This document shows positions 1 through 64,000 of a stretch of 64,000 nt of DNA, piece by piece. The notes beneath the pieces are model-generated. The model saw only the letters and a list, made by a program, of their open reading frames with translations. It searched no databases and was not told the DNA's origin. The DNA comes from Acidimicrobiaceae bacterium (lineage in GTDB: Bacteria > Actinomycetota > Acidimicrobiia > Acidimicrobiales > Aldehydirespiratoraceae), in contig JABIQM010000005.1 in NCBI GenBank assembly GCA_018699415.1, positions 1 to 64,000 of the forward strand, given 5' to 3'. The position numbers were made by a program, and so were the translations under genes. The number at the start of each line of letters is the position of its first letter. Position 1 is the first letter of the stretch.

Positions 1-1
1 C

Positions 2-130
2 CAGACCCAGTTCCTCGGCGTGAAGATGGAGGGCCTGCTCTTCGTCTGCATGATCTACTGGATCGGCGCCTACAGCATGTCGAAGTTCAGCCAGCGGCTG
101 GAGAAGCATCTCGGCGTAGGGGAGCACTGA
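2..130 (+). CDS. C-terminal fragment of an amino-acid ABC transporter permease (5' truncated by window)
   Basis: Open frame from window edge (…YSMSKFSQRLEKHLGVGEH*), directly upstream of a polar amino-acid ABC ATPase. Confidence 0.6.
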   Translation, partial: QTQFLGVKMEGLLFVCMIYWIGAYSMSKFSQRLEKHLGVGEH

Positions 131-209
131 TGTCTGGCTCTGATCACTCTTATTTCGTCCACCGCACGACCGGCGCGAATCACGCCGACGACAACACGGG
201 GTACCCATC

Positions 210-989
210 ATGAGCTTCAGCGACGCGACCACGGCCGTGAGCGATGAACTCGCCGCCCGGGATGACATCATCGTCTGCGATGGCGTCGACAAGTGGTACG
301 GCGACTTCCAAGCCCTGAAGGGCATTTCCGCCAACATCAAGGAGCAGGAGGTCGTGGTTGTGCTCGGGCCTTCGGGCTCGGGCAAGTCGACATGGATCCG
401 ATGTATAAACCGGCTGGAACAGCACCAGAGCGGCAGGATCGTGGTCGACGGGGTGGAACTCACCAACGACACCCGCAACATCGAAAAGATCCGCTCCGAA
501 GTCGGCATGGTCTTCCAGCAGTTCAACTTGTTCCCGCATCTCACGGTTCGGGACAACATCACGCTGGCCCCGATCTGGGTGCGAAAGAAGCCCCGTGCCG
601 AAGCAGTGGCTCTCGCCGATCAACTGCTCGAACGAGTTGGTATTCCCGAGCAGGCCGACAAGTTTCCTGGTCAGCTCTCCGGAGGACAACAACAGCGCGT
701 CGCCATCGCCCGAGCCTTGGCCATGGAGCCTCGGGTCATGCTGTTCGACGAGCCGACCTCAGCGCTCGACCCGGAGATGATCAAGGAGGTACTCGATGTC
801 ATGAAGACGCTGGCCCAGTCCGGTATGACCATGATGGTGGTCACCCACGAGATGGGCTTTGCTCGCGAAGTTGCCGACCGCATCATCTTCATGGAAGAGG
901 GTCAGATCGTGGAAGTCGGAACTCCAGAACACTTCTTCACGAACCCCACTGAAGACCGCACAAAGCTGTTCTTGTCTCAAATTCTGTGA
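210..989 (+). CDS. Polar amino-acid ABC transporter ATP-binding protein (GlnQ-like)
   Basis: Walker [10 protein letters not shown], signature [15 protein letters not shown], Walker [15 protein letters not shown]. Confidence 0.95.
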
Positions 990-1064
990 TCAAAATACCC
1001 GGAGGGCAGATCACGGTATGCCGTGGTCCGGCCCTGGGCCCGTGACTGTGTAAAGTCACGCGCG

Positions 1065-2573
1065 ATGGCTATTAGCAAGACGATCGGCATCGAGACCGAG
1101 TACGGAATCGTTCACCGAGGTACCGACGAACCCAATCCGATCACCGCCTCATCGGTGATCATCAATGCCTACTTGGCCGCAGCCGGTTACCGAACCGATT
1201 CACATTCCGAGGTGATCCCATGGGACTTCACCGATGAGTCTCCCGGTGCCGATGCGCGGGGTTACACCCCCATGGGGGCGTTGGCGCCTGCGGTCGAAAC
1301 CCACCTCGTCAATGCAGTACTCACCAACGGCGCCCGCTACTACGTGGACCACGCCCACCCCGAATTGTCGACACCGGAGTGCACCGACGCGCTGAGCGTC
1401 GTTCGGTACGACCGGGCGGCGGAACTGATTGCCCAGGAGTCAATGACCGCCGCCAACCGCGTGCTGCCGGACGGCCAAGAAATCATCTTGTACAAAGACA
1501 ACTCCGATGGAAAGGGCAGCTCCTATGGCTGCCATGAGAACTATCTCGTCGATCGGTCGACTCCTTTCAGTCGAATCGTTCGGCATTGCACCAGCCATTT
1601 CATCACCCGTCAGATCTATACCGGCGCCGGCAAGGTCGGGGCGGAACTCCCCGGCCAACGCACCGACGAAGTCCCGTTCCAACTGACCCAGCGGGCCGAC
1701 TTCTTTGAGGAAGAAGTCGGATTAGAGACGACGCTGAAGCGTCCAATCATCAACACCAGAGACGAACCACACGCCGATGCTCGCAAGTATCGACGCCTTC
1801 ACGTGATCGTCGGCGATGCCAACCCCTCGCAGGTCTCCACGTTCCTCAAAGTCGGCACCACTGCACTTGTTCTAGCGCTTATCGAGGACGACGCGTTCCC
1901 GCGTGAAATCGAGTTCGCAGCGCCCGTCGCGTCGATGCGGCATGTCTCTCACGATTTGACCCTGGGCGAGCCACTCCCACTCGCTGACGGCACCCAGATT
2001 ACTGCGCTGGAAGTGCAGTGGGAACTATTCGACCTAGCCCGCAAATGGGTCGAGGATAAAGGTACCGATCTTGTGGGCGGTCCAGTAGCAGACATGGTCC
2101 TTCAGCGGTGGGAACAGGTGCTCGCCACGCTTGAACGCGACCCGATGGAACTCGCCGACCAACTGGACTGGGTCGCCAAGTACCGCCTACTCGAAGGCTA
2201 CCGAGAACGCCATGAACTCGACTGGAACGATGCTCGACTGCGCGCCATGGACATCCAATACGGCGATATGCGACCCAACAAGGGTCTCGCCTGGCGGATC
2301 GGGCTTGAGCAACTCGTAAGCGACGACGACGCTCGTCTGGCCATGACCGAGCCGCCGAGCGATACCCGGGCATTCTTTCGTGGCAAGTGCATCCAGCACT
2401 TCCCCGAACAAGTTGTGGCCGCGAACTGGGACTCTCTGGTGTTTGACGTTGGTGGCGAGAATTTGCGTAGGGTGCCGATGATCGAACCGATGCGCGGTAC
2501 CGCTGCGCACGTGGGTACGTTGTTTGATGAGTGCGACTCAGCGGTGGAACTTCTCCGCCGCCTGGGAAGCTAG
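1065..2573 (+). CDS. dop: Depupylase/Pup deamidase Dop
   Basis: IGIETEYGI start, PafA/Dop fold motifs ([22 protein letters not shown]), immediately upstream of pup; ORF extends to 1023 but ATG at 1065 gives the conserved N-terminus. Confidence 0.93.
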   Translation: MAISKTIGIETEYGIVHRGTDEPNPITASSVIINAYLAAAGYRTDSHSEVIPWDFTDESPGADARGYTPMGALAPAVETHLVNAVLTNGARYYVDHAHPELSTPECTDALSVVRYDRAAELIAQESMTAANRVLPDGQEIILYKDNSDGKGSSYGCHENYLVDRSTPFSRIVRHCTSHFITRQIYTGAGKVGAELPGQRTDEVPFQLTQRADFFEEEVGLETTLKRPIINTRDEPHADARKYRRLHVIVGDANPSQVSTFLKVGTTALVLALIEDDAFPREIEFAAPVASMRHVSHDLTLGEPLPLADGTQITALEVQWELFDLARKWVEDKGTDLVGGPVADMVLQRWEQVLATLERDPMELADQLDWVAKYRLLEGYRERHELDWNDARLRAMDIQYGDMRPNKGLAWRIGLEQLVSDDDARLAMTEPPSDTRAFFRGKCIQHFPEQVVAANWDSLVFDVGGENLRRVPMIEPMRGTAAHVGTLFDECDSAVELLRRLGS

Positions 2574-2595
2574 GAACCGAGGATCGGAGATACAC

Positions 2596-2790
2596 ATGGC
2601 TGAACGAGAGCAAGTTCGCAAGCCCACTCCGGTGGAGCGTGAGTCCGAAACGACCCAGGCCCCGGCCGCATCCGAGCGAGGCAAAGAGATCAAGGCCGAA
2701 CTCGATGACCTCCTCGATGAAATCGACGAGGTGCTCGAGACCAACGCCGAGGAATTTGTGAAGAGCTACATTCAGAAGGGCGGACAGTAG
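2596..2790 (+). CDS. pup: Prokaryotic ubiquitin-like protein Pup (64 aa, ends GGQ)
   Basis: Acidic small protein ending FVKSYIQKGGQ, located dop-pup-prcB; Gln terminus requires deamidation by Dop. Confidence 0.95.
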   Translation: MAEREQVRKPTPVERESETTQAPAASERGKEIKAELDDLLDEIDEVLETNAEEFVKSYIQKGGQ

Positions 2791-2794
2791 GCCC

Positions 2795-3583
2795 ATGAAT
2801 CTGCCGCTTTTCCCGGCCCAGGATGATCCCGGCCCGAGATTCACCGAGCTGCTGCGCCGAAGCGGCTTCGACGAGATGGTCACAGTCGATGGATCGGTTC
2901 CCGTCGAGGACTACCGCCACGGCACCACCTGCGTCGCTATTCGCTACGCGGACGGTGTGCTTTTGGCCGGAGACCGCCGCGCAACGTCAGGGCATCTCAT
3001 CAGCCATCGCTCGATAGAGAAGGTCTTTCCCGCCGACCGGCACAGCGGCGTCGCAATCGCCGGCGCCGCCGGGCCAGCTGTCGAAATGGTCCGCCTCTTC
3101 CAGTTGCAGCTAGAGCACTACGAGAAAGTCGAGGGCACGTCCTTGAGCCTCGACGGCAAGGCCAACCAGCTCAGCCAGATGATCCGCAACAATCTTCCTG
3201 CTGCGATGCAGGGCATGGCCGTCGTGCCGATCTTCGCCGGTTTTGATCTCAAGCGCGGCGAGGGACGCCTGTTTGAGTTCGATATCACCGGTGGCCGTTA
3301 CGAAGAGACCGATCACGCCAGTACCGGATCCGGCAGCCTGCACGCCGGCACCGTCGTGAAGCTCGGTTACGCCGAAGAGATGGATGCCGGCACCGTGACC
3401 GACCTGGCCATCCATGCCCTTTTCGAAGCTGCTGATGAGGACTCCGCCACCGGCGGGCCTGACCCGATCCGCGGCATCTATCCCGTGATCGCCACCATCT
3501 CCGCCGACGGCTACAACCGCCTTGATGACACCGAACTAGCGGAGCGCACACAGGCGCTCATCACCGACCGTCGCAGGAACTGA
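2795..3583 (+). CDS. prcB: 20S proteasome beta subunit
   Basis: HGTTCVA processing site with predicted catalytic Thr, GDRRAT motif, order pup-prcB-prcA. Confidence 0.95.
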   Translation: MNLPLFPAQDDPGPRFTELLRRSGFDEMVTVDGSVPVEDYRHGTTCVAIRYADGVLLAGDRRATSGHLISHRSIEKVFPADRHSGVAIAGAAGPAVEMVRLFQLQLEHYEKVEGTSLSLDGKANQLSQMIRNNLPAAMQGMAVVPIFAGFDLKRGEGRLFEFDITGGRYEETDHASTGSGSLHAGTVVKLGYAEEMDAGTVTDLAIHALFEAADEDSATGGPDPIRGIYPVIATISADGYNRLDDTELAERTQALITDRRRN

Positions 3584-3591
3584 GGCTCGCC

Positions 3592-4272
3592 ATGAACATG
3601 CCGTTCTACGTCGCCCCCGAACAAGTCATGAAGGACCGTGCGGACTACGCCCGCAAGGGCATCGCCCGTGGTCGCAGCCTGATCGCCTTCCGCTTCGACA
3701 AGGGCATCGCCATCTGTGCCGAGAACACGTCGTCGACCCTTCGCAAAGTGAGCGAAATCTACGATCGCATCGCCTTTGCTGGAGTCGGCAAGTACAACGA
3801 GTTCGACCAGTTGCGAATCGCTGGGGTCCGTCACGCCGACATGAAGGGCTACTCCTTTAGCCGCGAGGATGTCGATGCTCGAAGCCTGGCGAACCAATAC
3901 GCGCAGAGCCTCGGTCAGGTATTTACCCATGAGATGAAGCCCATGGAGGTTGAGATTCTGGTGGCCGAGATCGGCCAAGCCGAGGATGGTTCCGAAGATC
4001 AGCTCTTCCATATCCTATACGACGGCACGGTCATGGACGAAGACATGTCAGTTGTGCTGGGGGGCGAAACCGACACCATCAGCGATCGATTCGGTGACCT
4101 CGATAGCTCGCCAACGCTGCAGGAAGGCCTTGAACGAGCCGTTGATGCCCTCGCAGGCGAAGAACGGGAACTGGCAGCCGACGATCTCGAAGTGGCTGTG
4201 CTGGAACGAGGGGACGAGCGGCGATCGTTCCGGCGATTACCCGACTCGGAGATATCCAGCCTCCTGGAATAA
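3592..4272 (+). CDS. prcA: 20S proteasome alpha subunit
   Basis: MPFYVAPEQVMKDRADYARKGIARGRS start and adjacency to prcB. Confidence 0.95.
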   Translation: MNMPFYVAPEQVMKDRADYARKGIARGRSLIAFRFDKGIAICAENTSSTLRKVSEIYDRIAFAGVGKYNEFDQLRIAGVRHADMKGYSFSREDVDARSLANQYAQSLGQVFTHEMKPMEVEILVAEIGQAEDGSEDQLFHILYDGTVMDEDMSVVLGGETDTISDRFGDLDSSPTLQEGLERAVDALAGEERELAADDLEVAVLERGDERRSFRRLPDSEISSLLE

Positions 4273-4314
4273 CCCCCAGCCCCGCTCGGGTTCGACGGCT
4301 ATTAGGTTGACAAC

Positions 4315-5673
4315 GTGCAACGACGCATCTTCGGAATCGAGAATGAGTACGGCGTCACGTGCACGCTGCGCGGCCAGCGGCGACTGAGTCCCGATGAGGT
4401 CGCTCGCTACCTGTTTCGGCGAGTCGTGTCATGGGGACGCAGCAGCAATGTCTTTCTTGGCAATGGCGCTCGGCTCTACCTCGACGTCGGGTCCCATCCC
4501 GAATATGCCACCCCAGAGTGTGACTCGATTCATGATTTGGTCGTACACGACAAGGCAGGGGAGCGAATCCTCGAACAGCTCCTCACCAGCGCCGAGGACC
4601 GGCTCAGCGATGAGGGTGTGCACGGTGACATTTATCTGTTCAAAAACAACACCGACTCCGCCGGCAACAGCTACGGCTGTCATGAGAACTACTGCATCAC
4701 GCGCCGCGACGATCTCGACTCCTATGCCGAAGTTCTGATTCCCTTTCTCGTCAGCCGCCAGATCTATGCCGGCGCTGGCAAAGTCCTCCAAACCGCGCGC
4801 GGCGCCAAGTACTGCGTCAGCCAACGTGCTGAACACATCTGGGAAGGGGTCTCCTCGGCCACGACCAGAAGCCGTCCCATAATCAACACCCGCGACGAGC
4901 CCCACGCCGACGCTGAGCGATACCGCCGGCTTCACGTGATCGTGGGCGACTCCAACATGAGCGAATACACCAACTTCTTGAAAGTGGGCGCTGCGTCGCT
5001 CATGCTCCGAATGCTCGAGGAGCCTCAAGTCGTCTTACGAGACATGACCCTCGAGAACCCGATCAGGGCCATTCGTGAGATTTCCCACGACACCACTTGC
5101 ACTCACCGTGTGCGTCTGTCGAACGGACGCGAAGTCTCTGCCCTCGATATCCAGGCCGAATACCTCAATCGCGCAATCCGATTCGCCGAACATCACGAAC
5201 TTTCACCCGAGGAGAAGCAGGCGCTCGAAATGTGGGAATACTGCCTAACTGCGATCGAGGACGATCCGCTCAAGCTCGACAAAGAGATCGATTGGGTCAT
5301 CAAGCACAAATTGATCGAGGGTTATCGCGAACGGCACGGCTTGAGCCTCGCCGACGCGCGCGTCGCTCTCATCGATCTTCAGTACCACGATGTCAACAGG
5401 GAGCGCGGTCTCTTCTATCGAATGCAGAAGCGAGGAGCGGTTGAGCGCACCGTTACCGACGCTGAGATCTCTCACGCTGTCGAGAATCCGCCCGCGACCA
5501 CCCGAGCTCGGCTTCGCGGTGAGTTCATCAAGCGGGCGAAGGAACGCAAGCGTGACTACACCGTCGACTGGGTGCATCTGAAGCTCAACGATCAGGCACA
5601 ACGCACCGTGCTCTGCAAAGACCCATTCAAGTCACACGATGAGCGCGTTGAGAAGCTCATCGCGTCCCTGTAA
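4315..5673 (+). CDS. pafA: Pup-protein ligase PafA (GTG start)
   Basis: [42 protein letters not shown]; paralogous to Dop. Confidence 0.95.
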
Positions 5674-5684
5674 GCAACACGACG

Positions 5685-6590
5685 ATGAGCAAGCTCGAAC
5701 GACTGCTGAATCTGACTGCCGCTCTGCTGGATACAGAGATGCCGCTCACCGCCGAAAAGATCTGGGACCGCGTGGGCGGCTACCCCGATACAAAGGCGTC
5801 ATTTCGCCGCGCGTTCGAACGAGATAAAGACGAGCTGCGCGCTATGGGTATACCGATCGCTGTCGCAGCTGTTCCAGGAACCGATCCACCAATAGATGGC
5901 TATGTGATCAACCGGGCCGACTATGCCGGCGATGAGTTGCGTTTTGAGCCTGACGAGTTGGCAGCCTTGCATTTGGCGACCAACCTCGTTCGCCTCGACG
6001 GGAACGACACTGGCTTGATGAAGCTTGGCGGCGCTGCGGAGACTGGTCCCGATGGCATCACTATCGCTGATGAGGTTGGCCGCGTACCCTTCGACGATGC
6101 CTTAGCCACGCTCATCTCTGCCGCTGCTGACCGTAAAGCCGTCGCCTTCCGCTACGCCGACACCGATCGGGTCGTGGAACCTTGGCGACTCTCGTTCTCG
6201 CGAGGACATTGGTACTTGAACGGCTGGGACCGGGTCCGTGGCGCCGAACGCCTCTATCGTTTCGACCGTTTGCAAGGCCCAGTGCAGGTTGCCGGGGCAG
6301 CCGAGGAGCCTGTCGGTGCGGTATCTGATCCGCTGGATCTTCGAGGCTGGGAGTTGGGTGACGGCGAACCGACCGCAGCCAGAGTCTTCATCGACGCCGA
6401 CCAGGCGAGCTGGGCACGCCACATACTCGGCGATGTGGACGACGTCGACGGGGGAGTGGTCGCCACCCTTCAGGTTCGCAATATCGAGGCCTTCCGTTCG
6501 TTCGTCTTGAGCTTTCTGGATCACGCTGAAGTACTCGAACCGGCTGAGTTTCGAGACGACATGGTCGCATGGCTCAGAGCGATGCAATGA
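5685..6590 (+). CDS. pafB: WYL-domain transcriptional regulator PafB
   Basis: N-terminal HTH-like region plus WYL-type core (WYLNGWDRVRGAERLYRFDR), directly after pafA. Confidence 0.88.
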   Translation: MSKLERLLNLTAALLDTEMPLTAEKIWDRVGGYPDTKASFRRAFERDKDELRAMGIPIAVAAVPGTDPPIDGYVINRADYAGDELRFEPDELAALHLATNLVRLDGNDTGLMKLGGAAETGPDGITIADEVGRVPFDDALATLISAAADRKAVAFRYADTDRVVEPWRLSFSRGHWYLNGWDRVRGAERLYRFDRLQGPVQVAGAAEEPVGAVSDPLDLRGWELGDGEPTAARVFIDADQASWARHILGDVDDVDGGVVATLQVRNIEAFRSFVLSFLDHAEVLEPAEFRDDMVAWLRAMQ

Positions 6591-7543
6591 GCAACCGCCT
6601 CACCGCCCCGGATCGACTCACCCGCCTCCTCTCGGTCATCCCTTGGGTGACTCGACAAGACGACGGGGCGCTCATCGAAGACATCGTCCATCGGTTCGAC
6701 TATCCCCGGACACAGCTTCTCCATGATCTTCAGGACGTGGTGTTCTTCGTCGGAGTCCATCCGTTCACCCCAGATTCCCTGATCGAGGTCGAGATCGGAG
6801 ACGAGCGGGTTCACATCCGCTACGCCGACTGGTTCAGCCGACCACTGCGCCTCACACCTGCGGAGGGCGCCCGCCTTCTTACTGCCGGCCGTTCGGTTCT
6901 TCCCCTCACCGAATCTGATGATGACAACAGCGCCGGACCGCTCCTACGAGCACTGACCAAACTTGGGACTGCCCTCGGGGAGAGCGCCGCCGACGCAGTC
7001 GATGTGCGACTCGGCCACGCGCCAAGCGACACGCTGGCAATTTTACGTGATGCTGTGGCGCGTCAACGGCAGGTCGATATCGAGTACTACACCTACGGGC
7101 GGGACGAACTCACCGAACGCCGCGTCGACAGCAGTCGAATCTTCAGCGACCAGGGCAACTGGTACCTCAGTGGCTGGTGTCATCGTGCCGGCGGAGAGCG
7201 CGTATTCCGTGTTGATCGCGTCCGGGCCGTTGCACTCACCGAAGAGCCCAACACTGAGATTGGGCCGACGAGCGCGTCCTCATTCTCGCTCCACGGCAAC
7301 TATCCACGTGTAGTCCTTCGCCTTGAGCAATCGGCCCGTTGGGTTGTTGAGCAGTATCCGGTCGAGCAAGTCGTTGAAAACGACGACCATCTTGAGGTCA
7401 CAATGGTGGTCACCGCCATCCCGTGGCTCGAGCGACTTCTCCTCCGGCTTGGCCCGGCTGCGGAACTTGTCCACCGCGACTCGACACTCTCAGCAGATCT
7501 GCGTAGCGACGCAGCCTCCCGAGTCTTCACGAGATATCAGTGA
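6587..7543 (+). CDS. pafC: WYL-domain transcriptional regulator PafC
   Basis: WYLSGWCHRAGGERVFRVDR, ATGA overlap with pafB. Confidence 0.87.
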   Translation: MSNRLTAPDRLTRLLSVIPWVTRQDDGALIEDIVHRFDYPRTQLLHDLQDVVFFVGVHPFTPDSLIEVEIGDERVHIRYADWFSRPLRLTPAEGARLLTAGRSVLPLTESDDDNSAGPLLRALTKLGTALGESAADAVDVRLGHAPSDTLAILRDAVARQRQVDIEYYTYGRDELTERRVDSSRIFSDQGNWYLSGWCHRAGGERVFRVDRVRAVALTEEPNTEIGPTSASSFSLHGNYPRVVLRLEQSARWVVEQYPVEQVVENDDHLEVTMVVTAIPWLERLLLRLGPAAELVHRDSTLSADLRSDAASRVFTRYQ

Positions 7544-7592
7544 GGCATGCTGCTCTACGCTGCTTCTTCCTTCTGCCGGTAGGGTCACGTCT

Positions 7593-8333
7593 GTGACTGA
7601 CGATGCTTCGGGCCTGAGCTCCAACCCCCTTCCTGACGCAGTAACCAGCCCGACCAACACGGAGCCGTCAACGCACCCTCAGGCCACGCAAACACCCGTC
7701 GCGGCTGAGCCCGCCTTCTGGACCGGCGGCCAAACCCACGCTGGAGTGCCTCGCCCAAAGCGCGGACTTGAGGCCACGCTGCGATCTGCCGTTGAGTGGA
7801 TCGCTGTAGCCATCGGCGCCCTTGCCGCCGCTCTACTGATCAAGAGTTTCCTTCTTCAAGCGTTCTATATTCCGTCAGAATCGATGGTGGACACGCTGCA
7901 GGTTAATGACCGCGTTCTCGTCAACAAGTTAAACTACCGCTTCGGTGATATTGACCGAGGCGACATCATCGTCTTCAAACGCCCTCCGGGTGCTGGCGGC
8001 CAAATCAACGACTTCATCAAGCGGGTGATCGCTCTGCCAGGTGAGACAGTGACCTTGGTGAACGGTCAAGTGTTTATCGACGACGTGCTCCTCGACGAGC
8101 CGTATGTCCGAGGAGCACAAACCGATCCGTTTGCAGCTTCGATCGTCAGCCAAGGCTGTACGAATGCTCCCGAGCCCGCTCGCTGTACCGTCGCGGACGG
8201 TTGGTACTTCGTGATGGGCGACAACCGCAACAGCAGCATGGACAGTCGATCATTCGGACCTATTGCTGAAGACACCGTTGCAGGGCGAGCGTTCCTGAAG
8301 GTCTGGCCCCTCGGCGACATGGGCTTCCTGTAG
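7593..8333 (+). CDS. lepB: Signal peptidase I
   Basis: TM segment then IPSESMVDTLQVNDRVLVNK, FIKRVIALPGE, MGDNRNSSMDSRSFGPI; GTG start at 7593 inferred. Confidence 0.9.
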   Translation: MTDDASGLSSNPLPDAVTSPTNTEPSTHPQATQTPVAAEPAFWTGGQTHAGVPRPKRGLEATLRSAVEWIAVAIGALAAALLIKSFLLQAFYIPSESMVDTLQVNDRVLVNKLNYRFGDIDRGDIIVFKRPPGAGGQINDFIKRVIALPGETVTLVNGQVFIDDVLLDEPYVRGAQTDPFAASIVSQGCTNAPEPARCTVADGWYFVMGDNRNSSMDSRSFGPIAEDTVAGRAFLKVWPLGDMGFL

Positions 8334-8349
8334 CCCGGGTGAAGGGCTG

Positions 8350-9060
8350 CTAGTCCGCGTACTCGCTTGCGACAGCTGCCATCCGATCGCTGTAGTCGCT
8401 GTAGACCGCGTCGATGCCCATATCGATCAGACCGGCGAGTTGACGTTCATGGTGCGCGTCCCAGCCGAAGCACAAGACGTCAAAGCGATGAAACAAGGTT
8501 GTGAGTCCGCCGCTCCACTGGTGTGCGCGCAGGTTGACCGCATCGATCCGAGAGGCGGCTAGCTCAGCGGCCCGTCGCTCTGGACCCCGCTCGAGGTGGT
8601 CAAGTGACGTTGAGTTCACGAGACGGGCGTCAGGCGCTCGATCACGCCACTCCTGTAGAAGACTCAGTTCGGGGTGACAGATCCAGAGCCGATCGAGTGC
8701 CTCGTGCTCACGAGCGACCGCCACGATGGGGCCGAAGGTGTTCGGATCCTTAAGATCGACGCTGATCGGGTGGGCCGTACCGACTGCGGCGTACAGCTCG
8801 GCGAGGGTCGGGATGTGGTCGCCGAGTCGGCCCCGTTCGACATCAGCGATCCAACGCCGCGGGAATCGACGTTGCCAACCGTCATGATCGAGCACGACCT
8901 GCCCATCTTGTGTCAGCCATGCATCGGTTTCCAGACCAGTCGCGCCCAGACGAATGGCCAAGCTGAACGCTTCGATCGTGTTCTCTGGGGCGTGTGCTCG
9001 TGCCCCCCGGTGAGCGAACAGCACGGGCGGTTGCCAGAGCGCAGGAATTCGGGTTGGCAT
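8350..9060 (-). CDS. Glycerophosphodiester phosphodiesterase family protein
   Basis: FAHRGARAHAPENTIEAF and LETDAWLTQDGQVVLDHD motifs. Confidence 0.9.
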   Translation of the reverse strand: MPTRIPALWQPPVLFAHRGARAHAPENTIEAFSLAIRLGATGLETDAWLTQDGQVVLDHDGWQRRFPRRWIADVERGRLGDHIPTLAELYAAVGTAHPISVDLKDPNTFGPIVAVAREHEALDRLWICHPELSLLQEWRDRAPDARLVNSTSLDHLERGPERRAAELAASRIDAVNLRAHQWSGGLTTLFHRFDVLCFGWDAHHERQLAGLIDMGIDAVYSDYSDRMAAVASEYAD

Positions 9061-9227
9061 CGCTTCATGGTGGCACTCCTCTCCGTTCAGGGCACACCCG
9101 GCGGAGGATCATTTGGTTATGGCAAAAAAGAATTAAAGAAACCAGACGTACCGACCGTTAATAATGAGGTGGATGGGCCGATGGAGCCTCTCACAAAGTC
9201 AGCGACGAATGAGGACAAATTCCAATC

Positions 9228-9560
9228 ATGGCTACCATTCGGGCGAGTTGCGAAACCTGCGGCGATGTCGAGCTCACCACCGATGACATCCGGATTCGTG
9301 TTTGCATCGATGACAACCGAGGTGACTACTCGTTCAAGTGCCCTGACTGCGAGATGACTGTGCTCAAGGCCGCCGAGCCTCGCACCATCGATCTTCTTGT
9401 CGCCGCCGGCGTAGTGGTGGACGCTTGGAATCTCCCAGCCGAGATGCAAGAGGCCAAGATCGGCCGACCGATCAGCCACGATGACCTGCTCGAGTTTCAC
9501 AACAAGCTGCACGACAACAACGCGTGGGACATGGCGCTCGCGCACTTGCTCGACAGCTGA
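9228..9560 (+). CDS. Hypothetical protein with N-terminal Cys motifs (zinc-ribbon-like)
   Basis: CETCGDVELT … FKCPDCEM CxxC pairs; complete 110 aa ORF. Confidence 0.75.
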   Translation: MATIRASCETCGDVELTTDDIRIRVCIDDNRGDYSFKCPDCEMTVLKAAEPRTIDLLVAAGVVVDAWNLPAEMQEAKIGRPISHDDLLEFHNKLHDNNAWDMALAHLLDS

Positions 9561-9579
9561 CTCCCGGTAACCTGGCGGT

Positions 9580-9837
9580 GTGTCCTGGACACTCCTCCTC
9601 CCGGCCGGCGCTCTTGGCCTTGCGCTCATAGCGCTCGCACTCGGACTCCGACTCGTTGAGCGCGAACTCATCTCGCTACGGGTGTCCTTACGCCGATCCG
9701 GTGCCTCCGCTGTGGCCGCTCACGACCTTCAGCGAACTGCGAGGCAGGTCCAGGCTCGTGGCATCGAGATGCGCCTCGATGCGAACCGACGTGTTACCCG
9801 TCCATGGCGCTCCCGATCTCACCGTCACCATCGGTAG
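9580..9837 (+). CDS. Small protein with one N-terminal hydrophobic segment
   Basis: GTG-start ORF, LLLPAGALGLALIALALGLRLVEREL hydrophobic segment between same-strand genes; arginine-rich C-terminus is less convincing. Confidence 0.4.
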   Translation: MSWTLLLPAGALGLALIALALGLRLVERELISLRVSLRRSGASAVAAHDLQRTARQVQARGIEMRLDANRRVTRPWRSRSHRHHR

Positions 9838-9848
9838 GATTCGTCGCC

Positions 9849-10232
9849 ATGGGAAATATCGGAGCGCCTGAAGTACTCGTGATCTTCATCATCGCTCTCA
9901 TCGTCTTGGGTCCGAGCAAGCTTCCCGACGCTGCGCGCCAAGCCGGCAAGGCTATGACAGAGCTCCGTCGACTCTCCAGCGGCTTTCAGCGTGAACTGAA
10001 GGACGCTATGGAGGATCCGCTAGCCGAAGAAAAGGCACGCGAGGCCGGCCGTAAAGAGGTCGCAAAAAGTCGACACCAAAAGGCCCGTCCACTCGCTGAT
10101 ACGCCTCCTCCTAGTGCCGCGGCCTCCGAAAGCACAGAGTCTGACTCCTATACCGGTGACGTATCGCAACCCGCTGCTGAAGTCGAGCCTGGCGATATGC
10201 CCGACACCGGCGCCGCCCCCACCGACCCCTGA
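9849..10232 (+). CDS. Sec-independent translocase TatA/TatB family protein
   Basis: GAPEVLVIFIIALIVLGPSKLPDAARQAGKAM, followed by tatC. Confidence 0.9.
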   Translation: MGNIGAPEVLVIFIIALIVLGPSKLPDAARQAGKAMTELRRLSSGFQRELKDAMEDPLAEEKAREAGRKEVAKSRHQKARPLADTPPPSAAASESTESDSYTGDVSQPAAEVEPGDMPDTGAAPTDP

Positions 10233-10235
10233 CCC

Positions 10236-11015
10236 ATGTCCGATAACTCACACGCGGCACAAATGACGTTGATCGAGCACCTAACCGAGCTTCGTAAACG
10301 TCTGATGGTCTCGTTTTTCGCCATTGGGGTAGGCGCAATCGTTTGTTGGGTCCTGTACGACCAGATTCTCGAGGTACTTCTGCGCCCTTACTGCAATTCA
10401 GTCAAGCCTGGCGAGAATTGCGATCTCATCGTCACAAGCCCGTTGGAACCATTCAACGTCAAGCTCACAGTGGCGGGTTATGGCGGGATCACGCTCGCTA
10501 TCCCGGTCGTGCTCTGGCAAATCTGGCGGTTCATCGCCCCCGGGTTGCACCGCCACGAACGAAAGTATGCAATCCCATTCATTCTCAGTGGGGTCGGCTT
10601 GTTTGTCCTGGGTAGTTGGCTTGCGTATTGGAGTATCCCCAAAGCCTTGGAGTTCCTCGCAAGTATGGGCGGGGAAAACTTCATCGAGTTTTACAAGCCC
10701 ACCGAGTACATCGGCTTCGTAATCAAGATGATCGTGGCCTTCGGCGTTGCCTTCGAATTCCCAATTCTTCTGATCTTTCTCCAGATCCTCGGCATCCTCG
10801 ACAACGAGACTCTGCGGAAGGGTCGGCAGTACGCCATGGTTGGGATTGTGGTGATTGTTGCGGTGATCACCCCGAGCGGCGACCCGTTCACCTTGATGGT
10901 GCTTTCCGTGCCGATGTATCTCTTCTACGAGATCTCCATACTGTTTGGCCGAATCCGAGCCAAACGCCAACAGAAGTCCCGCGCCCAACCCGAAACCGCC
11001 GAAGCCGACGCGTGA
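10236..11015 (+). CDS. tatC: Sec-independent translocase TatC
   Basis: MTLIEHLTELRKRL, multi-TM, AVITPSGDPFT. Confidence 0.95.
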   Translation: MSDNSHAAQMTLIEHLTELRKRLMVSFFAIGVGAIVCWVLYDQILEVLLRPYCNSVKPGENCDLIVTSPLEPFNVKLTVAGYGGITLAIPVVLWQIWRFIAPGLHRHERKYAIPFILSGVGLFVLGSWLAYWSIPKALEFLASMGGENFIEFYKPTEYIGFVIKMIVAFGVAFEFPILLIFLQILGILDNETLRKGRQYAMVGIVVIVAVITPSGDPFTLMVLSVPMYLFYEISILFGRIRAKRQQKSRAQPETAEADA

Positions 11016-13507
11016 GTAATCCGGCTGGCAAAGCCTTCGAGTACGACCGGTTCCAACTTGAAGCGTTCGAGCACATTGACGCGGGGCGGTCGGTGATTGT
11101 CGCCGCGCCGACTGGAAGTGGCAAAACCACGGTGGCCGAACACGCGATCGATCGGGCACTCGGCCGACGACGGCGAGCGTTTTACACGGCGCCGATCAAG
11201 GCTCTAAGTAATCAGAAGTTCCGCGATCTCACCGAGAGAATCGGCGACTCACCCGTGGGCTTGCTCACCGGCGACAATGCGATCAATCCCGACGCGGACA
11301 TCGTGGTCATGACCACAGAGATCCTCCGTAACATGTTGTACGAAGGTCGAAATCTCGACGATCTCGACGTCGTGGTACTCGACGAGGTCCACTATCTCGA
11401 AGATTCGTTCCGCGGGCCGGTCTGGGAGGAAGTCATCCTCCAACTCCCTCAACATGTGGCATTGGTCTGCCTATCGGCCACGGTTTCCAACACCGATGAA
11501 GTCCGCGGGTGGATGGAATCAGTACGAGGCGAGACCGCTGTTGTGGTCGAGACCACCCGTCCTGTTGCCCTCAGCAACATGTATGTCGTCGGCGATCGGC
11601 GAGGGCACCGGGTCCATGTCATCGACACACTCGTCGACGACAAACCAAATCCCGAGGGTCCTCGCTTCGATCCGGACCCGCGTCGGGGCCGAGGTGACCG
11701 ACGAGATCGTCCGAAGTCTCCATGGAGCATTCCGAACCGGTTAGAGGTCGTTGACCTTCTCGAAACTCGCGATCTCCTGCCCGTGATCTGGTTCGTATTC
11801 AGCCGCAAAGGCTGCGACGAAGCCGCCATTACATTGGACCGGGCGGGTGCTCGATTCACGAATAATGACGAGGCAGCCCGTATCCGGGCAATCGCCGAGG
11901 AAAAGCTTTCCGGTCTCCCCGCCGCTGATCTGGCGGTGCTTGATACCGATGCGTTTGTGCGGCGACTCGAACGGGGGATCGCTAGCCATCACGCCGGACT
12001 CGTCCCCGCCGTGAAGGAGGCGGTCGAAGTGTGCTTCGCCGAAGGCATTGTCCGGGTGGTGTTCGCCACGGAAACACTCGCCCTCGGCGTAAACCTTCCA
12101 GCTCGCAGCGTCGTGATCGACAAGCTCACAAAGTTCACGGGCGAGGGGCACCAGGCGCTTACGCCGTCACAGTTCACCCAACTCACTGGACGCGCCGGCC
12201 GCCGGGGCATCGATACCCATGGCGTCGCCGTTGTGCCATGGTCACCGTTTTCTCAGTTCGAACAGGTCTCCTCACTTGCCGGATCCAGTGCGTTCCGGCT
12301 CCGGTCCGCATTCCGACCGACCTACAACATGTCGGTCAATATGCTGGAGCGGCACGGAGCAGATGATGCCCGTGCACTCCTCGCCAGATCCTTCGCCCAG
12401 TACCAGGCAGATGCAAAGGTGTCGATGCTCGAGAATCGGCTAGCCCGAGAACGCCAACGCGTTGCCGAACTGGAAGCGGTGGTCGCCGAACTTCCCCCAG
12501 AGCCCGAAGTCGCCATCACCGAGGACGCCGCTGATTCCATCGCCAACGCGGTGAGCCAGCTACGTCCTGGCGACATCGTTCTCGATGACGATGGCGACAG
12601 GCTCGCCGTGCTCGGTGTGAGCTGGCGAAAGGGAGGCCGAGCCCGCATCCGCCTCGTCGGCGAAACCTCTCGCGAACACCGGTGGGATCTTGGTGAGCTT
12701 GAGCGTGCACCTTGGACGGTAGGCAATATCAAGCTCCCGTTTCCTATGGCACCTGAGCGGGCCGACTACCGCTCCGATGTAGCTAACCGGCTCAAGCGAA
12801 GCGGCGTGAAAACCACCAAGCGGGCTCGCCGCCGTCGTGGAGAAGATCCACGAGCCAGCCTCGAGCGAGCAAAGCGAGAGGTCGATATGCTCCGACGCCA
12901 AGCACGGCGCGACAGTGCATCAATCGCTCGCCGTTTCGATGCCGTGTGTGGAGTACTCCGGGACCGAAGCCATCTCGCCGACTGGACCGTCACCGACTCT
13001 GGACACCTACTTCGACGGGTGTACCACGAGCTCGATCTACTGGTGGCCGAGTCCATCGGTGCCGGGATCTTCGATGGACTCTCTGCTGCCGAGCTTGCAT
13101 CAGTTGCCAGCTGTTTGACCTATGAGCATCGAAGTGCCGGCCCCGCACCAGAGCCTCGATTCCCCAGCAAGACAGCATTCACGAGACACCGTGACATGGA
13201 CCGACTCGCTCGCGACATCGGGCGAGTAGAGCGCCACCATGGTGTACCTGAATCCCGCCTTCCCGACCCCGGCTTCGCCGCGATCGCGCACAGTTGGGCA
13301 ACCGGAGACGACCTCAGTGTGATTCTTGGGGCCGTCGACGACCTCACGGCCGGTGATTTTGTTCGCAATGTCAAGCAGTTGATCGACCTTCTCCGCCAAA
13401 TCGGAATGTGCACGTCGACCCCGGCGACTGCCAGCGCTGCCCGCGCAGCCGCCGAGAGCATCCATCGAGGCGTCGTCGCCCTCTCCGGCTCCGTCACTAC
13501 GCCGTGA
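11012..13507 (+). CDS. helY: DEAD/DEAH (Ski2/Mtr4-type) RNA helicase, HelY-like
   Basis: APTGSGKTTVAE, VVLDEVHYL, LSATVSN, QLTGRAGRRGID; GTGA overlap with tatC; same order as mycobacterial tatA-tatC-helY. Confidence 0.9.
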   Translation: MSNPAGKAFEYDRFQLEAFEHIDAGRSVIVAAPTGSGKTTVAEHAIDRALGRRRRAFYTAPIKALSNQKFRDLTERIGDSPVGLLTGDNAINPDADIVVMTTEILRNMLYEGRNLDDLDVVVLDEVHYLEDSFRGPVWEEVILQLPQHVALVCLSATVSNTDEVRGWMESVRGETAVVVETTRPVALSNMYVVGDRRGHRVHVIDTLVDDKPNPEGPRFDPDPRRGRGDRRDRPKSPWSIPNRLEVVDLLETRDLLPVIWFVFSRKGCDEAAITLDRAGARFTNNDEAARIRAIAEEKLSGLPAADLAVLDTDAFVRRLERGIASHHAGLVPAVKEAVEVCFAEGIVRVVFATETLALGVNLPARSVVIDKLTKFTGEGHQALTPSQFTQLTGRAGRRGIDTHGVAVVPWSPFSQFEQVSSLAGSSAFRLRSAFRPTYNMSVNMLERHGADDARALLARSFAQYQADAKVSMLENRLARERQRVAELEAVVAELPPEPEVAITEDAADSIANAVSQLRPGDIVLDDDGDRLAVLGVSWRKGGRARIRLVGETSREHRWDLGELERAPWTVGNIKLPFPMAPERADYRSDVANRLKRSGVKTTKRARRRRGEDPRASLERAKREVDMLRRQARRDSASIARRFDAVCGVLRDRSHLADWTVTDSGHLLRRVYHELDLLVAESIGAGIFDGLSAAELASVASCLTYEHRSAGPAPEPRFPSKTAFTRHRDMDRLARDIGRVERHHGVPESRLPDPGFAAIAHSWATGDDLSVILGAVDDLTAGDFVRNVKQLIDLLRQIGMCTSTPATASAARAAAESIHRGVVALSGSVTTP

Positions 13508-13544
13508 ACGCTCGCCGGCTCAATGCTTCCGCGTGCAAGCTATG

Positions 13545-14156
13545 AGTGTTGAACGCAACCAGGACTGGGGCGAAGTCGCCGAGGTCCCCGATGGCATCGA
13601 ATGGTTTTCGAGCGACCGAGCTGCATCCGTCGCGATTTCAACCGCTCGTCGAGCCAATAAGCCCCTTCCTCAAGTTGGCCTCACCGGTGGTGATCTGTAC
13701 CAAACACTCGGAGGAGGTTTCCGGTCAACGCCGCCAGCGCAGGGAACCCCAGCGACCAAGCTCTCGATAGATCTTGGCGCTGCGTTACTCGACGGGAAGC
13801 TTCATTGGTTCCTCGCCCATCTGGTTGCACGACGGTCATGGCTACGTGGACCGGTCGTCGTCGCGGCGAACGCCGCCCATCTCGGCTCGTGGAACATCGC
13901 TCCGAAGGCCCACCCGGGCGATGGACGACTCGACACCCTGGAGGCAAGCCTCGCATTCAGTGACCGGCTGAAGGCTCGGAGCCGATTGCCGCTCGGTACA
14001 CATGTGCCGCATCCTGACATCACAATGCGGCGCTCGAAGGCAAGCCAGTGGGAGTTCAAGCGAGGCATGCCGATATATCTCGATGGGACACGTACCGCCG
14101 TTGTACATTCCCTAAGCATCCGACTTGAGATAGATGCCCTCGACGTCTGGATCTAG
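13545..14156 (+). CDS. Stand-alone protein resembling the C-terminal domain of DAGK/YegS-type lipid kinases; catalytic domain not seen
   Basis: VVVAANAAHLGSWNIAPKAHPGDGRLDTLEA…LPLGTHVPHPDITMRRS…IYLDGTR resembles DAGK C-terminal pattern; no GGDGT motif. Confidence 0.55.
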   Translation, partial: SVERNQDWGEVAEVPDGIEWFSSDRAASVAISTARRANKPLPQVGLTGGDLYQTLGGGFRSTPPAQGTPATKLSIDLGAALLDGKLHWFLAHLVARRSWLRGPVVVAANAAHLGSWNIAPKAHPGDGRLDTLEASLAFSDRLKARSRLPLGTHVPHPDITMRRSKASQWEFKRGMPIYLDGTRTAVVHSLSIRLEIDALDVWI

Positions 14157-14231
14157 ACGGAGCAACGTATGCCCCCTCGTCACGCAAGAGCGGACGACCT
14201 AGCAAAGGTTCGTCAGAGCTAGCATCACGCC

Positions 14232-15407
14232 ATGGATGCAGCCGAAGCCAAACTCCGTGTACGCGCACAAATTGAAAAACTGGCGCCGACCCTTATCGAA
14301 CTGTCCCACGCTATTCACGAACGGCCTGAACTCAACTTTGAGGAGCACTTCGCCCACGACGCGCTGACCGGCACGTTGGAGGACAACGGCATTGACGTGC
14401 AACGGGGCGCCTACGACATGCCCACTGCCTTTGACGCCCGCGTTGGCACGGGCGGTCCACACATCGCGGTCTGCTGCGAGTACGACGCACTGCCCGAGAT
14501 CGGTCATGCGTGCGGTCACAACGTCATCGCCGCTGCCGGATTGGGAGCAGGACTTGGCGCAGCGGCGGTGGCCGAGGCGCTCGGAGGCTCGCTCGCCATC
14601 CTCGGCACCCCTGCCGAAGAAGGCGGCGGCGGCAAGGAGTTCATGATTCGGCGCGGGGCATTCGACAATATCGACGCCGCAATGATGGTCCATCCGGCCG
14701 ACCGCGACCTCCGCACCATGCATACGATCGCGATTCATACGATGGACGTCGAGTATCAAGGTCTAGCCGCGCACGCAGCTGCAGCACCAGAAAAAGGACT
14801 CAACGCCCTCGACGCGGCCGTGCTCGGATACAACAACGTGGCTGCGCTGCGCCAACACATCAATCCGGCTGAGCGCATCCATGGCGTCTTCACCGACGGA
14901 GGCGTCAAGCCGAATATCGTTCCCTCCCATGCCGCCGCCCAGTGGTACGTACGGTCTGGCAACATGGACTCACTCGAGGTATTGAAGGACCGCGTGCTCG
15001 CATGTCTGCATGGCGGCGCCCACGCTGCTGGCTGTCAGATGACTCACAAATGGAATGATCCACCGTTCTACGACATGATCGATAACACTCCGCTGCTCGA
15101 TGCATACGTTCGCAACGCTTCTGAAGTCGGCCGCGTTGTGATTCCGGAGGAACCCGGAAAGATCGTCGTCGGCTCTACCGATATGGGAAATGTGAGCTAC
15201 GCGGTGCCCGCCATTCATCCGATGATTCAGTGCGCTCCAGAAGGTACGGCGATCCACACAGAGGAATTCGCCCGTCATACGAATACCGAGCAGGCCGACC
15301 AGGCAGTGATCGAGGGTGCACTATCGATGGCCTTCACCATCGTCGACTGCTGGGCTGATGCCCAGACCATGGACGTGATCCGCGGTGACTTCCAACCCAA
15401 CGCATAA
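14232..15407 (+). CDS. M20-family amidohydrolase/peptidase
   Basis: HERPELNFEE, CEYDALPEIGHACGHNVI, GTPAEEGGGGK. Confidence 0.92.
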   Translation: MDAAEAKLRVRAQIEKLAPTLIELSHAIHERPELNFEEHFAHDALTGTLEDNGIDVQRGAYDMPTAFDARVGTGGPHIAVCCEYDALPEIGHACGHNVIAAAGLGAGLGAAAVAEALGGSLAILGTPAEEGGGGKEFMIRRGAFDNIDAAMMVHPADRDLRTMHTIAIHTMDVEYQGLAAHAAAAPEKGLNALDAAVLGYNNVAALRQHINPAERIHGVFTDGGVKPNIVPSHAAAQWYVRSGNMDSLEVLKDRVLACLHGGAHAAGCQMTHKWNDPPFYDMIDNTPLLDAYVRNASEVGRVVIPEEPGKIVVGSTDMGNVSYAVPAIHPMIQCAPEGTAIHTEEFARHTNTEQADQAVIEGALSMAFTIVDCWADAQTMDVIRGDFQPNA

Positions 15408-15419
15408 GGTCACCGTCGC

Positions 15420-17039
15420 ATGACGGTCTACATTGCCGAAGAATTCACCGCCGCTGAGGCCGACGTTCTTCGTCGTTACTTCACGAACCTTGACCAGCCT
15501 GTCTTTGCTCTGGTCAATCTTCCGGAGGTTGTGAAGGGGGCACTGTTCGCCCGTTACTCACGCACTGCCCTCAGCCTCCGTCGACTCTTTCTCAAGGAGT
15601 TCGTAGGCGAACTTGATATTGAGGGTGATCGGTCCATTGACGCCACCGTCGGTCTTCGGCGCGCCGAGGAACTCTACGACACTGTCTTCTTCGAATATGG
15701 CGATGACAGCGTGGCCCAACTTGGCGGCGTTCACCTGGCCTGTGAGCAGGCATCGAACGTGCTCACAAAAATTCTTGAGTGGGGGCGCCTCATGTCGTAC
15801 CTCGAGCAGTCCACTCGATACATCGCCTATGACCAGCGTCTCGGTGGACGGTACCGGTACTACCGAGATCCGGAAATTCTCACGTCAGCACTGGGTACTC
15901 GCTATGTGGCCGACATGGACCGCATGTTCGACGGCTACTCAGGGCTGGTTCCCCAACTTCAAGAATTCTTTCGGGCGGTTGAACCCAAAGACCCAGCCGA
16001 CAGCGACTTTGCGTACCGCACCGCGATCAAGGCCCGGGCCTTGGATTCCATCCGAGGCATGCTTCCTTCCGCTTCCTTGTCCAACGTGGGTATTTACGGC
16101 ACCGGTCAGGCCTACGAGGCATTGCTGTTGCGAATGCGAGCACACCCGCTACCTGAAGCCCGTACCTACGCCGACATGATGCTCACGGAACTCCGCAAGG
16201 TCGTCCCGTCGTTCCTGAAACGAGTCGATATACCCGATCGCGGGGTGCGAACCTCTGGCTACATGTCTGACAACCACCACACCATGGAAGCATTGACCGA
16301 CACGATCTTTGGCGACTCGGTCGGCGGTCCTGTTGGTGATGACACACTCGAACTCGTCGACTTCGATCCGGATGGTGAAATCAAGGTCGTAACCGCCATT
16401 CTGTATCCCCACACTTCATTGTCGGAACGCACCGTTGATGCGCGGGTGCGCCAGATGACAGTCGACGAACGATTAGACATCATTAAGGGCTACGTCGGCA
16501 ATCGCAGCAATCGACGCCACCGTCCTGGGCGCGCCTTCGAACGTACCGATTACCGCTTCGATGTGTTGGGTGATTATGGCGCGTTTCGAGATCTCCAGCG
16601 CCACCGGATGCTGACCATTGACTGGCAGCAACTGTCCACGCGGCACGGCTACGTCCGACCAGCAGCGGTTGACGCTGCTGGCGTTGCCGATCAGTTCGAC
16701 TCGGTGATGGAGCGAAGTGCGGCCCTCTACACCGACCTTGCCGAGGACCATCCCGCTCAGGCGTCCTACGCTGTCTCACTGGCCTATCGGGTGCGGTACT
16801 CGATGCAGTTCAACGCACGCGAGGCCATGCACATGTTGGAGCTTCGTACAGGCCCTCAGGGCCATGAGGCCTACCGTCGGGTATGTCAGCGTATGCACAC
16901 GCAGATCAGCGAGATAGCAGGGCACAAGGCGCTTGCAGAAGCGATGAAATTTGTGGACCACAGCGTCGAGCCCACATTGGGTCGGCTTGAGGCACAGCGA
17001 CGGGCAGACGAGAAGCGCAGCGGCCGTGACAGTGGCTGA
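15420..17039 (+). CDS. Two-domain FAD-dependent thymidylate synthase (ThyX)-like protein
   Basis: N-half GRLMSYLEQSTRY and C-half RHRMLTIDWQQLSTRHG resemble RHRxxSxxxxSxRY; C-half FNAREAMHMLELRTGPQGHEAYR resembles ThyX C-terminus; 539 aa. Confidence 0.75.
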   Translation: MTVYIAEEFTAAEADVLRRYFTNLDQPVFALVNLPEVVKGALFARYSRTALSLRRLFLKEFVGELDIEGDRSIDATVGLRRAEELYDTVFFEYGDDSVAQLGGVHLACEQASNVLTKILEWGRLMSYLEQSTRYIAYDQRLGGRYRYYRDPEILTSALGTRYVADMDRMFDGYSGLVPQLQEFFRAVEPKDPADSDFAYRTAIKARALDSIRGMLPSASLSNVGIYGTGQAYEALLLRMRAHPLPEARTYADMMLTELRKVVPSFLKRVDIPDRGVRTSGYMSDNHHTMEALTDTIFGDSVGGPVGDDTLELVDFDPDGEIKVVTAILYPHTSLSERTVDARVRQMTVDERLDIIKGYVGNRSNRRHRPGRAFERTDYRFDVLGDYGAFRDLQRHRMLTIDWQQLSTRHGYVRPAAVDAAGVADQFDSVMERSAALYTDLAEDHPAQASYAVSLAYRVRYSMQFNAREAMHMLELRTGPQGHEAYRRVCQRMHTQISEIAGHKALAEAMKFVDHSVEPTLGRLEAQRRADEKRSGRDSG

Positions 17040-17249
17040 GGCGAGACAGAAGCTATCGCCGAGGGCGTCGGTCGTGACGCTCAGCCGACAATACGTAACA
17101 GCTTTCAGGTCCTCGGGCCAATGAAATGAGCGACAACGCACCACCATTTGCAGATTCAGTGGTCGAAATCCACCGCCTACGCAGTTGATTCGGGCATGAT
17201 CCTGACTTGCTCGGGTGACGCAAGCGACACTGAAATGTGTCATTTGAGG

Positions 17250-17277
17250 TTGCACCGCGTCAGTCAGTGTCTATGAT
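17250..17277 (+). promoter_or_regulatory. Candidate sigma70-type promoter (TTGCAC-N16-TATGAT)
   Basis: TTGCAC 17250-17255 and TATGAT 17272-17277 upstream of ORF at 17306. Confidence 0.4.
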
Positions 17278-17305
17278 CCGCCGAACACCCCCGACCAGGT
17301 AGCAC

Positions 17306-17737
17306 ATGTCCGAAGAAGACGACACCCCTGAAGAACAGTCACTCGAAGAACTCGCTGAGGAGGAACTCAGCGATGGCGAGCTTGATGAAGATGAGGACGA
17401 CGGCGTTGCCGACGCCTTTGAAGATGAAGATGAAGATGAGGACGACGTAGAGACTCCTGCCTCTCCTGACGATGATGACGATGACGATGACGAGGTCGAA
17501 GCAGATCTCGACGCAATCCTCAAAGTTCGGATCGCCGCCGGCGATGACGACGATGAGGACGACGACGAGGACAAACCTCTAATCAAGAAGGCGACGCCTC
17601 CAGGCGAGGCCGAACCCGTACAGGCCAAACAGGACCATGAGTTCCTCTGCCCGGCGTGCTTCCTTCTCGTCAACAACGCCGCCGTCTCCGACAGCGAATG
17701 CCCCCATTGTGGAGAACCGTTGGGCGACATTTCGTGA
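17306..17737 (+). CDS. Highly acidic protein with C-terminal zinc ribbon (DUF4193-like)
   Basis: Long D/E tracts; ILKVRI…HEFLCPACFLLVNNAAVSDSECPHCGEPLGD resembles the DUF4193 EFTCxxCFLV tail. Confidence 0.75.
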   Translation: MSEEDDTPEEQSLEELAEEELSDGELDEDEDDGVADAFEDEDEDEDDVETPASPDDDDDDDDEVEADLDAILKVRIAAGDDDDEDDDEDKPLIKKATPPGEAEPVQAKQDHEFLCPACFLLVNNAAVSDSECPHCGEPLGDIS

Positions 17738-18186
17738 ACGAGGATCGGCCCGTCGACCAGGTCCTCGACCTTTTGGTCTACGCACCGATCGGGTTCGCGC
17801 TCGAAGCGAGAGAACTCCTCCCACAACTTGTCGATCGCGGGCGCGGCCAGGTCGCTCTCATGCGGCTGGCTGGCCGCATGGCTTCTCAGCAGACGCCTGA
17901 CCGCGACGTGACTGACACGCTGCGGCAGGGCATCGGCATCGTTATCGACGGGCTCTCAACCTTGCTTGGAACCGACGAGTCTTCTTCGGATGCGCCCGCC
18001 GCTCCAACAACGGGTTCCGTCCTCGCAGGAGTGCCGATTCCCGGGTATGAGGAAATGACTGCCCGGGAGATCGTTGCCCTGCTCGCAGGTCGACCCATCG
18101 ACGAGTTGCTCACGATTCGCACTTACGAAAAAGCCAACCGGGGCCGCTCAACGATAATCAATCGCGTCGAACAGCTTCTGAGCTGA
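17734..18186 (+). CDS. Hypothetical protein (150 aa)
   Basis: GTGA overlap with upstream acidic protein gene; C-terminal REIVALLAGRPIDELLTIRTYEKANRGRSTIINRVEQLLS. Confidence 0.65.
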   Translation: MNEDRPVDQVLDLLVYAPIGFALEARELLPQLVDRGRGQVALMRLAGRMASQQTPDRDVTDTLRQGIGIVIDGLSTLLGTDESSSDAPAAPTTGSVLAGVPIPGYEEMTAREIVALLAGRPIDELLTIRTYEKANRGRSTIINRVEQLLS

Positions 18187-18188
18187 CG

Positions 18189-18659
18189 ATGGACGTCACC
18201 GCCCGCCGCGCGCAGGCCGAAGATCTTTCGATCGTGGTTGCACTGGCCGAGGCGGCGATCAGCGAGCTAACTCCGGTACGAGGCGGCTCTATCTGGTCAC
18301 GCTACGAGGCGCGCCCAGAGCCCCTGGCTTCCACGTTTCATGCACAGATAAGCGACAATAACGCTCTCGTAGCGGTCGGTAGCATCGACGAAACCATCGT
18401 CGGCTACGCAGGAGGGCACCTCGTTGAACTCCACGACGGCTCAATCATGACGGCGCTTTCGGACATCTACGTACTGCCAGGCGCGCGAGGTGTCGGGGTG
18501 GGGGAGTGCCTCATGGAATGGATCGTCGACTGGAGCCGCACGGCAGGCTCGATCGGGATCGATTCACTCGCACTACCCGGTGATCGCAGTACCAAGAACT
18601 TCTTCGAATCATTCGGGTTGGTGGCGCGAGCGATCACGGTTCATCGATCGCTCCAGTGA
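18189..18659 (+). CDS. GNAT-family N-acetyltransferase
   Basis: DIYVLPGARGVGVGECLMEW acetyl-CoA site pattern. Confidence 0.85.
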   Translation: MDVTARRAQAEDLSIVVALAEAAISELTPVRGGSIWSRYEARPEPLASTFHAQISDNNALVAVGSIDETIVGYAGGHLVELHDGSIMTALSDIYVLPGARGVGVGECLMEWIVDWSRTAGSIGIDSLALPGDRSTKNFFESFGLVARAITVHRSLQ

Positions 18660-18975
18660 CTGCAACACCTGTACTTGCTGCCAGCGCACTTGGATCGACA
18701 GCGGCGAGATCCCGCTCGTTGAATGGGGAATGGCTCCCTGGGCCGGAGACTGGGCGCTACCTGGAGGCCGAGTAGAACGAGGCGAGACGCTGGCAGTGGC
18801 AGGAGCAGGGGTACGAGAAGTCTGCGAAGAGACCGTGCTCACGGTTGAACCAGGCGAGTTGGTCGGCAGCCATGCTCCTGCAGTTCGCTGGTTTTCCTTG
18901 GACGGCCTCAGGACGCTCCGCCTGGGACCTGGGCTTCTCGACTTCGTCGACATCCACAGAACTGTGGCCGGTTGA
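18656..18975 (+). pseudogene. Degenerate Nudix hydrolase gene (frameshift, enlarged Nudix box, internal deletion)
   Basis: GTG at 18656 overlaps GNAT stop (GTGA) and encodes VTATPVLAASAL; Nudix similarity continues in another frame (WIDSGEIPLVEWGMAPWAGDWALPGGRVERGET…REVCEET…AVRWFSLDGLRTLRL). Confidence 0.75.
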
Positions 18976-18978
18976 GCC

Positions 18979-19740
18979 TCAACGGCCCTTCCAGACGGGT
19001 GGCCGCTTCTCGATGAATGCTCGTGGGCCCTCAACCGCATCCTCGGTCATGGCAATGATGTTGAAGGCTTCACCGGCTGCCGCCATGCCCTCTGCGTCGC
19101 TTTGGCCCGGAGCATCAAGGATCAGTTGCCTGCTAGAGCGCACGGCGAGCGGGGCGTTGGCGTTAATGCGCTCGGCAAGCGTCATGGCGCATTCGATGAC
19201 ACCACCCGTTTCGCAGACATCGTTGACCAAGCCAAGTTCATATGCCCGCTCAGCATCGATTGTGTCACCCGTCAGTGCGAGCTCCATGGCGATTGCCGGC
19301 GGAAGCACCCGAGGGAGCCTCACGAGGCCACCTGCGGCCGCCACCAGCGACCGTTTAACCTCAGGGATCCCGAACCTTGAGCCCTTGGCGGCCACCCGCA
19401 GGTCACAGGCAAGGGCAATCTCGGTACCGCCTGCTACGGCATAGCCGTCAACCGCAGCGATCAACGGCTTCGTGCGTTCGCGCCACGCAATACCACCGAA
19501 ACCCCCTCGTTCAGTCCAAAGCGCGTCGGCGTTTCCCGCAGCGATCTCCTTCAGATCGGCTCCCGCACAAAAAACGGGGCCGTAGTGCCCAAGGATGCCG
19601 ACCCAAAGCTCGTGGTCGTCTTTAAAGCGGTCAATGGCGGACTCGATGGCCTGAGCCATCTCGGCATTGATTGCGTTGCGGGCTTCGACTCGATCCAAGC
19701 GAATGACGGCAATCCGTCCTTCAACCTGGAAGTCGATCAC
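18979..19740 (-). CDS. Enoyl-CoA hydratase/isomerase family protein
   Basis: VEARNAINAEMAQAIE, GPVFCAGADLKEIAAG crotonase motifs. Confidence 0.9.
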   Translation of the reverse strand: MIDFQVEGRIAVIRLDRVEARNAINAEMAQAIESAIDRFKDDHELWVGILGHYGPVFCAGADLKEIAAGNADALWTERGGFGGIAWRERTKPLIAAVDGYAVAGGTEIALACDLRVAAKGSRFGIPEVKRSLVAAAGGLVRLPRVLPPAIAMELALTGDTIDAERAYELGLVNDVCETGGVIECAMTLAERINANAPLAVRSSRQLILDAPGQSDAEGMAAAGEAFNIIAMTEDAVEGPRAFIEKRPPVWKGR

Positions 19741-21134
19741 TCTTCTTCGCTGTCCGCGACCTCATCCGTCGGCGCTTCAGCGATAATCGCCTGGTCTGTC
19801 GGCATCTCATCGCTCGATGCGGGAGATTCAGCAACCGGCGCCGCAGCAACCGGAGCGACGGGCGACGCCGGCGGGGGCGGGGGAGTGCGGCGCCCACGGC
19901 CGCGGCCTTTGTGCGCTGGCGGTTCGATACCGAAGAGCTTGGCAATCTCTGGCGTACGCGATGCAAGCTTCTTTACCGCAGTGAGGAGTTCGTCGCTCGG
20001 CTTCGCCGGGATACCTTCGGTAACAACCTGCGAGCGCACGGGCGAGAACGCTACGGCATCGAGCACCGTCGCCCAACGGTCCGAGGTGACCTCCGCTGTG
20101 AGCGAGGCTGATGCAGCTTCTGCGAGCTTGGCCGCCATGTCGACAGGTAACGGCGCACCGGCCTTCGGTGGACGTGAGCTGAGCCGCAGAGCTCGAACAG
20201 TTCGACCGTCGGCAATGGTGGCGGCAAGTTCGTCGAGCCATTTGCGGTGCTCGCTATCGGCGCGTGCCGCGAGCCCTGCCCGGAGCTGATCAGCCAGGGC
20301 GCGCGATTCCTCATCCCGGGCGGCGTTCTCAGCAGCAGCGACGACGCTGCGAATGTCACGCAGGTCAATCTCTTCAATCCCGGAGACAGCGGCTTCGGCG
20401 CGGTCACGCCACTCGGCCGCCTTGAGCCTGGGAGCCATCTTTTCGGCGAGCGACACGAGGGGCTGCACCTTGATCTTGGGCATGCCTTCAGCGGCCGCCT
20501 TTTCGTTCATGTTCTCAACGGCCTGACGAACAGCAGGGACACCGCCTCGCAGTACCTCATCGGCCAGCAAATGCTGTGCCTGTGGCAGCGCCTTCAACGC
20601 AGCCTGGCGATGTGCACGTCCTGGGCGCAAACGGGGAGCCTTGGGACGAGCGGGCGGTTTCGGTCGTTCCGTACGTTCGGGCCGGTTACCGCCCTTCCCA
20701 CGCTCACCACGGCTGCGATCTTTGCGCCCACCACCGTCACGACCACCGTCACGGCCACGGCCACCACCGCTGCCGCGACGTCGGCCACGATCATCACCAT
20801 CACGACCACGTCCACGTCCACGACTGGCAAGGACCTGCGTAACCAGCGGCTCATCGCGACCAGAGCCAAGTAGCTCCAGGAAGTCCGGCTCTTTGCGAGC
20901 GCCTTTGGGCGCAAAAACAGTCGTGATGACAAGGCCATCAAGGTCTGCCTCGGCCTCAACCTTCACCACGTCGCCTACGCCGACGCCGTCGGGTAGGAGG
21001 GCGCTATTCAGCGAACCCTTCGGTTGCTTCGCGCCAGCAGCGCGCCACGTGAACGTGCCGTCGCCGGGCGAGGAAGTGAGTTCGATGTCAAGCCTGTGTG
21101 CCACGGGGCAAAACGGTATCGCCCACAGCTCCAT
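19737..21134 (-). CDS. RGG-rich hypothetical protein, putative nucleic-acid binding
   Basis: Central RGRGRGRDGDDRGRRRGSGGGRGRDGGRDGGGRKDRSRGERGKGG tract flanked by helical/charged regions; ATGA overlap with downstream crotonase. Confidence 0.75.
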   Translation of the reverse strand: MELWAIPFCPVAHRLDIELTSSPGDGTFTWRAAGAKQPKGSLNSALLPDGVGVGDVVKVEAEADLDGLVITTVFAPKGARKEPDFLELLGSGRDEPLVTQVLASRGRGRGRDGDDRGRRRGSGGGRGRDGGRDGGGRKDRSRGERGKGGNRPERTERPKPPARPKAPRLRPGRAHRQAALKALPQAQHLLADEVLRGGVPAVRQAVENMNEKAAAEGMPKIKVQPLVSLAEKMAPRLKAAEWRDRAEAAVSGIEEIDLRDIRSVVAAAENAARDEESRALADQLRAGLAARADSEHRKWLDELAATIADGRTVRALRLSSRPPKAGAPLPVDMAAKLAEAASASLTAEVTSDRWATVLDAVAFSPVRSQVVTEGIPAKPSDELLTAVKKLASRTPEIAKLFGIEPPAHKGRGRGRRTPPPPPASPVAPVAAAPVAESPASSDEMPTDQAIIAEAPTDEVADSEEE

Positions 21135-21157
21135 AGAGCGACCCGGAACCCAGGGTT

Positions 21158-22099
21158 CTACAAAGAGAGATCAGACGGATCGGTATTGGAACCACACACA
21201 ATAACACTCAATACCGAGTTGGGCTCGGCCACAAAGGCTCCGCTGGTCAGTGCAGCAAGCGCCGTCGCGCCTCCTGTTTCGGCCACCACGCCGACTTCTT
21301 CCCAAAGTTGGCGCCGCGCATCCAGGATCGCCTGGTCGCTCACGAGCACTGACTGCACGCGGCCTTCGAGCGCACGAAAGGCCAGATCACCAATAGTGCG
21401 AGCACCCAAAGAGTCTGCGGCAACGCCACTCACATCGACCCTTGTTCGCTTACCGGCATCAAGCGCAGCCCGCAGGCATTGGCTGCGTTCGGGTTCCACA
21501 CAAATGATTTCAACATCGTGCGGAATGGACAGGGCCAGCCCCGCAGCGAGGCCACCGCCACCAACGGCTACCACCACGGCATCAAGTTTCGCCGTCTGTT
21601 CGACGAGTTCGACTCCCATGGTTGCCTGACCCGCAAGGGTCAACATGGCGTCAAACGGGTGGATGCTGAAGGCACCAGTCTCAACTTGGCGGAGGTCGCA
21701 TGCGATTTGTGCGTCGTCGTAGACGCCATCGACAACATGTACCGTCGCGCCGCGTTGACGAATTCGTTCGATCTTGACTGGTGCGGAGACCGCCGGCACA
21801 AAAATCTCCGCCGGAACACCCAACGCTCGAGCCACATGGGCGACGGCGATTCCATGGTTGCCGCCGGACGCAGCGATCAGGCCGGACGAAGGAGGAGGAG
21901 CAGCAAGCGCGCTGTTAAAGCTGCCACGCGCCTTGAACGACCCGGCGTGCTGGAGCGACTCCAACTTCAGGACCAACTCGACGGAGGGGTCAGTCCCAAA
22001 GGTCCGAGAGCCAGGATTGATCATTGGTGTTCGGCGGACATGCCCTCGCAAGCGGTCGACCGCTGCTTTGATGTCGTCAGGGGTCGGTAACTCAGCCAT
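21158..22099 (-). CDS. Threonine/serine dehydratase family PLP enzyme
   Basis: LESLQHAGSFKARGSFNSA (PLP lysine), VAVGGGGLAAGLAL. Confidence 0.88.
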   Translation of the reverse strand: MAELPTPDDIKAAVDRLRGHVRRTPMINPGSRTFGTDPSVELVLKLESLQHAGSFKARGSFNSALAAPPPSSGLIAASGGNHGIAVAHVARALGVPAEIFVPAVSAPVKIERIRQRGATVHVVDGVYDDAQIACDLRQVETGAFSIHPFDAMLTLAGQATMGVELVEQTAKLDAVVVAVGGGGLAAGLALSIPHDVEIICVEPERSQCLRAALDAGKRTRVDVSGVAADSLGARTIGDLAFRALEGRVQSVLVSDQAILDARRQLWEEVGVVAETGGATALAALTSGAFVAEPNSVLSVIVCGSNTDPSDLSL

Positions 22100-22404
22100 G
22101 CACCACACTGGCACGTCGGCTCCACAAACCATCGATCAAGCAGTCATGCAAATCGATACACGCTCACAGGTTGATGCATCCTCCCAAAGTTCTACAGAAA
22201 GCCGGAAATCATCGTTATGTAAAGTAGCGAGTAGATTGGGAAGGATGACCGGGAACGTTCCAGGGACCCCAATGATGTTTCGGTAGCGGGCAACGAGGTG
22301 GGCAGCATCACAGCCATTGCTCCAGCACCACCGTCCCCAGGCTCCCCACCCTGCCAAGCAAGAAAAAGCGCGAAGCACATGCCGTCTTGGCGAGAAGCGC
22401 CTAT

Positions 22405-23862
22405 CTAATCCAGAACCGGGTGACCCTTTGACACGATCGTGCCAGGGATCAGGCTGGCACTGATCGTGCCATCGCGAGCCACGAGCACCTCGGCCACCGC
22501 GGTTTGACGGGTCAGGTTGTGCCAAACGAAGTTACCAAGCGACCAGAAAATGGGCCGGTCGTTGTAAAATTCGAGTGGTTGAACCCGGTGTGGGCCATGG
22601 CCGAACACGGCATCGGCACCGGCGTCGACCAGCGCGTGGGCTCGCTCGATGTCGTCGGCCGCCGGACTGAAAGTCTTCTCAATCCCCCAATGGATCGTCA
22701 CAAACACATAATCAGCATGCTGGCTAGCGGCCTCCACGGCTGCAACCATGATGTCGATATCACCGTAGGCCATACCCGCCTTTGCAGCGGTGGCCTCCCA
22801 CGCTGTTGAGTTGTTGACCGCGTTGAAACCCAGGACAGCAAAGGTGACACCCTCGCGCTCAAAGATTGCCGGCCGGGTCGCGACCGCGAGGTCCATCCCG
22901 GCACCCACCGGCTTGATTCCGGCCGCTGCCACATTGGCAAGGCCATCTATCAACGCTGGGATTCCAAAGTCTGCGCCATGATTGTTGGCAAGATTGGCCA
23001 CCTCAATGCCAGCGGCTCTGGTGGGCGCCAAAGCCTCGAGTGGGCAGCGGAAATTGTACGTCTTGGGAACTCTCGACCCCAGTCGCGATGGAGCGCACTC
23101 CAGATTGATGATCGTCAGATCGTCGTTGAGGAACAACTGACCCATCCCCGACCACGCATCGGAGTACGGAAGTTGCGGATTAGGCCCATAGCCCGGGTCG
23201 AAGTTCACGTCCCCGACGGCGTGAACGACGAATGGACGCTGGCACACCGTGATCGACTCGTCGTGAGCCGTCGGCGGCATCCCTCTGTAGCGATACAGGA
23301 ACGTGGCGAGCTGACCCCGAGTTACGGGCTCGTCCGGTGAGAACCGGCCGGGGGCCGTACCAACGGTGATTCCTTCCTCTGCAAGCCAACTGACCGGTTC
23401 CTGCTGCCACTCCGCGAAGACGTCAGAAAAGCCGTGCGGTGCAGCGCGAGCCGGGCTTTCGTAGCGGTAGAGGAACGCGGCAAGCTGCGCGCGGGTGACA
23501 ACATCGTTCGGAGCAAAGCGGCCACCGCCTACCCCGACCGTAATCCCCTCTTCGGCCATCCATGCCACAGCATCGGCCGCCCATGCAGCAGGAGTATCGA
23601 TGAAAGGCGCTGGGCCGGCAGGTGCGGGGGTCCCGGCAAGGCGGTGGAGGAAGGTGGCTGCTTCAGCCCGCGTGAGGATCCGGCCCGGCTCAAAACATCC
23701 GGCACTGGTTCCAGTGGTCAACTTGTTCTCGAGAAGCCATGCCACGCCGTCCTCGTAATACGAACCCTCAACGACGTCAGAAAATCGTGCGTCAGCCGAA
23801 GCACCACCACCAAGGGTCAGAAGCCCCACCATAAGAACTGCGGCGGTTCCCCGTACCAACAA
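22405..23862 (-). CDS. Secreted protein: three SLH-like repeats fused to a CapA (PgsA)-type metallophosphatase domain
   Basis: Signal-like N-terminus; three FxDV…W..E.GITxG…RFxPxxxVTRxQLAxFLYR repeats; VHAVGDVNF, LANNHGADFG, HWGIEKT, FGHGPHRVQ. Confidence 0.88.
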   Translation of the reverse strand: MLVRGTAAVLMVGLLTLGGGASADARFSDVVEGSYYEDGVAWLLENKLTTGTSAGCFEPGRILTRAEAATFLHRLAGTPAPAGPAPFIDTPAAWAADAVAWMAEEGITVGVGGGRFAPNDVVTRAQLAAFLYRYESPARAAPHGFSDVFAEWQQEPVSWLAEEGITVGTAPGRFSPDEPVTRGQLATFLYRYRGMPPTAHDESITVCQRPFVVHAVGDVNFDPGYGPNPQLPYSDAWSGMGQLFLNDDLTIINLECAPSRLGSRVPKTYNFRCPLEALAPTRAAGIEVANLANNHGADFGIPALIDGLANVAAAGIKPVGAGMDLAVATRPAIFEREGVTFAVLGFNAVNNSTAWEATAAKAGMAYGDIDIMVAAVEAASQHADYVFVTIHWGIEKTFSPAADDIERAHALVDAGADAVFGHGPHRVQPLEFYNDRPIFWSLGNFVWHNLTRQTAVAEVLVARDGTISASLIPGTIVSKGHPVLD

Positions 23863-23937
23863 TTTACCAATGCCGAAATGCTAGCGCAGGCCCAACACAC
23901 GCTGGGGCCATCAAGCGCAACGCTAGCCTTCGCGATT

Positions 23938-25149
23938 GTGACCGACCGCCGGCGTCTCGCCGTTCGCCTGACCGCCGATGCCCTGCGCCATGTCCGCGCC
24001 GGCCATCCATGGGTGTACGACGGCTCGATCAAAGCCGCTTCTCACAGAGGTGAGGCCGGCGACCTTGCGGTGATCTTCGACGACAAACGAAACTTCGCAG
24101 CCATCGGCCTGTGGGACCCCCACTCCCCCATCCGTATTCGGATATTGCACAAAGGCAAGCCGACGCAAATCGATGACGCCTTCTGGCGGGGTCGCCTCGA
24201 GACGGCCATTGGACACCGCCAAATCTTGCGGGATGATCCCGACAACACCGGTATTCGCCTCGTCAACGGAGAAAACGATCAGCTGCCCGGATTGATTGTT
24301 GATCAGTACGCCAACGTGCTGGTGATCAAGCTCTACTCGTCAGCGTGGGGAGCGCATCTGGATGCGATCACCAACACACTCCAAGAGCTTCTCCAACCGG
24401 TCACGATCGTTTTACGCCTGGCTCGAGATACCGCTCGCAACATTACCGCCCCGCTTGCCGATGGTCAGACCCTTCACGGTCCCCGTGCACCCGGTCTGGT
24501 CTGGTTCAAAGAAAATGGCCTCACCTTCGGCTGCTCACCGGCAACCGGCCAAAAGACGGGTACGTTTCTCGACCAGCGCGACAATCGTGCACTTGTCGCC
24601 GACCACAGTACTGACGCGAGCGTGCTCGATGTCTTCTGCTGTAGTGGCGGGTTCGCCGTTCACGCGGCCGCAGCCGGCGCGAAGCTCATCCACACCATCG
24701 ACCTTTCTCCTCACGCAATCGACGAGGTCGCCACCAATCTTGCCGCCAACCGTGCAGTCCTTCGCTCCGATCTCACGGTTGAGTCCACGGTCGGCGATGC
24801 ATTCGAGGCAATGGAGGCGCTGGTCCGCGACGGTCGACGTTTCGACATCGTGGTCATCGATCCGCCCTCGTTTGCCCCACGTGAGGCCGCCGTACCCATG
24901 GCGCTCCGGGCCTATCAACGCCTAACCGCCCTCGGGCTTCAACTCGTCAACGATGGCGGCTTACTCTTCCAGGCCTCATGCTCCAGCCGAATCGATGCCG
25001 AAGACTTCTACGCGACAGTTCACCTCCAAGCCGACCTCGCTGGCGTCATGCTGACCGAAATCGAACGCACCAGCCACGCCCTCGACCATCGCGTTGGGTT
25101 CGTTCACGGTGCCTACTTGAAGGCCTTACTCACCCGGGTGAACCGATGA
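23938..25149 (+). CDS. Class I SAM-dependent rRNA methyltransferase (RlmI-like)
   Basis: N-terminal PUA-like HPWVYDGSI, FLDQRDNR, VLDVFCCSGGFAVHAAAAGA, IVVIDPPSFAP; GTG start inferred. Confidence 0.88.
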   Translation: MTDRRRLAVRLTADALRHVRAGHPWVYDGSIKAASHRGEAGDLAVIFDDKRNFAAIGLWDPHSPIRIRILHKGKPTQIDDAFWRGRLETAIGHRQILRDDPDNTGIRLVNGENDQLPGLIVDQYANVLVIKLYSSAWGAHLDAITNTLQELLQPVTIVLRLARDTARNITAPLADGQTLHGPRAPGLVWFKENGLTFGCSPATGQKTGTFLDQRDNRALVADHSTDASVLDVFCCSGGFAVHAAAAGAKLIHTIDLSPHAIDEVATNLAANRAVLRSDLTVESTVGDAFEAMEALVRDGRRFDIVVIDPPSFAPREAAVPMALRAYQRLTALGLQLVNDGGLLFQASCSSRIDAEDFYATVHLQADLAGVMLTEIERTSHALDHRVGFVHGAYLKALLTRVNR

Positions 25150-25225
25150 TCTGTCCGCTGATCGCTTGAAGGCGGACACACTCTTTTCAAAGAAGGCCCG
25201 ACTCCTCCATTACTGTGAGCGGCGC

Positions 25226-25843
25226 ATGAGCATGCCTAACCCTGGATCAATATGGGAAACCCGCTATAGCGGTGTCGACGGATTTCTTTATGGCACCGAA
25301 CCTAACGACTTTCTCGCCGAGACTGCTCGTTCCCTCACCATCGGTGACGTTCTATGTGTTGCCGATGGCGAAGGGCGCAATGGTGTCTTTATGGCAGAGC
25401 TGGGTCATCGAGTCACCTCAGTCGACCTGACACAGTCGGGGATGGACAAGGCCGCCCGTCTCGCCCTTGATCGCGGTGTCGATCTCTCGACCGTTGTCGC
25501 TGACTTGGGGGTTTATGAACTCGGTATCGAGTGTTGGGACGTTGTCATCTCAATCTTCGCTCATATGCCACCGCCGGTCCGACGCACTCTTCACGCCAAT
25601 ATCGTCGCCGCGCTACGGCCTGGCGGTGTGCTGATCCTCGAGGCATACACACCCGATCAGGTGGGCCGCGGAACGGGAGGACCGCCCAGCCCGGAACTCA
25701 CGATGAATCTCGAAGCATTGACCGAGGAGTTGGCTGGCCTACTCTTCGAGCATGAGCATGAGACGAATCGCTCGGTGGTCGAAGGCTCGGGCCATACCGG
25801 CGAAGGTGCTGTCGTCCAAGTGATTGCTCGCAAGCCGGCCTAA
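25226..25843 (+). CDS. SAM-dependent methyltransferase (TehB/thiopurine MTase-like)
   Basis: WETRYSGVDGFLYGTEPNDFL, VLCVADGEGRNGVFMAELGH. Confidence 0.85.
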   Translation: MSMPNPGSIWETRYSGVDGFLYGTEPNDFLAETARSLTIGDVLCVADGEGRNGVFMAELGHRVTSVDLTQSGMDKAARLALDRGVDLSTVVADLGVYELGIECWDVVISIFAHMPPPVRRTLHANIVAALRPGGVLILEAYTPDQVGRGTGGPPSPELTMNLEALTEELAGLLFEHEHETNRSVVEGSGHTGEGAVVQVIARKPA

Positions 25844-25886
25844 AGGCGGCCGAGTTGCGGTGTCCCATGCCGCTAGCGTTGTCTTG

Positions 25887-26234
25887 ATGGCTGAAGACGA
25901 CCGGATCGAGCTGACCTACCGCCTCTGGAGCACCGGGGCAGACGAGTCGTTCGAAGAATACATCGATCACCTGCGCAGCCTCCTTCCCCGCCATCGTGGA
26001 CTGATGGAGCGTCGCGTGCGTCCCGTCGACGATGCGCTCACCGCACCGGACGCCCTGGTGGTCTTCAGCTTTCCTAATGTCCCATCAATCGACGGCTTCC
26101 TACGTGACCCGCTTCGTGCGGATGTGCAAGAGCTTGCAGGTCGAGCGATTTTGCGGTCGCTGATCACTGATGGGCGCCATCGCGCCGCCAACGACGCCGA
26201 TGCCGATGTTGTCTTGCTGCGAGAAACTGAATGA
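25887..26234 (+). CDS. Hypothetical protein (115 aa, possible dimeric alpha/beta-barrel fold)
   Basis: Complete ORF with ATGA overlap to downstream SET gene; ALVVFSFPNVPSIDGFLRDP resembles DUF1330-type proteins. Confidence 0.6.
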   Translation: MAEDDRIELTYRLWSTGADESFEEYIDHLRSLLPRHRGLMERRVRPVDDALTAPDALVVFSFPNVPSIDGFLRDPLRADVQELAGRAILRSLITDGRHRAANDADADVVLLRETE

Positions 26235-26587
26235 CCAACTCGACCGACGACTCCGCTATCGGTGTCGAATGCCGACCATCAGCTATCCATGGCAAGGGAG
26301 CCTTCGCAACCCATGCGTTTCTCGTCGGGGACCATGTGGGCGTCTATGTGGGCGAACCGACCAATGACGACGGGATGCACGTTCTCTGGATCGAGACTGA
26401 CGACGGCACATGGCGAGGCATCGATGGCACGGGCGTACTTCGCTGGCTCAACCACAGCAAGAATCCCAATGTGGAGTTCGATGGACCCGACCTTCTTGCG
26501 ATAGCGGCAATCAATCCGGGTGACGAGTTGACCTTCCACTATGGCGAAGAGTGGGAAAATCTGGGTGACAGCGACGAGGAGGAATAG
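26231..26587 (+). CDS. Minimal SET-domain protein (putative lysine methyltransferase)
   Basis: SAIHGKGAFATH, RWLNHSKNPNVEF, GDELTFHYGEEW. Confidence 0.85.
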   Translation: MTNSTDDSAIGVECRPSAIHGKGAFATHAFLVGDHVGVYVGEPTNDDGMHVLWIETDDGTWRGIDGTGVLRWLNHSKNPNVEFDGPDLLAIAAINPGDELTFHYGEEWENLGDSDEEE

Positions 26588-26588
26588 C

Positions 26589-27401
26589 TCACTCCGCGGC
26601 CGGCTGCCAATGAGCAACCGGCCCGGCAACGCCATCGGCGAGAGCCCAACCCTGGCCACGGACCAGCTGAGCATGAACGAATGCCTTAGCCCGCACGAAG
26701 GCATCGAGCGGTTCAACCCCCCGAGCGAGCAGTGCCGTGGTGGCAGCCGCAAACGTGCAACCGGAGCCACGAACATGAGGAGTGTCGAGATGGTCACCGA
26801 CAAGCCGGTGGACGGCACCAAAGCGATCTATCGCTATGTCAGTGGCATCCCTGGTCAGTGATCCGGCGGTCACGACCACCCATTCCGCGCCAAGTGACGC
26901 CAAATCGGCGGCGGCGGCCTCAACGGCCCTGACCGAATCAAGGGTCCGCCCCGTGAGCACCGATGCCTCTGCGATGTTGGGTGTCAGGACGCGGGCTCGG
27001 GGAATCAGTAGCGATCGGTAGGCAGCCTCCACCTCCGGTTGGGCGAACTGGACGCCGCGACCGTCGACCAGAACGGGATCAACCACAGGTGCCGGAAGTT
27101 GTCCGTCATCGATCAACTCGGCAATCAGTGCTACTGATTCCGCTTCAAGGACCATCCCAGTCTTCGCACCCGCAATCGTAAACTCACTGGCCACCGCGGC
27201 GATCTGAGCAGCAACAAACGACGTCTCCATCGGAAGCGCTCGACTCATCGTCGTGAGCGTTTGGGCTGTGACCGCAGTTACCGCCACAGTGCCGTGCACG
27301 TTGAGCGCGGCGAAGGTCGTGAGGTCGGCCGCAAGCCCCGCGCCGCCAAGGGGATCATGGGCAGCGAGAGCGAGAACGACAGTTGGTGCAGAGAGAGCCA
27401 C
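26589..27401 (-). CDS. thiD: Hydroxymethylpyrimidine/phosphomethylpyrimidine kinase
   Basis: HDPLGGAGLAADLTTFAAL, DPVLVDGRG, VRGSGCTFAAATTALLA. Confidence 0.9.
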   Translation of the reverse strand: MALSAPTVVLALAAHDPLGGAGLAADLTTFAALNVHGTVAVTAVTAQTLTTMSRALPMETSFVAAQIAAVASEFTIAGAKTGMVLEAESVALIAELIDDGQLPAPVVDPVLVDGRGVQFAQPEVEAAYRSLLIPRARVLTPNIAEASVLTGRTLDSVRAVEAAAADLASLGAEWVVVTAGSLTRDATDIAIDRFGAVHRLVGDHLDTPHVRGSGCTFAAATTALLARGVEPLDAFVRAKAFVHAQLVRGQGWALADGVAGPVAHWQPAAE

Positions 27402-27434
27402 GGATCAGATCGTGCCACACGCGATGATGTACAC

Positions 27435-27980
27435 ATGTCCACCAAGGGCCGCCATCTTCTCGCCTCGCCTGCACTCACCGATCCCAACTTCGACCGCGCA
27501 GTCGTGTTCATGCTCGAACATGGGGGCGAAGGCGCTCTCGGCGTTGTCGTCAACCGTCCGAGCGAACTGCCCGTCGCAGGCACTATCGATGACTGGAAAG
27601 ACCTTGCTCCAGAGCCGCCCGTGATATTCGTCGGCGGGCCGGTCTCCGCATCATCAGTGATCGCCATCGCCACCATGCCTGCAGACGAAACCAGCCACCA
27701 CTGGAATGCTGTCGCTCTCGGACTGGGCACGGTCGACCTCGACAGCGACCCGAGCGAGGTTCCGGGCATCGAAAAAGTTCGCATGTTCGCGGGATACGCC
27801 TCGTGGGCTCCCGGCCAACTAGACGCCGAACTGCTCGACGATGCCTGGATCGTGGTCGACGCAGAAGCCGAGGACATCCATGCCACCGATCCCGACGAGT
27901 TGTGGTGGCGCGTCGTCGGCCGACAACAGGGTCCTCTCAACCGCCTTCGCTTCTACCCCCGCGATCCCTCCGACAACTAG
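27435..27980 (+). CDS. YqgE/AlgH family protein
   Basis: KGRHLLASPALTDPNFDRAVVFMLEHGGEGALGVVVNRPS, FVGGPVSAS, FAGYASWAPGQLDAEL. Confidence 0.92.
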   Translation: MSTKGRHLLASPALTDPNFDRAVVFMLEHGGEGALGVVVNRPSELPVAGTIDDWKDLAPEPPVIFVGGPVSASSVIAIATMPADETSHHWNAVALGLGTVDLDSDPSEVPGIEKVRMFAGYASWAPGQLDAELLDDAWIVVDAEAEDIHATDPDELWWRVVGRQQGPLNRLRFYPRDPSDN

Positions 27981-28068
27981 CGGAGAAGACGCTCTGCGGT
28001 TGTGTGCATGACGTGATCACGCAAGGCGTCAAGGTCGTCGACAAAATGCTCAGACCCACGCTCGATAG

Positions 28069-29205
28069 CTACTCGGCAAACTCCCAGCGAGTCTCCATCT
28101 CTTCGAAGATGAGGACTGCTACCTCGCTCGATCCTGAACGGGTGAGGTGAATCCCATCGTCGACGCGAGCATCAATGGTGTCGCCATCGTTGGTGGTGAT
28201 GTATTTGGTGTAGCCGCCGGCACCGCCAAAAAGGTCCCAGATGTCGATTGATGTGACATGCGCACGGGTGGCCACCACCGAAGCGGCCAAGTCGTTGATC
28301 ATCGTGACACTCTCGAGGAGATCAATATCTCGCATCGGCGGCTGTGTAACCCAAAACACGTGACGATCCCCACCGACGACAAGATCGAACATGAGTCCTA
28401 ATCGAGCCATCCACTCGGCCTGCCACTCGGGTGTTCCTTGGACAAAGCGGGAGCCGTCGGCGGCGGCCATATCTTGGTAGTCGTTGGCGCCGATGAAGAG
28501 CACGACGGCCTCGGGCGAGCGGTCGTCCATGACGGCGGCGAGTTCGGCGGGCCAGTTGAAGTAGTCGGGCCGGGCCAGACTCGTAGAGATACGGTCCGCA
28601 ACCTCCACATCGAGTGCCCAACCAAGGCGCTCGGTGGTCAGCGCATGACCGAGATACTCGGCCTGACTATCACCGGCGACATAGACCGTGAGCGGTTCAG
28701 ACGCGGTGACAGGTCGCAGCGACGGCACGGTCGACGACGTCGACGTCGACGACGACGGCACGGTCGACGAGGACGACGAATCTGGCGTGACCGTGGTCGT
28801 CGGCAAAGTCGTGGTCGGCGGCAGAGTTGTTGTACTCACGACTAGGGCGGACAGGTCATCAATCCGCTCCCCCGCGTCATCACCAGCGCCGCGAATGTCG
28901 AGAATCAGGTCATAGGGTCGGTTAAGCGACAGAAAGTTTGCCACCTGGTCGAGCCGTTCAGCCATGACCACTTGCCGATCTCTGGCTTCACCTAGTTCCT
29001 GTCGTTCGGCGATCTCAACAATCTTCCCTGAGGTCAGCAGAGCTGCGAGTAGGAGACACGACAGGGTGGCGATAACCGATCTACGGACACCGATAGTGCG
29101 CTCCCCTAGGTCGGAGTCACGAGCAGCGCGGAACTGCTCATCAGTCCAAGTCTCGCCCCGGTTCCGGGGTTTCGTCGCTCGTTCGAGCGGGTCGGAATAG
29201 TCCAT
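28069..29205 (-). CDS. Membrane-anchored SGNH-hydrolase-like protein (putative polysaccharide O-acetylation partner)
   Basis: One TM segment, Thr/Ser/Pro linker, LTVYVAGDSQAEYLGHAL, VVLFIGANDYQ; next to MBOAT gene. Confidence 0.82.
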   Translation of the reverse strand: MDYSDPLERATKPRNRGETWTDEQFRAARDSDLGERTIGVRRSVIATLSCLLLAALLTSGKIVEIAERQELGEARDRQVVMAERLDQVANFLSLNRPYDLILDIRGAGDDAGERIDDLSALVVSTTTLPPTTTLPTTTVTPDSSSSSTVPSSSTSTSSTVPSLRPVTASEPLTVYVAGDSQAEYLGHALTTERLGWALDVEVADRISTSLARPDYFNWPAELAAVMDDRSPEAVVLFIGANDYQDMAAADGSRFVQGTPEWQAEWMARLGLMFDLVVGGDRHVFWVTQPPMRDIDLLESVTMINDLAASVVATRAHVTSIDIWDLFGGAGGYTKYITTNDGDTIDARVDDGIHLTRSGSSEVAVLIFEEMETRWEFAE

Positions 29206-29208
29206 GAG

Positions 29209-30732
29209 TCAGAACTGGAAGTAGATGAATTCGCTGATGCCTTCGGGCCCGAGGGCGACGACAAGCATGATCCAGACGGCGAAGCCGATCGACACCGCCA
29301 CTGGTGGCAGGGTCGAGAACATGGCCGACAGTTGGCGCCCCAGCATCGGCGGCAAGTACTGCGCGGTAATCGCCCCGATGAGTACGAGCGCTACCAGGGG
29401 ATTGAGTAGCTCTGGCATGACTGTCCAGCCGGTCAACAGACCAGTAAACGTGTCGCCGGCTCCCGACAGTCCGCCGCCTTCGGTCGTGCCTGCGTAAAAT
29501 ATCACCCAGCCCGCGCAAACAAAGTGGAATGTGATCAAGCGGCCGACCCACAGACGCCTGGTTTCAACCGGGCCGAACGGCACAGGGCTGGTTGGGTCTT
29601 CGCGCCAGGCGTCAACTTCAACCCCGCTATGAAGTCGGGCGAGCTCACGAATTCGGACGTCAGCCGCATCAAACTCGATCTCGGAGTCGCCACGAAACTC
29701 AGAAATCAGTCGTTCCACTGCAAGGGCGCCACCATGCAGCAAGCCCCACACGATGAAGGTCCATGCCGCGCCGTGCCAGAGACCGCCGAGGCCCATGGTG
29801 ATCATCAGGTTGCGATAGGTCTTCCCTCGTCCGCCGCGGTTGCCACCAAGAGGGACGTAGACATAGTCACGTAGCCAGCGAGACAGCGTGATGTGCCAAC
29901 GGCGCCAAAAATCTTGTACGGATACCGCGGCATATGGACGATCAAAGTTCTGCGGGAACCGGAATCCCAGGAGCAGTGCGATGCCGATCGCCATGTCGGT
30001 GTACCCAGAGAAGTCAGCGTAGATCTGGATGGCGTAGCCGTAGATGCCGGTAAGAATATCGAGCGCCCCGTACTCCCCCGGCGTGCCGAATGCGTCATCG
30101 ACCACCGCTCGGCCCAAGAAGTCGGCTATCACGACCTTTTTGAAGAGACCCCGGCCGATCAGGATCACGGCGCGCCCAGTCTCCAAGGAATCGGGAACCC
30201 GGGTGGCTCGGAGTTCTGGCAGGAACTCTGTGGCCCGTACGATCGGTCCGGCTACGAGCTGAGGGAAGAACGAAAGATACACGGCGAAGTCAAGTAGCGG
30301 AGCCGGTAAGCAATCCCGGCGATGGACATCAACCACATAGCTGATGGCCTGGAACGTGAAGAAAGAGATCCCGACGGGGAGGATCACATTGAGAGCAGGG
30401 CTCGAAAGGCTAAATGCCGAGTCGAGGCTGTTGAGAAAGAATCCGTAGTATTTGAAGAAGCCGAGCACGACAAGATCAAAAAGCACCGCAGTCACCAGCG
30501 CGGCTTTACGAGCACGCTCGTTGACTGAGCGATGGATGGCCATGGCGGCCAACTCGTTCACAACCGTCATGGCGCCAAGTAAAAGCAGGAAACGCGGGTC
30601 CCAGTAGCCGTAGAACAGGCCAGAGGCAGCCAGAACGAAGAGCTTCCATACGGTCGCGTGTCGCCGGAGCACCCAGCTCACCGGGAGCACCACGGCGAAG
30701 AACGCCGCAAAGGTGAACGTAGGGAAGAGCAT
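29209..30732 (-). CDS. MBOAT-family O-acyltransferase (AlgI-like)
   Basis: LPVGISFFTFQAISYVVDVHRRD, FWRRWHITLSRWLRDYVYVPLGGNRGG, GLWHGAAWTFIVWG. Confidence 0.93.
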   Translation of the reverse strand: MLFPTFTFAAFFAVVLPVSWVLRRHATVWKLFVLAASGLFYGYWDPRFLLLLGAMTVVNELAAMAIHRSVNERARKAALVTAVLFDLVVLGFFKYYGFFLNSLDSAFSLSSPALNVILPVGISFFTFQAISYVVDVHRRDCLPAPLLDFAVYLSFFPQLVAGPIVRATEFLPELRATRVPDSLETGRAVILIGRGLFKKVVIADFLGRAVVDDAFGTPGEYGALDILTGIYGYAIQIYADFSGYTDMAIGIALLLGFRFPQNFDRPYAAVSVQDFWRRWHITLSRWLRDYVYVPLGGNRGGRGKTYRNLMITMGLGGLWHGAAWTFIVWGLLHGGALAVERLISEFRGDSEIEFDAADVRIRELARLHSGVEVDAWREDPTSPVPFGPVETRRLWVGRLITFHFVCAGWVIFYAGTTEGGGLSGAGDTFTGLLTGWTVMPELLNPLVALVLIGAITAQYLPPMLGRQLSAMFSTLPPVAVSIGFAVWIMLVVALGPEGISEFIYFQF

Positions 30733-30741
30733 CTAGCTTCC

Positions 30742-31515
30742 CTAGGTTGCCGCTTGCCCGTGGCGACCGGCACCGCCGGCAAACCGGGTGGCCCCGTCTC
30801 GAGTCTCGCCTGACGCAACAACGTCGAGTCCGAGTTTGGTCTCGTGCACTAGGGCGACAGGCATGTCAAGACTCCACTGCGCCTTGGACGAACGCAGATC
30901 TGAGCGCATGCAGTTTTGCGGTAGAGCGGCAAGCTGATCGGCGAGCACGAGCGCGTCGTCAAGGGCCGCTCCGGGGGCGGCAATTCGATTAACCAGACCG
31001 ATCGCCAGCGCTTCGTCGGCCTCCACCGCACGACCCGTGAGAATCATGTCAGAGGCCCGGGATGCTCCGATGAGCCGCGGCAATCGGATGGTGCCGCCGT
31101 CGACGAGTGGTACACCCCAGCGCCGACAGTAAACCCCCAGCACAGCATCACGGGCAGCAACGCGAAGGTCACACCAGATAGCAAGCTCAAGCCCACCAGC
31201 GACAGCGTGACCTTCGATAGCTGCGATTACGGGCTTGCTCAGGTCGAGTCGTGTCGGCCCCATGGGTCCCGCTCCATCACGCGCTATCCGGTTGCCTCGA
31301 CCGGTGGAGATAGCCTTGAGGTCCGCTCCTGCGCAGAAGGCACCATCGCTCCCGGTAAGAACTGCGACACGAAGCCCGGCATCGGCTTCAAAATTCTCAA
31401 ACGCTTCCAGCAGAGCGGTGGCAGTCGGGCCATCCACAGCATTGCGGCACTCCGGACGATCGATCGTGACGATCCGAACCGGGCCGCGGTCTTCGGTGAG
31501 CACACTCATGCTCAA
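30742..31515 (-). CDS. Enoyl-CoA hydratase/isomerase family protein
   Basis: RPECRNAVDGPTATALLEAF, DGAFCAGADLKAIS, GHAVAGGLELA. Confidence 0.9.
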   Translation of the reverse strand: MSMSVLTEDRGPVRIVTIDRPECRNAVDGPTATALLEAFENFEADAGLRVAVLTGSDGAFCAGADLKAISTGRGNRIARDGAGPMGPTRLDLSKPVIAAIEGHAVAGGLELAIWCDLRVAARDAVLGVYCRRWGVPLVDGGTIRLPRLIGASRASDMILTGRAVEADEALAIGLVNRIAAPGAALDDALVLADQLAALPQNCMRSDLRSSKAQWSLDMPVALVHETKLGLDVVASGETRDGATRFAGGAGRHGQAAT

Positions 31516-31712
31516 TCGTACCGCCGAAACGAAGTCGTGTCGGGGACAGATTCGAGCCTGGTTTAGTGGGATCCGTTGAGGGTGGCGGAGGCCCGACCGG
31601 TGACGATTTCGGTTTGTGTGGATCAGAACGGTGGCCCCTCGAGTACGAGCGATCTGGAAGTTGTCTCCGGCCGACGGCTAGCGGCTCGCGTCCGGCGCTT
31701 CGTTGAGTTCGA

Positions 31713-32612
31713 TCATTCCCATCCTGCGGGGGCATTGGCCCCTTCACTCTCTTGCCACCAGTGGAGTGCCCCAGCCAGGAGCTCCTCTCGGAGTTCACTG
31801 AATCGGCACGCCGCCCTCGTGCCAGGCCAGTCGTCGGCCAACAACTGAACCGGAATTTCAGGGTCGAGGAACGGAAATCGTCGCCAACGGTGGACCAATA
31901 ACGCCAAATCAGCGGCCGCGTTGGTCGATTGCTCGGTCGTCAGGTTGAGGAAGTCTGAGTAGTGCTGCCGTAAGCCCGGGAGATTCCACGCCACGCTCGC
32001 CACCTCGGGTCCAGATCCCAACGAGCCAACCTCTGCTCGAAACGTCGTGGCCTCCACCCGCAGGTTAGTGAGGAGGTCGACGGCAACCGATTCTTGGTCG
32101 AGCCACGGTGACACCCACACGCCTTGGCCGATGGAGCCGAATCCTGCCCAACCAAGGCCTTGGCCCATGCGATAGCGAGAACTTCGATCACGCTCAGGCA
32201 CAGACGCCAACAGAACAACCCATCGGCCGTCCCACGCGCGGGGTTCTTGACCAAACGTATAGATCCGTGCCGCTCCGGCGGTGAGCAGCGCGATCGAAAT
32301 GCCAGTCAGACTCCAACGCGTCTGGCGACCAATCCGTTGCCGTTCGAGCCAGCCCCGTTCTTCCAGTCGGGAAAGCGCCTGACGCGTCGATTTGTCACGA
32401 ACGCCGAGCCGCTCCATAAGCGCTACAAGCGTCTGTGTCCACGCACTTCCCCCCTGAGGAAGGACATACTCTCCGAGCACCGTGATGAGCAATGCACGAC
32501 TTGTATCGACACCGGCGCTGCCATCACGCCGTGCCCCCAGACCTGGGGTAAGTCCGTGCGAACTAGCATGTTCTACAGAGCTCTGACGTGTGTCGATACG
32601 AACATCGTACAT
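31713..32612 (-). CDS. PaaX-family transcriptional regulator
   Basis: SRALLITVLGEYVLPQGGSAWTQTLVALMERLGVRDKSTRQALSRLEERGWL; start uncertain. Confidence 0.85.
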   Translation of the reverse strand: MYDVRIDTRQSSVEHASSHGLTPGLGARRDGSAGVDTSRALLITVLGEYVLPQGGSAWTQTLVALMERLGVRDKSTRQALSRLEERGWLERQRIGRQTRWSLTGISIALLTAGAARIYTFGQEPRAWDGRWVVLLASVPERDRSSRYRMGQGLGWAGFGSIGQGVWVSPWLDQESVAVDLLTNLRVEATTFRAEVGSLGSGPEVASVAWNLPGLRQHYSDFLNLTTEQSTNAAADLALLVHRWRRFPFLDPEIPVQLLADDWPGTRAACRFSELREELLAGALHWWQESEGANAPAGWE

Positions 32613-32615
32613 GTT
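32597..32615. promoter_or_regulatory. Overlapping palindromes in the PaaX/hydrolase divergent region (candidate operator)
   Basis: TACGA-ACA-TCGTA (32597-32609) and AACAT-CGTAC-ATGTT (32601-32615). Confidence 0.4.
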
Positions 32616-32638
32616 GGGAGGAACGCGGAAGGGGCCCA

Positions 32639-33454
32639 ATGAGTGGAGCACGGGTGCAGGTGGTCGAGGTCGACGGAGGTCGTCTAAGCACCGCCACATG
32701 GGGTCAGGGGCCTCCAGAAATCATCATGTTGCATGATGGGTTGGGGTCGATCACCCAATGGCGCGACGTGCCTGCAAATCTCGCTGCGGCAAGCGGGCGT
32801 ACGGTTATGGCCTATGACAGGGCCGGGCACGGTGGGTCCTTGCCACTACCGCAGGGATGGTGGCCGCCTGACTGGCTCCATCAAGAGGCTCAAGTCCTCG
32901 ATTCCCTGATCACCGCCACTGAGGCCACGCTGCCAGCGCTTGTCGGTCACTCTGATGGTGGCTCGATCGCGGCCATACATGCCACAGAACAAACCGACCA
33001 CGGACCCATCGTCCTTCTTGCCGCGCACAGTTGGCTCGAGTCGGCGGCAGTCGCCGAAATCATCAGCATGCGGTCACGCGCCGATGAGGTGGTCTCTCGA
33101 CTTGGTCGCTTTCATTCGAATCCCGCTGCAGTGTTCGAAGCATGGTCCGGGGTTTGGACCAGCAAAGAGTTCGCTCTGTGGGACATCCGGCCGATACTTC
33201 ACACCGTGTCCTGCCCAACCATCGTGCTCCAGGGCACTGCCGATGAGTTCGCCACTCCCAGTCAGGCCACGCATACCGCCGCTGCGATCGGCGACAACGC
33301 CGAATGCCGACTGCTCGACGGTCTGCGGCACCTACTCCACCACGATGCCCCAGAGCTCGTCGTCAAAACGATCGTCGATTTCCTCGAGGCAAGTCAATGG
33401 TCTCCACGCCGCTCATCGACGACCACCACTTCTCCCTATGGAACAGAAACCTGA
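32639..33454 (+). CDS. Alpha/beta hydrolase
   Basis: MLHDGLGSITQWRDVP, ALVGHSDGGSIAA nucleophile elbow, LLDGLRHLLHHD. Confidence 0.88.
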   Translation: MSGARVQVVEVDGGRLSTATWGQGPPEIIMLHDGLGSITQWRDVPANLAAASGRTVMAYDRAGHGGSLPLPQGWWPPDWLHQEAQVLDSLITATEATLPALVGHSDGGSIAAIHATEQTDHGPIVLLAAHSWLESAAVAEIISMRSRADEVVSRLGRFHSNPAAVFEAWSGVWTSKEFALWDIRPILHTVSCPTIVLQGTADEFATPSQATHTAAAIGDNAECRLLDGLRHLLHHDAPELVVKTIVDFLEASQWSPRRSSTTTTSPYGTET

Positions 33455-33475
33455 ACACACTGGTAGGCGATAGCG

Positions 33476-33514
33476 GCAACGCACGTCTGGGGACAGTCCC
33501 CGGACGTGCGTTGC
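33476..33514. repeat. Long near-perfect hairpin (REP-like palindrome)
   Basis: gcaacgcacgtc t gggga cag tcccc g gacgtgcgttgc: 12 bp + T/G position + 5 bp, 3-nt loop. Confidence 0.75.
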
Positions 33515-33567
33515 CCGCACGTTCCACAACTCCTTGCCGTACTGCGAGGAATGTGTAGAGTGCCGAG

Positions 33568-35235
33568 ATGAACGAGCCGAGTATTGATTTCTCGACCGCT
33601 CCCGATCGCTATCGGCACTGGCGGCTCAACGTGCAAGGATCCGCAGCCACGCTCACCATGGCCGTCGATCCCGACAGCGGCCTTCGGGATGACTACCAGC
33701 TGAAGACGAACTCATATGACCTTGGCGTCGACATCGAACTCAACGACGCCGTCCAGCGACTTCGGTTCGAACATCCGGCGGTAAGGGTTGTCGTCGTAAC
33801 CGGCGGTCTTGACAAGATCTTCTGCGCTGGCGCCAACATCCAGATGCTCGCCGGGGCCAGCCACGGCCACAAGGTCAACTTCTGCAAGTTCACCAACGAG
33901 ACCCGCAACGGCATTGAGGACGCCACCACAAACTCCCGTCAAACATGGATCGCCGCACTAAACGGCACTGCGGCCGGTGGCGGCTATGAGCTTGCGCTCG
34001 CCTGCGACGAGATCTTGTTAATCGACGACAAGTCCTCGGCCGTCTCGCTACCAGAAATTCCGCTACTCGCCGTGCTGCCTGGCACCGGCGGCCTCACACG
34101 CGTTGTCGAGAAACGCCATGTTCGCCGAGACCTTGCCGATGTATTCGCGACGCGTACTGAGGGAATTCGAGGCAAAACTGCCATCCAGTGGGGCCTCGTC
34201 GATCACATAGCGCCGGCCAGTACCTGGGATCATCTCATCGCCGAACGAACAACTGCACGAGCCGCAGAGAGCGATCGACCAAGCGAGGCTGTCGGCATCG
34301 AGCTACGCCCCCTCGATCGGACAATCACCGACGAAAGCATCACGTACACAAACCTGACCGTCTCGATAGACCGGTCTGTGGGCTCGGCGACATTCACGAT
34401 CCACGCCCCTGAAGGACCCGAGCCAACCACCGGCCACGGGCTGACCACAGCTGGAGCTGATGCCTGGCTCCTCCGAATGGCGCGAGAACTCGACGACGCC
34501 ATCCTGCATCTGCGATTCAACGAGACCCACCTCGGCACCTGGGTGTTTCGTACTGAAGGTGACAGTGACGCCGTCTCTCAAGCCGAGGCGGTTCTCGGTG
34601 CTGACGCTGAGCACTGGGCGGTGCGCGAAATCCGTCTGTTTTGGGCCCGCACGCTCGAGCGTCTTGACGTTTCCGCTCGGTCACTGGTGACGGTCATCGA
34701 TCCAGGCAGTTGCTTCGTCGGCACGCTCGCCGAACTCGTCCTTGTGGCCGACCGCAGCTTCATGCTTGAAGGTTCCTGGGAAGACCTCGATGATCCTCCC
34801 TCTCCCCCCACTATCCGCCTGACTCATGCCAACCTCGGCTGGTATCCAATGCCCAACGATCTCACTCGGCTCAGAACTCGGTTCTGGGGTCGAGAAGCTG
34901 CATATACGAAGGCGACCCTCGCCGTAGGCAAGAACCTCCTCGCCGCCGAAGCAACCGACGCCGAACTGGTCACCTTCACCCCCGATGACCTCGACTGGGA
35001 AGATGAGCTTCGAATCACCCTTGAGGAACGCAACAGCTTCAGCCCCGATGCCCTCACCGGCATGGAGGCCAACTATCGGTTCGTAGGTCCCGAGACAATG
35101 AAGACCAAGATCTTCTCCCGTCTCTCGGCTTGGCAGAACTGGATCTTCCAACGCCCGAACGCAGTCGGTCCCGATGGAGCGCTCAAGCGCTTCGGCACCG
35201 GCTCTCGCCCCGACTTCGACCAGAACCGAGTGTGA
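33568..35235 (+). CDS. boxC: 2,3-epoxybenzoyl-CoA dihydrolase (BoxC)
   Basis: DYQLKTNSYDLGVDIELNDAVQRLRFEHP, KIFCAGANIQMLAGASHGHKVNFCKFTNETRNGIEDA; adjacent to boxB. Confidence 0.9.
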   Translation: MNEPSIDFSTAPDRYRHWRLNVQGSAATLTMAVDPDSGLRDDYQLKTNSYDLGVDIELNDAVQRLRFEHPAVRVVVVTGGLDKIFCAGANIQMLAGASHGHKVNFCKFTNETRNGIEDATTNSRQTWIAALNGTAAGGGYELALACDEILLIDDKSSAVSLPEIPLLAVLPGTGGLTRVVEKRHVRRDLADVFATRTEGIRGKTAIQWGLVDHIAPASTWDHLIAERTTARAAESDRPSEAVGIELRPLDRTITDESITYTNLTVSIDRSVGSATFTIHAPEGPEPTTGHGLTTAGADAWLLRMARELDDAILHLRFNETHLGTWVFRTEGDSDAVSQAEAVLGADAEHWAVREIRLFWARTLERLDVSARSLVTVIDPGSCFVGTLAELVLVADRSFMLEGSWEDLDDPPSPPTIRLTHANLGWYPMPNDLTRLRTRFWGREAAYTKATLAVGKNLLAAEATDAELVTFTPDDLDWEDELRITLEERNSFSPDALTGMEANYRFVGPETMKTKIFSRLSAWQNWIFQRPNAVGPDGALKRFGTGSRPDFDQNRV

Positions 35236-35239
35236 CGCC

Positions 35240-36655
35240 ATGGCCGTCGTAGACATCAACGCAAGAATCCCCAACAACGTCGACCTCGCCGACGACCGTC
35301 GCCTTCAGCGCGCACTCGAACAGTGGCAGCCGAAGTTTGTCCGCTGGTGGGAAGAACTCGGCCCTGCGGCGTTCGCTCGTAACCCCGTCTACCTCCGCAC
35401 CGCCGTCGACGTCGGCCAGCAGGGCTGGGCAAACTTTGGCCACGTCGAGATGCCCGACTACCGATGGGGCATCTTCCTGGCGGATCGCGAAAAGGATCGA
35501 AAGATCGCGTTCGGTGACCATAAGGGCGAGGATGCATGGCAGGAGGTTCCTGGCGAATACCGGTCCGATCTCCGTCGCCTCATCGTCGTGCAGGGCGACA
35601 CAGAGCCGGCATCCGTCGAGCAGCAACGCAAGCTCTCTTTGACGGCACCCTCCCTCTACGACATGCGAAATCTGTTCCAGGTGAACGTCGAAGAGGGTCG
35701 ACATCTTTGGGCGATGGTGTACCTCCTGCACGGCTACTTCGGTCGCGATGGCCGTGACGATGCCGACGAGATGCTCGAGCGCCACTCAGGTGACGCCGAT
35801 AACCCTCGGATTCTCGGCGCCTTCAACGAAGAGACGCCGGATTGGCTCTCGTTCTTCATGTTCACCTATTTCACCGATCGAGATGGCAAGTACCAGCTCG
35901 CGTCGCTCCGTGAATCGGCCTTTGATCCACTCTCTCGAACCTGCGAGTTCATGCTCAAGGAAGAGGCCCACCACATGTTTGTGGGCGCTTCTGGGGTGGG
36001 CCGGGTCGTGCAACGGACCGCTGATTTGATGAGTGAATACGACACCGACGACGTCCATCCGCACGGTGGCATCAATCTCGATGTGCTCCAGAAGTACATC
36101 AATTTCCACTATTCGGTGTCGCTTGACCTCTTCGGTTCCGAGACCTCAACCAATGCCGCCAACTATTTCGCCTCAGGACTAAAGGGTCGGTTCCAAGAGG
36201 AGCGTCGAAGCGACGACCATCTCCTCAAGAGGCTCTATCGAACCGTGCCTGAATGGACCAAGGCGGGTGTCGGCGCTCGTGAAGTCACCCAACTCGCAGC
36301 GCTCAATGAGACGCTGCGCGACGACTATTCTGTGGATTGCCAAAAAGGTATCGAACGGTGGAACCGCACCCTTGACGAGGCCGGCATCAACTTCACGTTC
36401 CGCTTGGCGAGTTCCTCGTTCAATCGCAAGGTCGGCACGTTCCGCGACCATCACATGTCGCCCGATGGTCTGCCTATCAGCGACGCCGATTGGCACGCCA
36501 ACGCTGACGACTGGTTGCCAAACGACAGCGATCGGGCCCATGTGCTGTCGTTGATGACAGGGGTGTCAGAGTCCGGCAAGATGGCCGGATGGGTCGCCGC
36601 TCCATCACGTGGGATTCATCAGAAGCCTGTCGACTATGAATACGTCCGCGTCTGA
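35240..36655 (+). CDS. boxB: Benzoyl-CoA 2,3-epoxidase oxygenase subunit (BoxB)
   Basis: IPNNVDLADDRRLQRALEQWQPKFVRWWEELGP, diiron-type LKEEAHHMFVGASGVGRVV. Confidence 0.92.
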   Translation: MAVVDINARIPNNVDLADDRRLQRALEQWQPKFVRWWEELGPAAFARNPVYLRTAVDVGQQGWANFGHVEMPDYRWGIFLADREKDRKIAFGDHKGEDAWQEVPGEYRSDLRRLIVVQGDTEPASVEQQRKLSLTAPSLYDMRNLFQVNVEEGRHLWAMVYLLHGYFGRDGRDDADEMLERHSGDADNPRILGAFNEETPDWLSFFMFTYFTDRDGKYQLASLRESAFDPLSRTCEFMLKEEAHHMFVGASGVGRVVQRTADLMSEYDTDDVHPHGGINLDVLQKYINFHYSVSLDLFGSETSTNAANYFASGLKGRFQEERRSDDHLLKRLYRTVPEWTKAGVGAREVTQLAALNETLRDDYSVDCQKGIERWNRTLDEAGINFTFRLASSSFNRKVGTFRDHHMSPDGLPISDADWHANADDWLPNDSDRAHVLSLMTGVSESGKMAGWVAAPSRGIHQKPVDYEYVRV

Positions 36656-36681
36656 CGAATAAACCGGAGGTATCGATACCG

Positions 36682-38226
36682 ATGTTCAATGCTGCAGAAT
36701 GGCTCGTCGACCGCCATATCCGTGAGGGCCGCGGCGATCAAGTCGCCGTGCGATGCCGAGGTGTGTCGACCACCTATGTCCAGTTGCAAACCGAGTTGTG
36801 GCGAACCCAGAATCTCCTCGCTCAGCTCGGTCTCAAACAAGGCGACCGAGTGGCGATGGTGGTACCTGACGACGCCACGTTCCCCGCGATCTTTCTTGGT
36901 GCTCAGCGGTCTGGCATCGTCCCAGTGCCATTGTCGACGATGCTGCGGGGCAAGGCCCTAGGCGAGATCGTGGCCGATTCAGGAGCTCGGACCTTGGCGA
37001 TCTCCAACGCCTTTGTAGCAGCGATTCCTGAACTCCTCGCCGCAGCGCCGGCCGTGGACCAGGTCATCGCTCTTGGCGATACCGATGCCATAGCGAGCGC
37101 TGTCGGGGATCGTGCCACCGTCCATGACTGGTCCTCAATCGACGCGGCAAGCGAAGCTCCGATCGCCGACACAACCAACGACTCCGTTGCTCTCTGGTTG
37201 TACAGCAGCGGCACAACGGGCACGCCAAAGGGGGTCATGCATCTCCATGGCAGCGTGAAGGCCACAGTCGACACGTATGCCGTCGATGTCCTCGGGATCA
37301 CGGAGGACGACCGATTCCTGTCGGTCGCCAAACTCTTCTTCGCTTACGGGCTTGGCAACTCGTTGACCTTCCCGTTCGCCGTGGGGGCCACAGCCATCTT
37401 GAATCCTGATCCGCCCACTCCCCCAGCGATGCTCACACTGATCAAAGACGAGCGACCAACACTATTTTTCTCAAGCCCCGGCTTCTGCGCTGCACTTCTC
37501 GACGCCAAGCCCGATCCCGCCGCGTTCGACTCGGTCCGAGCCACCGTCACGGCTGGCGAATCACTCCCGGCCAACGTCCACGAACGTTTCAGCACACTCA
37601 CCGGTACCCCGGTCCTCGATGGAATCGGCTCGACCGAGCTCTTACACATCTTCATCTCCAACACGATGGAGAGGCAGACGTCGGGCTCAAGTGGCGAGAT
37701 GGTATCGGGCTACATCGCCGAGCTCCGCGACGACAACGACCACGTGATCGTCGATCCGGATACACCTGGCTATCTCCATGTTCAGGGCCCATCGTCTGCC
37801 ATCGGTTATTGGCAGAAGCCAGAAGCGACAGCGAACGCCTTCTGCGATGGCTGGGTGCGGACCGGCGACGTGTACACCCGTTCCGCCGACGACACATGGA
37901 CCTTCCTCGGCCGCAACACAGACATGATCAAGGCCGGAGGGATCTGGGTGTCCCCCGCTGAGGTTGAGAATGCACTAATCGAACACGACAGCGTTCTGGA
38001 GGCCGCCGTGGTTGGTGGACGCGACGAGCAAGGTCTCGAGCAAACTGTGGCGTTCGTGCTTCCTGCTTCGGGTTGGGTCCCGGACCCTGACGAACTCATC
38101 CAACACTGCCGCGACCGCATGGCATCGTTCAAACGTCCCCGCCGCATCGTCGTCGTCGACGAGCTCCCCAAGACTGCCACGGGCAAGATCAAGCGGTTCG
38201 AACTACGCCAGTCACTCGACAACTAG
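36682..38226 (+). CDS. Benzoate-CoA ligase family protein
   Basis: LYSSGTTGTPKGVMHLH, GIGSTELLHIFISN, WVRTGDVY, PKTATGKIKRFELR; follows boxB. Confidence 0.88.
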   Translation: MFNAAEWLVDRHIREGRGDQVAVRCRGVSTTYVQLQTELWRTQNLLAQLGLKQGDRVAMVVPDDATFPAIFLGAQRSGIVPVPLSTMLRGKALGEIVADSGARTLAISNAFVAAIPELLAAAPAVDQVIALGDTDAIASAVGDRATVHDWSSIDAASEAPIADTTNDSVALWLYSSGTTGTPKGVMHLHGSVKATVDTYAVDVLGITEDDRFLSVAKLFFAYGLGNSLTFPFAVGATAILNPDPPTPPAMLTLIKDERPTLFFSSPGFCAALLDAKPDPAAFDSVRATVTAGESLPANVHERFSTLTGTPVLDGIGSTELLHIFISNTMERQTSGSSGEMVSGYIAELRDDNDHVIVDPDTPGYLHVQGPSSAIGYWQKPEATANAFCDGWVRTGDVYTRSADDTWTFLGRNTDMIKAGGIWVSPAEVENALIEHDSVLEAAVVGGRDEQGLEQTVAFVLPASGWVPDPDELIQHCRDRMASFKRPRRIVVVDELPKTATGKIKRFELRQSLDN

Positions 38227-38293
38227 CGCTCACCCCGGGCCGACAACGGCGTGCGATCGTAGGCGTCGCGCCCACGGCCCATAGGGTGATTCG

Positions 38294-39718
38294 ATGCGCG
38301 AACCGACGGCGGTTGCCCCCGACACCACGATCACTCGACAGGCGTGGCTCTCGCTCAGCATTACCACGATCGTCACGTTCCTAGTGGTAGTCGATCTGTC
38401 CGCCGTGAACGTTGCCTTTCCCTCTATCCGCGAAGACTTCGAGGTATCCCGCTCGCAGCTCAGCTGGGTCGTTTCGGGCTACAACGTTACTGTTGGCTCT
38501 CTCCTGCTCTTCGCCGGTCGACTCAGCGACAGCTTGGGCCGACGGCGAGTGTTTCTGCCAGGCGTGGTGCTGTTCATGGTCGGCTCGCTGTTTTCGGGCC
38601 TTGCCCCCAACGCGAACATGCTGATTGCCGCTCGCGTGTTCCAGGCAACCGGTGGTGCCGTCACCATGGCCACCTCGTTTGCCGTGATGCTGCCCGACTT
38701 TCCTGCGGCGCGACGCAGCACGGCAATCGGCATTGCCGGCGCGGCCGGATCATTTGGTGCGGTGGTAGGTCCTGCGTTCGGTGCGTTCCTGATCGATGCC
38801 TTCAGCTGGCGAGCGATCTTTCTCGTCAATGTCCCATTGTGCATCCTGGTGCTTGTCCTCGGGCCCCGCTTTTTGCGCGAATCGAGCGATCCTGACGCCA
38901 GCGGCCGCATCGATCTCCTCGGCGTGGCGATCGGAACTACAGCGGTCACCATGGTCATGTTCGCCATCGTGCAGAGCGAATCTCGGGGAATTGGCGACCC
39001 GAGAGGCTTAGCCCTCTTGCTCATCGGTTTGGCTCTCTTCCCTCTTGTGATCAATCGTTCGCGAACGCACCCTGAACCCCTTCTCGACCTCTCGCTGTTT
39101 CGCTACCGCTCGTACCGCAGCACCAACTTCAGCGTGATGTTCTATGGACTCGCCTTCACCTCCGGTGGGCTCGCGAGCTCGCTTGCTCTGCAGGACCTTT
39201 GGGGTCAATCAATTCGTATGACGGGGCTTGCCCTGATGCCCGGACCCCTGGTGGCCGTGTTCATCTCGCCCATCACCGGTTCGATCGCTGATCACGTCGG
39301 ACACCGCTGGGTGCTTGGCCTCGGATCGGCGTGCTGCGGATCCGGCTACCTCGGCTACCTCCTGTTTCTCGACCAGACACCACATATCTGGGACCACTTC
39401 GTTCCGATTGGACTGCTCGTCGGCTTCGGTATCGGTCTCACCGTTGCCACCTGGTCGAGCGCCGGACTCTCTGACATTCCGCCGCCCAAGTTCGGCGTTG
39501 CCGGTGCCACGTTCAACACGATCCGTCAAGTGTCATACGCCCTTGGGATCTCAGTGGTGATCACCCTCATCTCGCTCGGCTCCAACGGCCTCGATCTCTA
39601 CGGCTACCGCTGGGCGTGGGGCTGGGCATCAGCCTGCTATTTCATCAGTGCACTCTTGGTCGTAGTTACCTTTCCAGCGGGATCGAGCCATGAGCGTGCC
39701 CTCGCCAACAAGACATGA
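38294..39718 (+). CDS. MFS transporter (DHA2/EmrB-QacA type)
   Basis: TFLVVVDLSAVNVAFPSI, GRLSDSLGRRRVF, many TM segments. Confidence 0.9.
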   Translation: MREPTAVAPDTTITRQAWLSLSITTIVTFLVVVDLSAVNVAFPSIREDFEVSRSQLSWVVSGYNVTVGSLLLFAGRLSDSLGRRRVFLPGVVLFMVGSLFSGLAPNANMLIAARVFQATGGAVTMATSFAVMLPDFPAARRSTAIGIAGAAGSFGAVVGPAFGAFLIDAFSWRAIFLVNVPLCILVLVLGPRFLRESSDPDASGRIDLLGVAIGTTAVTMVMFAIVQSESRGIGDPRGLALLLIGLALFPLVINRSRTHPEPLLDLSLFRYRSYRSTNFSVMFYGLAFTSGGLASSLALQDLWGQSIRMTGLALMPGPLVAVFISPITGSIADHVGHRWVLGLGSACCGSGYLGYLLFLDQTPHIWDHFVPIGLLVGFGIGLTVATWSSAGLSDIPPPKFGVAGATFNTIRQVSYALGISVVITLISLGSNGLDLYGYRWAWGWASACYFISALLVVVTFPAGSSHERALANKT

Positions 39719-39772
39719 CAGACCACGCCTTCCACAAAGCACGTTTGGGGTCAGACCCCAAACATGTCTTGT
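39708..39772. repeat. Nested inverted repeat: outer arms acaagacatg/catgtcttgt, inner palindrome gtttggggtc-a-gaccccaaac
   Basis: Outer arms 39708-39717 and 39763-39772; inner 10-bp arms 39743-39752 and 39754-39763; lies between MFS stop and alkB-like gene. Confidence 0.7.
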
Positions 39773-39774
39773 AG

Positions 39775-39788
39775 CGAACGTTCGTTCG
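39775..39788 (+). promoter_or_regulatory. Candidate LexA/SOS box CGAACGTTCGTTCG
   Basis: Matches GAAC-N4-GTTC core; lies immediately before TATAAT (39789-39794). Confidence 0.6.
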
Positions 39789-39802
39789 TATAATGTTGGA
39801 CA

Positions 39803-40450
39803 ATGCCTACTCTCGTTCACTATCAGTCCAACCTGTTCGCCCAAGGACAGCCATCGCTGCGGGACCAGATCGAGTTCCACCGGATTGCGCTCGACGAGTC
39901 GTCCTGGATCGACCTCTCCCCCGGCTGGGTCCAGGGTGCCGATGACCTATTTGCGTCCCTGCACCAAGAACTAGAGTGGCACGGCGGAAGTCGTCCGATG
40001 TACGGCAAGCTGGTGCAAGAACCCCGACTCCACGCCTCGTTGGGTGACATTGACCAGCGGCATCCAGTGATCGGGGCGATGAAAAACTCTCTCATCTACC
40101 GCTATGGCCTAGGCATCACTGCCGGATTCGCCAATCTCTATCGCGATGGCAACGACTCGGTCGCGTGGCACGCCGATCGCATAGGGAGTGACGAGGTCGA
40201 TCCGATTGTTGCGATCGTCTCCCTTGGCGCACCACGCAGATTCGCTCTCCGGCCGATGGGCGGCGGCTCAGCCGAACGATTTGTCCTCAACTCCGGCGAC
40301 CTACTTGTCATGGGTGGCGCCTGTCAGCACTCGTGGGAGCACTGCGTGAAGCCCCAGGCCAATGCCGATCCGCGGATCTCACTGTCGTTTCGCCACGTCG
40401 AAGACAACCCATATTCAGCTCCGGGGCATCGCTCGTTCCTCGCCCGCTGA
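39803..40450 (+). CDS. AlkB-like 2OG-Fe(II) oxygenase (DNA alkylation repair)
   Basis: NLYRDGNDSVAWHADR (HxD), VSLGAPRRFALRP, GDLLVMGGACQHSWEHCV, RISLSFRHV. Confidence 0.9.
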   Translation: MPTLVHYQSNLFAQGQPSLRDQIEFHRIALDESSWIDLSPGWVQGADDLFASLHQELEWHGGSRPMYGKLVQEPRLHASLGDIDQRHPVIGAMKNSLIYRYGLGITAGFANLYRDGNDSVAWHADRIGSDEVDPIVAIVSLGAPRRFALRPMGGGSAERFVLNSGDLLVMGGACQHSWEHCVKPQANADPRISLSFRHVEDNPYSAPGHRSFLAR

Positions 40451-40992
40451 CCCCGAAGCCCACGTGACAAATCCCGACCACACGACGCGCGAGACTTCAC
40501 CAATAGCCAAGACCGCCATCACGGCTCTGTCCAGCCTCGGCTTCGGTCTCGGTCTAGCGCGGCCAACAACCTCAACGCCGTAACGGTGCGCAGCGAAGCG
40601 ACCGTCGATCGATCAACCCGGGCGGCGCTGCTCAACGAAGGGCTGCGGGTCCGCAGTGCGAACCTTACTGACAGCATCCTTGGAGAGGTTCTGATTGCCG
40701 GCTTCGGAGGCCAACGTCTCATGTGAGCCAGGGTCGTCTTCTGAGCCGAGATGGCCTGACGGGCGTGCGCCTGCGAACGAGCCCCGTAGCGGGAGGGTCA
40801 AATGCTCGCCACTACATATGCACACGGGTTCTTGCAGAAACGGTCCGTTCCAAACCGCGAGTCAATCTCCCCTCCCATCACATTTTGAACAGCCCGAGCA
40901 TCGACCGGGGCACGAACTCGGGGCCGCGGCACCGAACGACGAATCTTCGATTTCGATTGGTCCTCAGCGGCACCATACGGCACACTTCCACC

Positions 40993-42102
40993 ATGAAAAT
41001 AACCGAGGTGCGGGTCTATCGGCATCAACTCGACGTGCTCGGCGGCCTTTACCAGATGTCGATCTCTGCCGTTGAGCAACTCGACTCCACCGTGGTCGCT
41101 CTCGTGACTGACGAGGGGATAATTGGTTACGGCGAAGTCACGCCCCTCGGAAGCAGCTACCAGCCTGAGCATGCCCGCGGCGCACGGGCTGCCATCGAAG
41201 AGATCGCACCACACTTGATTGGGCTTGACCCACGCCGCACATCCTTGGTCTACCGCGTCATGGACAACATGCTCAACGGCCATTATTACGCAAAATGCGC
41301 GGTCGACGTCGCCTGCTGGGACGCAACGGGCAAGGCCTACGACCAGCGCCTCTGCGACCTGCTTGGCGGCACGGAGCATGACGCCGTCCGCAGCTACTAC
41401 GGCGTCATGCCCGACACGGCAGCAAAGACCGCCGAGAGCGCAAAGCTTCGCCAAAACGAGGGATATTCACGTCTTCAGATCAAGGCTGGTGGGCGACCGC
41501 TCAGCGAAGACATCAACGCGGTACGCGCCGTCGCCGCCGAAATAGACCCCACCACCAAGCTGCTCGTCGACCCCAACCGTGGTTGGACCGGTCGTGACAC
41601 GATCGAATTTAGCATTGCCTGTCGCGACATCCCGTTATCGATCGAGCAACCGTGTCGGACCTATAGCGAGCACAAGCCTCTGGTCGGCAAGCTCAACCAT
41701 CCGCTCTTTCTTGACGAGTCGGCCACTGATGTTTCTCAGGTGATCGATGCCATCACCGACGGGGTAGCCCAAGGCTTTGGAATGAAACTCTCCCGAGTCG
41801 GCGGCATCACTCCCTTGCGCGCTATCCGCGACATCTGTAGTCATCGAGGCATCCCACTCACCATCGATGACACGTGGGGTGGCGACATCACTGCCGCAGC
41901 GATCGTGCACATTGGAGCCACGGTTCCTGAGCACATCTATGAAGGAACATGGATAGCCCAGCCCTACATGTCAAAATCTTACGGCTGCATCACGGCGCCA
42001 ATCCGATCAGAGCGGGGCAGGATCGCTATCCCGACGGGACCCGGGCTTGGTGTGGAACCTGACCTGCGCTCCTGGGGAAAGCCGTTCGCCACCTTCGCCT
42101 AG
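40993..42102 (+). CDS. Enolase-superfamily (mandelate racemase/muconate lactonizing) enzyme
   Basis: VTPLGSSYQPEHARGARAAIEE, LQIKAGGRP, LLVDPNRGWT, SIEQPCRTY, KLSRVGGIT; resembles cis-3-hydroxyproline dehydratase-type members. Confidence 0.85.
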   Translation: MKITEVRVYRHQLDVLGGLYQMSISAVEQLDSTVVALVTDEGIIGYGEVTPLGSSYQPEHARGARAAIEEIAPHLIGLDPRRTSLVYRVMDNMLNGHYYAKCAVDVACWDATGKAYDQRLCDLLGGTEHDAVRSYYGVMPDTAAKTAESAKLRQNEGYSRLQIKAGGRPLSEDINAVRAVAAEIDPTTKLLVDPNRGWTGRDTIEFSIACRDIPLSIEQPCRTYSEHKPLVGKLNHPLFLDESATDVSQVIDAITDGVAQGFGMKLSRVGGITPLRAIRDICSHRGIPLTIDDTWGGDITAAAIVHIGATVPEHIYEGTWIAQPYMSKSYGCITAPIRSERGRIAIPTGPGLGVEPDLRSWGKPFATFA

Positions 42103-42752
42103 ATCTTCGGATCGAGCGACCCGGCGATGAATACGCCCTCTGCTTCGGCGAGCAACTCGCCGTCGTGGTGGAACGTGGCAGCGGCAAACGTCTTGCGTCC
42201 TTCGGTGGCCGAAACCCAGCCTCGTAGCTCGATGCGTTCCTGCAGCGGAGTGGGCTTGCGGTAACGGACCGTGAGGGTGCCTGTGAAGCCACCAACCTCG
42301 TTGACAACGCAAACGGTGCCTAAGATGTCGTCCATAACAGCGGCGATCACGCCGCCGTGTACGCACCCTGGTGGACCGTTGAAATGGTCGCGGAAAGTGC
42401 AGTCTCCGCGCACTTCAATGCCATCATCGACATCGACGAGATCGAGATTCGCTGGTGGTGAGATCGGGTTCAGCTTGCCGATATAGGGGCTATATGGGAA
42501 GAAGCCAGCTGGTCCTGCCTCACGGAGACGATCAATGCGCCCATCAGGATCTGCCATCTTGGTGATCAGGCTCGTGAAGTCCAGTACTGCCTGCATCCGA
42601 ACCCCGCCCACGACATGAGGCCGTAGATCGGAGGTGGCGGCCTGCACTGCAGCTCGAGCGGCTACGAGGTCCACGTCAGTCAAATCTGACGTGCGGGCAA
42701 TCTCAAGCAGGTCTCGTATGTCCTCCATCAGTGCTTCGGGTGTATCAGCCAT
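42099..42752 (-). CDS. PaaI-type hotdog thioesterase
   Basis: FNGPPGCVHGGVIAAVMDDILG, GTLTVRYRKPTPL. Confidence 0.88.
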   Translation of the reverse strand: MADTPEALMEDIRDLLEIARTSDLTDVDLVAARAAVQAATSDLRPHVVGGVRMQAVLDFTSLITKMADPDGRIDRLREAGPAGFFPYSPYIGKLNPISPPANLDLVDVDDGIEVRGDCTFRDHFNGPPGCVHGGVIAAVMDDILGTVCVVNEVGGFTGTLTVRYRKPTPLQERIELRGWVSATEGRKTFAAATFHHDGELLAEAEGVFIAGSLDPKI

Positions 42753-42827
42753 CGGCAGCAACGTACGACACCACTACTTCACCCACCGAATCGCGCGATC
42801 CTGACGTCGCCGCTACGCTCGCCTTTG

Positions 42828-43484
42828 ATGAGCCAACTCGACGCGTTTGTGCTTGGGGTCGATCTCGACGGCGTCTGTGGCGCCCATACCGAGCGCTTCC
42901 GCGAAATTGTCGCTGAGCGCTTGGATCGCCCACTCGCCGACTTCCCACTGGAACGGAATTGGGACTTCAGCGAATGGGGCTTCGGGCCTGGCGAGTTCGA
43001 GGATCATCATCGTCATGCCGTGGTCGAAGAGCGAATGTTTCGCGATATGGCAGTCATCGACGGTGCCGCTGAAGCTCTGTGGCGACTCTCCGATGCCGGT
43101 GTGTGGATTCGCATCATCACTCACAGGCTCTACGTCAACTGGGGCCACCAGGTCGCTGTCACCGACACCGTCGAGTGGCTAGATCGAGCCCGCATCCCCT
43201 ATCGCGACCTCTGTTTCCTGGGAGCAAAACCACAGGTAGAAGCCAATCTCTACATCGACGACTCTCCCGGCAACGTCAGCGCTCTACGCGGTGCCGGGAA
43301 CGAGGTGATCGTCTTTGACCAGCCATACAACCGGGATCTTCGGTCTCCCCGAGCCATGAACTGGCGAAATGTTGAGGAAATCGTGCTGGAGCGATTCACC
43401 GAATGGTCCGGCATCCACGGGGTTCAACCCACACTTCCCGGCGTCAGCGAGACCGACCGACTGTACGGACAGAGACCAGACTAA
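42828..43484 (+). CDS. 5'(3')-deoxyribonucleotidase-like HAD protein
   Basis: LGVDLDGVCGAH, RIITHRLYVN, NLYIDDSPGNV. Confidence 0.8.
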   Translation: MSQLDAFVLGVDLDGVCGAHTERFREIVAERLDRPLADFPLERNWDFSEWGFGPGEFEDHHRHAVVEERMFRDMAVIDGAAEALWRLSDAGVWIRIITHRLYVNWGHQVAVTDTVEWLDRARIPYRDLCFLGAKPQVEANLYIDDSPGNVSALRGAGNEVIVFDQPYNRDLRSPRAMNWRNVEEIVLERFTEWSGIHGVQPTLPGVSETDRLYGQRPD

Positions 43485-43530
43485 TACGGCACGGACCCAG
43501 GCCCGGGCCCGTGCCCGCTACGGTGCCTAC

Positions 43531-46245
43531 GTGCCTGATGCTGCCCCCGAACTCGACTCTGCGCTCCGAGACGACATCCGTCGTCTAGGCGCTCAGCTTG
43601 GCGACACTCTCGTCCGTCAAGCCGGCCCCGACCTTCTCGAACGGGTCGAGCAGGTCCGCCAGCATGCACGACGGCTGCGCCGCGACGACAAGACCTCAGC
43701 TGCACTAGCCGATATTCTGGGCAATGTCGATCTGGTAGAAGCGATCCAGTTGGTGCGAGCGTTCACCACCTATTTCCATCTAGCGAACACGGCCGAGCAG
43801 GTTCACCGCATCGACGACCTGACCGAGACAAAATCTGCGTTAAACAACCGTTTCGACCAGACCGTAGAACGCCTACTCGACTCCGGATTCTCGTCTAAGG
43901 ACATCGTGGCGGCCGTGAACAACGCTCAGCTCTACCCCGTTTTCACAGCCCATCCGACCGAGGCCAGTCGCCGATCGATTCTCGACAAGTTGGCCGAGTT
44001 GGCTGTCTTGATCGAGGACCGTTCCAACAGTGCCTCAGCGAGTAAGCAGCGCCGAATCGACCGTCGTGTCGACGAGTTGATCGATGCCATTTGGCAGACC
44101 GACGAACTCCGTCGCGAACAGCCCGACCCAGTAGACGAAGCTCGCTCTATCCTTTATTTTCTGACAGAAATTGTGGTCGATGGCATCCCAGAACTCCTGC
44201 AAGACCTCGATTTCTCACTGCGCAAGATTGGTGGGTCCCTTGACCCTCGAAGCCTTCCACTTCGCTTTGGCTCCTGGGTTGGTGGCGACCGTGATGGCAA
44301 CCCAAACGTCACGCCAGAAACCACCCTTGAAGTTCTTGATTTCCAACGAGCGCGCGCTATGCGCATCATCATCAACGAGATTGAGGACCTGTCGTCGGAA
44401 TTGAGTGTGAGCACAGCCGTTCGCCCTATTTCGGACGAACTGGCTATCCAACTGCAGACCGACCGTGAAACGTTTCCTCAGGTACTCGCCCGATTCAGCA
44501 CGCTGTCAGCCGGCGAGCCATACCGCCAACGCCTCGCAGTCATTCACCAGCGGTTGCTGGAAACCGCTGAAGAACCGCCGGGCGCACGCTGCTACCGATC
44601 CCCCGATGAGCTTCAAGACGATCTCGATCAGCTTGGGCGTTCCCTGGCGGCAAACCAGGGTGGACGCATGGCCCAGGGCCGGCTGGCCCGAGTGCAGCGC
44701 ATCGTGGCCATGGTTGGCTTTCACCTCGCCGTCTTGGATGTCCGTGAGCACGCTGACCACCATCATGCGGCGCTTACCAAACGCTTCTCGGCACTCGACG
44801 TCGACTATGCCGCGCTTAGCCGCGAAGAACGTACCGATCTGCTCACGACCGAACTCGCCAGCCCGCGCCCGCTCGCCGCTCATGGGACCGGTAGCGAGGA
44901 CCAGGTGTTCGGCTTGTTCAGCGCCCTTCGAAAGCGCATGGATGCCGTTGGCGACCATGTGATCGAGAGCTACATCGTCTCGATGACCGAGGGGGTCGAC
45001 GATGTCCTCGCCCCCGCAGTCTTGGCCCGAGATGTCGGCCTGATCGACGTCACCGCGGGCGTAGCTCGACTTGGCTTCGTTCCTCTCTTCGAAACAATCG
45101 GTGACCTACGCGCTATCGGTCCCGTCATGCGACAACTCCTCGCCAATGAGCCCTACCGTCGACTCGTCGAACTTCGAGGTGATGTTCAAGAAGTCATGGT
45201 TGGCTACTCCGACTCCAATAAGGACGGTGGCATTACCACTAGCCAGTGGGAGATTCACCAGGCTCTCCGCACGATCGCCGATGTCGCCGCAGAGACCGGT
45301 GTGCAGATGACTGTCTTCCATGGTCGTGGCGGCACTATTGGTCGAGGTGGCGGCCCGACACACTCCTCTATTCTTGGCCAACCCCCCGGAGCCGTCAGCA
45401 GCGTGGTCAAGGTCACCGAGCAGGGCGAGGTCATCGCTGACAAGTACGGCCTCCCCCAGATCGCCAAGCGCAATCTCGATCTTGCGATCTCCGCTGTGGT
45501 GGAGGCTTCGCTCTCTCACCGGGTGGCCCGCCACGAGCCTTCGGTTACAGCCAACTGGGATCGCGTCATGGACACCATGTCGTCGACCTCCTACGCCGCC
45601 TATCGCGAGTTTCTCGAAACGCCCGGGCTCGTCGAGTACTTCCAGACGTCGACACCTGTTGAAGAGTTGGGCTCGATGAACATCGGGTCACGCCCTGCCC
45701 GCCGCCGTGGAGCAACGGGTGGATTATCCGACCTCCGCGCGATCCCTTGGGTATTCGGATGGACGCAGTCCCGCCAGATCATCCCCGGCTGGTTTGGCGT
45801 AGGTGCTGGCCTCGAAGCCGTTCGATCTGAGGGCGACGGCGAGGTGCTCGCCGAAATGTACGAGCGCTGGCAATTCTTTCGAACCTTCATCTCAAACGTG
45901 GAAATGACGCTCTCGAAGACCGATCTGGCGATCGCCCGTCACTATGTCACCACGCTTGTGGATCCCTCTCTGCATTTTCTCTTCGATCGAGTGGCCGATG
46001 AGCATGACCGCACCGTGGCACAGATCGCCCAAGTTACCGGTGGAGCGCTCCTCGATGATCTACCGATCCTGCGACGGACCCTTGAAGTACGCGATGCCTA
46101 TCTTGACCCGATCAACGTCCTCCAGGTAGATCTGCTCGCCCGGAGTCGAGCAGGCACAAACGACCCGACTGAGGAGGCTCGTCTCCGCCGAGCACTGCTC
46201 TTGACGGTGAACGGCGTGGCTGCGGGTCTCCGCAATACTGGCTAG
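43531..46245 (+). CDS. ppc: Phosphoenolpyruvate carboxylase
   Basis: VFTAHPTEASRRSIL, GSWVGGDRDGNPNV, VMVGYSDSNKDGG, FHGRGGTIGRGGGP; GTG start inferred. Confidence 0.95.
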   Translation: MPDAAPELDSALRDDIRRLGAQLGDTLVRQAGPDLLERVEQVRQHARRLRRDDKTSAALADILGNVDLVEAIQLVRAFTTYFHLANTAEQVHRIDDLTETKSALNNRFDQTVERLLDSGFSSKDIVAAVNNAQLYPVFTAHPTEASRRSILDKLAELAVLIEDRSNSASASKQRRIDRRVDELIDAIWQTDELRREQPDPVDEARSILYFLTEIVVDGIPELLQDLDFSLRKIGGSLDPRSLPLRFGSWVGGDRDGNPNVTPETTLEVLDFQRARAMRIIINEIEDLSSELSVSTAVRPISDELAIQLQTDRETFPQVLARFSTLSAGEPYRQRLAVIHQRLLETAEEPPGARCYRSPDELQDDLDQLGRSLAANQGGRMAQGRLARVQRIVAMVGFHLAVLDVREHADHHHAALTKRFSALDVDYAALSREERTDLLTTELASPRPLAAHGTGSEDQVFGLFSALRKRMDAVGDHVIESYIVSMTEGVDDVLAPAVLARDVGLIDVTAGVARLGFVPLFETIGDLRAIGPVMRQLLANEPYRRLVELRGDVQEVMVGYSDSNKDGGITTSQWEIHQALRTIADVAAETGVQMTVFHGRGGTIGRGGGPTHSSILGQPPGAVSSVVKVTEQGEVIADKYGLPQIAKRNLDLAISAVVEASLSHRVARHEPSVTANWDRVMDTMSSTSYAAYREFLETPGLVEYFQTSTPVEELGSMNIGSRPARRRGATGGLSDLRAIPWVFGWTQSRQIIPGWFGVGAGLEAVRSEGDGEVLAEMYERWQFFRTFISNVEMTLSKTDLAIARHYVTTLVDPSLHFLFDRVADEHDRTVAQIAQVTGGALLDDLPILRRTLEVRDAYLDPINVLQVDLLARSRAGTNDPTEEARLRRALLLTVNGVAAGLRNTG

Positions 46246-46273
46246 TCGGACCCGCGGATCATTTCCCTACACC

Positions 46274-46310
46274 GGGGGCTTGTTCGTGCCGATGAATAGA
46301 CATAGCCCCC
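46274..46310 (+). terminator. Possible transcription terminator hairpin downstream of ppc
   Basis: gggggct (46274-46280) / agccccc (46304-46310), 23-nt loop, no strong T-tract. Confidence 0.35.
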
Positions 46311-46338
46311 CTTTCACCCCAACTGCTCGAGGTCCGCC

Positions 46339-46584
46339 TTGCGGAGCCATATCGAAATAATTCAGATCCGAGCCAGCGATGTGCTCAGCGGTGATGTCAT
46401 CAATAAGTTCGGCCCCAATCGCTCAGGTTGGATCGAAGTCGCCAATCTCGAGCAGCTTCAGAACGGCAGCTATGTCGTTCATGACGAGGTCGGTAGCGAC
46501 AGCTTCACTGCGGTGGGGTACGACCTCGTATGGCTCCAGGTCGTACATGAATTGCTCTACAACAGCCATCTGCCCGTGGACTAG
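46339..46584 (+). CDS. Small hypothetical protein
   Basis: Plausible protein-like sequence (ASDVLSGDVINKFGPNRSGWIEVANLEQLQNGSYVVHDEVG) but weak TTG start. Confidence 0.5.
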   Translation: MRSHIEIIQIRASDVLSGDVINKFGPNRSGWIEVANLEQLQNGSYVVHDEVGSDSFTAVGYDLVWLQVVHELLYNSHLPVD

Positions 46585-46982
46585 CCTTTTGCCGCGTGAC
46601 GAATCGCTACGGCGAGACCAATCACCGCCCCGAGCACGGCGAAGAGCAGGTTCTCAAAGACAACCGGGGCACTCTCAGAGTGGTCCCATAGGACCGGGCC
46701 CTCAAGGTCTCCTTTGGTCCACAAGATTAGTGTGGTGATGATGGCCAACCCGAGTCCGATGAGCGCCTGATTCACGGCTCGCCGCGGCGTGGAGCCAGCC
46801 TCTGAAAGTCCGTCGATAGCTACCCATGCGCTTGCAATGAGCACTGGAGCGGAATGGTAGGTCACGTCCGGTGACCGTGCGGCGAGGAACGCCCACAGCA
46901 CGGCGAGGCCGAGAGCGGTCAAGAGACCACGAAATTGCCGGATCTCAGCCAACGGCGTCACGGGCCACTCGGCCCTCGACAT
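46581..46982 (-). CDS. Small membrane protein
   Basis: Several predicted TM segments (LLTALGLAVLWAFLAARS, ALIGLGLAIITTLILW, LLFAVLGAVIGLAVAI). Confidence 0.7.
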   Translation of the reverse strand: MSRAEWPVTPLAEIRQFRGLLTALGLAVLWAFLAARSPDVTYHSAPVLIASAWVAIDGLSEAGSTPRRAVNQALIGLGLAIITTLILWTKGDLEGPVLWDHSESAPVVFENLLFAVLGAVIGLAVAIRHAAKG

Positions 46983-48315
46983 CACCAAAGAACTGACCAG
47001 CCACCTTCTGAATCCCGTATGACCACGAGGGATATGCATGCACAGTTTGGGCGAGACGTCCCGTGAACAGCCCGGCTCGCATTGCGAGAGCGATCTCGTG
47101 GATCATCTCACCCGCTCGTGGAGACACAATCGTCGCCCCGAGGAGTTGACCGCCAAAGAGGCCGCGCGTGATGCGTTTGGGACCAGCGATCAACTTGATA
47201 AATCCGTCCTCGATGCCATCAGTGATCGCTCGATCGATCTCCGACAACGGGAGTTCGGCCACGCGACCGCCATGGGCAGCAGCCTCGGTCTCGGTCATCC
47301 CAATACGGGCCACTTCGGGCGAGGTAAACGTCACCCAAGGAATCCAGTGGGTGCGGTACCGACCTCGTTGACCCTTTCGCAACGCATTGCCCGCAGCCAG
47401 ACGACCCATCTCGTCGGCCGCGTGGGTGAAGGCCAGTTTCCCTGTCACGTCACCGACTGCGTAGACACCCCGAACCGTCGTCGAGAGACGGTCGTCGGTC
47501 TTGATATGACCGTGATCGGTGCGTTCGACGCCAAGCTCGTCGAGACCAAGATCTTCAGCGTTGGGTGCCCGGCCTACGGCCATCAGGAGCTTGTCAGTGA
47601 CGATCTCCTGACCACCCGCAAACACGCGGATGCCACCCATCGGAGTCGGTGCCACCCGTTCGATCAACGCGCCCGTCACGACCGTGACACCAAGGGCTCT
47701 CAGTGAGCGTTCGACAACCGCCGAGGCACCCGGCTCTTCGCGAGCCAGGAGGCGAGGTAGCCCGTCGACCAAGGTCACCGACGTACCAAGCCGGGCGAAG
47801 GCCTCGGCGAGCTCACAACCGATCGCCCCGCCACCAACGATCGTTATCGATCCGGGCAGCCTATAAAGCGAGAAAACCGACTCGTTGGTCAGAGCGCCAA
47901 CCGTGTCGAGTCCAGGAATCGGCGGCATCACGGGTCGGCCGCCTGTAGCGATGATGATCTTCGGCGCGGTGATGCGCCGGTCGCCAACTGCGATCGAGTC
48001 ATGGGTCGCAAGACGAGCTCTTGCTTCCAGCACCCGCGTGCCACGCGAGCGAAAGACGTCGGCGGTCTCTGTTGCCGCTATGCGGTCGATCGTCTGGCTG
48101 ACTCGCCCGAACGCATCGTCGAAGCCAAGTCCGCCCCTCGCTGCACTCAGGAGCGTCTTTGAGGGGACGCATCCGGCAAACGTGCAGTCGCCGCCAAGAG
48201 GACCATCGTTCACGAGCAGGGTGTCAGCGCCAACCCATTGAGCGGCACGCGCCGCGCTGAGGCCCCCGGCGCCGCCGCCGATGATGATCAGATCGTGGTC
48301 CACAGCGCCGCACAT
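46945..48315 (-). CDS. FAD-dependent pyridine nucleotide-disulfide oxidoreductase (mercuric reductase/lipoamide dehydrogenase-like)
   Basis: DLIIIGGGAGGLSAARAA, GGDCTFAGCVPSKTLL redox CxxxxC, YAVGDVTGKLAFTHAA. Confidence 0.9.
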   Translation of the reverse strand: MCGAVDHDLIIIGGGAGGLSAARAAQWVGADTLLVNDGPLGGDCTFAGCVPSKTLLSAARGGLGFDDAFGRVSQTIDRIAATETADVFRSRGTRVLEARARLATHDSIAVGDRRITAPKIIIATGGRPVMPPIPGLDTVGALTNESVFSLYRLPGSITIVGGGAIGCELAEAFARLGTSVTLVDGLPRLLAREEPGASAVVERSLRALGVTVVTGALIERVAPTPMGGIRVFAGGQEIVTDKLLMAVGRAPNAEDLGLDELGVERTDHGHIKTDDRLSTTVRGVYAVGDVTGKLAFTHAADEMGRLAAGNALRKGQRGRYRTHWIPWVTFTSPEVARIGMTETEAAAHGGRVAELPLSEIDRAITDGIEDGFIKLIAGPKRITRGLFGGQLLGATIVSPRAGEMIHEIALAMRAGLFTGRLAQTVHAYPSWSYGIQKVAGQFFGDVEGRVARDAVG

Positions 48316-48406
48316 CGTCGTCGGCAGGTTCTCATTCCTCAATCGTACGCGACGAAGACCAACGTGGGGACCGTAAAGACAGCACACCCATGAGCCACTC
48401 CGCTGC

Positions 48407-49186
48407 TCAGCTCGCGTCGAGAGCCACCCGGAACTCACCCACAAGCTCTGCAACTCCCGCCGGCCCTGCTTTGTCGAGCATGCGCTGCACGATCGCGGAA
48501 CCAACGACGACGCCATCGGACACCGTCGAGACCTCCACAGCCTGCTCAGGCGTTCCGATACCCACGCCCACAAGCACCGGCGTGTCGGTGATCGCTTTGA
48601 GACGCCGAGCAATGACCTTGGCCGACTCGGCCAGTTCAGTCCGAACGCCAGTAATGCCGAGAAGGCCCACGCCGTACACGAAACCGTGTGACCGTTCGCA
48701 AACCTGGGTGAGTCGTTCGTCAGATCCGGTAGGGGCGGCAAGAAGGACCGTCTCGACTCCAGCGCCATCGGCCGCCTCCGTCCAGGGATCGATTTCTTCG
48801 AGAGGAATATCAGGGAGGATGCAACCGGCAACGCCAGCGTCAGCCAGCGAATGGGCGAAGCGTTCCCAGCCAAATCGGTAAGCGATGTTGCCGTAGGTCA
48901 TCACGGCGGTCGGAACACCGATGTCAGCGCGCCGCACCGCGTCTAAAATCGATTGAGGTGTAGCACCTTGCTCGAGCGCTAGGTCATTGGCGGCCTGGAT
49001 TGTTGGCCCATCCATGACGGGGTCAGAAAATGGCATACCAATCTCGATGGCATCGGCACCCGCCGCAGCAACCGCACACAGGGTCTCAACCCAGTCGTCC
49101 CCCAGCCCGCCGGTCACGTAGGGGACCAGGCACTTTCCACCGGCATCTCGGCGCGCCCGAAGCGCCGCCTCAAAAGCGCCGATCAT
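48407..49186 (-). CDS. trpA: Tryptophan synthase alpha subunit
   Basis: [44 protein letters not shown]. Confidence 0.95.
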
Positions 49187-50337
49187 CCCAAGACGTCCAT
49201 CATCTGGGCGACGTCTTTGTCGCCGCGGCCACTCAAGTTCACGAGCACTGTCTTTCCTTGCAACTCATCTCGGGCCTTACTCAACCAAGCAATCACGTGA
49301 GCCGACTCAAGGGCAGGAATGATGCCTTCGGTACTGGCCAAGAGTTGGAAGCCCGCGACGACTTCCGCATCGGTCACCGGTTCGTAGCGGGCCCGGCCGA
49401 TCTTCGCCAAGTGAGCGTGTTCCGGGCCGATACCCGGGTAATCGAGACCGGCCGAGATCGACTCAGCTTCGATGACCTGGCCCCATTCGTCTTGCATCAG
49501 GTAGCTGAGCGAGCCATGGACGATGCCGGGCACCGCTCGGCCTACCGCTGCGCCTCCAGCCGGCTCTATGCCGATCAGTTCGGCGGATGTGTCCGCAAAC
49601 CCGCTGAAGATGCCAATGGCATTAGATCCGCCGCCGACACAGGCGGTGACCACATCAGGGGTTCCGCCATCGAGAAGGGCGGCACATTGCTCTGATGCTT
49701 CCTCGCCGATCACGCGGTGAAACTCGCGAACCATCCACGGATATGGATGGGGTCCCATGACTGAGCCAAGGCAGTAGTGCGTGTTTTCCACAGCGGCCAC
49801 CCAGTACCGCATGGCCTCGTTGACAGCGTCCTTCAGTGTCTTGGAGCCTGACTCAGCCGAGCGAACCTCAGTGCCCAACAACTGCATACGGAAGACATTG
49901 AGCTTCTGGCGCTCAATGTCGACAGCGCCCATATAGACCACGCATTCCATGCCGAACAGGGCTGCCGCTGTTGCCGTGGCGACGCCATGCTGGCCTGCCC
50001 CGGTCTCGGCGACCAGACGAGTCTTACCCATTCGCCGGGCGAGCAGTGCTTGACCAAGGACGTTGTTGATCTTGTGGCTGCCTGTGTGGTTGAGGTCCTC
50101 ACGCTTGAGCAGCACTCGACATCCGAGCTCGGCACTCAGGTTCTTGCACTCAGTCAGCGGCGAGGGCCGCCCTGTATAATTCGCCTGCAGATCGTCGAGT
50201 TCTGCCCGGAAGCTGGGATCAGCCCAGGCTTCCCGGAACGCAACATCAAGTTCCTGACAAGCGGGCACAAGCGTTTCGGGCACATACATGCCACCGAACT
50301 CGCCAAACCGGCCATCTACGGGGTCGACCATAGTCAT
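49183..50337 (-). CDS. trpB: Tryptophan synthase beta subunit
   Basis: [40 protein letters not shown]. Confidence 0.96.
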
Positions 50338-51011
50338 GATAAGCGATCCTCTTCCCAGTCGTACAAGGGGGACGGGCCTTCAGCCTCGTCGGTTTCGTCG
50401 GCTACGGGAGCGGCTGCGCGTGCGTTTTCGATGAATGCTCGCAGCTTCACGGCGTCCTTCACTCCTGGTGTCTGCTCAACGCCAGTCGAAACGTCTACGC
50501 CCCAGGGCCGGACCCGGTGAATGGCATCGGCGACGTTATCTGGGCTCAATCCTCCAGCGAGCAGTACACGGTGGCCAGAACGGGGAGCGTCCTCAGCGAG
50601 GCTCCAGTCAAACACGTGGCCGCTCCCTGGTGTTGCAGAGTCGACCAGCACCATGTCAGCCCCATAGTTGTCCAGAGCAGACAAGCCAGGGTGACCGGCC
50701 GCGAATGCCTTCACGACAAGCGGCACCCGAGAGCGAACCTCACGAGTCTGCTCGGCCGTCTCGTGACCGTGCAGCTGCGCACCCCCAAGGCCAGCCCGAT
50801 GAACGATGTTGACTACTCGATCAGGAAGTTCATCACGAAAGACGCCAAGCGTCAGGATCTCCGGCGGTAAACGACGGGTGATGTCTCTCACCCGATCAAT
50901 TGCCACCTGCCTCTTCGATGGAGCGAAGATGAACCCCAGCGCGTCGGCGCCAAGGGCGACCGCTAGTAAGGCGTCTTCTTCTCGGGTGATGCCACAGATC
51001 TTGATGAACAC
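50334..51011 (-). CDS. trpF: Phosphoribosylanthranilate isomerase
   Basis: [56 protein letters not shown]. Confidence 0.94.
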
Positions 51012-51021
51012 GATAACGACG

Positions 51022-51816
51022 CTACCGGTCCGGCTGAGCTACAGCCCGGAGCTTCCCAATCTCAGCCGCGGGATCACCCGACGTCACAAGCGTCTCACCC
51101 ACTAATAGCGCGTGGTAACCGGCGCCGTGCAGCGCCGCGGAGTCTCCGGCATCGCGAACGCCGCTCTCCGCCACCCTCACCACACCACACGGCATCAGCG
51201 GGGCTATTCGCACAGCGCGCTCCTGGTCGACCTCAAAGGTGACGAGATCTCGCTGGTTGACGCCGATCAACGTCGCGTTCACCAACAGAGCTCGCTCGAG
51301 TTCTGCTTCACCATGGATTTCCACCAGCACATCAAGACCGATTTCGGTGGCCAGCGCGTGGAAATCCGACAGTTCATGATCGTCTAGCGCTGCGGCAATC
51401 AACAACACACAGTCCGCGCCCATCAAACGCGTATCGACCACGTCTCTGGCGTCGACGGTGAAGTCCTTGCGAATCACCGGCAGCGAGGTGGCCTCACGGG
51501 CGGCCTGTAAATCTGCGACCGACCCACCGAACCACTGCTCATCGGTCAATACCGACAGACAGGATGCTCCACCGCGCTCATACTCCCGGGCCAGCACCAC
51601 GGGATTGAGTCCCGGAAGGAGATCGCCCTTCGATGGCGACCGCCGCTTGACTTCACTGATGACGGCGATGCCTTCTGCATCATCGAGCGCGCGCCGAAAC
51701 GCACGCGTGGCCGGCATCTCGTCGACACTGGCCATCAGCGAACCGATCGAACGAGGGTCGTTCGCCGCCGCTACTCGATGAGCGTCGAGAATACGGTCGA
51801 GATAGGTGACGCTCAG
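51022..51816 (-). CDS. trpC: Indole-3-glycerol phosphate synthase; likely CTG start at 51816
   Basis: ISEVKRRSPSKGDL, FGGSVADLQAAR, VIRKDFTVD; conserved N-terminal YLDRILDAHR lies upstream of the first ATG (51735) in the same frame. Confidence 0.88.
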   Translation of the reverse strand: MSVTYLDRILDAHRVAAANDPRSIGSLMASVDEMPATRAFRRALDDAEGIAVISEVKRRSPSKGDLLPGLNPVVLAREYERGGASCLSVLTDEQWFGGSVADLQAAREATSLPVIRKDFTVDARDVVDTRLMGADCVLLIAAALDDHELSDFHALATEIGLDVLVEIHGEAELERALLVNATLIGVNQRDLVTFEVDQERAVRIAPLMPCGVVRVAESGVRDAGDSAALHGAGYHALLVGETLVTSGDPAAEIGKLRAVAQPDR

Positions 51817-52127
51817 AGTTCGATACCCACGCCCGCGACTGGCGTCGCTCGGCTGATCTCGGGTCGACCGGCAAGAAGTCCGCCGATGGCCTCGCCAAAT
51901 GCCTTCATGTGGTTGGTGCTTCCGTGGGTTTCGAGAGCATCCGCGTCGGAGTAGAGCTCAGTGATCCATGCCACATTTTCGTGCTTTTTGTCCCAGCTCA
52001 ACACATACATCTCAACGCCCGGCTCGTTTGCCTCCACCCCAGAAAGCATGTCAGAAAAGGCTGTGGTGAACGCATCATTGGAGCCTTCCTGGACGGTGAG
52101 CTTGGCGACGATCGTGATCTTTGACAT
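51813..52127 (-). CDS. Antibiotic biosynthesis monooxygenase (ABM) domain protein
   Basis: SKITIVAKLTVQEGSNDAF…EPGVEMYVLSWDKKH. Confidence 0.8.
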   Translation of the reverse strand: MSKITIVAKLTVQEGSNDAFTTAFSDMLSGVEANEPGVEMYVLSWDKKHENVAWITELYSDADALETHGSTNHMKAFGEAIGGLLAGRPEISRATPVAGVGIEL

Positions 52128-52151
52128 AGCCGTCATGATACGCGACGACCG

Positions 52152-52694
52152 TCAAGGACGGCGATCTGAGCGTCGACTCACCCCAAGAGCGACGATCGGG
52201 GCAAGCAAGAAGAACAACCCGGCCACAACCATCGAGAAGATCCCCACGCCAACGAGTGCCGATATGCCAACCATGCTGCCCAAGACCACACTCCCAAATC
52301 CACAGACCAAAAGGCCTGGCGGCGCCATCACCAGCCAGCCAGGTAGACGAGTAGGGGTAATCGGCCGATCATCACGCTCGTCGAACAATGGTTCATCACC
52401 GTCGTCGACTGGCCGGAGGACCTCTTCTACGACAGGGGACTCAGCGAACGTCGGGCATGCCGCCCGTGAGCGGGCGCGGCGCATTCGTTCCCGGTCGTAC
52501 AGCGAACGCTCGTCAACGTCGCTCAGGACAGCCCATGCCGCGTTGATCGTCCGCATGGCATCCTCGGCGCCCTTGCGCTCCTCCGCATTACTCTGCACGT
52601 CAGGGTGAGCGCTCCGAGCAAGCGTTAGATAGTTGGCCCGGATCTCAGCCATCGATGCGTCCGGCGTCACCCCAAGTACCTCATAGTGGCCCAT
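52152..52694 (-). CDS. DnaJ-domain membrane protein
   Basis: HYEVLGVTPDASMAEIRANYLTLARSAHPDVQ (HPD motif) plus two TM segments. Confidence 0.88.
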   Translation of the reverse strand: MGHYEVLGVTPDASMAEIRANYLTLARSAHPDVQSNAEERKGAEDAMRTINAAWAVLSDVDERSLYDRERMRRARSRAACPTFAESPVVEEVLRPVDDGDEPLFDERDDRPITPTRLPGWLVMAPPGLLVCGFGSVVLGSMVGISALVGVGIFSMVVAGLFFLLAPIVALGVSRRSDRRP

Positions 52695-52777
52695 GTCGAG
52701 ATCGTAGAGCCCTGTGTGCCGTTGTTCTGCAGGCCATCATGGTTTCATCACAACTGTCAGCCACCCTCGGACATGAC

Positions 52778-53497
52778 ATGAGCGCCACCACAAATGAACA
52801 GCCGACCGCCGCGGACACCGAAACCGTGGTCGTGATCGTCGAGGACGACCCCAACATCGCCGATCTCGTCGAGTTATATCTCCGCCGAGATGGGTTCCGT
52901 CCTTTTCAGGCTGGTAACGGCGAACGAGCACTAGAGGTGATCGCTGAGCGCCAGCCAAAGCTGATCCTGCTTGACATTGGTCTGCCGGGTGACCTTGATG
53001 GCCTCGACGTTTGCCGAGCGGTGCGGGCTACCTCCAACGTTCCGATCATTTTCCTTACCGCTCGCGACGACGAGGTTGATCGCGTGCTCGGCCTCGAACT
53101 GGGCGCCGATGACTACGTCACCAAACCCTTCTCCCCTCGTGAACTCGTCGCACGGGTAAAGGCGATTCTTCGCCGAGCCGATGGCTTGCCCGACCCAAGC
53201 ACTGCTCCCGCCATCGTCGACCTCGGAGCAGGCATCGTCATCAGCGACGCCCGTCGCGAAGTAACCGTCAACGGCGACTCCGTGGCGCTCGCCATGCGCG
53301 AGTTCGATCTTGCCATGTATCTGGCTGTACACCGAGGGCTCGCCCTTTCGCGCCGCCAGATCCTCGACGGCGTCTGGGGTGCTGACTGGATAGGTGATGA
53401 CCGCACGATCGATGTCCATGTTCGTCAGCTCCGCAAAAAGCTCGGTGATGGCCTCCGTTTGGAGACCGTCTGGGGTGTCGGCTACCGGCTCGACTGA
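52778..53497 (+). CDS. OmpR-family response regulator
   Basis: VVIVEDDPNIADLV, LILLDIGLPG, C-terminal winged helix (IDVHVRQLRKKLGDGLRLETVWGVGYRLD). Confidence 0.94.
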   Translation: MSATTNEQPTAADTETVVVIVEDDPNIADLVELYLRRDGFRPFQAGNGERALEVIAERQPKLILLDIGLPGDLDGLDVCRAVRATSNVPIIFLTARDDEVDRVLGLELGADDYVTKPFSPRELVARVKAILRRADGLPDPSTAPAIVDLGAGIVISDARREVTVNGDSVALAMREFDLAMYLAVHRGLALSRRQILDGVWGADWIGDDRTIDVHVRQLRKKLGDGLRLETVWGVGYRLD

Positions 53498-54864
53498 TGA
53501 CCCGTCGTCTCGGAATCACCATTGTCGGGATGGTCATTGCTGCCCTCGTACTAGCCGGAGTCGGCACGCTGGCGCTAGCCGGAGTTAGTGACCGTGAGGC
53601 CGCGGAGCAAGAGCTGATCGAACAATCTGAGGCCTTGAGCGCGCTACTTCGCGAGCTGACGTTTACTACTCCCGCAGATGCTGGACGCGGTAACGTCCGG
53701 CAACGCCTGCGTGACGTAGCTCGCACCATCAGCGTCGAAGGCATCGGGATCGTGATCCTTCCGCGATCTGGCGGTGCGCCCCTCGGAGGCTTACCCGTCG
53801 GCCTCGAAGCCGAAGATTTCGACCTGGAGGCGATCCGCCGAGGCGAGACCATCAGCGGTGCCAAGGATACCCTGATCTGGGCGGCCGCTAGTTCGGTCAA
53901 CCAAGCGGGCGTGTCTCAGATGTTGGTGCTCACGCGTGAACGTGACCCGATTTTCCTTCCCATCTTTCGTTGGTGGGCTCTCGCCTCGATCATCACCGTG
54001 GGCCTGGCCGTCGCTCTCACATTGCGCCTGAGCCGTCGCCTCACAGCACCGATCAGAGACACAGCAAATACCGCTAGTCGTATTGCCGCCGGCGACCTGA
54101 GCGCACGCGCCAAACCTTCCTCTCGTGCAGGCGACGAGGTCGAGCAGCTCATTGAGTCGATCAACACCATGGCCTCCACGCTGGATCGCTCCCGTGCACT
54201 TGAACGGCAGTTCCTCCTCTCGGTCAGCCACGATCTACGCACGCCGCTCACGTCCATTCGCGGCTATGGCGAAGCCCTCGCCGACGGAGCCGTCGACGAC
54301 GCCGTCTACGTCGGCACGATCATCGAGGGTGAGGCGAAACGGTTGGAGCGTCTTGTTGGCGATCTGCTGCTCCTCGCCCGCCTGGAAAGCACCGGGTTCG
54401 AGTACCACCTCGCAACCGTTGACCTTCCCCCGTTAGTAGAGGCTGCCACCACAGGCGTGCGCCACGAGGCTGAGCAGCGCAGCGTGGCCATAACCGTTCG
54501 AACACCGGACGAGCCCACCAGAATTCGAGCGGACCCAGATCGATACTCTCAAGTCATCGGCAATCTTGTCGGCAACGCCCTTCGGTTCGCCAGCGAGACA
54601 GTGCTCGTCACGGTTTGGGCGGCGGACGGATGGATTCACCTATCCGTTGCTGACGACGGCCCCGGAATCAGCGAAGCCGATCTCCCACACGTCTTCGAAC
54701 GGCTCTACGTGGCCAAGAACAATCCCGCGACCAAAGAATCCGGCAGCGGTCTTGGCCTCGCGATCGTGCGCGAACTCACCGAGGGCATGGGAGGCTTGGT
54801 AGTGGCTCGGCGCTCCTCGTTTGGTGGTGCCGAGTTCGTGGTCAGCTTTCCACCGGCTTCGTAA
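53497..54864 (+). CDS. Sensor histidine kinase
   Basis: HAMP region, FLLSVSHDLRTPLTSIRGY, GNLVGNALRFA, VADDGPGI, GSGLGLAIVREL; overlaps RR stop. Confidence 0.94.
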   Translation: MTRRLGITIVGMVIAALVLAGVGTLALAGVSDREAAEQELIEQSEALSALLRELTFTTPADAGRGNVRQRLRDVARTISVEGIGIVILPRSGGAPLGGLPVGLEAEDFDLEAIRRGETISGAKDTLIWAAASSVNQAGVSQMLVLTRERDPIFLPIFRWWALASIITVGLAVALTLRLSRRLTAPIRDTANTASRIAAGDLSARAKPSSRAGDEVEQLIESINTMASTLDRSRALERQFLLSVSHDLRTPLTSIRGYGEALADGAVDDAVYVGTIIEGEAKRLERLVGDLLLLARLESTGFEYHLATVDLPPLVEAATTGVRHEAEQRSVAITVRTPDEPTRIRADPDRYSQVIGNLVGNALRFASETVLVTVWAADGWIHLSVADDGPGISEADLPHVFERLYVAKNNPATKESGSGLGLAIVRELTEGMGGLVVARRSSFGGAEFVVSFPPAS

Positions 54865-55534
54865 TCACCGCGCTGGTGACTCCGACCGAGACGGCATCGC
54901 CAAGTTGAACCTTCCGCATCACGGTCGCCAAACCAACATCCCCAGCGGTTGAGGTGACCTCACCGACAGTTGCACCGTCAACAGTAACTGAATCGCCGAC
55001 TGCGATCGGTCCCTCGGCGACCAACACTCTGATAGGTCGTGGCACGTTGCCACCTCGACTATCAATACGCGCCACCAGTTCCTGGCCCGTGTAGCAGCCC
55101 TTGGTGAAACTTACGGCGAGTTCGATCATCCGCTGTCCGGCTTCTCCGGGAATGGTGTCGTCGGTGAGTTCAGCGCCCATGCGAGGCATGCCAGCAAGGA
55201 TGCGCTGACGTTCATCGTTGGGATCTTCGGTGCCTGGCCACTCCATCGGTACAGGAATTCTGACCTCGGACTCTTCAAAGGTCACAGCAGTCCGGAGCAC
55301 AAAGCGTCGCAGCCGAGCAAGGAGCGCCTCAGCATGTCCGCCATCAACATCGAGCAAAAAGTCATCCGCACCCACGCGATGAATACGGAAGAGGGCCACC
55401 ATCTTGCCGGTGGGGTGCAGGACAAGAGACCATGCGGTGTCACCCTCGGCCAAGGCATCAACATCCTGGGAGATCTGACCCTGCAAGTAGCTGGCAGCAT
55501 CGCTGCCCGTAACGGTGATCGTGTCGCGTTTCAT
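54842..55534 (-). CDS. YgfZ/GcvT-like folate-binding protein
   Basis: SDAASYLQGQISQDVDAL, KGCYTGQELVARIDSRG. Confidence 0.9.
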   Translation of the reverse strand: MKRDTITVTGSDAASYLQGQISQDVDALAEGDTAWSLVLHPTGKMVALFRIHRVGADDFLLDVDGGHAEALLARLRRFVLRTAVTFEESEVRIPVPMEWPGTEDPNDERQRILAGMPRMGAELTDDTIPGEAGQRMIELAVSFTKGCYTGQELVARIDSRGGNVPRPIRVLVAEGPIAVGDSVTVDGATVGEVTSTAGDVGLATVMRKVQLGDAVSVGVTSAVITKPVES

Positions 55535-57051
55535 AAGTCCTTGGCTGCCTTACGGGCAGCGGTCATGCGTCTCGCTGCGGGAACCGCCGCCAACAGCGCT
55601 TTCGCCTTGTTCTGACATTCCAGGTGTTCATCTTCAGCCACAGAGTCAGCCACAATGCCTGCACCGGCCTGGACCGACGCACGATTGCCAGAAATGAGCA
55701 TCGTACGAATCGTGATGGCCGTATCGATGTTGCCAGAGAAGTCGAGATAGCCGACCACCCCGCCGTAGGGACCACGTTTCACGGGTTCGAGTTCGTCGAT
55801 GATCTCCATCGCACGAACCTTCGGAGCGCCAGAGAGCGTGCCTGCGGGCAATGTCGCCCGAAGTACATCGATCACTGTGCGTCCCTCTGCGAGGGCGCCT
55901 GAGACCTGTGAGGTCATGTGCATGACGTGGCTGTACCGCTCGAGCGTCATCATTTCGTCGATTTGCAGCGAGCCGAACTCAACAACGCGACCGACATCGT
56001 TGCGGGCGAGGTCGACCAACATGATGTGCTCGGCGACCTCCTTTGGATGTTCGATGAGTTCGGCCGCCATACGGCGGTCATGCTCCTCGGTGGCACCACG
56101 CTTGCGAGTGCCCGCTATCGGGCGAGAGATCACGCGGTTGCCGAGCAACTGCACGAGAGGCTCAGGCGATCCACCGACAACCTCAAGATCGGCGTGGCGC
56201 AGGAAGTACATGTGCGGACTTGGGTTGACCTGTCGCAACACGCGGTACATGTCGAAAGCATCGGCGTTCAGTTCGAGATCAAAGCGCTGTGAAAGCACCA
56301 CCTGGAAGACGTCACCAGCAAAGATGTGCTCGCGGGCTGCCTCGACGGCCGCACAATACAGATCCTTAGCCATTGACGATGTGACCTCCGGGAGCTCATC
56401 ATCGGGATCGGGTGGTGTCATCAGTGGTTCGTCGATCGTGCGACTCCCGGCCGCAGCAAGGTCCTTGAGCTGCCCAATGGCCTGCTCGTAGGCGGTATCA
56501 AGATCATTGCTGCTCATGGATTCGCCCACGAACACGTTGGTGATCAGCGTGACCCGCTGGCGCCAATGGTCATAGACGGCAAGCTCCCCGATCAGAGAAA
56601 TCACTGCATCCGGATTGCCGAGATCGTCCTTGGGGACATTCGGCAGATGCTCGACCTCACGGACGACGTCGTAGCCCAAATACCCCATCAGACCGCCATG
56701 CATCGGTGGCAAACCGTCGATCTCTGGGGCGCGATAGTGGGCAAGCAGCACTTCAAGAGCAGCGAGCATGCCCTGGTCGGTAGGAACGTCGATTCTGAGG
56801 TCGCCGCGGATGGTCAGATTCATCCCATGTGCCACCATCGTGGCTTGCGGATTGCGACCAATGAACGACCAGCGACTCCAACGATCACCGTTGTCCACGG
56901 ATTCGAGCAGGAAGCCCTCGTCGTCACCCACAACTCGGGCGAAGGCGGCGACGGGCGTTGTCAGGTCGGCCAGGACCTCCGACCACACGGGCACAACCGT
57001 GTGGCTTTGTGCGAGTTCCTTGAACTCGTCGAGCGAGGGGCGGACCTGCAT
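55531..57051 (-). CDS. trpE: Anthranilate synthase component I
   Basis: VVLSQRFDLEL, PSPHMYFL, RPIAGTRKRGATEEHD, LPAGTLSGAPKVRAMEIIDELEP. Confidence 0.94.
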   Translation of the reverse strand: MQVRPSLDEFKELAQSHTVVPVWSEVLADLTTPVAAFARVVGDDEGFLLESVDNGDRWSRWSFIGRNPQATMVAHGMNLTIRGDLRIDVPTDQGMLAALEVLLAHYRAPEIDGLPPMHGGLMGYLGYDVVREVEHLPNVPKDDLGNPDAVISLIGELAVYDHWRQRVTLITNVFVGESMSSNDLDTAYEQAIGQLKDLAAAGSRTIDEPLMTPPDPDDELPEVTSSMAKDLYCAAVEAAREHIFAGDVFQVVLSQRFDLELNADAFDMYRVLRQVNPSPHMYFLRHADLEVVGGSPEPLVQLLGNRVISRPIAGTRKRGATEEHDRRMAAELIEHPKEVAEHIMLVDLARNDVGRVVEFGSLQIDEMMTLERYSHVMHMTSQVSGALAEGRTVIDVLRATLPAGTLSGAPKVRAMEIIDELEPVKRGPYGGVVGYLDFSGNIDTAITIRTMLISGNRASVQAGAGIVADSVAEDEHLECQNKAKALLAAVPAARRMTAARKAAKDL

Positions 57052-57055
57052 ATAT

Positions 57056-57463
57056 TCAGCCGAACCGAAGCGTTTCGGGATCGGTGACAGTTCGGTAATA
57101 GCAGGTCTGACGAGCGGTGCCAGAGTCGTCCTTGGTGTGGCAAACCCCTGAGCCACCTTTACGGACCCGGTAGAGGAGGCTGTTCTGCTCGCAGTTCACC
57201 GCGACGTCGATGACCTCGAGCACGTCGCCCGAAGTGGCCCCCTTGTGCCAGATCGTCTCACGTGACGTGCTGTACAGGACGGCTGAGCCGCAATCGAGCG
57301 TCTTTCGATACGCCTCTTCATTGGCATAACCGATGAAGAGCACCTCTCCAGAGTCAGCGTCTTGGAGCACAACCGGCACAACCTGATGCCCGGCCCGGCC
57401 AATTTTGACCACCTTGTCGAAATCTAGTTGGGCGTAGAGACTTTCTTCGAGGGCAACACTCAT
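57056..57463 (-). CDS. hisI: Phosphoribosyl-AMP cyclohydrolase
   Basis: VLFIGYANEEAYRKTL, YSTSRETIWHKGATSGDVLEV, GSGVCHT. Confidence 0.94.
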   Translation of the reverse strand: MSVALEESLYAQLDFDKVVKIGRAGHQVVPVVLQDADSGEVLFIGYANEEAYRKTLDCGSAVLYSTSRETIWHKGATSGDVLEVIDVAVNCEQNSLLYRVRKGGSGVCHTKDDSGTARQTCYYRTVTDPETLRFG

Positions 57464-57535
57464 GACAACGAGCCTACGCGTTCACCCTTAGGGTTCGACG
57501 GGCGACTATCGAGCGCTATGGCCGCGTCGATCAAC

Positions 57536-57895
57536 TCAGAGGTAGAGCCCGGTGGAGCCTTCATCGAGACGTTCTGCTGCGACAGCGTGAACGTCGCGCT
57601 CCCGCAGAATGATGTAGTCGGTGCCTCGGACCTCTACCTCATAGCGATCGTCAGGGTTGAAGAGCACTTGGTCGCCCGGTTCCATGCTGCGAACGTTGGG
57701 ACCCGCGGCAACAACTTCGGCCCACGTGAGGCGCTTGCCGACCTGGGCGGTAGCCGGAATCAGAATTCCTCCCGAACTGCGACGCTCACCTTCGGCGTCG
57801 CCGTGCCGCACCAGGATGCGGTCGTTGAGCATCTTTACAGGAAGGCGCTCATCGGTGGTAAGGCCGTTGCGCTTCGTGGTCTTCTCGCTCGTCAC
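57536..57895 (-). CDS. GroES-like (Cpn10 family) protein
   Basis: KMLNDRILVRHGDAEGERRSSGGILIPATAQ, EPGDQVLFNPDDRYEVEVRGTDYIILRERDV; GTG start inferred. Confidence 0.8.
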   Translation of the reverse strand: MTSEKTTKRNGLTTDERLPVKMLNDRILVRHGDAEGERRSSGGILIPATAQVGKRLTWAEVVAAGPNVRSMEPGDQVLFNPDDRYEVEVRGTDYIILRERDVHAVAAERLDEGSTGLYL

Positions 57896-57925
57896 GGTGC
57901 CCAACGCTACAGGTAGGGTCGGGTC

Positions 57926-58540
57926 ATGGGACCGGCGCGCGTGACGACGCACCAATTCGCCTCCAGTGACGGAACCATCCTGGAAGCCGACGTGTTGATA
58001 CCCGAAACACGGGTTGCGAATGCTGTGGTCTGCCATCCCCATCCCCTCTATGGCGGGAACCGGAACGATGCCGTAGTGACGGCACTTTGTCAGGCACTCG
58101 TTGAGGCTGATCACGAGGTGGTTCGTTTTGACTTTCGTGGTGCGGGCGGTTCAGCCGGAAGTTACGGCGGTGGATCCGCCGAGCGGGAAGATCTGCTCGC
58201 AGCAATCGATCAACTAAGCGATCCGTTGCGTCCGTTGGTACTCGCTGGCTACAGCTTCGGCGCTGACATTGCCCTGACGGTGGCTCCTGACGTCCTGCAA
58301 CAGTGGCTCGTCGTAGCACCAGTGCTCCAGGTGTTCGACTCGTTCGTAGCTGCTTCTCACGAACAGGCGAAGCGGATGATCGTCGGCGCCCACGATCAGT
58401 TCCAACCCGCACAAAACCTTTCGGCGATCACCAAAACTTGGGTGAATACCCAAGTCGCGACCATCGAGGCCGCCGATCATTTCTTCCGGGCATCGCTTGG
58501 GAGCGTTTCAGAACTCGCCATCAACCTACTGCTCGACTGA
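57926..58540 (+). CDS. Alpha/beta hydrolase (serine aminopeptidase/dienelactone-hydrolase-like)
   Basis: VVCHPHPLYGGNRNDAVVTAL, VVRFDFRGAGGS, LAGYSFGADIAL. Confidence 0.87.
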   Translation: MGPARVTTHQFASSDGTILEADVLIPETRVANAVVCHPHPLYGGNRNDAVVTALCQALVEADHEVVRFDFRGAGGSAGSYGGGSAEREDLLAAIDQLSDPLRPLVLAGYSFGADIALTVAPDVLQQWLVVAPVLQVFDSFVAASHEQAKRMIVGAHDQFQPAQNLSAITKTWVNTQVATIEAADHFFRASLGSVSELAINLLLD

Positions 58541-58543
58541 GTA

Positions 58544-59320
58544 TCACTCCGGTGGTCGAACCCTCACTCCGGCCGCCAGCATTCGTTCCTTGGCATCGGC
58601 CACGGTGTGTTCACCAAAGTGGAAAATACTGGCAGCAAGGACCGCGTCGGCATGGCCCTCGGTGACCCCCTCAACCAGATGATCGAGTGTGCCCACTCCC
58701 CCGCTGGCGATAACCGGGATCGGCACCGAGTCGGAGACCGAACGGGTGAGTGACAGATCAAAGCCGTCCTTCGTGCCATCACGATCCATTGAGGTGAGCA
58801 GAATCTCGCCTGCTCCCAGACGAGCGACTTCCTTGGCCCACACGACGGCGTCAATCCCGGTCCGGATACGGCCGCCGTGGGTGTAGACCTCGAAGCCACT
58901 CTTGGCGTCTTCGCTGCGACGTCCGTCAATCGCCACCACACAGCACTGGGCACCAAATTCGCGGCTGATCTCGGCCACTAACTCAGGGCGCTTCACGGCT
59001 GCTGTGTTGATGCTTACCTTGTCGGCGCCGGCCATCAGCAAACGCCGGGCATCGCCGACTGAGCGAATGCCACCCCCGATTGTGAACGGAATGAAGACTT
59101 GCTCGGCCACGGCGCGAGCCATCTCGACAGTAGTTTCACGTTGGTCCGACGATGCAGTGATATCGAGGAACACCAACTCATCGGCACCCTGCTCGTCGTA
59201 GCGGGCGGCCAACTCCACAGGATCACCGGCGTCGCGAATATCGACGAAGTTCACGCCTTTCACAACTCGGCCGCCATCAACGTCGAGACACGGGATCACG
59301 CGGATCGCAGGAACGGTCAT
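58544..59320 (-). CDS. hisF: Imidazole glycerol phosphate synthase cyclase subunit
   Basis: [43 protein letters not shown]-type motif. Confidence 0.96.
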
Positions 59321-60048
59321 ACGCCACCGCGCAGCAACGCAACAGCCTCTGCCACCGCGACATGGCCTTCGTAGATGGCCTTGCCGGCGATGACACCGGC
59401 CAGGCGTCGGCCGTCGACTTCGATCCCGGCGAGAGTAACAAGATCGACAAGTGTGCCCACGCCACCCGAGGCGACGACGTCAACCTGTGTGGCGCCGAGC
59501 ATTTCGATGAGGCCAACGACGTCCGGCCCTTCTAGTGTGCCGTCGCGAGAGATATCGGTGACAACAAATGCATCGACGCCAGCACCGGCGAAGGTCCGTG
59601 CGACATCAAGCACAGTGCGGCCCGAGCCAACAAGCCAGCCGTCGGTGGTGACTTCCCCGCTCTTGGCGTCGAGACCAACCGCGACCCGGTGGTCACGGGC
59701 AAGGGTCCGTACAAGGTCAGGATCCGTAAGCGCCGCGGTGCCGATCACGACACGTTCGACCCCGGCGTCAAACAAAATCGACGCCGCCTCGATCGAACGG
59801 ATGCCGCCGCCCGTTTGAATGGGCACGTCGACCGCCTCCGCAATGGCGGCCACGACATCACGGTTTTCGGGGATCCCCGTGCGGGCCGCATCCAGGTCAA
59901 CCACATGGATCCAACCGGCTCCAGCTTCGGCAAACGCGACGGCTTGGGCCACGGGATCGTCGCTATAGACGGTCTCCTGCGCGTAGTCGCCCTGAAGGAG
60001 ACGAACACAGCGTCCGCCCCGAACATCGATTGCGGGAAATAGTTCCAT
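59317..60048 (-). CDS. hisA: ProFAR isomerase HisA
   Basis: [47 protein letters not shown]. Confidence 0.95.
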
Positions 60049-60698
60049 CAGCGACTCGACTTCGTGCTCGCCGTAGCTGCAGCGCTTACGAAATTGCCGA
60101 GAATCTGCAGACCAGTGTGACTCGACTTCTCCGGGTGAAACTGACAGGCCCACAGATTGTCTCTGGCTACCGCCGCGACGAACGTGTCGCCATAGTCGCA
60201 GGTAGCCACGACATCGGGGCCATGTTCACAGGCGTAAGAGTGCACGAAGTAAAGCCATGGCTCAGCGCCAAGACCGTCGAACATTGGATGCTCCGTCGTC
60301 GGATGCACAATGTTCCACTGCATCTGCGGACGCTTCACCGTGTCGGGAATTCTCCGAACCATGCCATCGAAGACACCGAGGCCGGGACGACCAGGCGACT
60401 CCTCAGATCCGGCGAACAACAACTGCTGACCGATACAGATAGCGAAGAACGGAATGCCCGAGTCGATGCGTTCTAGGGCCACCTCATCAAGGCCGGTGTT
60501 GCGCAAAGCATCCATACAGGGACCGAACGCACCGACCCCGGGAAGAACCACCGCATCGGCATCGGCGATAAGGCCTCGGTCCGATGTGAGTCGAGCATCG
60601 GCACCGGCATGCTCAAACCCTTTGTGGGCGGAGTGAAGGTTGCCGATGCCGTAGTTGAGAATCGCTATTAGTGGCCTGGTCGCGCCAGTCGTGGTCAC
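60048..60698 (-). CDS. hisH: Imidazole glycerol phosphate synthase glutaminase subunit
   Basis: AILNYGIGNLHSAHKGFEHAGAD, LPGVGAFGPCM, ICIGQQLLF, CQFHPEKSSHTG. Confidence 0.95.
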   Translation of the reverse strand: MTTTGATRPLIAILNYGIGNLHSAHKGFEHAGADARLTSDRGLIADADAVVLPGVGAFGPCMDALRNTGLDEVALERIDSGIPFFAICIGQQLLFAGSEESPGRPGLGVFDGMVRRIPDTVKRPQMQWNIVHPTTEHPMFDGLGAEPWLYFVHSYACEHGPDVVATCDYGDTFVAAVARDNLWACQFHPEKSSHTGLQILGNFVSAAATASTKSSR

Positions 60699-60700
60699 GA

Positions 60701-61291
60701 TCAGAGGATGCCCTTGGTCGACGGAACGCCGGTGCCCTCGACTCGCACCGCGTCACGCAGCGACCGAGCGACCGCCTTGAACGTCGCCTCGATGATGTGG
60801 TGGGTGTTTTTGCCCCGGCGGCCAACAATGTGCAAGGTGATGCCAGACGACATCACCACGGCCCGCCAAAACTCTTCAACCAGTTGCGGGTCAAAGGGTG
60901 GGGATCCTAAAATCTTCTGGCCGGGAAAGTCCACCTCGTAGTGCATGTATGGACGGCCCGACAGATCAAGCACTACCTCGACCGCCGCCTCATCCAGCGG
61001 CACAACGATCGAGGCGAAGCGCCGGACACCGCGCTTGTCGCCCCACGCCTCGCGCAGCACTTCGCCCAGGGCGATACCGACATCCTCAACGGTGTGATGG
61101 GCGTCGATCGCTAAGTCACCCTTCGCATGAATCGTCAGATCAAAGCCGCCGTGACGCCCAAGTTGATCAAGCATGTGGTCAAAGAAGGAAAGCCCAGTCG
61201 ACACGTCCGTGGCACCAGAACCGTCGAGTTCGACCCTGATGTCAATCGACGTTTCCTTCGTGGTGCGTTGGGTGGATGCGGTACGGCTCAC
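60701..61291 (-). CDS. hisB: Imidazoleglycerol-phosphate dehydratase
   Basis: FFDHMLDQLGRHGGFDL, DAHHTVEDVGIALGE, HIIEATFKAVARSLRDA. Confidence 0.95.
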   Translation of the reverse strand: MSRTASTQRTTKETSIDIRVELDGSGATDVSTGLSFFDHMLDQLGRHGGFDLTIHAKGDLAIDAHHTVEDVGIALGEVLREAWGDKRGVRRFASIVVPLDEAAVEVVLDLSGRPYMHYEVDFPGQKILGSPPFDPQLVEEFWRAVVMSSGITLHIVGRRGKNTHHIIEATFKAVARSLRDAVRVEGTGVPSTKGIL

Positions 61292-62358
61292 GCAAGAACC
61301 TCCATGAGAGCGGCGAGAAATCGGTCATCTTCGTCGGGTGTGCCAATAGTGACCCGCAAGCAACCTTCAAGACGAGGCCACGACGCACAGTTGCGAATGA
61401 GGATTGAACGATCGACAAGACCTTGCCAAACATCGACGCCCTCATGTTCACGGGGCCGGAAGAGGACAAAGTTCGATGCTGACGGCCAGACGTCAACGGA
61501 CAGATTGGCCAGTTCAGCCATGAGCCGGCCTCGCTCCTCGACAAGCCTGTCGACGCGCTCATTCATGGCGCTGAGATGGCGCAGAGCGAGCGTGCCGGCC
61601 ACTTGGGTCATGGCGTCGAGGTGGTATGGAAGGACGACTTTCTCCAGTTCGGCGATGATCCACCCCGGAGCTACGAGATAGCCGAGACGAGCAGCAGCCA
61701 TGGCCCACGTCTTGGAGTAGGTGCGGCTCACAACGAGCGGCACATCGGGTCCGATGAGATCGATCGCACTGAAGTCGGCAAACTGGCCGTAAGCCTCATC
61801 GACGCACAGGATCCCGCCAACATCTGAGACGAGTTCCAGCACTCGACGGATCTGATCTTCTGTATCGACAACACCAGTGGGGTTGTTCGGCGAGCAAAGA
61901 AATGTGATCGCGGGGCGAGAGCCGGTGATAACACGTTCGACCTCGTCCATATCGAGAAAGAAGTCGGCGGTCCGCTCCCCTTCTATGACATCGGTGCCGG
62001 TGATTCGGCTGAGGTGGGAGTGCAGGGCATAGGTCGGCTCAAAAATAGCTGCCGAGCGGCCGGGTCCGCCGTACGTCAAGAGCAGAGTCTGCAGAACTTC
62101 GTTGCTGCCGTTGGCGGCGAACACCTGCTCATGACCGACTCCGTGAAGCTTGCCGATTTCTGTGCGGAGTTCCGTTGCCGATCGTTGCGGATAGCGATGC
62201 CATTCGATCTTCGAGATGGCCGCCGAGACTTCCTCCACGAAGCCACTGGGCGGTAGTTCAGGACTCTCGTTGGTGTTGAGACGCACGTCGACATCAATCT
62301 GTGGCGAGTGATAGCCCTCCATCAAGGCGACCGAATCGCGTGGCTGTGGTCGGATCAT
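61288..62358 (-). CDS. hisC: Histidinol-phosphate aminotransferase
   Basis: RLNTNESPELPP, FLCSPNNPTGVV, SRTYSKTWAMAAARLGY. Confidence 0.94.
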   Translation of the reverse strand: MIRPQPRDSVALMEGYHSPQIDVDVRLNTNESPELPPSGFVEEVSAAISKIEWHRYPQRSATELRTEIGKLHGVGHEQVFAANGSNEVLQTLLLTYGGPGRSAAIFEPTYALHSHLSRITGTDVIEGERTADFFLDMDEVERVITGSRPAITFLCSPNNPTGVVDTEDQIRRVLELVSDVGGILCVDEAYGQFADFSAIDLIGPDVPLVVSRTYSKTWAMAAARLGYLVAPGWIIAELEKVVLPYHLDAMTQVAGTLALRHLSAMNERVDRLVEERGRLMAELANLSVDVWPSASNFVLFRPREHEGVDVWQGLVDRSILIRNCASWPRLEGCLRVTIGTPDEDDRFLAALMEVLA

Positions 62359-63644
62359 GTTTCGGCCTCTCGCCGCACCCGGATGGATGCGGCGTGTGCG
62401 TCGAGCCCCTCTGCCTGTGCCAGAGCAATGACATGATCGCCCATGGCTTCGAAGCCAGCCTGGTCGACAGAGACAACATGCACGTCTTTCATGAAGTCGC
62501 TCACGGTGAGGGCGCTCGCGAAACGGGCGGTGCCGCTGGTCGGAAGGACGTGGCTGGGGCCAGCGACATAGTCGCCCAAAGAGGCGGGGGCGTACGCGCC
62601 ACAGAACACGGCCCCGGCATGACGCACCAGCGGCACCAGCGCTTCAGGATCTTCGGTTTGGAGCTCAAGATGCTCGGGGGCGATGAAGTTGGCCACCTCA
62701 AGTGCCTGGTCGGGTGAGTCACAGATAACAGAGATGCCCGACGCGTCGAGCGTTGACCGGATGTCGGCTTGGCGAGGGGCCTCGGCCACAAGCCGTTCGA
62801 TCGCGGCATCGACCTCATCAGCGAAATCCTCGTTCCAGGTCACGAACCAGGCCAGACCATCAGGGCCATGTTCGGCCTGAAGAATGAGATCAACGGCAGC
62901 GAACGTGGCTGGCCATGATCCGTCTGCCACGACAACCACCTCGGACGGTCCCGCGAACGAGGACGGCACACCGACGAAACCAGAGACCTCCTGCTTGGCG
63001 AGCGCAACAAACACATTGCCGGGACCAACAATCACATCGACCGGGCGGATCGTCTCAGTGCCATACGCAACCGCACCAATTGCCTGGGCGCCACCGATCG
63101 CCAGAACCTCATCTACTCCAGCCACGGCAGCCGCAGCAAGGGTCACATCCGGGACTTTGCCGTCGGGCCCTGGTGGCACCATCACGACGACTTCAGCGAC
63201 ACCGGCAACCCGGGCTGGTACTGCGGTCATCAAAACCGTGGATGGATAGACGGCTCGCCCGCCGGGCACGTAGCAGCCCACTCGTTCCACTGCTCGATGC
63301 ATTCCCACAATAGAGACGCCTGGACGTTCGACCCGAACATCAGATGGCAACTGTGCTCTGTGGTAGGCCTCAATCGAAGCCGCAGCAGCTTTCAGCGCCT
63401 CCCTGACATCTGGAGGCACTCGATCGAGAGCGGCCACCAGATCAGTGACAGGCACGCGAGGATCAACAATACGTACGCCATCGAAGCGGACGGTGAACTC
63501 TCGAATTGCGGCGTCACCACGCTCGCGCACAGCTGTCAGAATTTCGCGGACAGCATCCACTGGTCCGCCCGAAGGAACCACTGGTCGAGGCAAGTGGTCG
63601 CTCAGTTCGCCACTAATGCCACGAAGATCAATGCGTTGGAGCAC
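62355..63644 (-). CDS. hisD: Histidinol dehydrogenase
   Basis: VERVGCYVPGGRAVYPSTVLMTAVPA, VGPGNVFVALAK, GPSEVVVVAD. Confidence 0.96.
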   Translation of the reverse strand: MLQRIDLRGISGELSDHLPRPVVPSGGPVDAVREILTAVRERGDAAIREFTVRFDGVRIVDPRVPVTDLVAALDRVPPDVREALKAAAASIEAYHRAQLPSDVRVERPGVSIVGMHRAVERVGCYVPGGRAVYPSTVLMTAVPARVAGVAEVVVMVPPGPDGKVPDVTLAAAAVAGVDEVLAIGGAQAIGAVAYGTETIRPVDVIVGPGNVFVALAKQEVSGFVGVPSSFAGPSEVVVVADGSWPATFAAVDLILQAEHGPDGLAWFVTWNEDFADEVDAAIERLVAEAPRQADIRSTLDASGISVICDSPDQALEVANFIAPEHLELQTEDPEALVPLVRHAGAVFCGAYAPASLGDYVAGPSHVLPTSGTARFASALTVSDFMKDVHVVSVDQAGFEAMGDHVIALAQAEGLDAHAASIRVRREAET

Positions 63645-63704
63645 CCAACCACGCTACCTGGCTGACTCTCGCCATCTGTCTGAGTTTCCGGCAGACTGAC
63701 TGCC

Positions 63705-63896
63705 ATGAACTCCGATGCCGCCGAATTGTCGTCGATCACTACCGTTGTAAGCGACACGGCCCGCCGCGTAGCCGAGGTGGCAGAACGACGTGCCACCGAC
63801 CCTGATGATCCAGTAATCGGTCGACTCCATGAGATTGAGCGTGCCCTCGTCACCGCCGAGCGTCGCCTTCGCGACGCATCCAGGGCTCTGGGCTAG
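63705..63896 (+). CDS. Small hypothetical helical protein (63 aa)
   Basis: ATG ORF with Ala/Arg/Glu-rich helical sequence. Confidence 0.5.
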   Translation: MNSDAAELSSITTVVSDTARRVAEVAERRATDPDDPVIGRLHEIERALVTAERRLRDASRALG

Positions 63897-63974
63897 AGCC
63901 AGCTGCGTTTCAAAGCGCGGAGATATCAAACGTCATCGGACTGATACATCGCAAGCTCTTAGCAAAAGAAGTGC

Positions 63975-64000
63975 GGCCATCCACGTAAACGTGGATGGCC
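63975..64000. terminator. Perfect 11-bp hairpin at window edge, probable terminator
   Basis: ggccatccacg-taaa-cgtggatggcc; any downstream T-tract is outside the window. Confidence 0.65.

Follow-up and report, generated by a model that had tools for sequence, protein, structure and literature searches.

How can a ThyX-like protein work when the signature motif of its family is complete in neither of its halves? The question is raised by a gene at 15420-17039 on the forward strand of the window, a stretch of 64,000 nucleotides from an Acidimicrobiaceae bacterium (GCA_018699415.1, contig JABIQM010000005.1, positions 1 to 64,000). Thymidylate synthase is an essential enzyme and a drug target. In its ThyX form, the active sites lie at subunit interfaces and carry the motif RHRxxSxxxxSxRY; dihydrofolate reductase (DHFR), which is required alongside ThyA, is dispensable with ThyX. 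A sequence-only reading of the locus had proposed a duplicated and fused ThyX, each half of which supplies part of a site, and had left the choice between a non-canonical thymidylate synthase and a different flavin or nucleotide enzyme.

A single open reading frame (ORF) with an ATG start codon spans exactly 15420-17039 and encodes 539 amino acids; all the features of the gene given below are on the same strand. The protein, here called double ThyX, matches only one Pfam family, Thy1 (PF02511; 118.9 bits, E 3e-34), at two separate places, 15657-16211 (N-half, 52 bits alone) and 16356-16919 (C-half, 65.5 bits alone). The whole protein and each half score above the curated cut-off of 24.8 bits, and the homologous region of the N-half is probably wider than its Pfam match, extending over about 15477-16320. 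Profile-profile comparison (hhalign) was carried out against a canonical ThyX profile of 39 sequences, the first being T. maritima TM0449, the reference sequence of which is identical to PDB chain 1kq4 except at residue 219, near the C-terminus. It gives a probability of 98.8% (E 1e-16) for the N-half and 99.05% (E 2e-18) for the C-half. The proposal of two ThyX-like halves in one 539-aa frame is thus borne out, and the motifs quoted for them (GRLMSYLEQSTRY, RHRMLTIDWQQLSTRHG and NARE...ELRTGPQGHEAYR) are all present in the protein.

When compared directly with hhalign, the two halves show no significant similarity (4.7% probability), as expected if each lost what the other kept. The duplication is therefore deduced from the relation of both halves to ThyX, and the gene may alternatively have arisen by fusion of two ThyX genes that were already different. 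A sequence search of the whole protein against the PDB returned no ThyX match, and its full-length score against the NCBI thyX equivalog TIGR02170 is 46.3 bits, below the cut-off of 87.9. The protein is a member of the Thy1/ThyX superfamily that is distinct from canonical ThyX, from which it also differs in size (about 540 aa versus about 220-260 aa).

The T. maritima active-site positions were mapped through the profile alignments, and the residues found there were counted in 113 aligned double proteins. In the C-half, Arg394-His395-Arg396 (16599-16607) corresponds to the RHR of positions 78-80 and Arg476 (16845-16847) to Arg174, and the equivalents of R78, H79, R80 and R174 are each present in 100% of the 113. 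Asn465-Ala-Arg467 (16812-16820), matching the FAD residues N163/R165, is 96-97% conserved. The N-half holds the other share: Ser47 (15558-15560), equivalent to Ser30 of the flavin loop and placed by hand in a conserved A-R-x-S motif that precedes the stretch aligned by hhalign; Ser97 (15708-15710), at the Thr55 position of the FAD site; EQSTRY (15804-15821), in which Glu129, Ser131, Arg133 and Tyr134 match the active-site loop E86/S88/R90/Y91; and Arg212 (16053-16055), matching Arg147. All seven N-half equivalents (S30, T55 as Ser, E86, S88, R90, Y91 and R147) are found in every one of the 113 proteins.

The losses are complementary. Trp121 and Gly122 stand at the R78 and H79 positions of the N-half; in the C-half, the S88-Y91 loop is deleted or unconserved (unaligned), and the R147 position is Ser, Gln, Ala or Pro. 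The C-half string STRH, initially taken for a degraded S-x-R-Y, faces a gap in the profile alignment and is replaced by unrelated residues in relatives, so that this identification does not hold. Neither does the label 'degenerate', since the share of residues retained by each half is 100% conserved. In an alignment-free motif count of 117 double proteins, later-found phages included, 116 N-halves show E.S.RY and the remaining one S.RF; all 117 C-halves contain RHR or RHNR, and none contains S.RY. RHR strings occur in the N-half of only two proteins (L080 and L099), off the motif position; in L080, the sequence at that position is WGR-LASYLEQSTRY. No single domain has a contiguous RHRxxSxxxxSxRY, the parts of which are divided between the two halves in every double. 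Two positions fit less neatly: in the N-half, R238 is matched to R174 across a gap, Arg occurring there in 96% of doubles (the Bacillota members have Ser or Asn), and R123, which stands at the R80 position, is conserved as Arg in 97%. These complementary invariant residues, shared by 113-117 proteins of several phyla and of phages, support the idea that ThyX was duplicated and fused and that each half now contributes a part of the site.

The main FAD and dUMP residues of canonical ThyX are present across both halves together, except for the equivalents of Gln75 and of His53, a residue important for flavin/folate stacking. Both are found in 100% of the 39 canonical sequences, whereas 97-98% of doubles have Asp instead, at Asp391 and Asp95 (15702-15704; Asp in 97%), respectively. 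His is retained at the H53 position in the three most distant aligned doubles, which are phage or plasmid members. The T. maritima H53D mutant has been crystallized with FAD and dUMP (PDB 4kas, listed among the structural matches), and Asp at this position is therefore no bar to binding. The C-half also holds a conserved insertion that is absent from canonical ThyX, the RRHRPGR block (residues 365-371; 16512-16532), which nearly all main-clade members keep and which is possibly a new substrate contact.

In PBCV-1 ThyX, monomer A contributes Gln75 and Arg182 to the site, and monomer B contributes Ser88 and Gln89 (PMC3498832); Arg182 would be the equivalent of T. maritima Arg174. R174 activates dUMP N3, polarising the nucleotide, and S88, R90 and Y91 are important for the transfer of the methylene group (PMC8316439). 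As judged from the alignments, the partition in double ThyX matches this A/B line, with the C-half in the place of monomer A and the N-half in that of monomer B. His53 sits on monomer 3 (PMC11940539), a part that the N-half probably plays too, since S30 and T55 are kept only there. The sites might instead be built otherwise, for example, only between C-halves, leaving the N-half as a structural or regulatory partner of a thymidylate synthase. The C-half is indeed the higher-scoring ThyX domain, and its extra conserved residues (the RRHRPGR block, W402 and Q403) could replace the lost ones. This arrangement is nevertheless very improbable, because the S88/R90/Y91 loop is deleted or unconserved in the C-half, while the matching N-half residues stay at 100%, even where identity between members falls to about 25%.

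Structure prediction supports the ThyX assignment weakly. The full-length model has a mean pLDDT of 71; its C-half is good, whereas the motif region of the N-half is poor. ThyX and PolB account for all of its best 50 PDB matches; in a viral library, its best structural match is Ma-LMM01 gp020, aligned over 535 columns. When modelled alone, the N-half reaches a mean pLDDT of 67, with values below 50 across the motif, and the top match of this low-confidence model, M. tuberculosis ThyX, is weak (E 0.18). A check for the ThyX fold, set beforehand, hence gave a divided answer: the whole model finds only ThyX-fold proteins among its best matches, but the N-half alone is poorly modelled and poorly matched, and its assignment consequently rests on sequence profiles.

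The gene content of Acidimicrobiia bears on what the enzyme does. The class sample consisted of 197 genomes, nearly all at least 90% complete and most of them draft assemblies. Double ThyX is encoded by 169 of them; the remaining 28 have ThyA (19 genomes), canonical single ThyX (eight, all of one genus, g57, with proteins of 220 aa) or neither (one 90%-complete assembly). No fewer than five family-level lineages (f27, f29, f32, f40 and f42) show such replacement, and despite the draft state of most assemblies, the pattern of absences is consistent over many genomes. Full-length ThyA and double ThyX occur together in only two genomes, in one of which (G009) ThyA is on a phage-like contig, leaving a single genome with double ThyX and a full-length cellular ThyA; weak partial ThyA matches in G057 and G163 (51 and 77 bits) were left out of these counts. 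Counted by genome, Fisher's test on this distribution gives P ~1e-17, a value that overstates independence because the genomes share ancestry.

A cellular ThyA beside double ThyX was considered for G009 and rejected, the contig being phage-like and its thyA interrupted. On this short contig (contig 39, L171), which also has DHFR-like and phage-like ORFs and probably belongs to a phage but was binned with the genome, ThyA is split by about 1 kb containing a 101-aa ORF that resembles a GIY-YIG homing endonuclease. No Rfam intron match was found for the split thyA.

DHFR was found in 2 of the 176 genomes without full-length ThyA versus 11 of the 21 with it, and the DHFR gene, where present, usually adjoins thyA. 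The almost constant absence of DHFR alongside double ThyX is the known signature of ThyX chemistry, in which tetrahydrofolate is regenerated directly; independence from DHFR is thus a trait that double ThyX is expected to share with the canonical enzyme. As a separate observation, ten genomes of family f42 (genera g89 and g119, including G108 and G189; L168, L169) have a full ThyA and no DHFR_1 match. They differ in this from other ThyA-bearing relatives, where folA adjoins, and may use another dihydrofolate reductase.

In the source genome (98.7% complete, 5.6% contaminated), double ThyX is the only Thy1 protein, and profile searches detected no ThyA, canonical ThyX or DHFR, which answers the question of whether a conventional thyX or thyA accompanies it. 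A thymidine kinase match is present in 101 of the 197 genomes, the source genome among them (78.7 bits). ThyA, canonical ThyX and thymidine kinase all went undetected in 81 double-ThyX genomes; salvage alone therefore cannot explain the set devoid of other synthases. Double ThyX, which in these genomes replaces ThyA and dispenses with DHFR, is on this comparative sequence evidence strongly favoured as the thymidylate synthase of these bacteria, because those 81 genomes have no other candidate of the three kinds searched for. Between the two functions originally envisaged, gene content thus strongly favours thymidylate synthase and lends little support to another flavin or nucleotide enzyme.

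That second possibility would be a ThyX-fold methylase with another substrate, or another flavin-dependent reaction, with thymidylate coming from elsewhere. PolB, the Streptomyces UMP/dUMP methylase (4p5a/4p5b), has the same fold and is a structural match of the full-length model, ThyX paralogues with other roles are known (PMC5954106), the His53 position is changed, and the thymidine kinase-like match of the source genome would permit salvage. PolB, unlike double ThyX, is a single-domain enzyme of antibiotic biosynthesis that does not replace thymidylate synthase. No nucleoside-antibiotic cluster surrounds the double ThyX gene, and the genome has no second thymidylate synthase. The neighbouring genes encode a helicase, a YegS-C-like protein, an M20 peptidase, a GNAT protein and an enoyl-CoA hydratase, and several are shared among 58 related loci (upstream YegS-C-like 53/58, M20 peptidase 37/58, downstream GNAT 56/58), pointing to a stable housekeeping locus. 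This conserved chromosomal context, the near-universality of double ThyX in the class, its almost complete mutual exclusion with ThyA and canonical ThyX, and the 81 genomes lacking both ThyA and thymidine kinase make another substrate improbable. The double ThyX of phage Tunturi_5 likewise speaks against it, as its gene adjoins that of a dCMP deaminase and lies near a dUTPase gene.

Downstream of the gene, at 17306-18186, two ORFs overlap in different frames, neither of which has a Pfam match. One encodes a very acidic protein with a zinc-ribbon-like CPAC...CPHC at its end. The two are matched in 16/58 and 24/58 of the related loci.

Double ThyX extends beyond the class. In a phylum-wide sample, two Thy1 matches in one long frame were found in several other families, the proteins having been checked, and full-length relatives at 46-48% identity are encoded on large Euzebya and Miltoncostaea plasmids, one at 45% on a record labelled as a Parabacteroides plasmid, and more distant ones (23%) on plasmids of Bacillus and Paenibacillus. 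Further copies are present in phages of Tunturiibacter, Microcystis (Ma-LMM01 gp020), Microcoleus and Vibrio. The Vibrio and Microcoleus copies (L174 2001-3386, L175 2363-3805 and L176 2402-3913) are annotated as hypothetical or thymidilate synthase-like, and it is the Microcoleus copy that has S.RF for S.RY. The two-piece match in the Vibrio phages was considered as separate N and C subunits and rejected, as it is a single 461-aa gene. Scans of viral contigs with query A1 and the Tunturi_5 and Euzebya proteins gave no match, and the scan with the Paenibacillus protein returned only its own record. In a tree of the doubles, the window protein groups among its Acidimicrobiia relatives, and the long Parabacteroides and phage branches are not placeable.

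Two of these records deserve separate mention. NZ_OY725790.1 (L111), a 278-kb sequence labelled as a Parabacteroides distasonis plasmid, carries double ThyX, DHFR, a tRNA-modification gene and further apparently housekeeping genes, and may be a misassigned piece of chromosome. Genome G234, which belongs to a different actinobacterial family, has two distinct double ThyX proteins (L149 and L150), placed in different clades of the tree.

The completeness of RHRxxSxxxxSxRY in neither half alone might also suggest a non-catalytic pseudoenzyme, or a fusion created by annotation or assembly. Distribution and conservation contradict this, making it hardly credible: the one-frame fusion recurs in about 169 genomes of the class, in other actinobacterial families, in Parabacteroides, on Bacillota plasmids and in phages, and the catalytic residues are absolutely conserved.

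The reading that best accounts for the locus, to which a probability of roughly 0.86 is given, is that double ThyX is the cell's ThyX-type synthase, duplicated and fused, with oppositely specialised halves forming a pseudo-heterodimer and two working sites per two-chain tetramer. The homology, the segregation and invariance of residues, and the genome-wide logic of replacement are observed; assembly, cofactors and chemistry are inferred from ThyX. Duplication and fusion of a thyX gene would have come first, followed by specialisation of the halves in opposite directions. By homology, C-half R394-R396, N465/R467 and R476 would hold FAD and polarise the dUMP uracil, and N-half E129-S131-R133-Y134, R212, S47 and S97 would serve the dUMP phosphate, methylene transfer from flavin N5 and flavin contact. 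A complete site would then exist only where a C-half meets an N-half, paired either within or between chains. Two chains would form a ThyX-like pseudo-tetramer with two working and two vestigial sites, compared with the four FAD sites of the canonical homotetramer, and the product would be dTMP plus tetrahydrofolate, for which reason dihydrofolate reductase would not be needed. Asp at the H53 position in 97% of doubles, the weak N-half model and the TIGR02170 score below cut-off count against this reading.

A further proposal is that this split-site enzyme, with half of ThyX's sites by design, differs from every studied ThyX in its reductive or methylene-donor half-reaction. It is suggested by the change of His53 to Asp and the new C-half block RRHxPGR in the main clade, and is regarded as rather unlikely; if true, the altered half-reaction could show as a different oxygen sensitivity or folate binding.

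With canonical ThyX (TM0449, PBCV-1, M. tuberculosis), double ThyX shares Thy1 homology and, both halves combined, nearly all key residues; the differences are that RHR and S.RY lie on different halves and that the His53 position is Asp. The phage (Ma-LMM01 gp020 and relatives) and Bacillus/Paenibacillus plasmid copies are doubles of 461-572 aa with the same split and an identity of about 22-30%, and His is retained at the H53 position in those inspected. They are annotated as thymidylate synthase or hypothetical, NCBI calling the plasmid relatives FAD-dependent thymidylate synthase. A domain-duplicated, uncharacterised ThyX was described in Chloroflexi by Valas and Bourne in 2009 (PMC3224940). 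As far as that description goes, the likeness lies in a ThyX with an internal domain duplication, and the Chloroflexi protein very probably belongs to the same family. The passage concerned mentions no residues, complementarity, mechanism or Acidimicrobiia. The existence of double ThyX and the guess at its function are thus not new, given this description and the NCBI annotation. In the open-licence literature, PMC3224940 was the only paper found on two-domain ThyX, and no account was found of the complementary partition, or of universality or a sole-synthase role in Acidimicrobiia; the double form was apparently noticed once in 2009 and never studied since.

Much of Acidimicrobiia comes from fresh and sea water, and most of this bacterial class seems to depend on an uncharacterised thymidylate synthase architecture. 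Double ThyX constitutes a natural experiment in which a homomeric enzyme with inter-subunit sites turns asymmetric, its catalytic residues being shared out between the halves along the subunit lines of the crystal structures. As each site would need one N-half and one C-half, any single-residue change would fall on a known side of it. This would make the roles of individual ThyX residues directly testable, each of which is present four times in the canonical tetramer.
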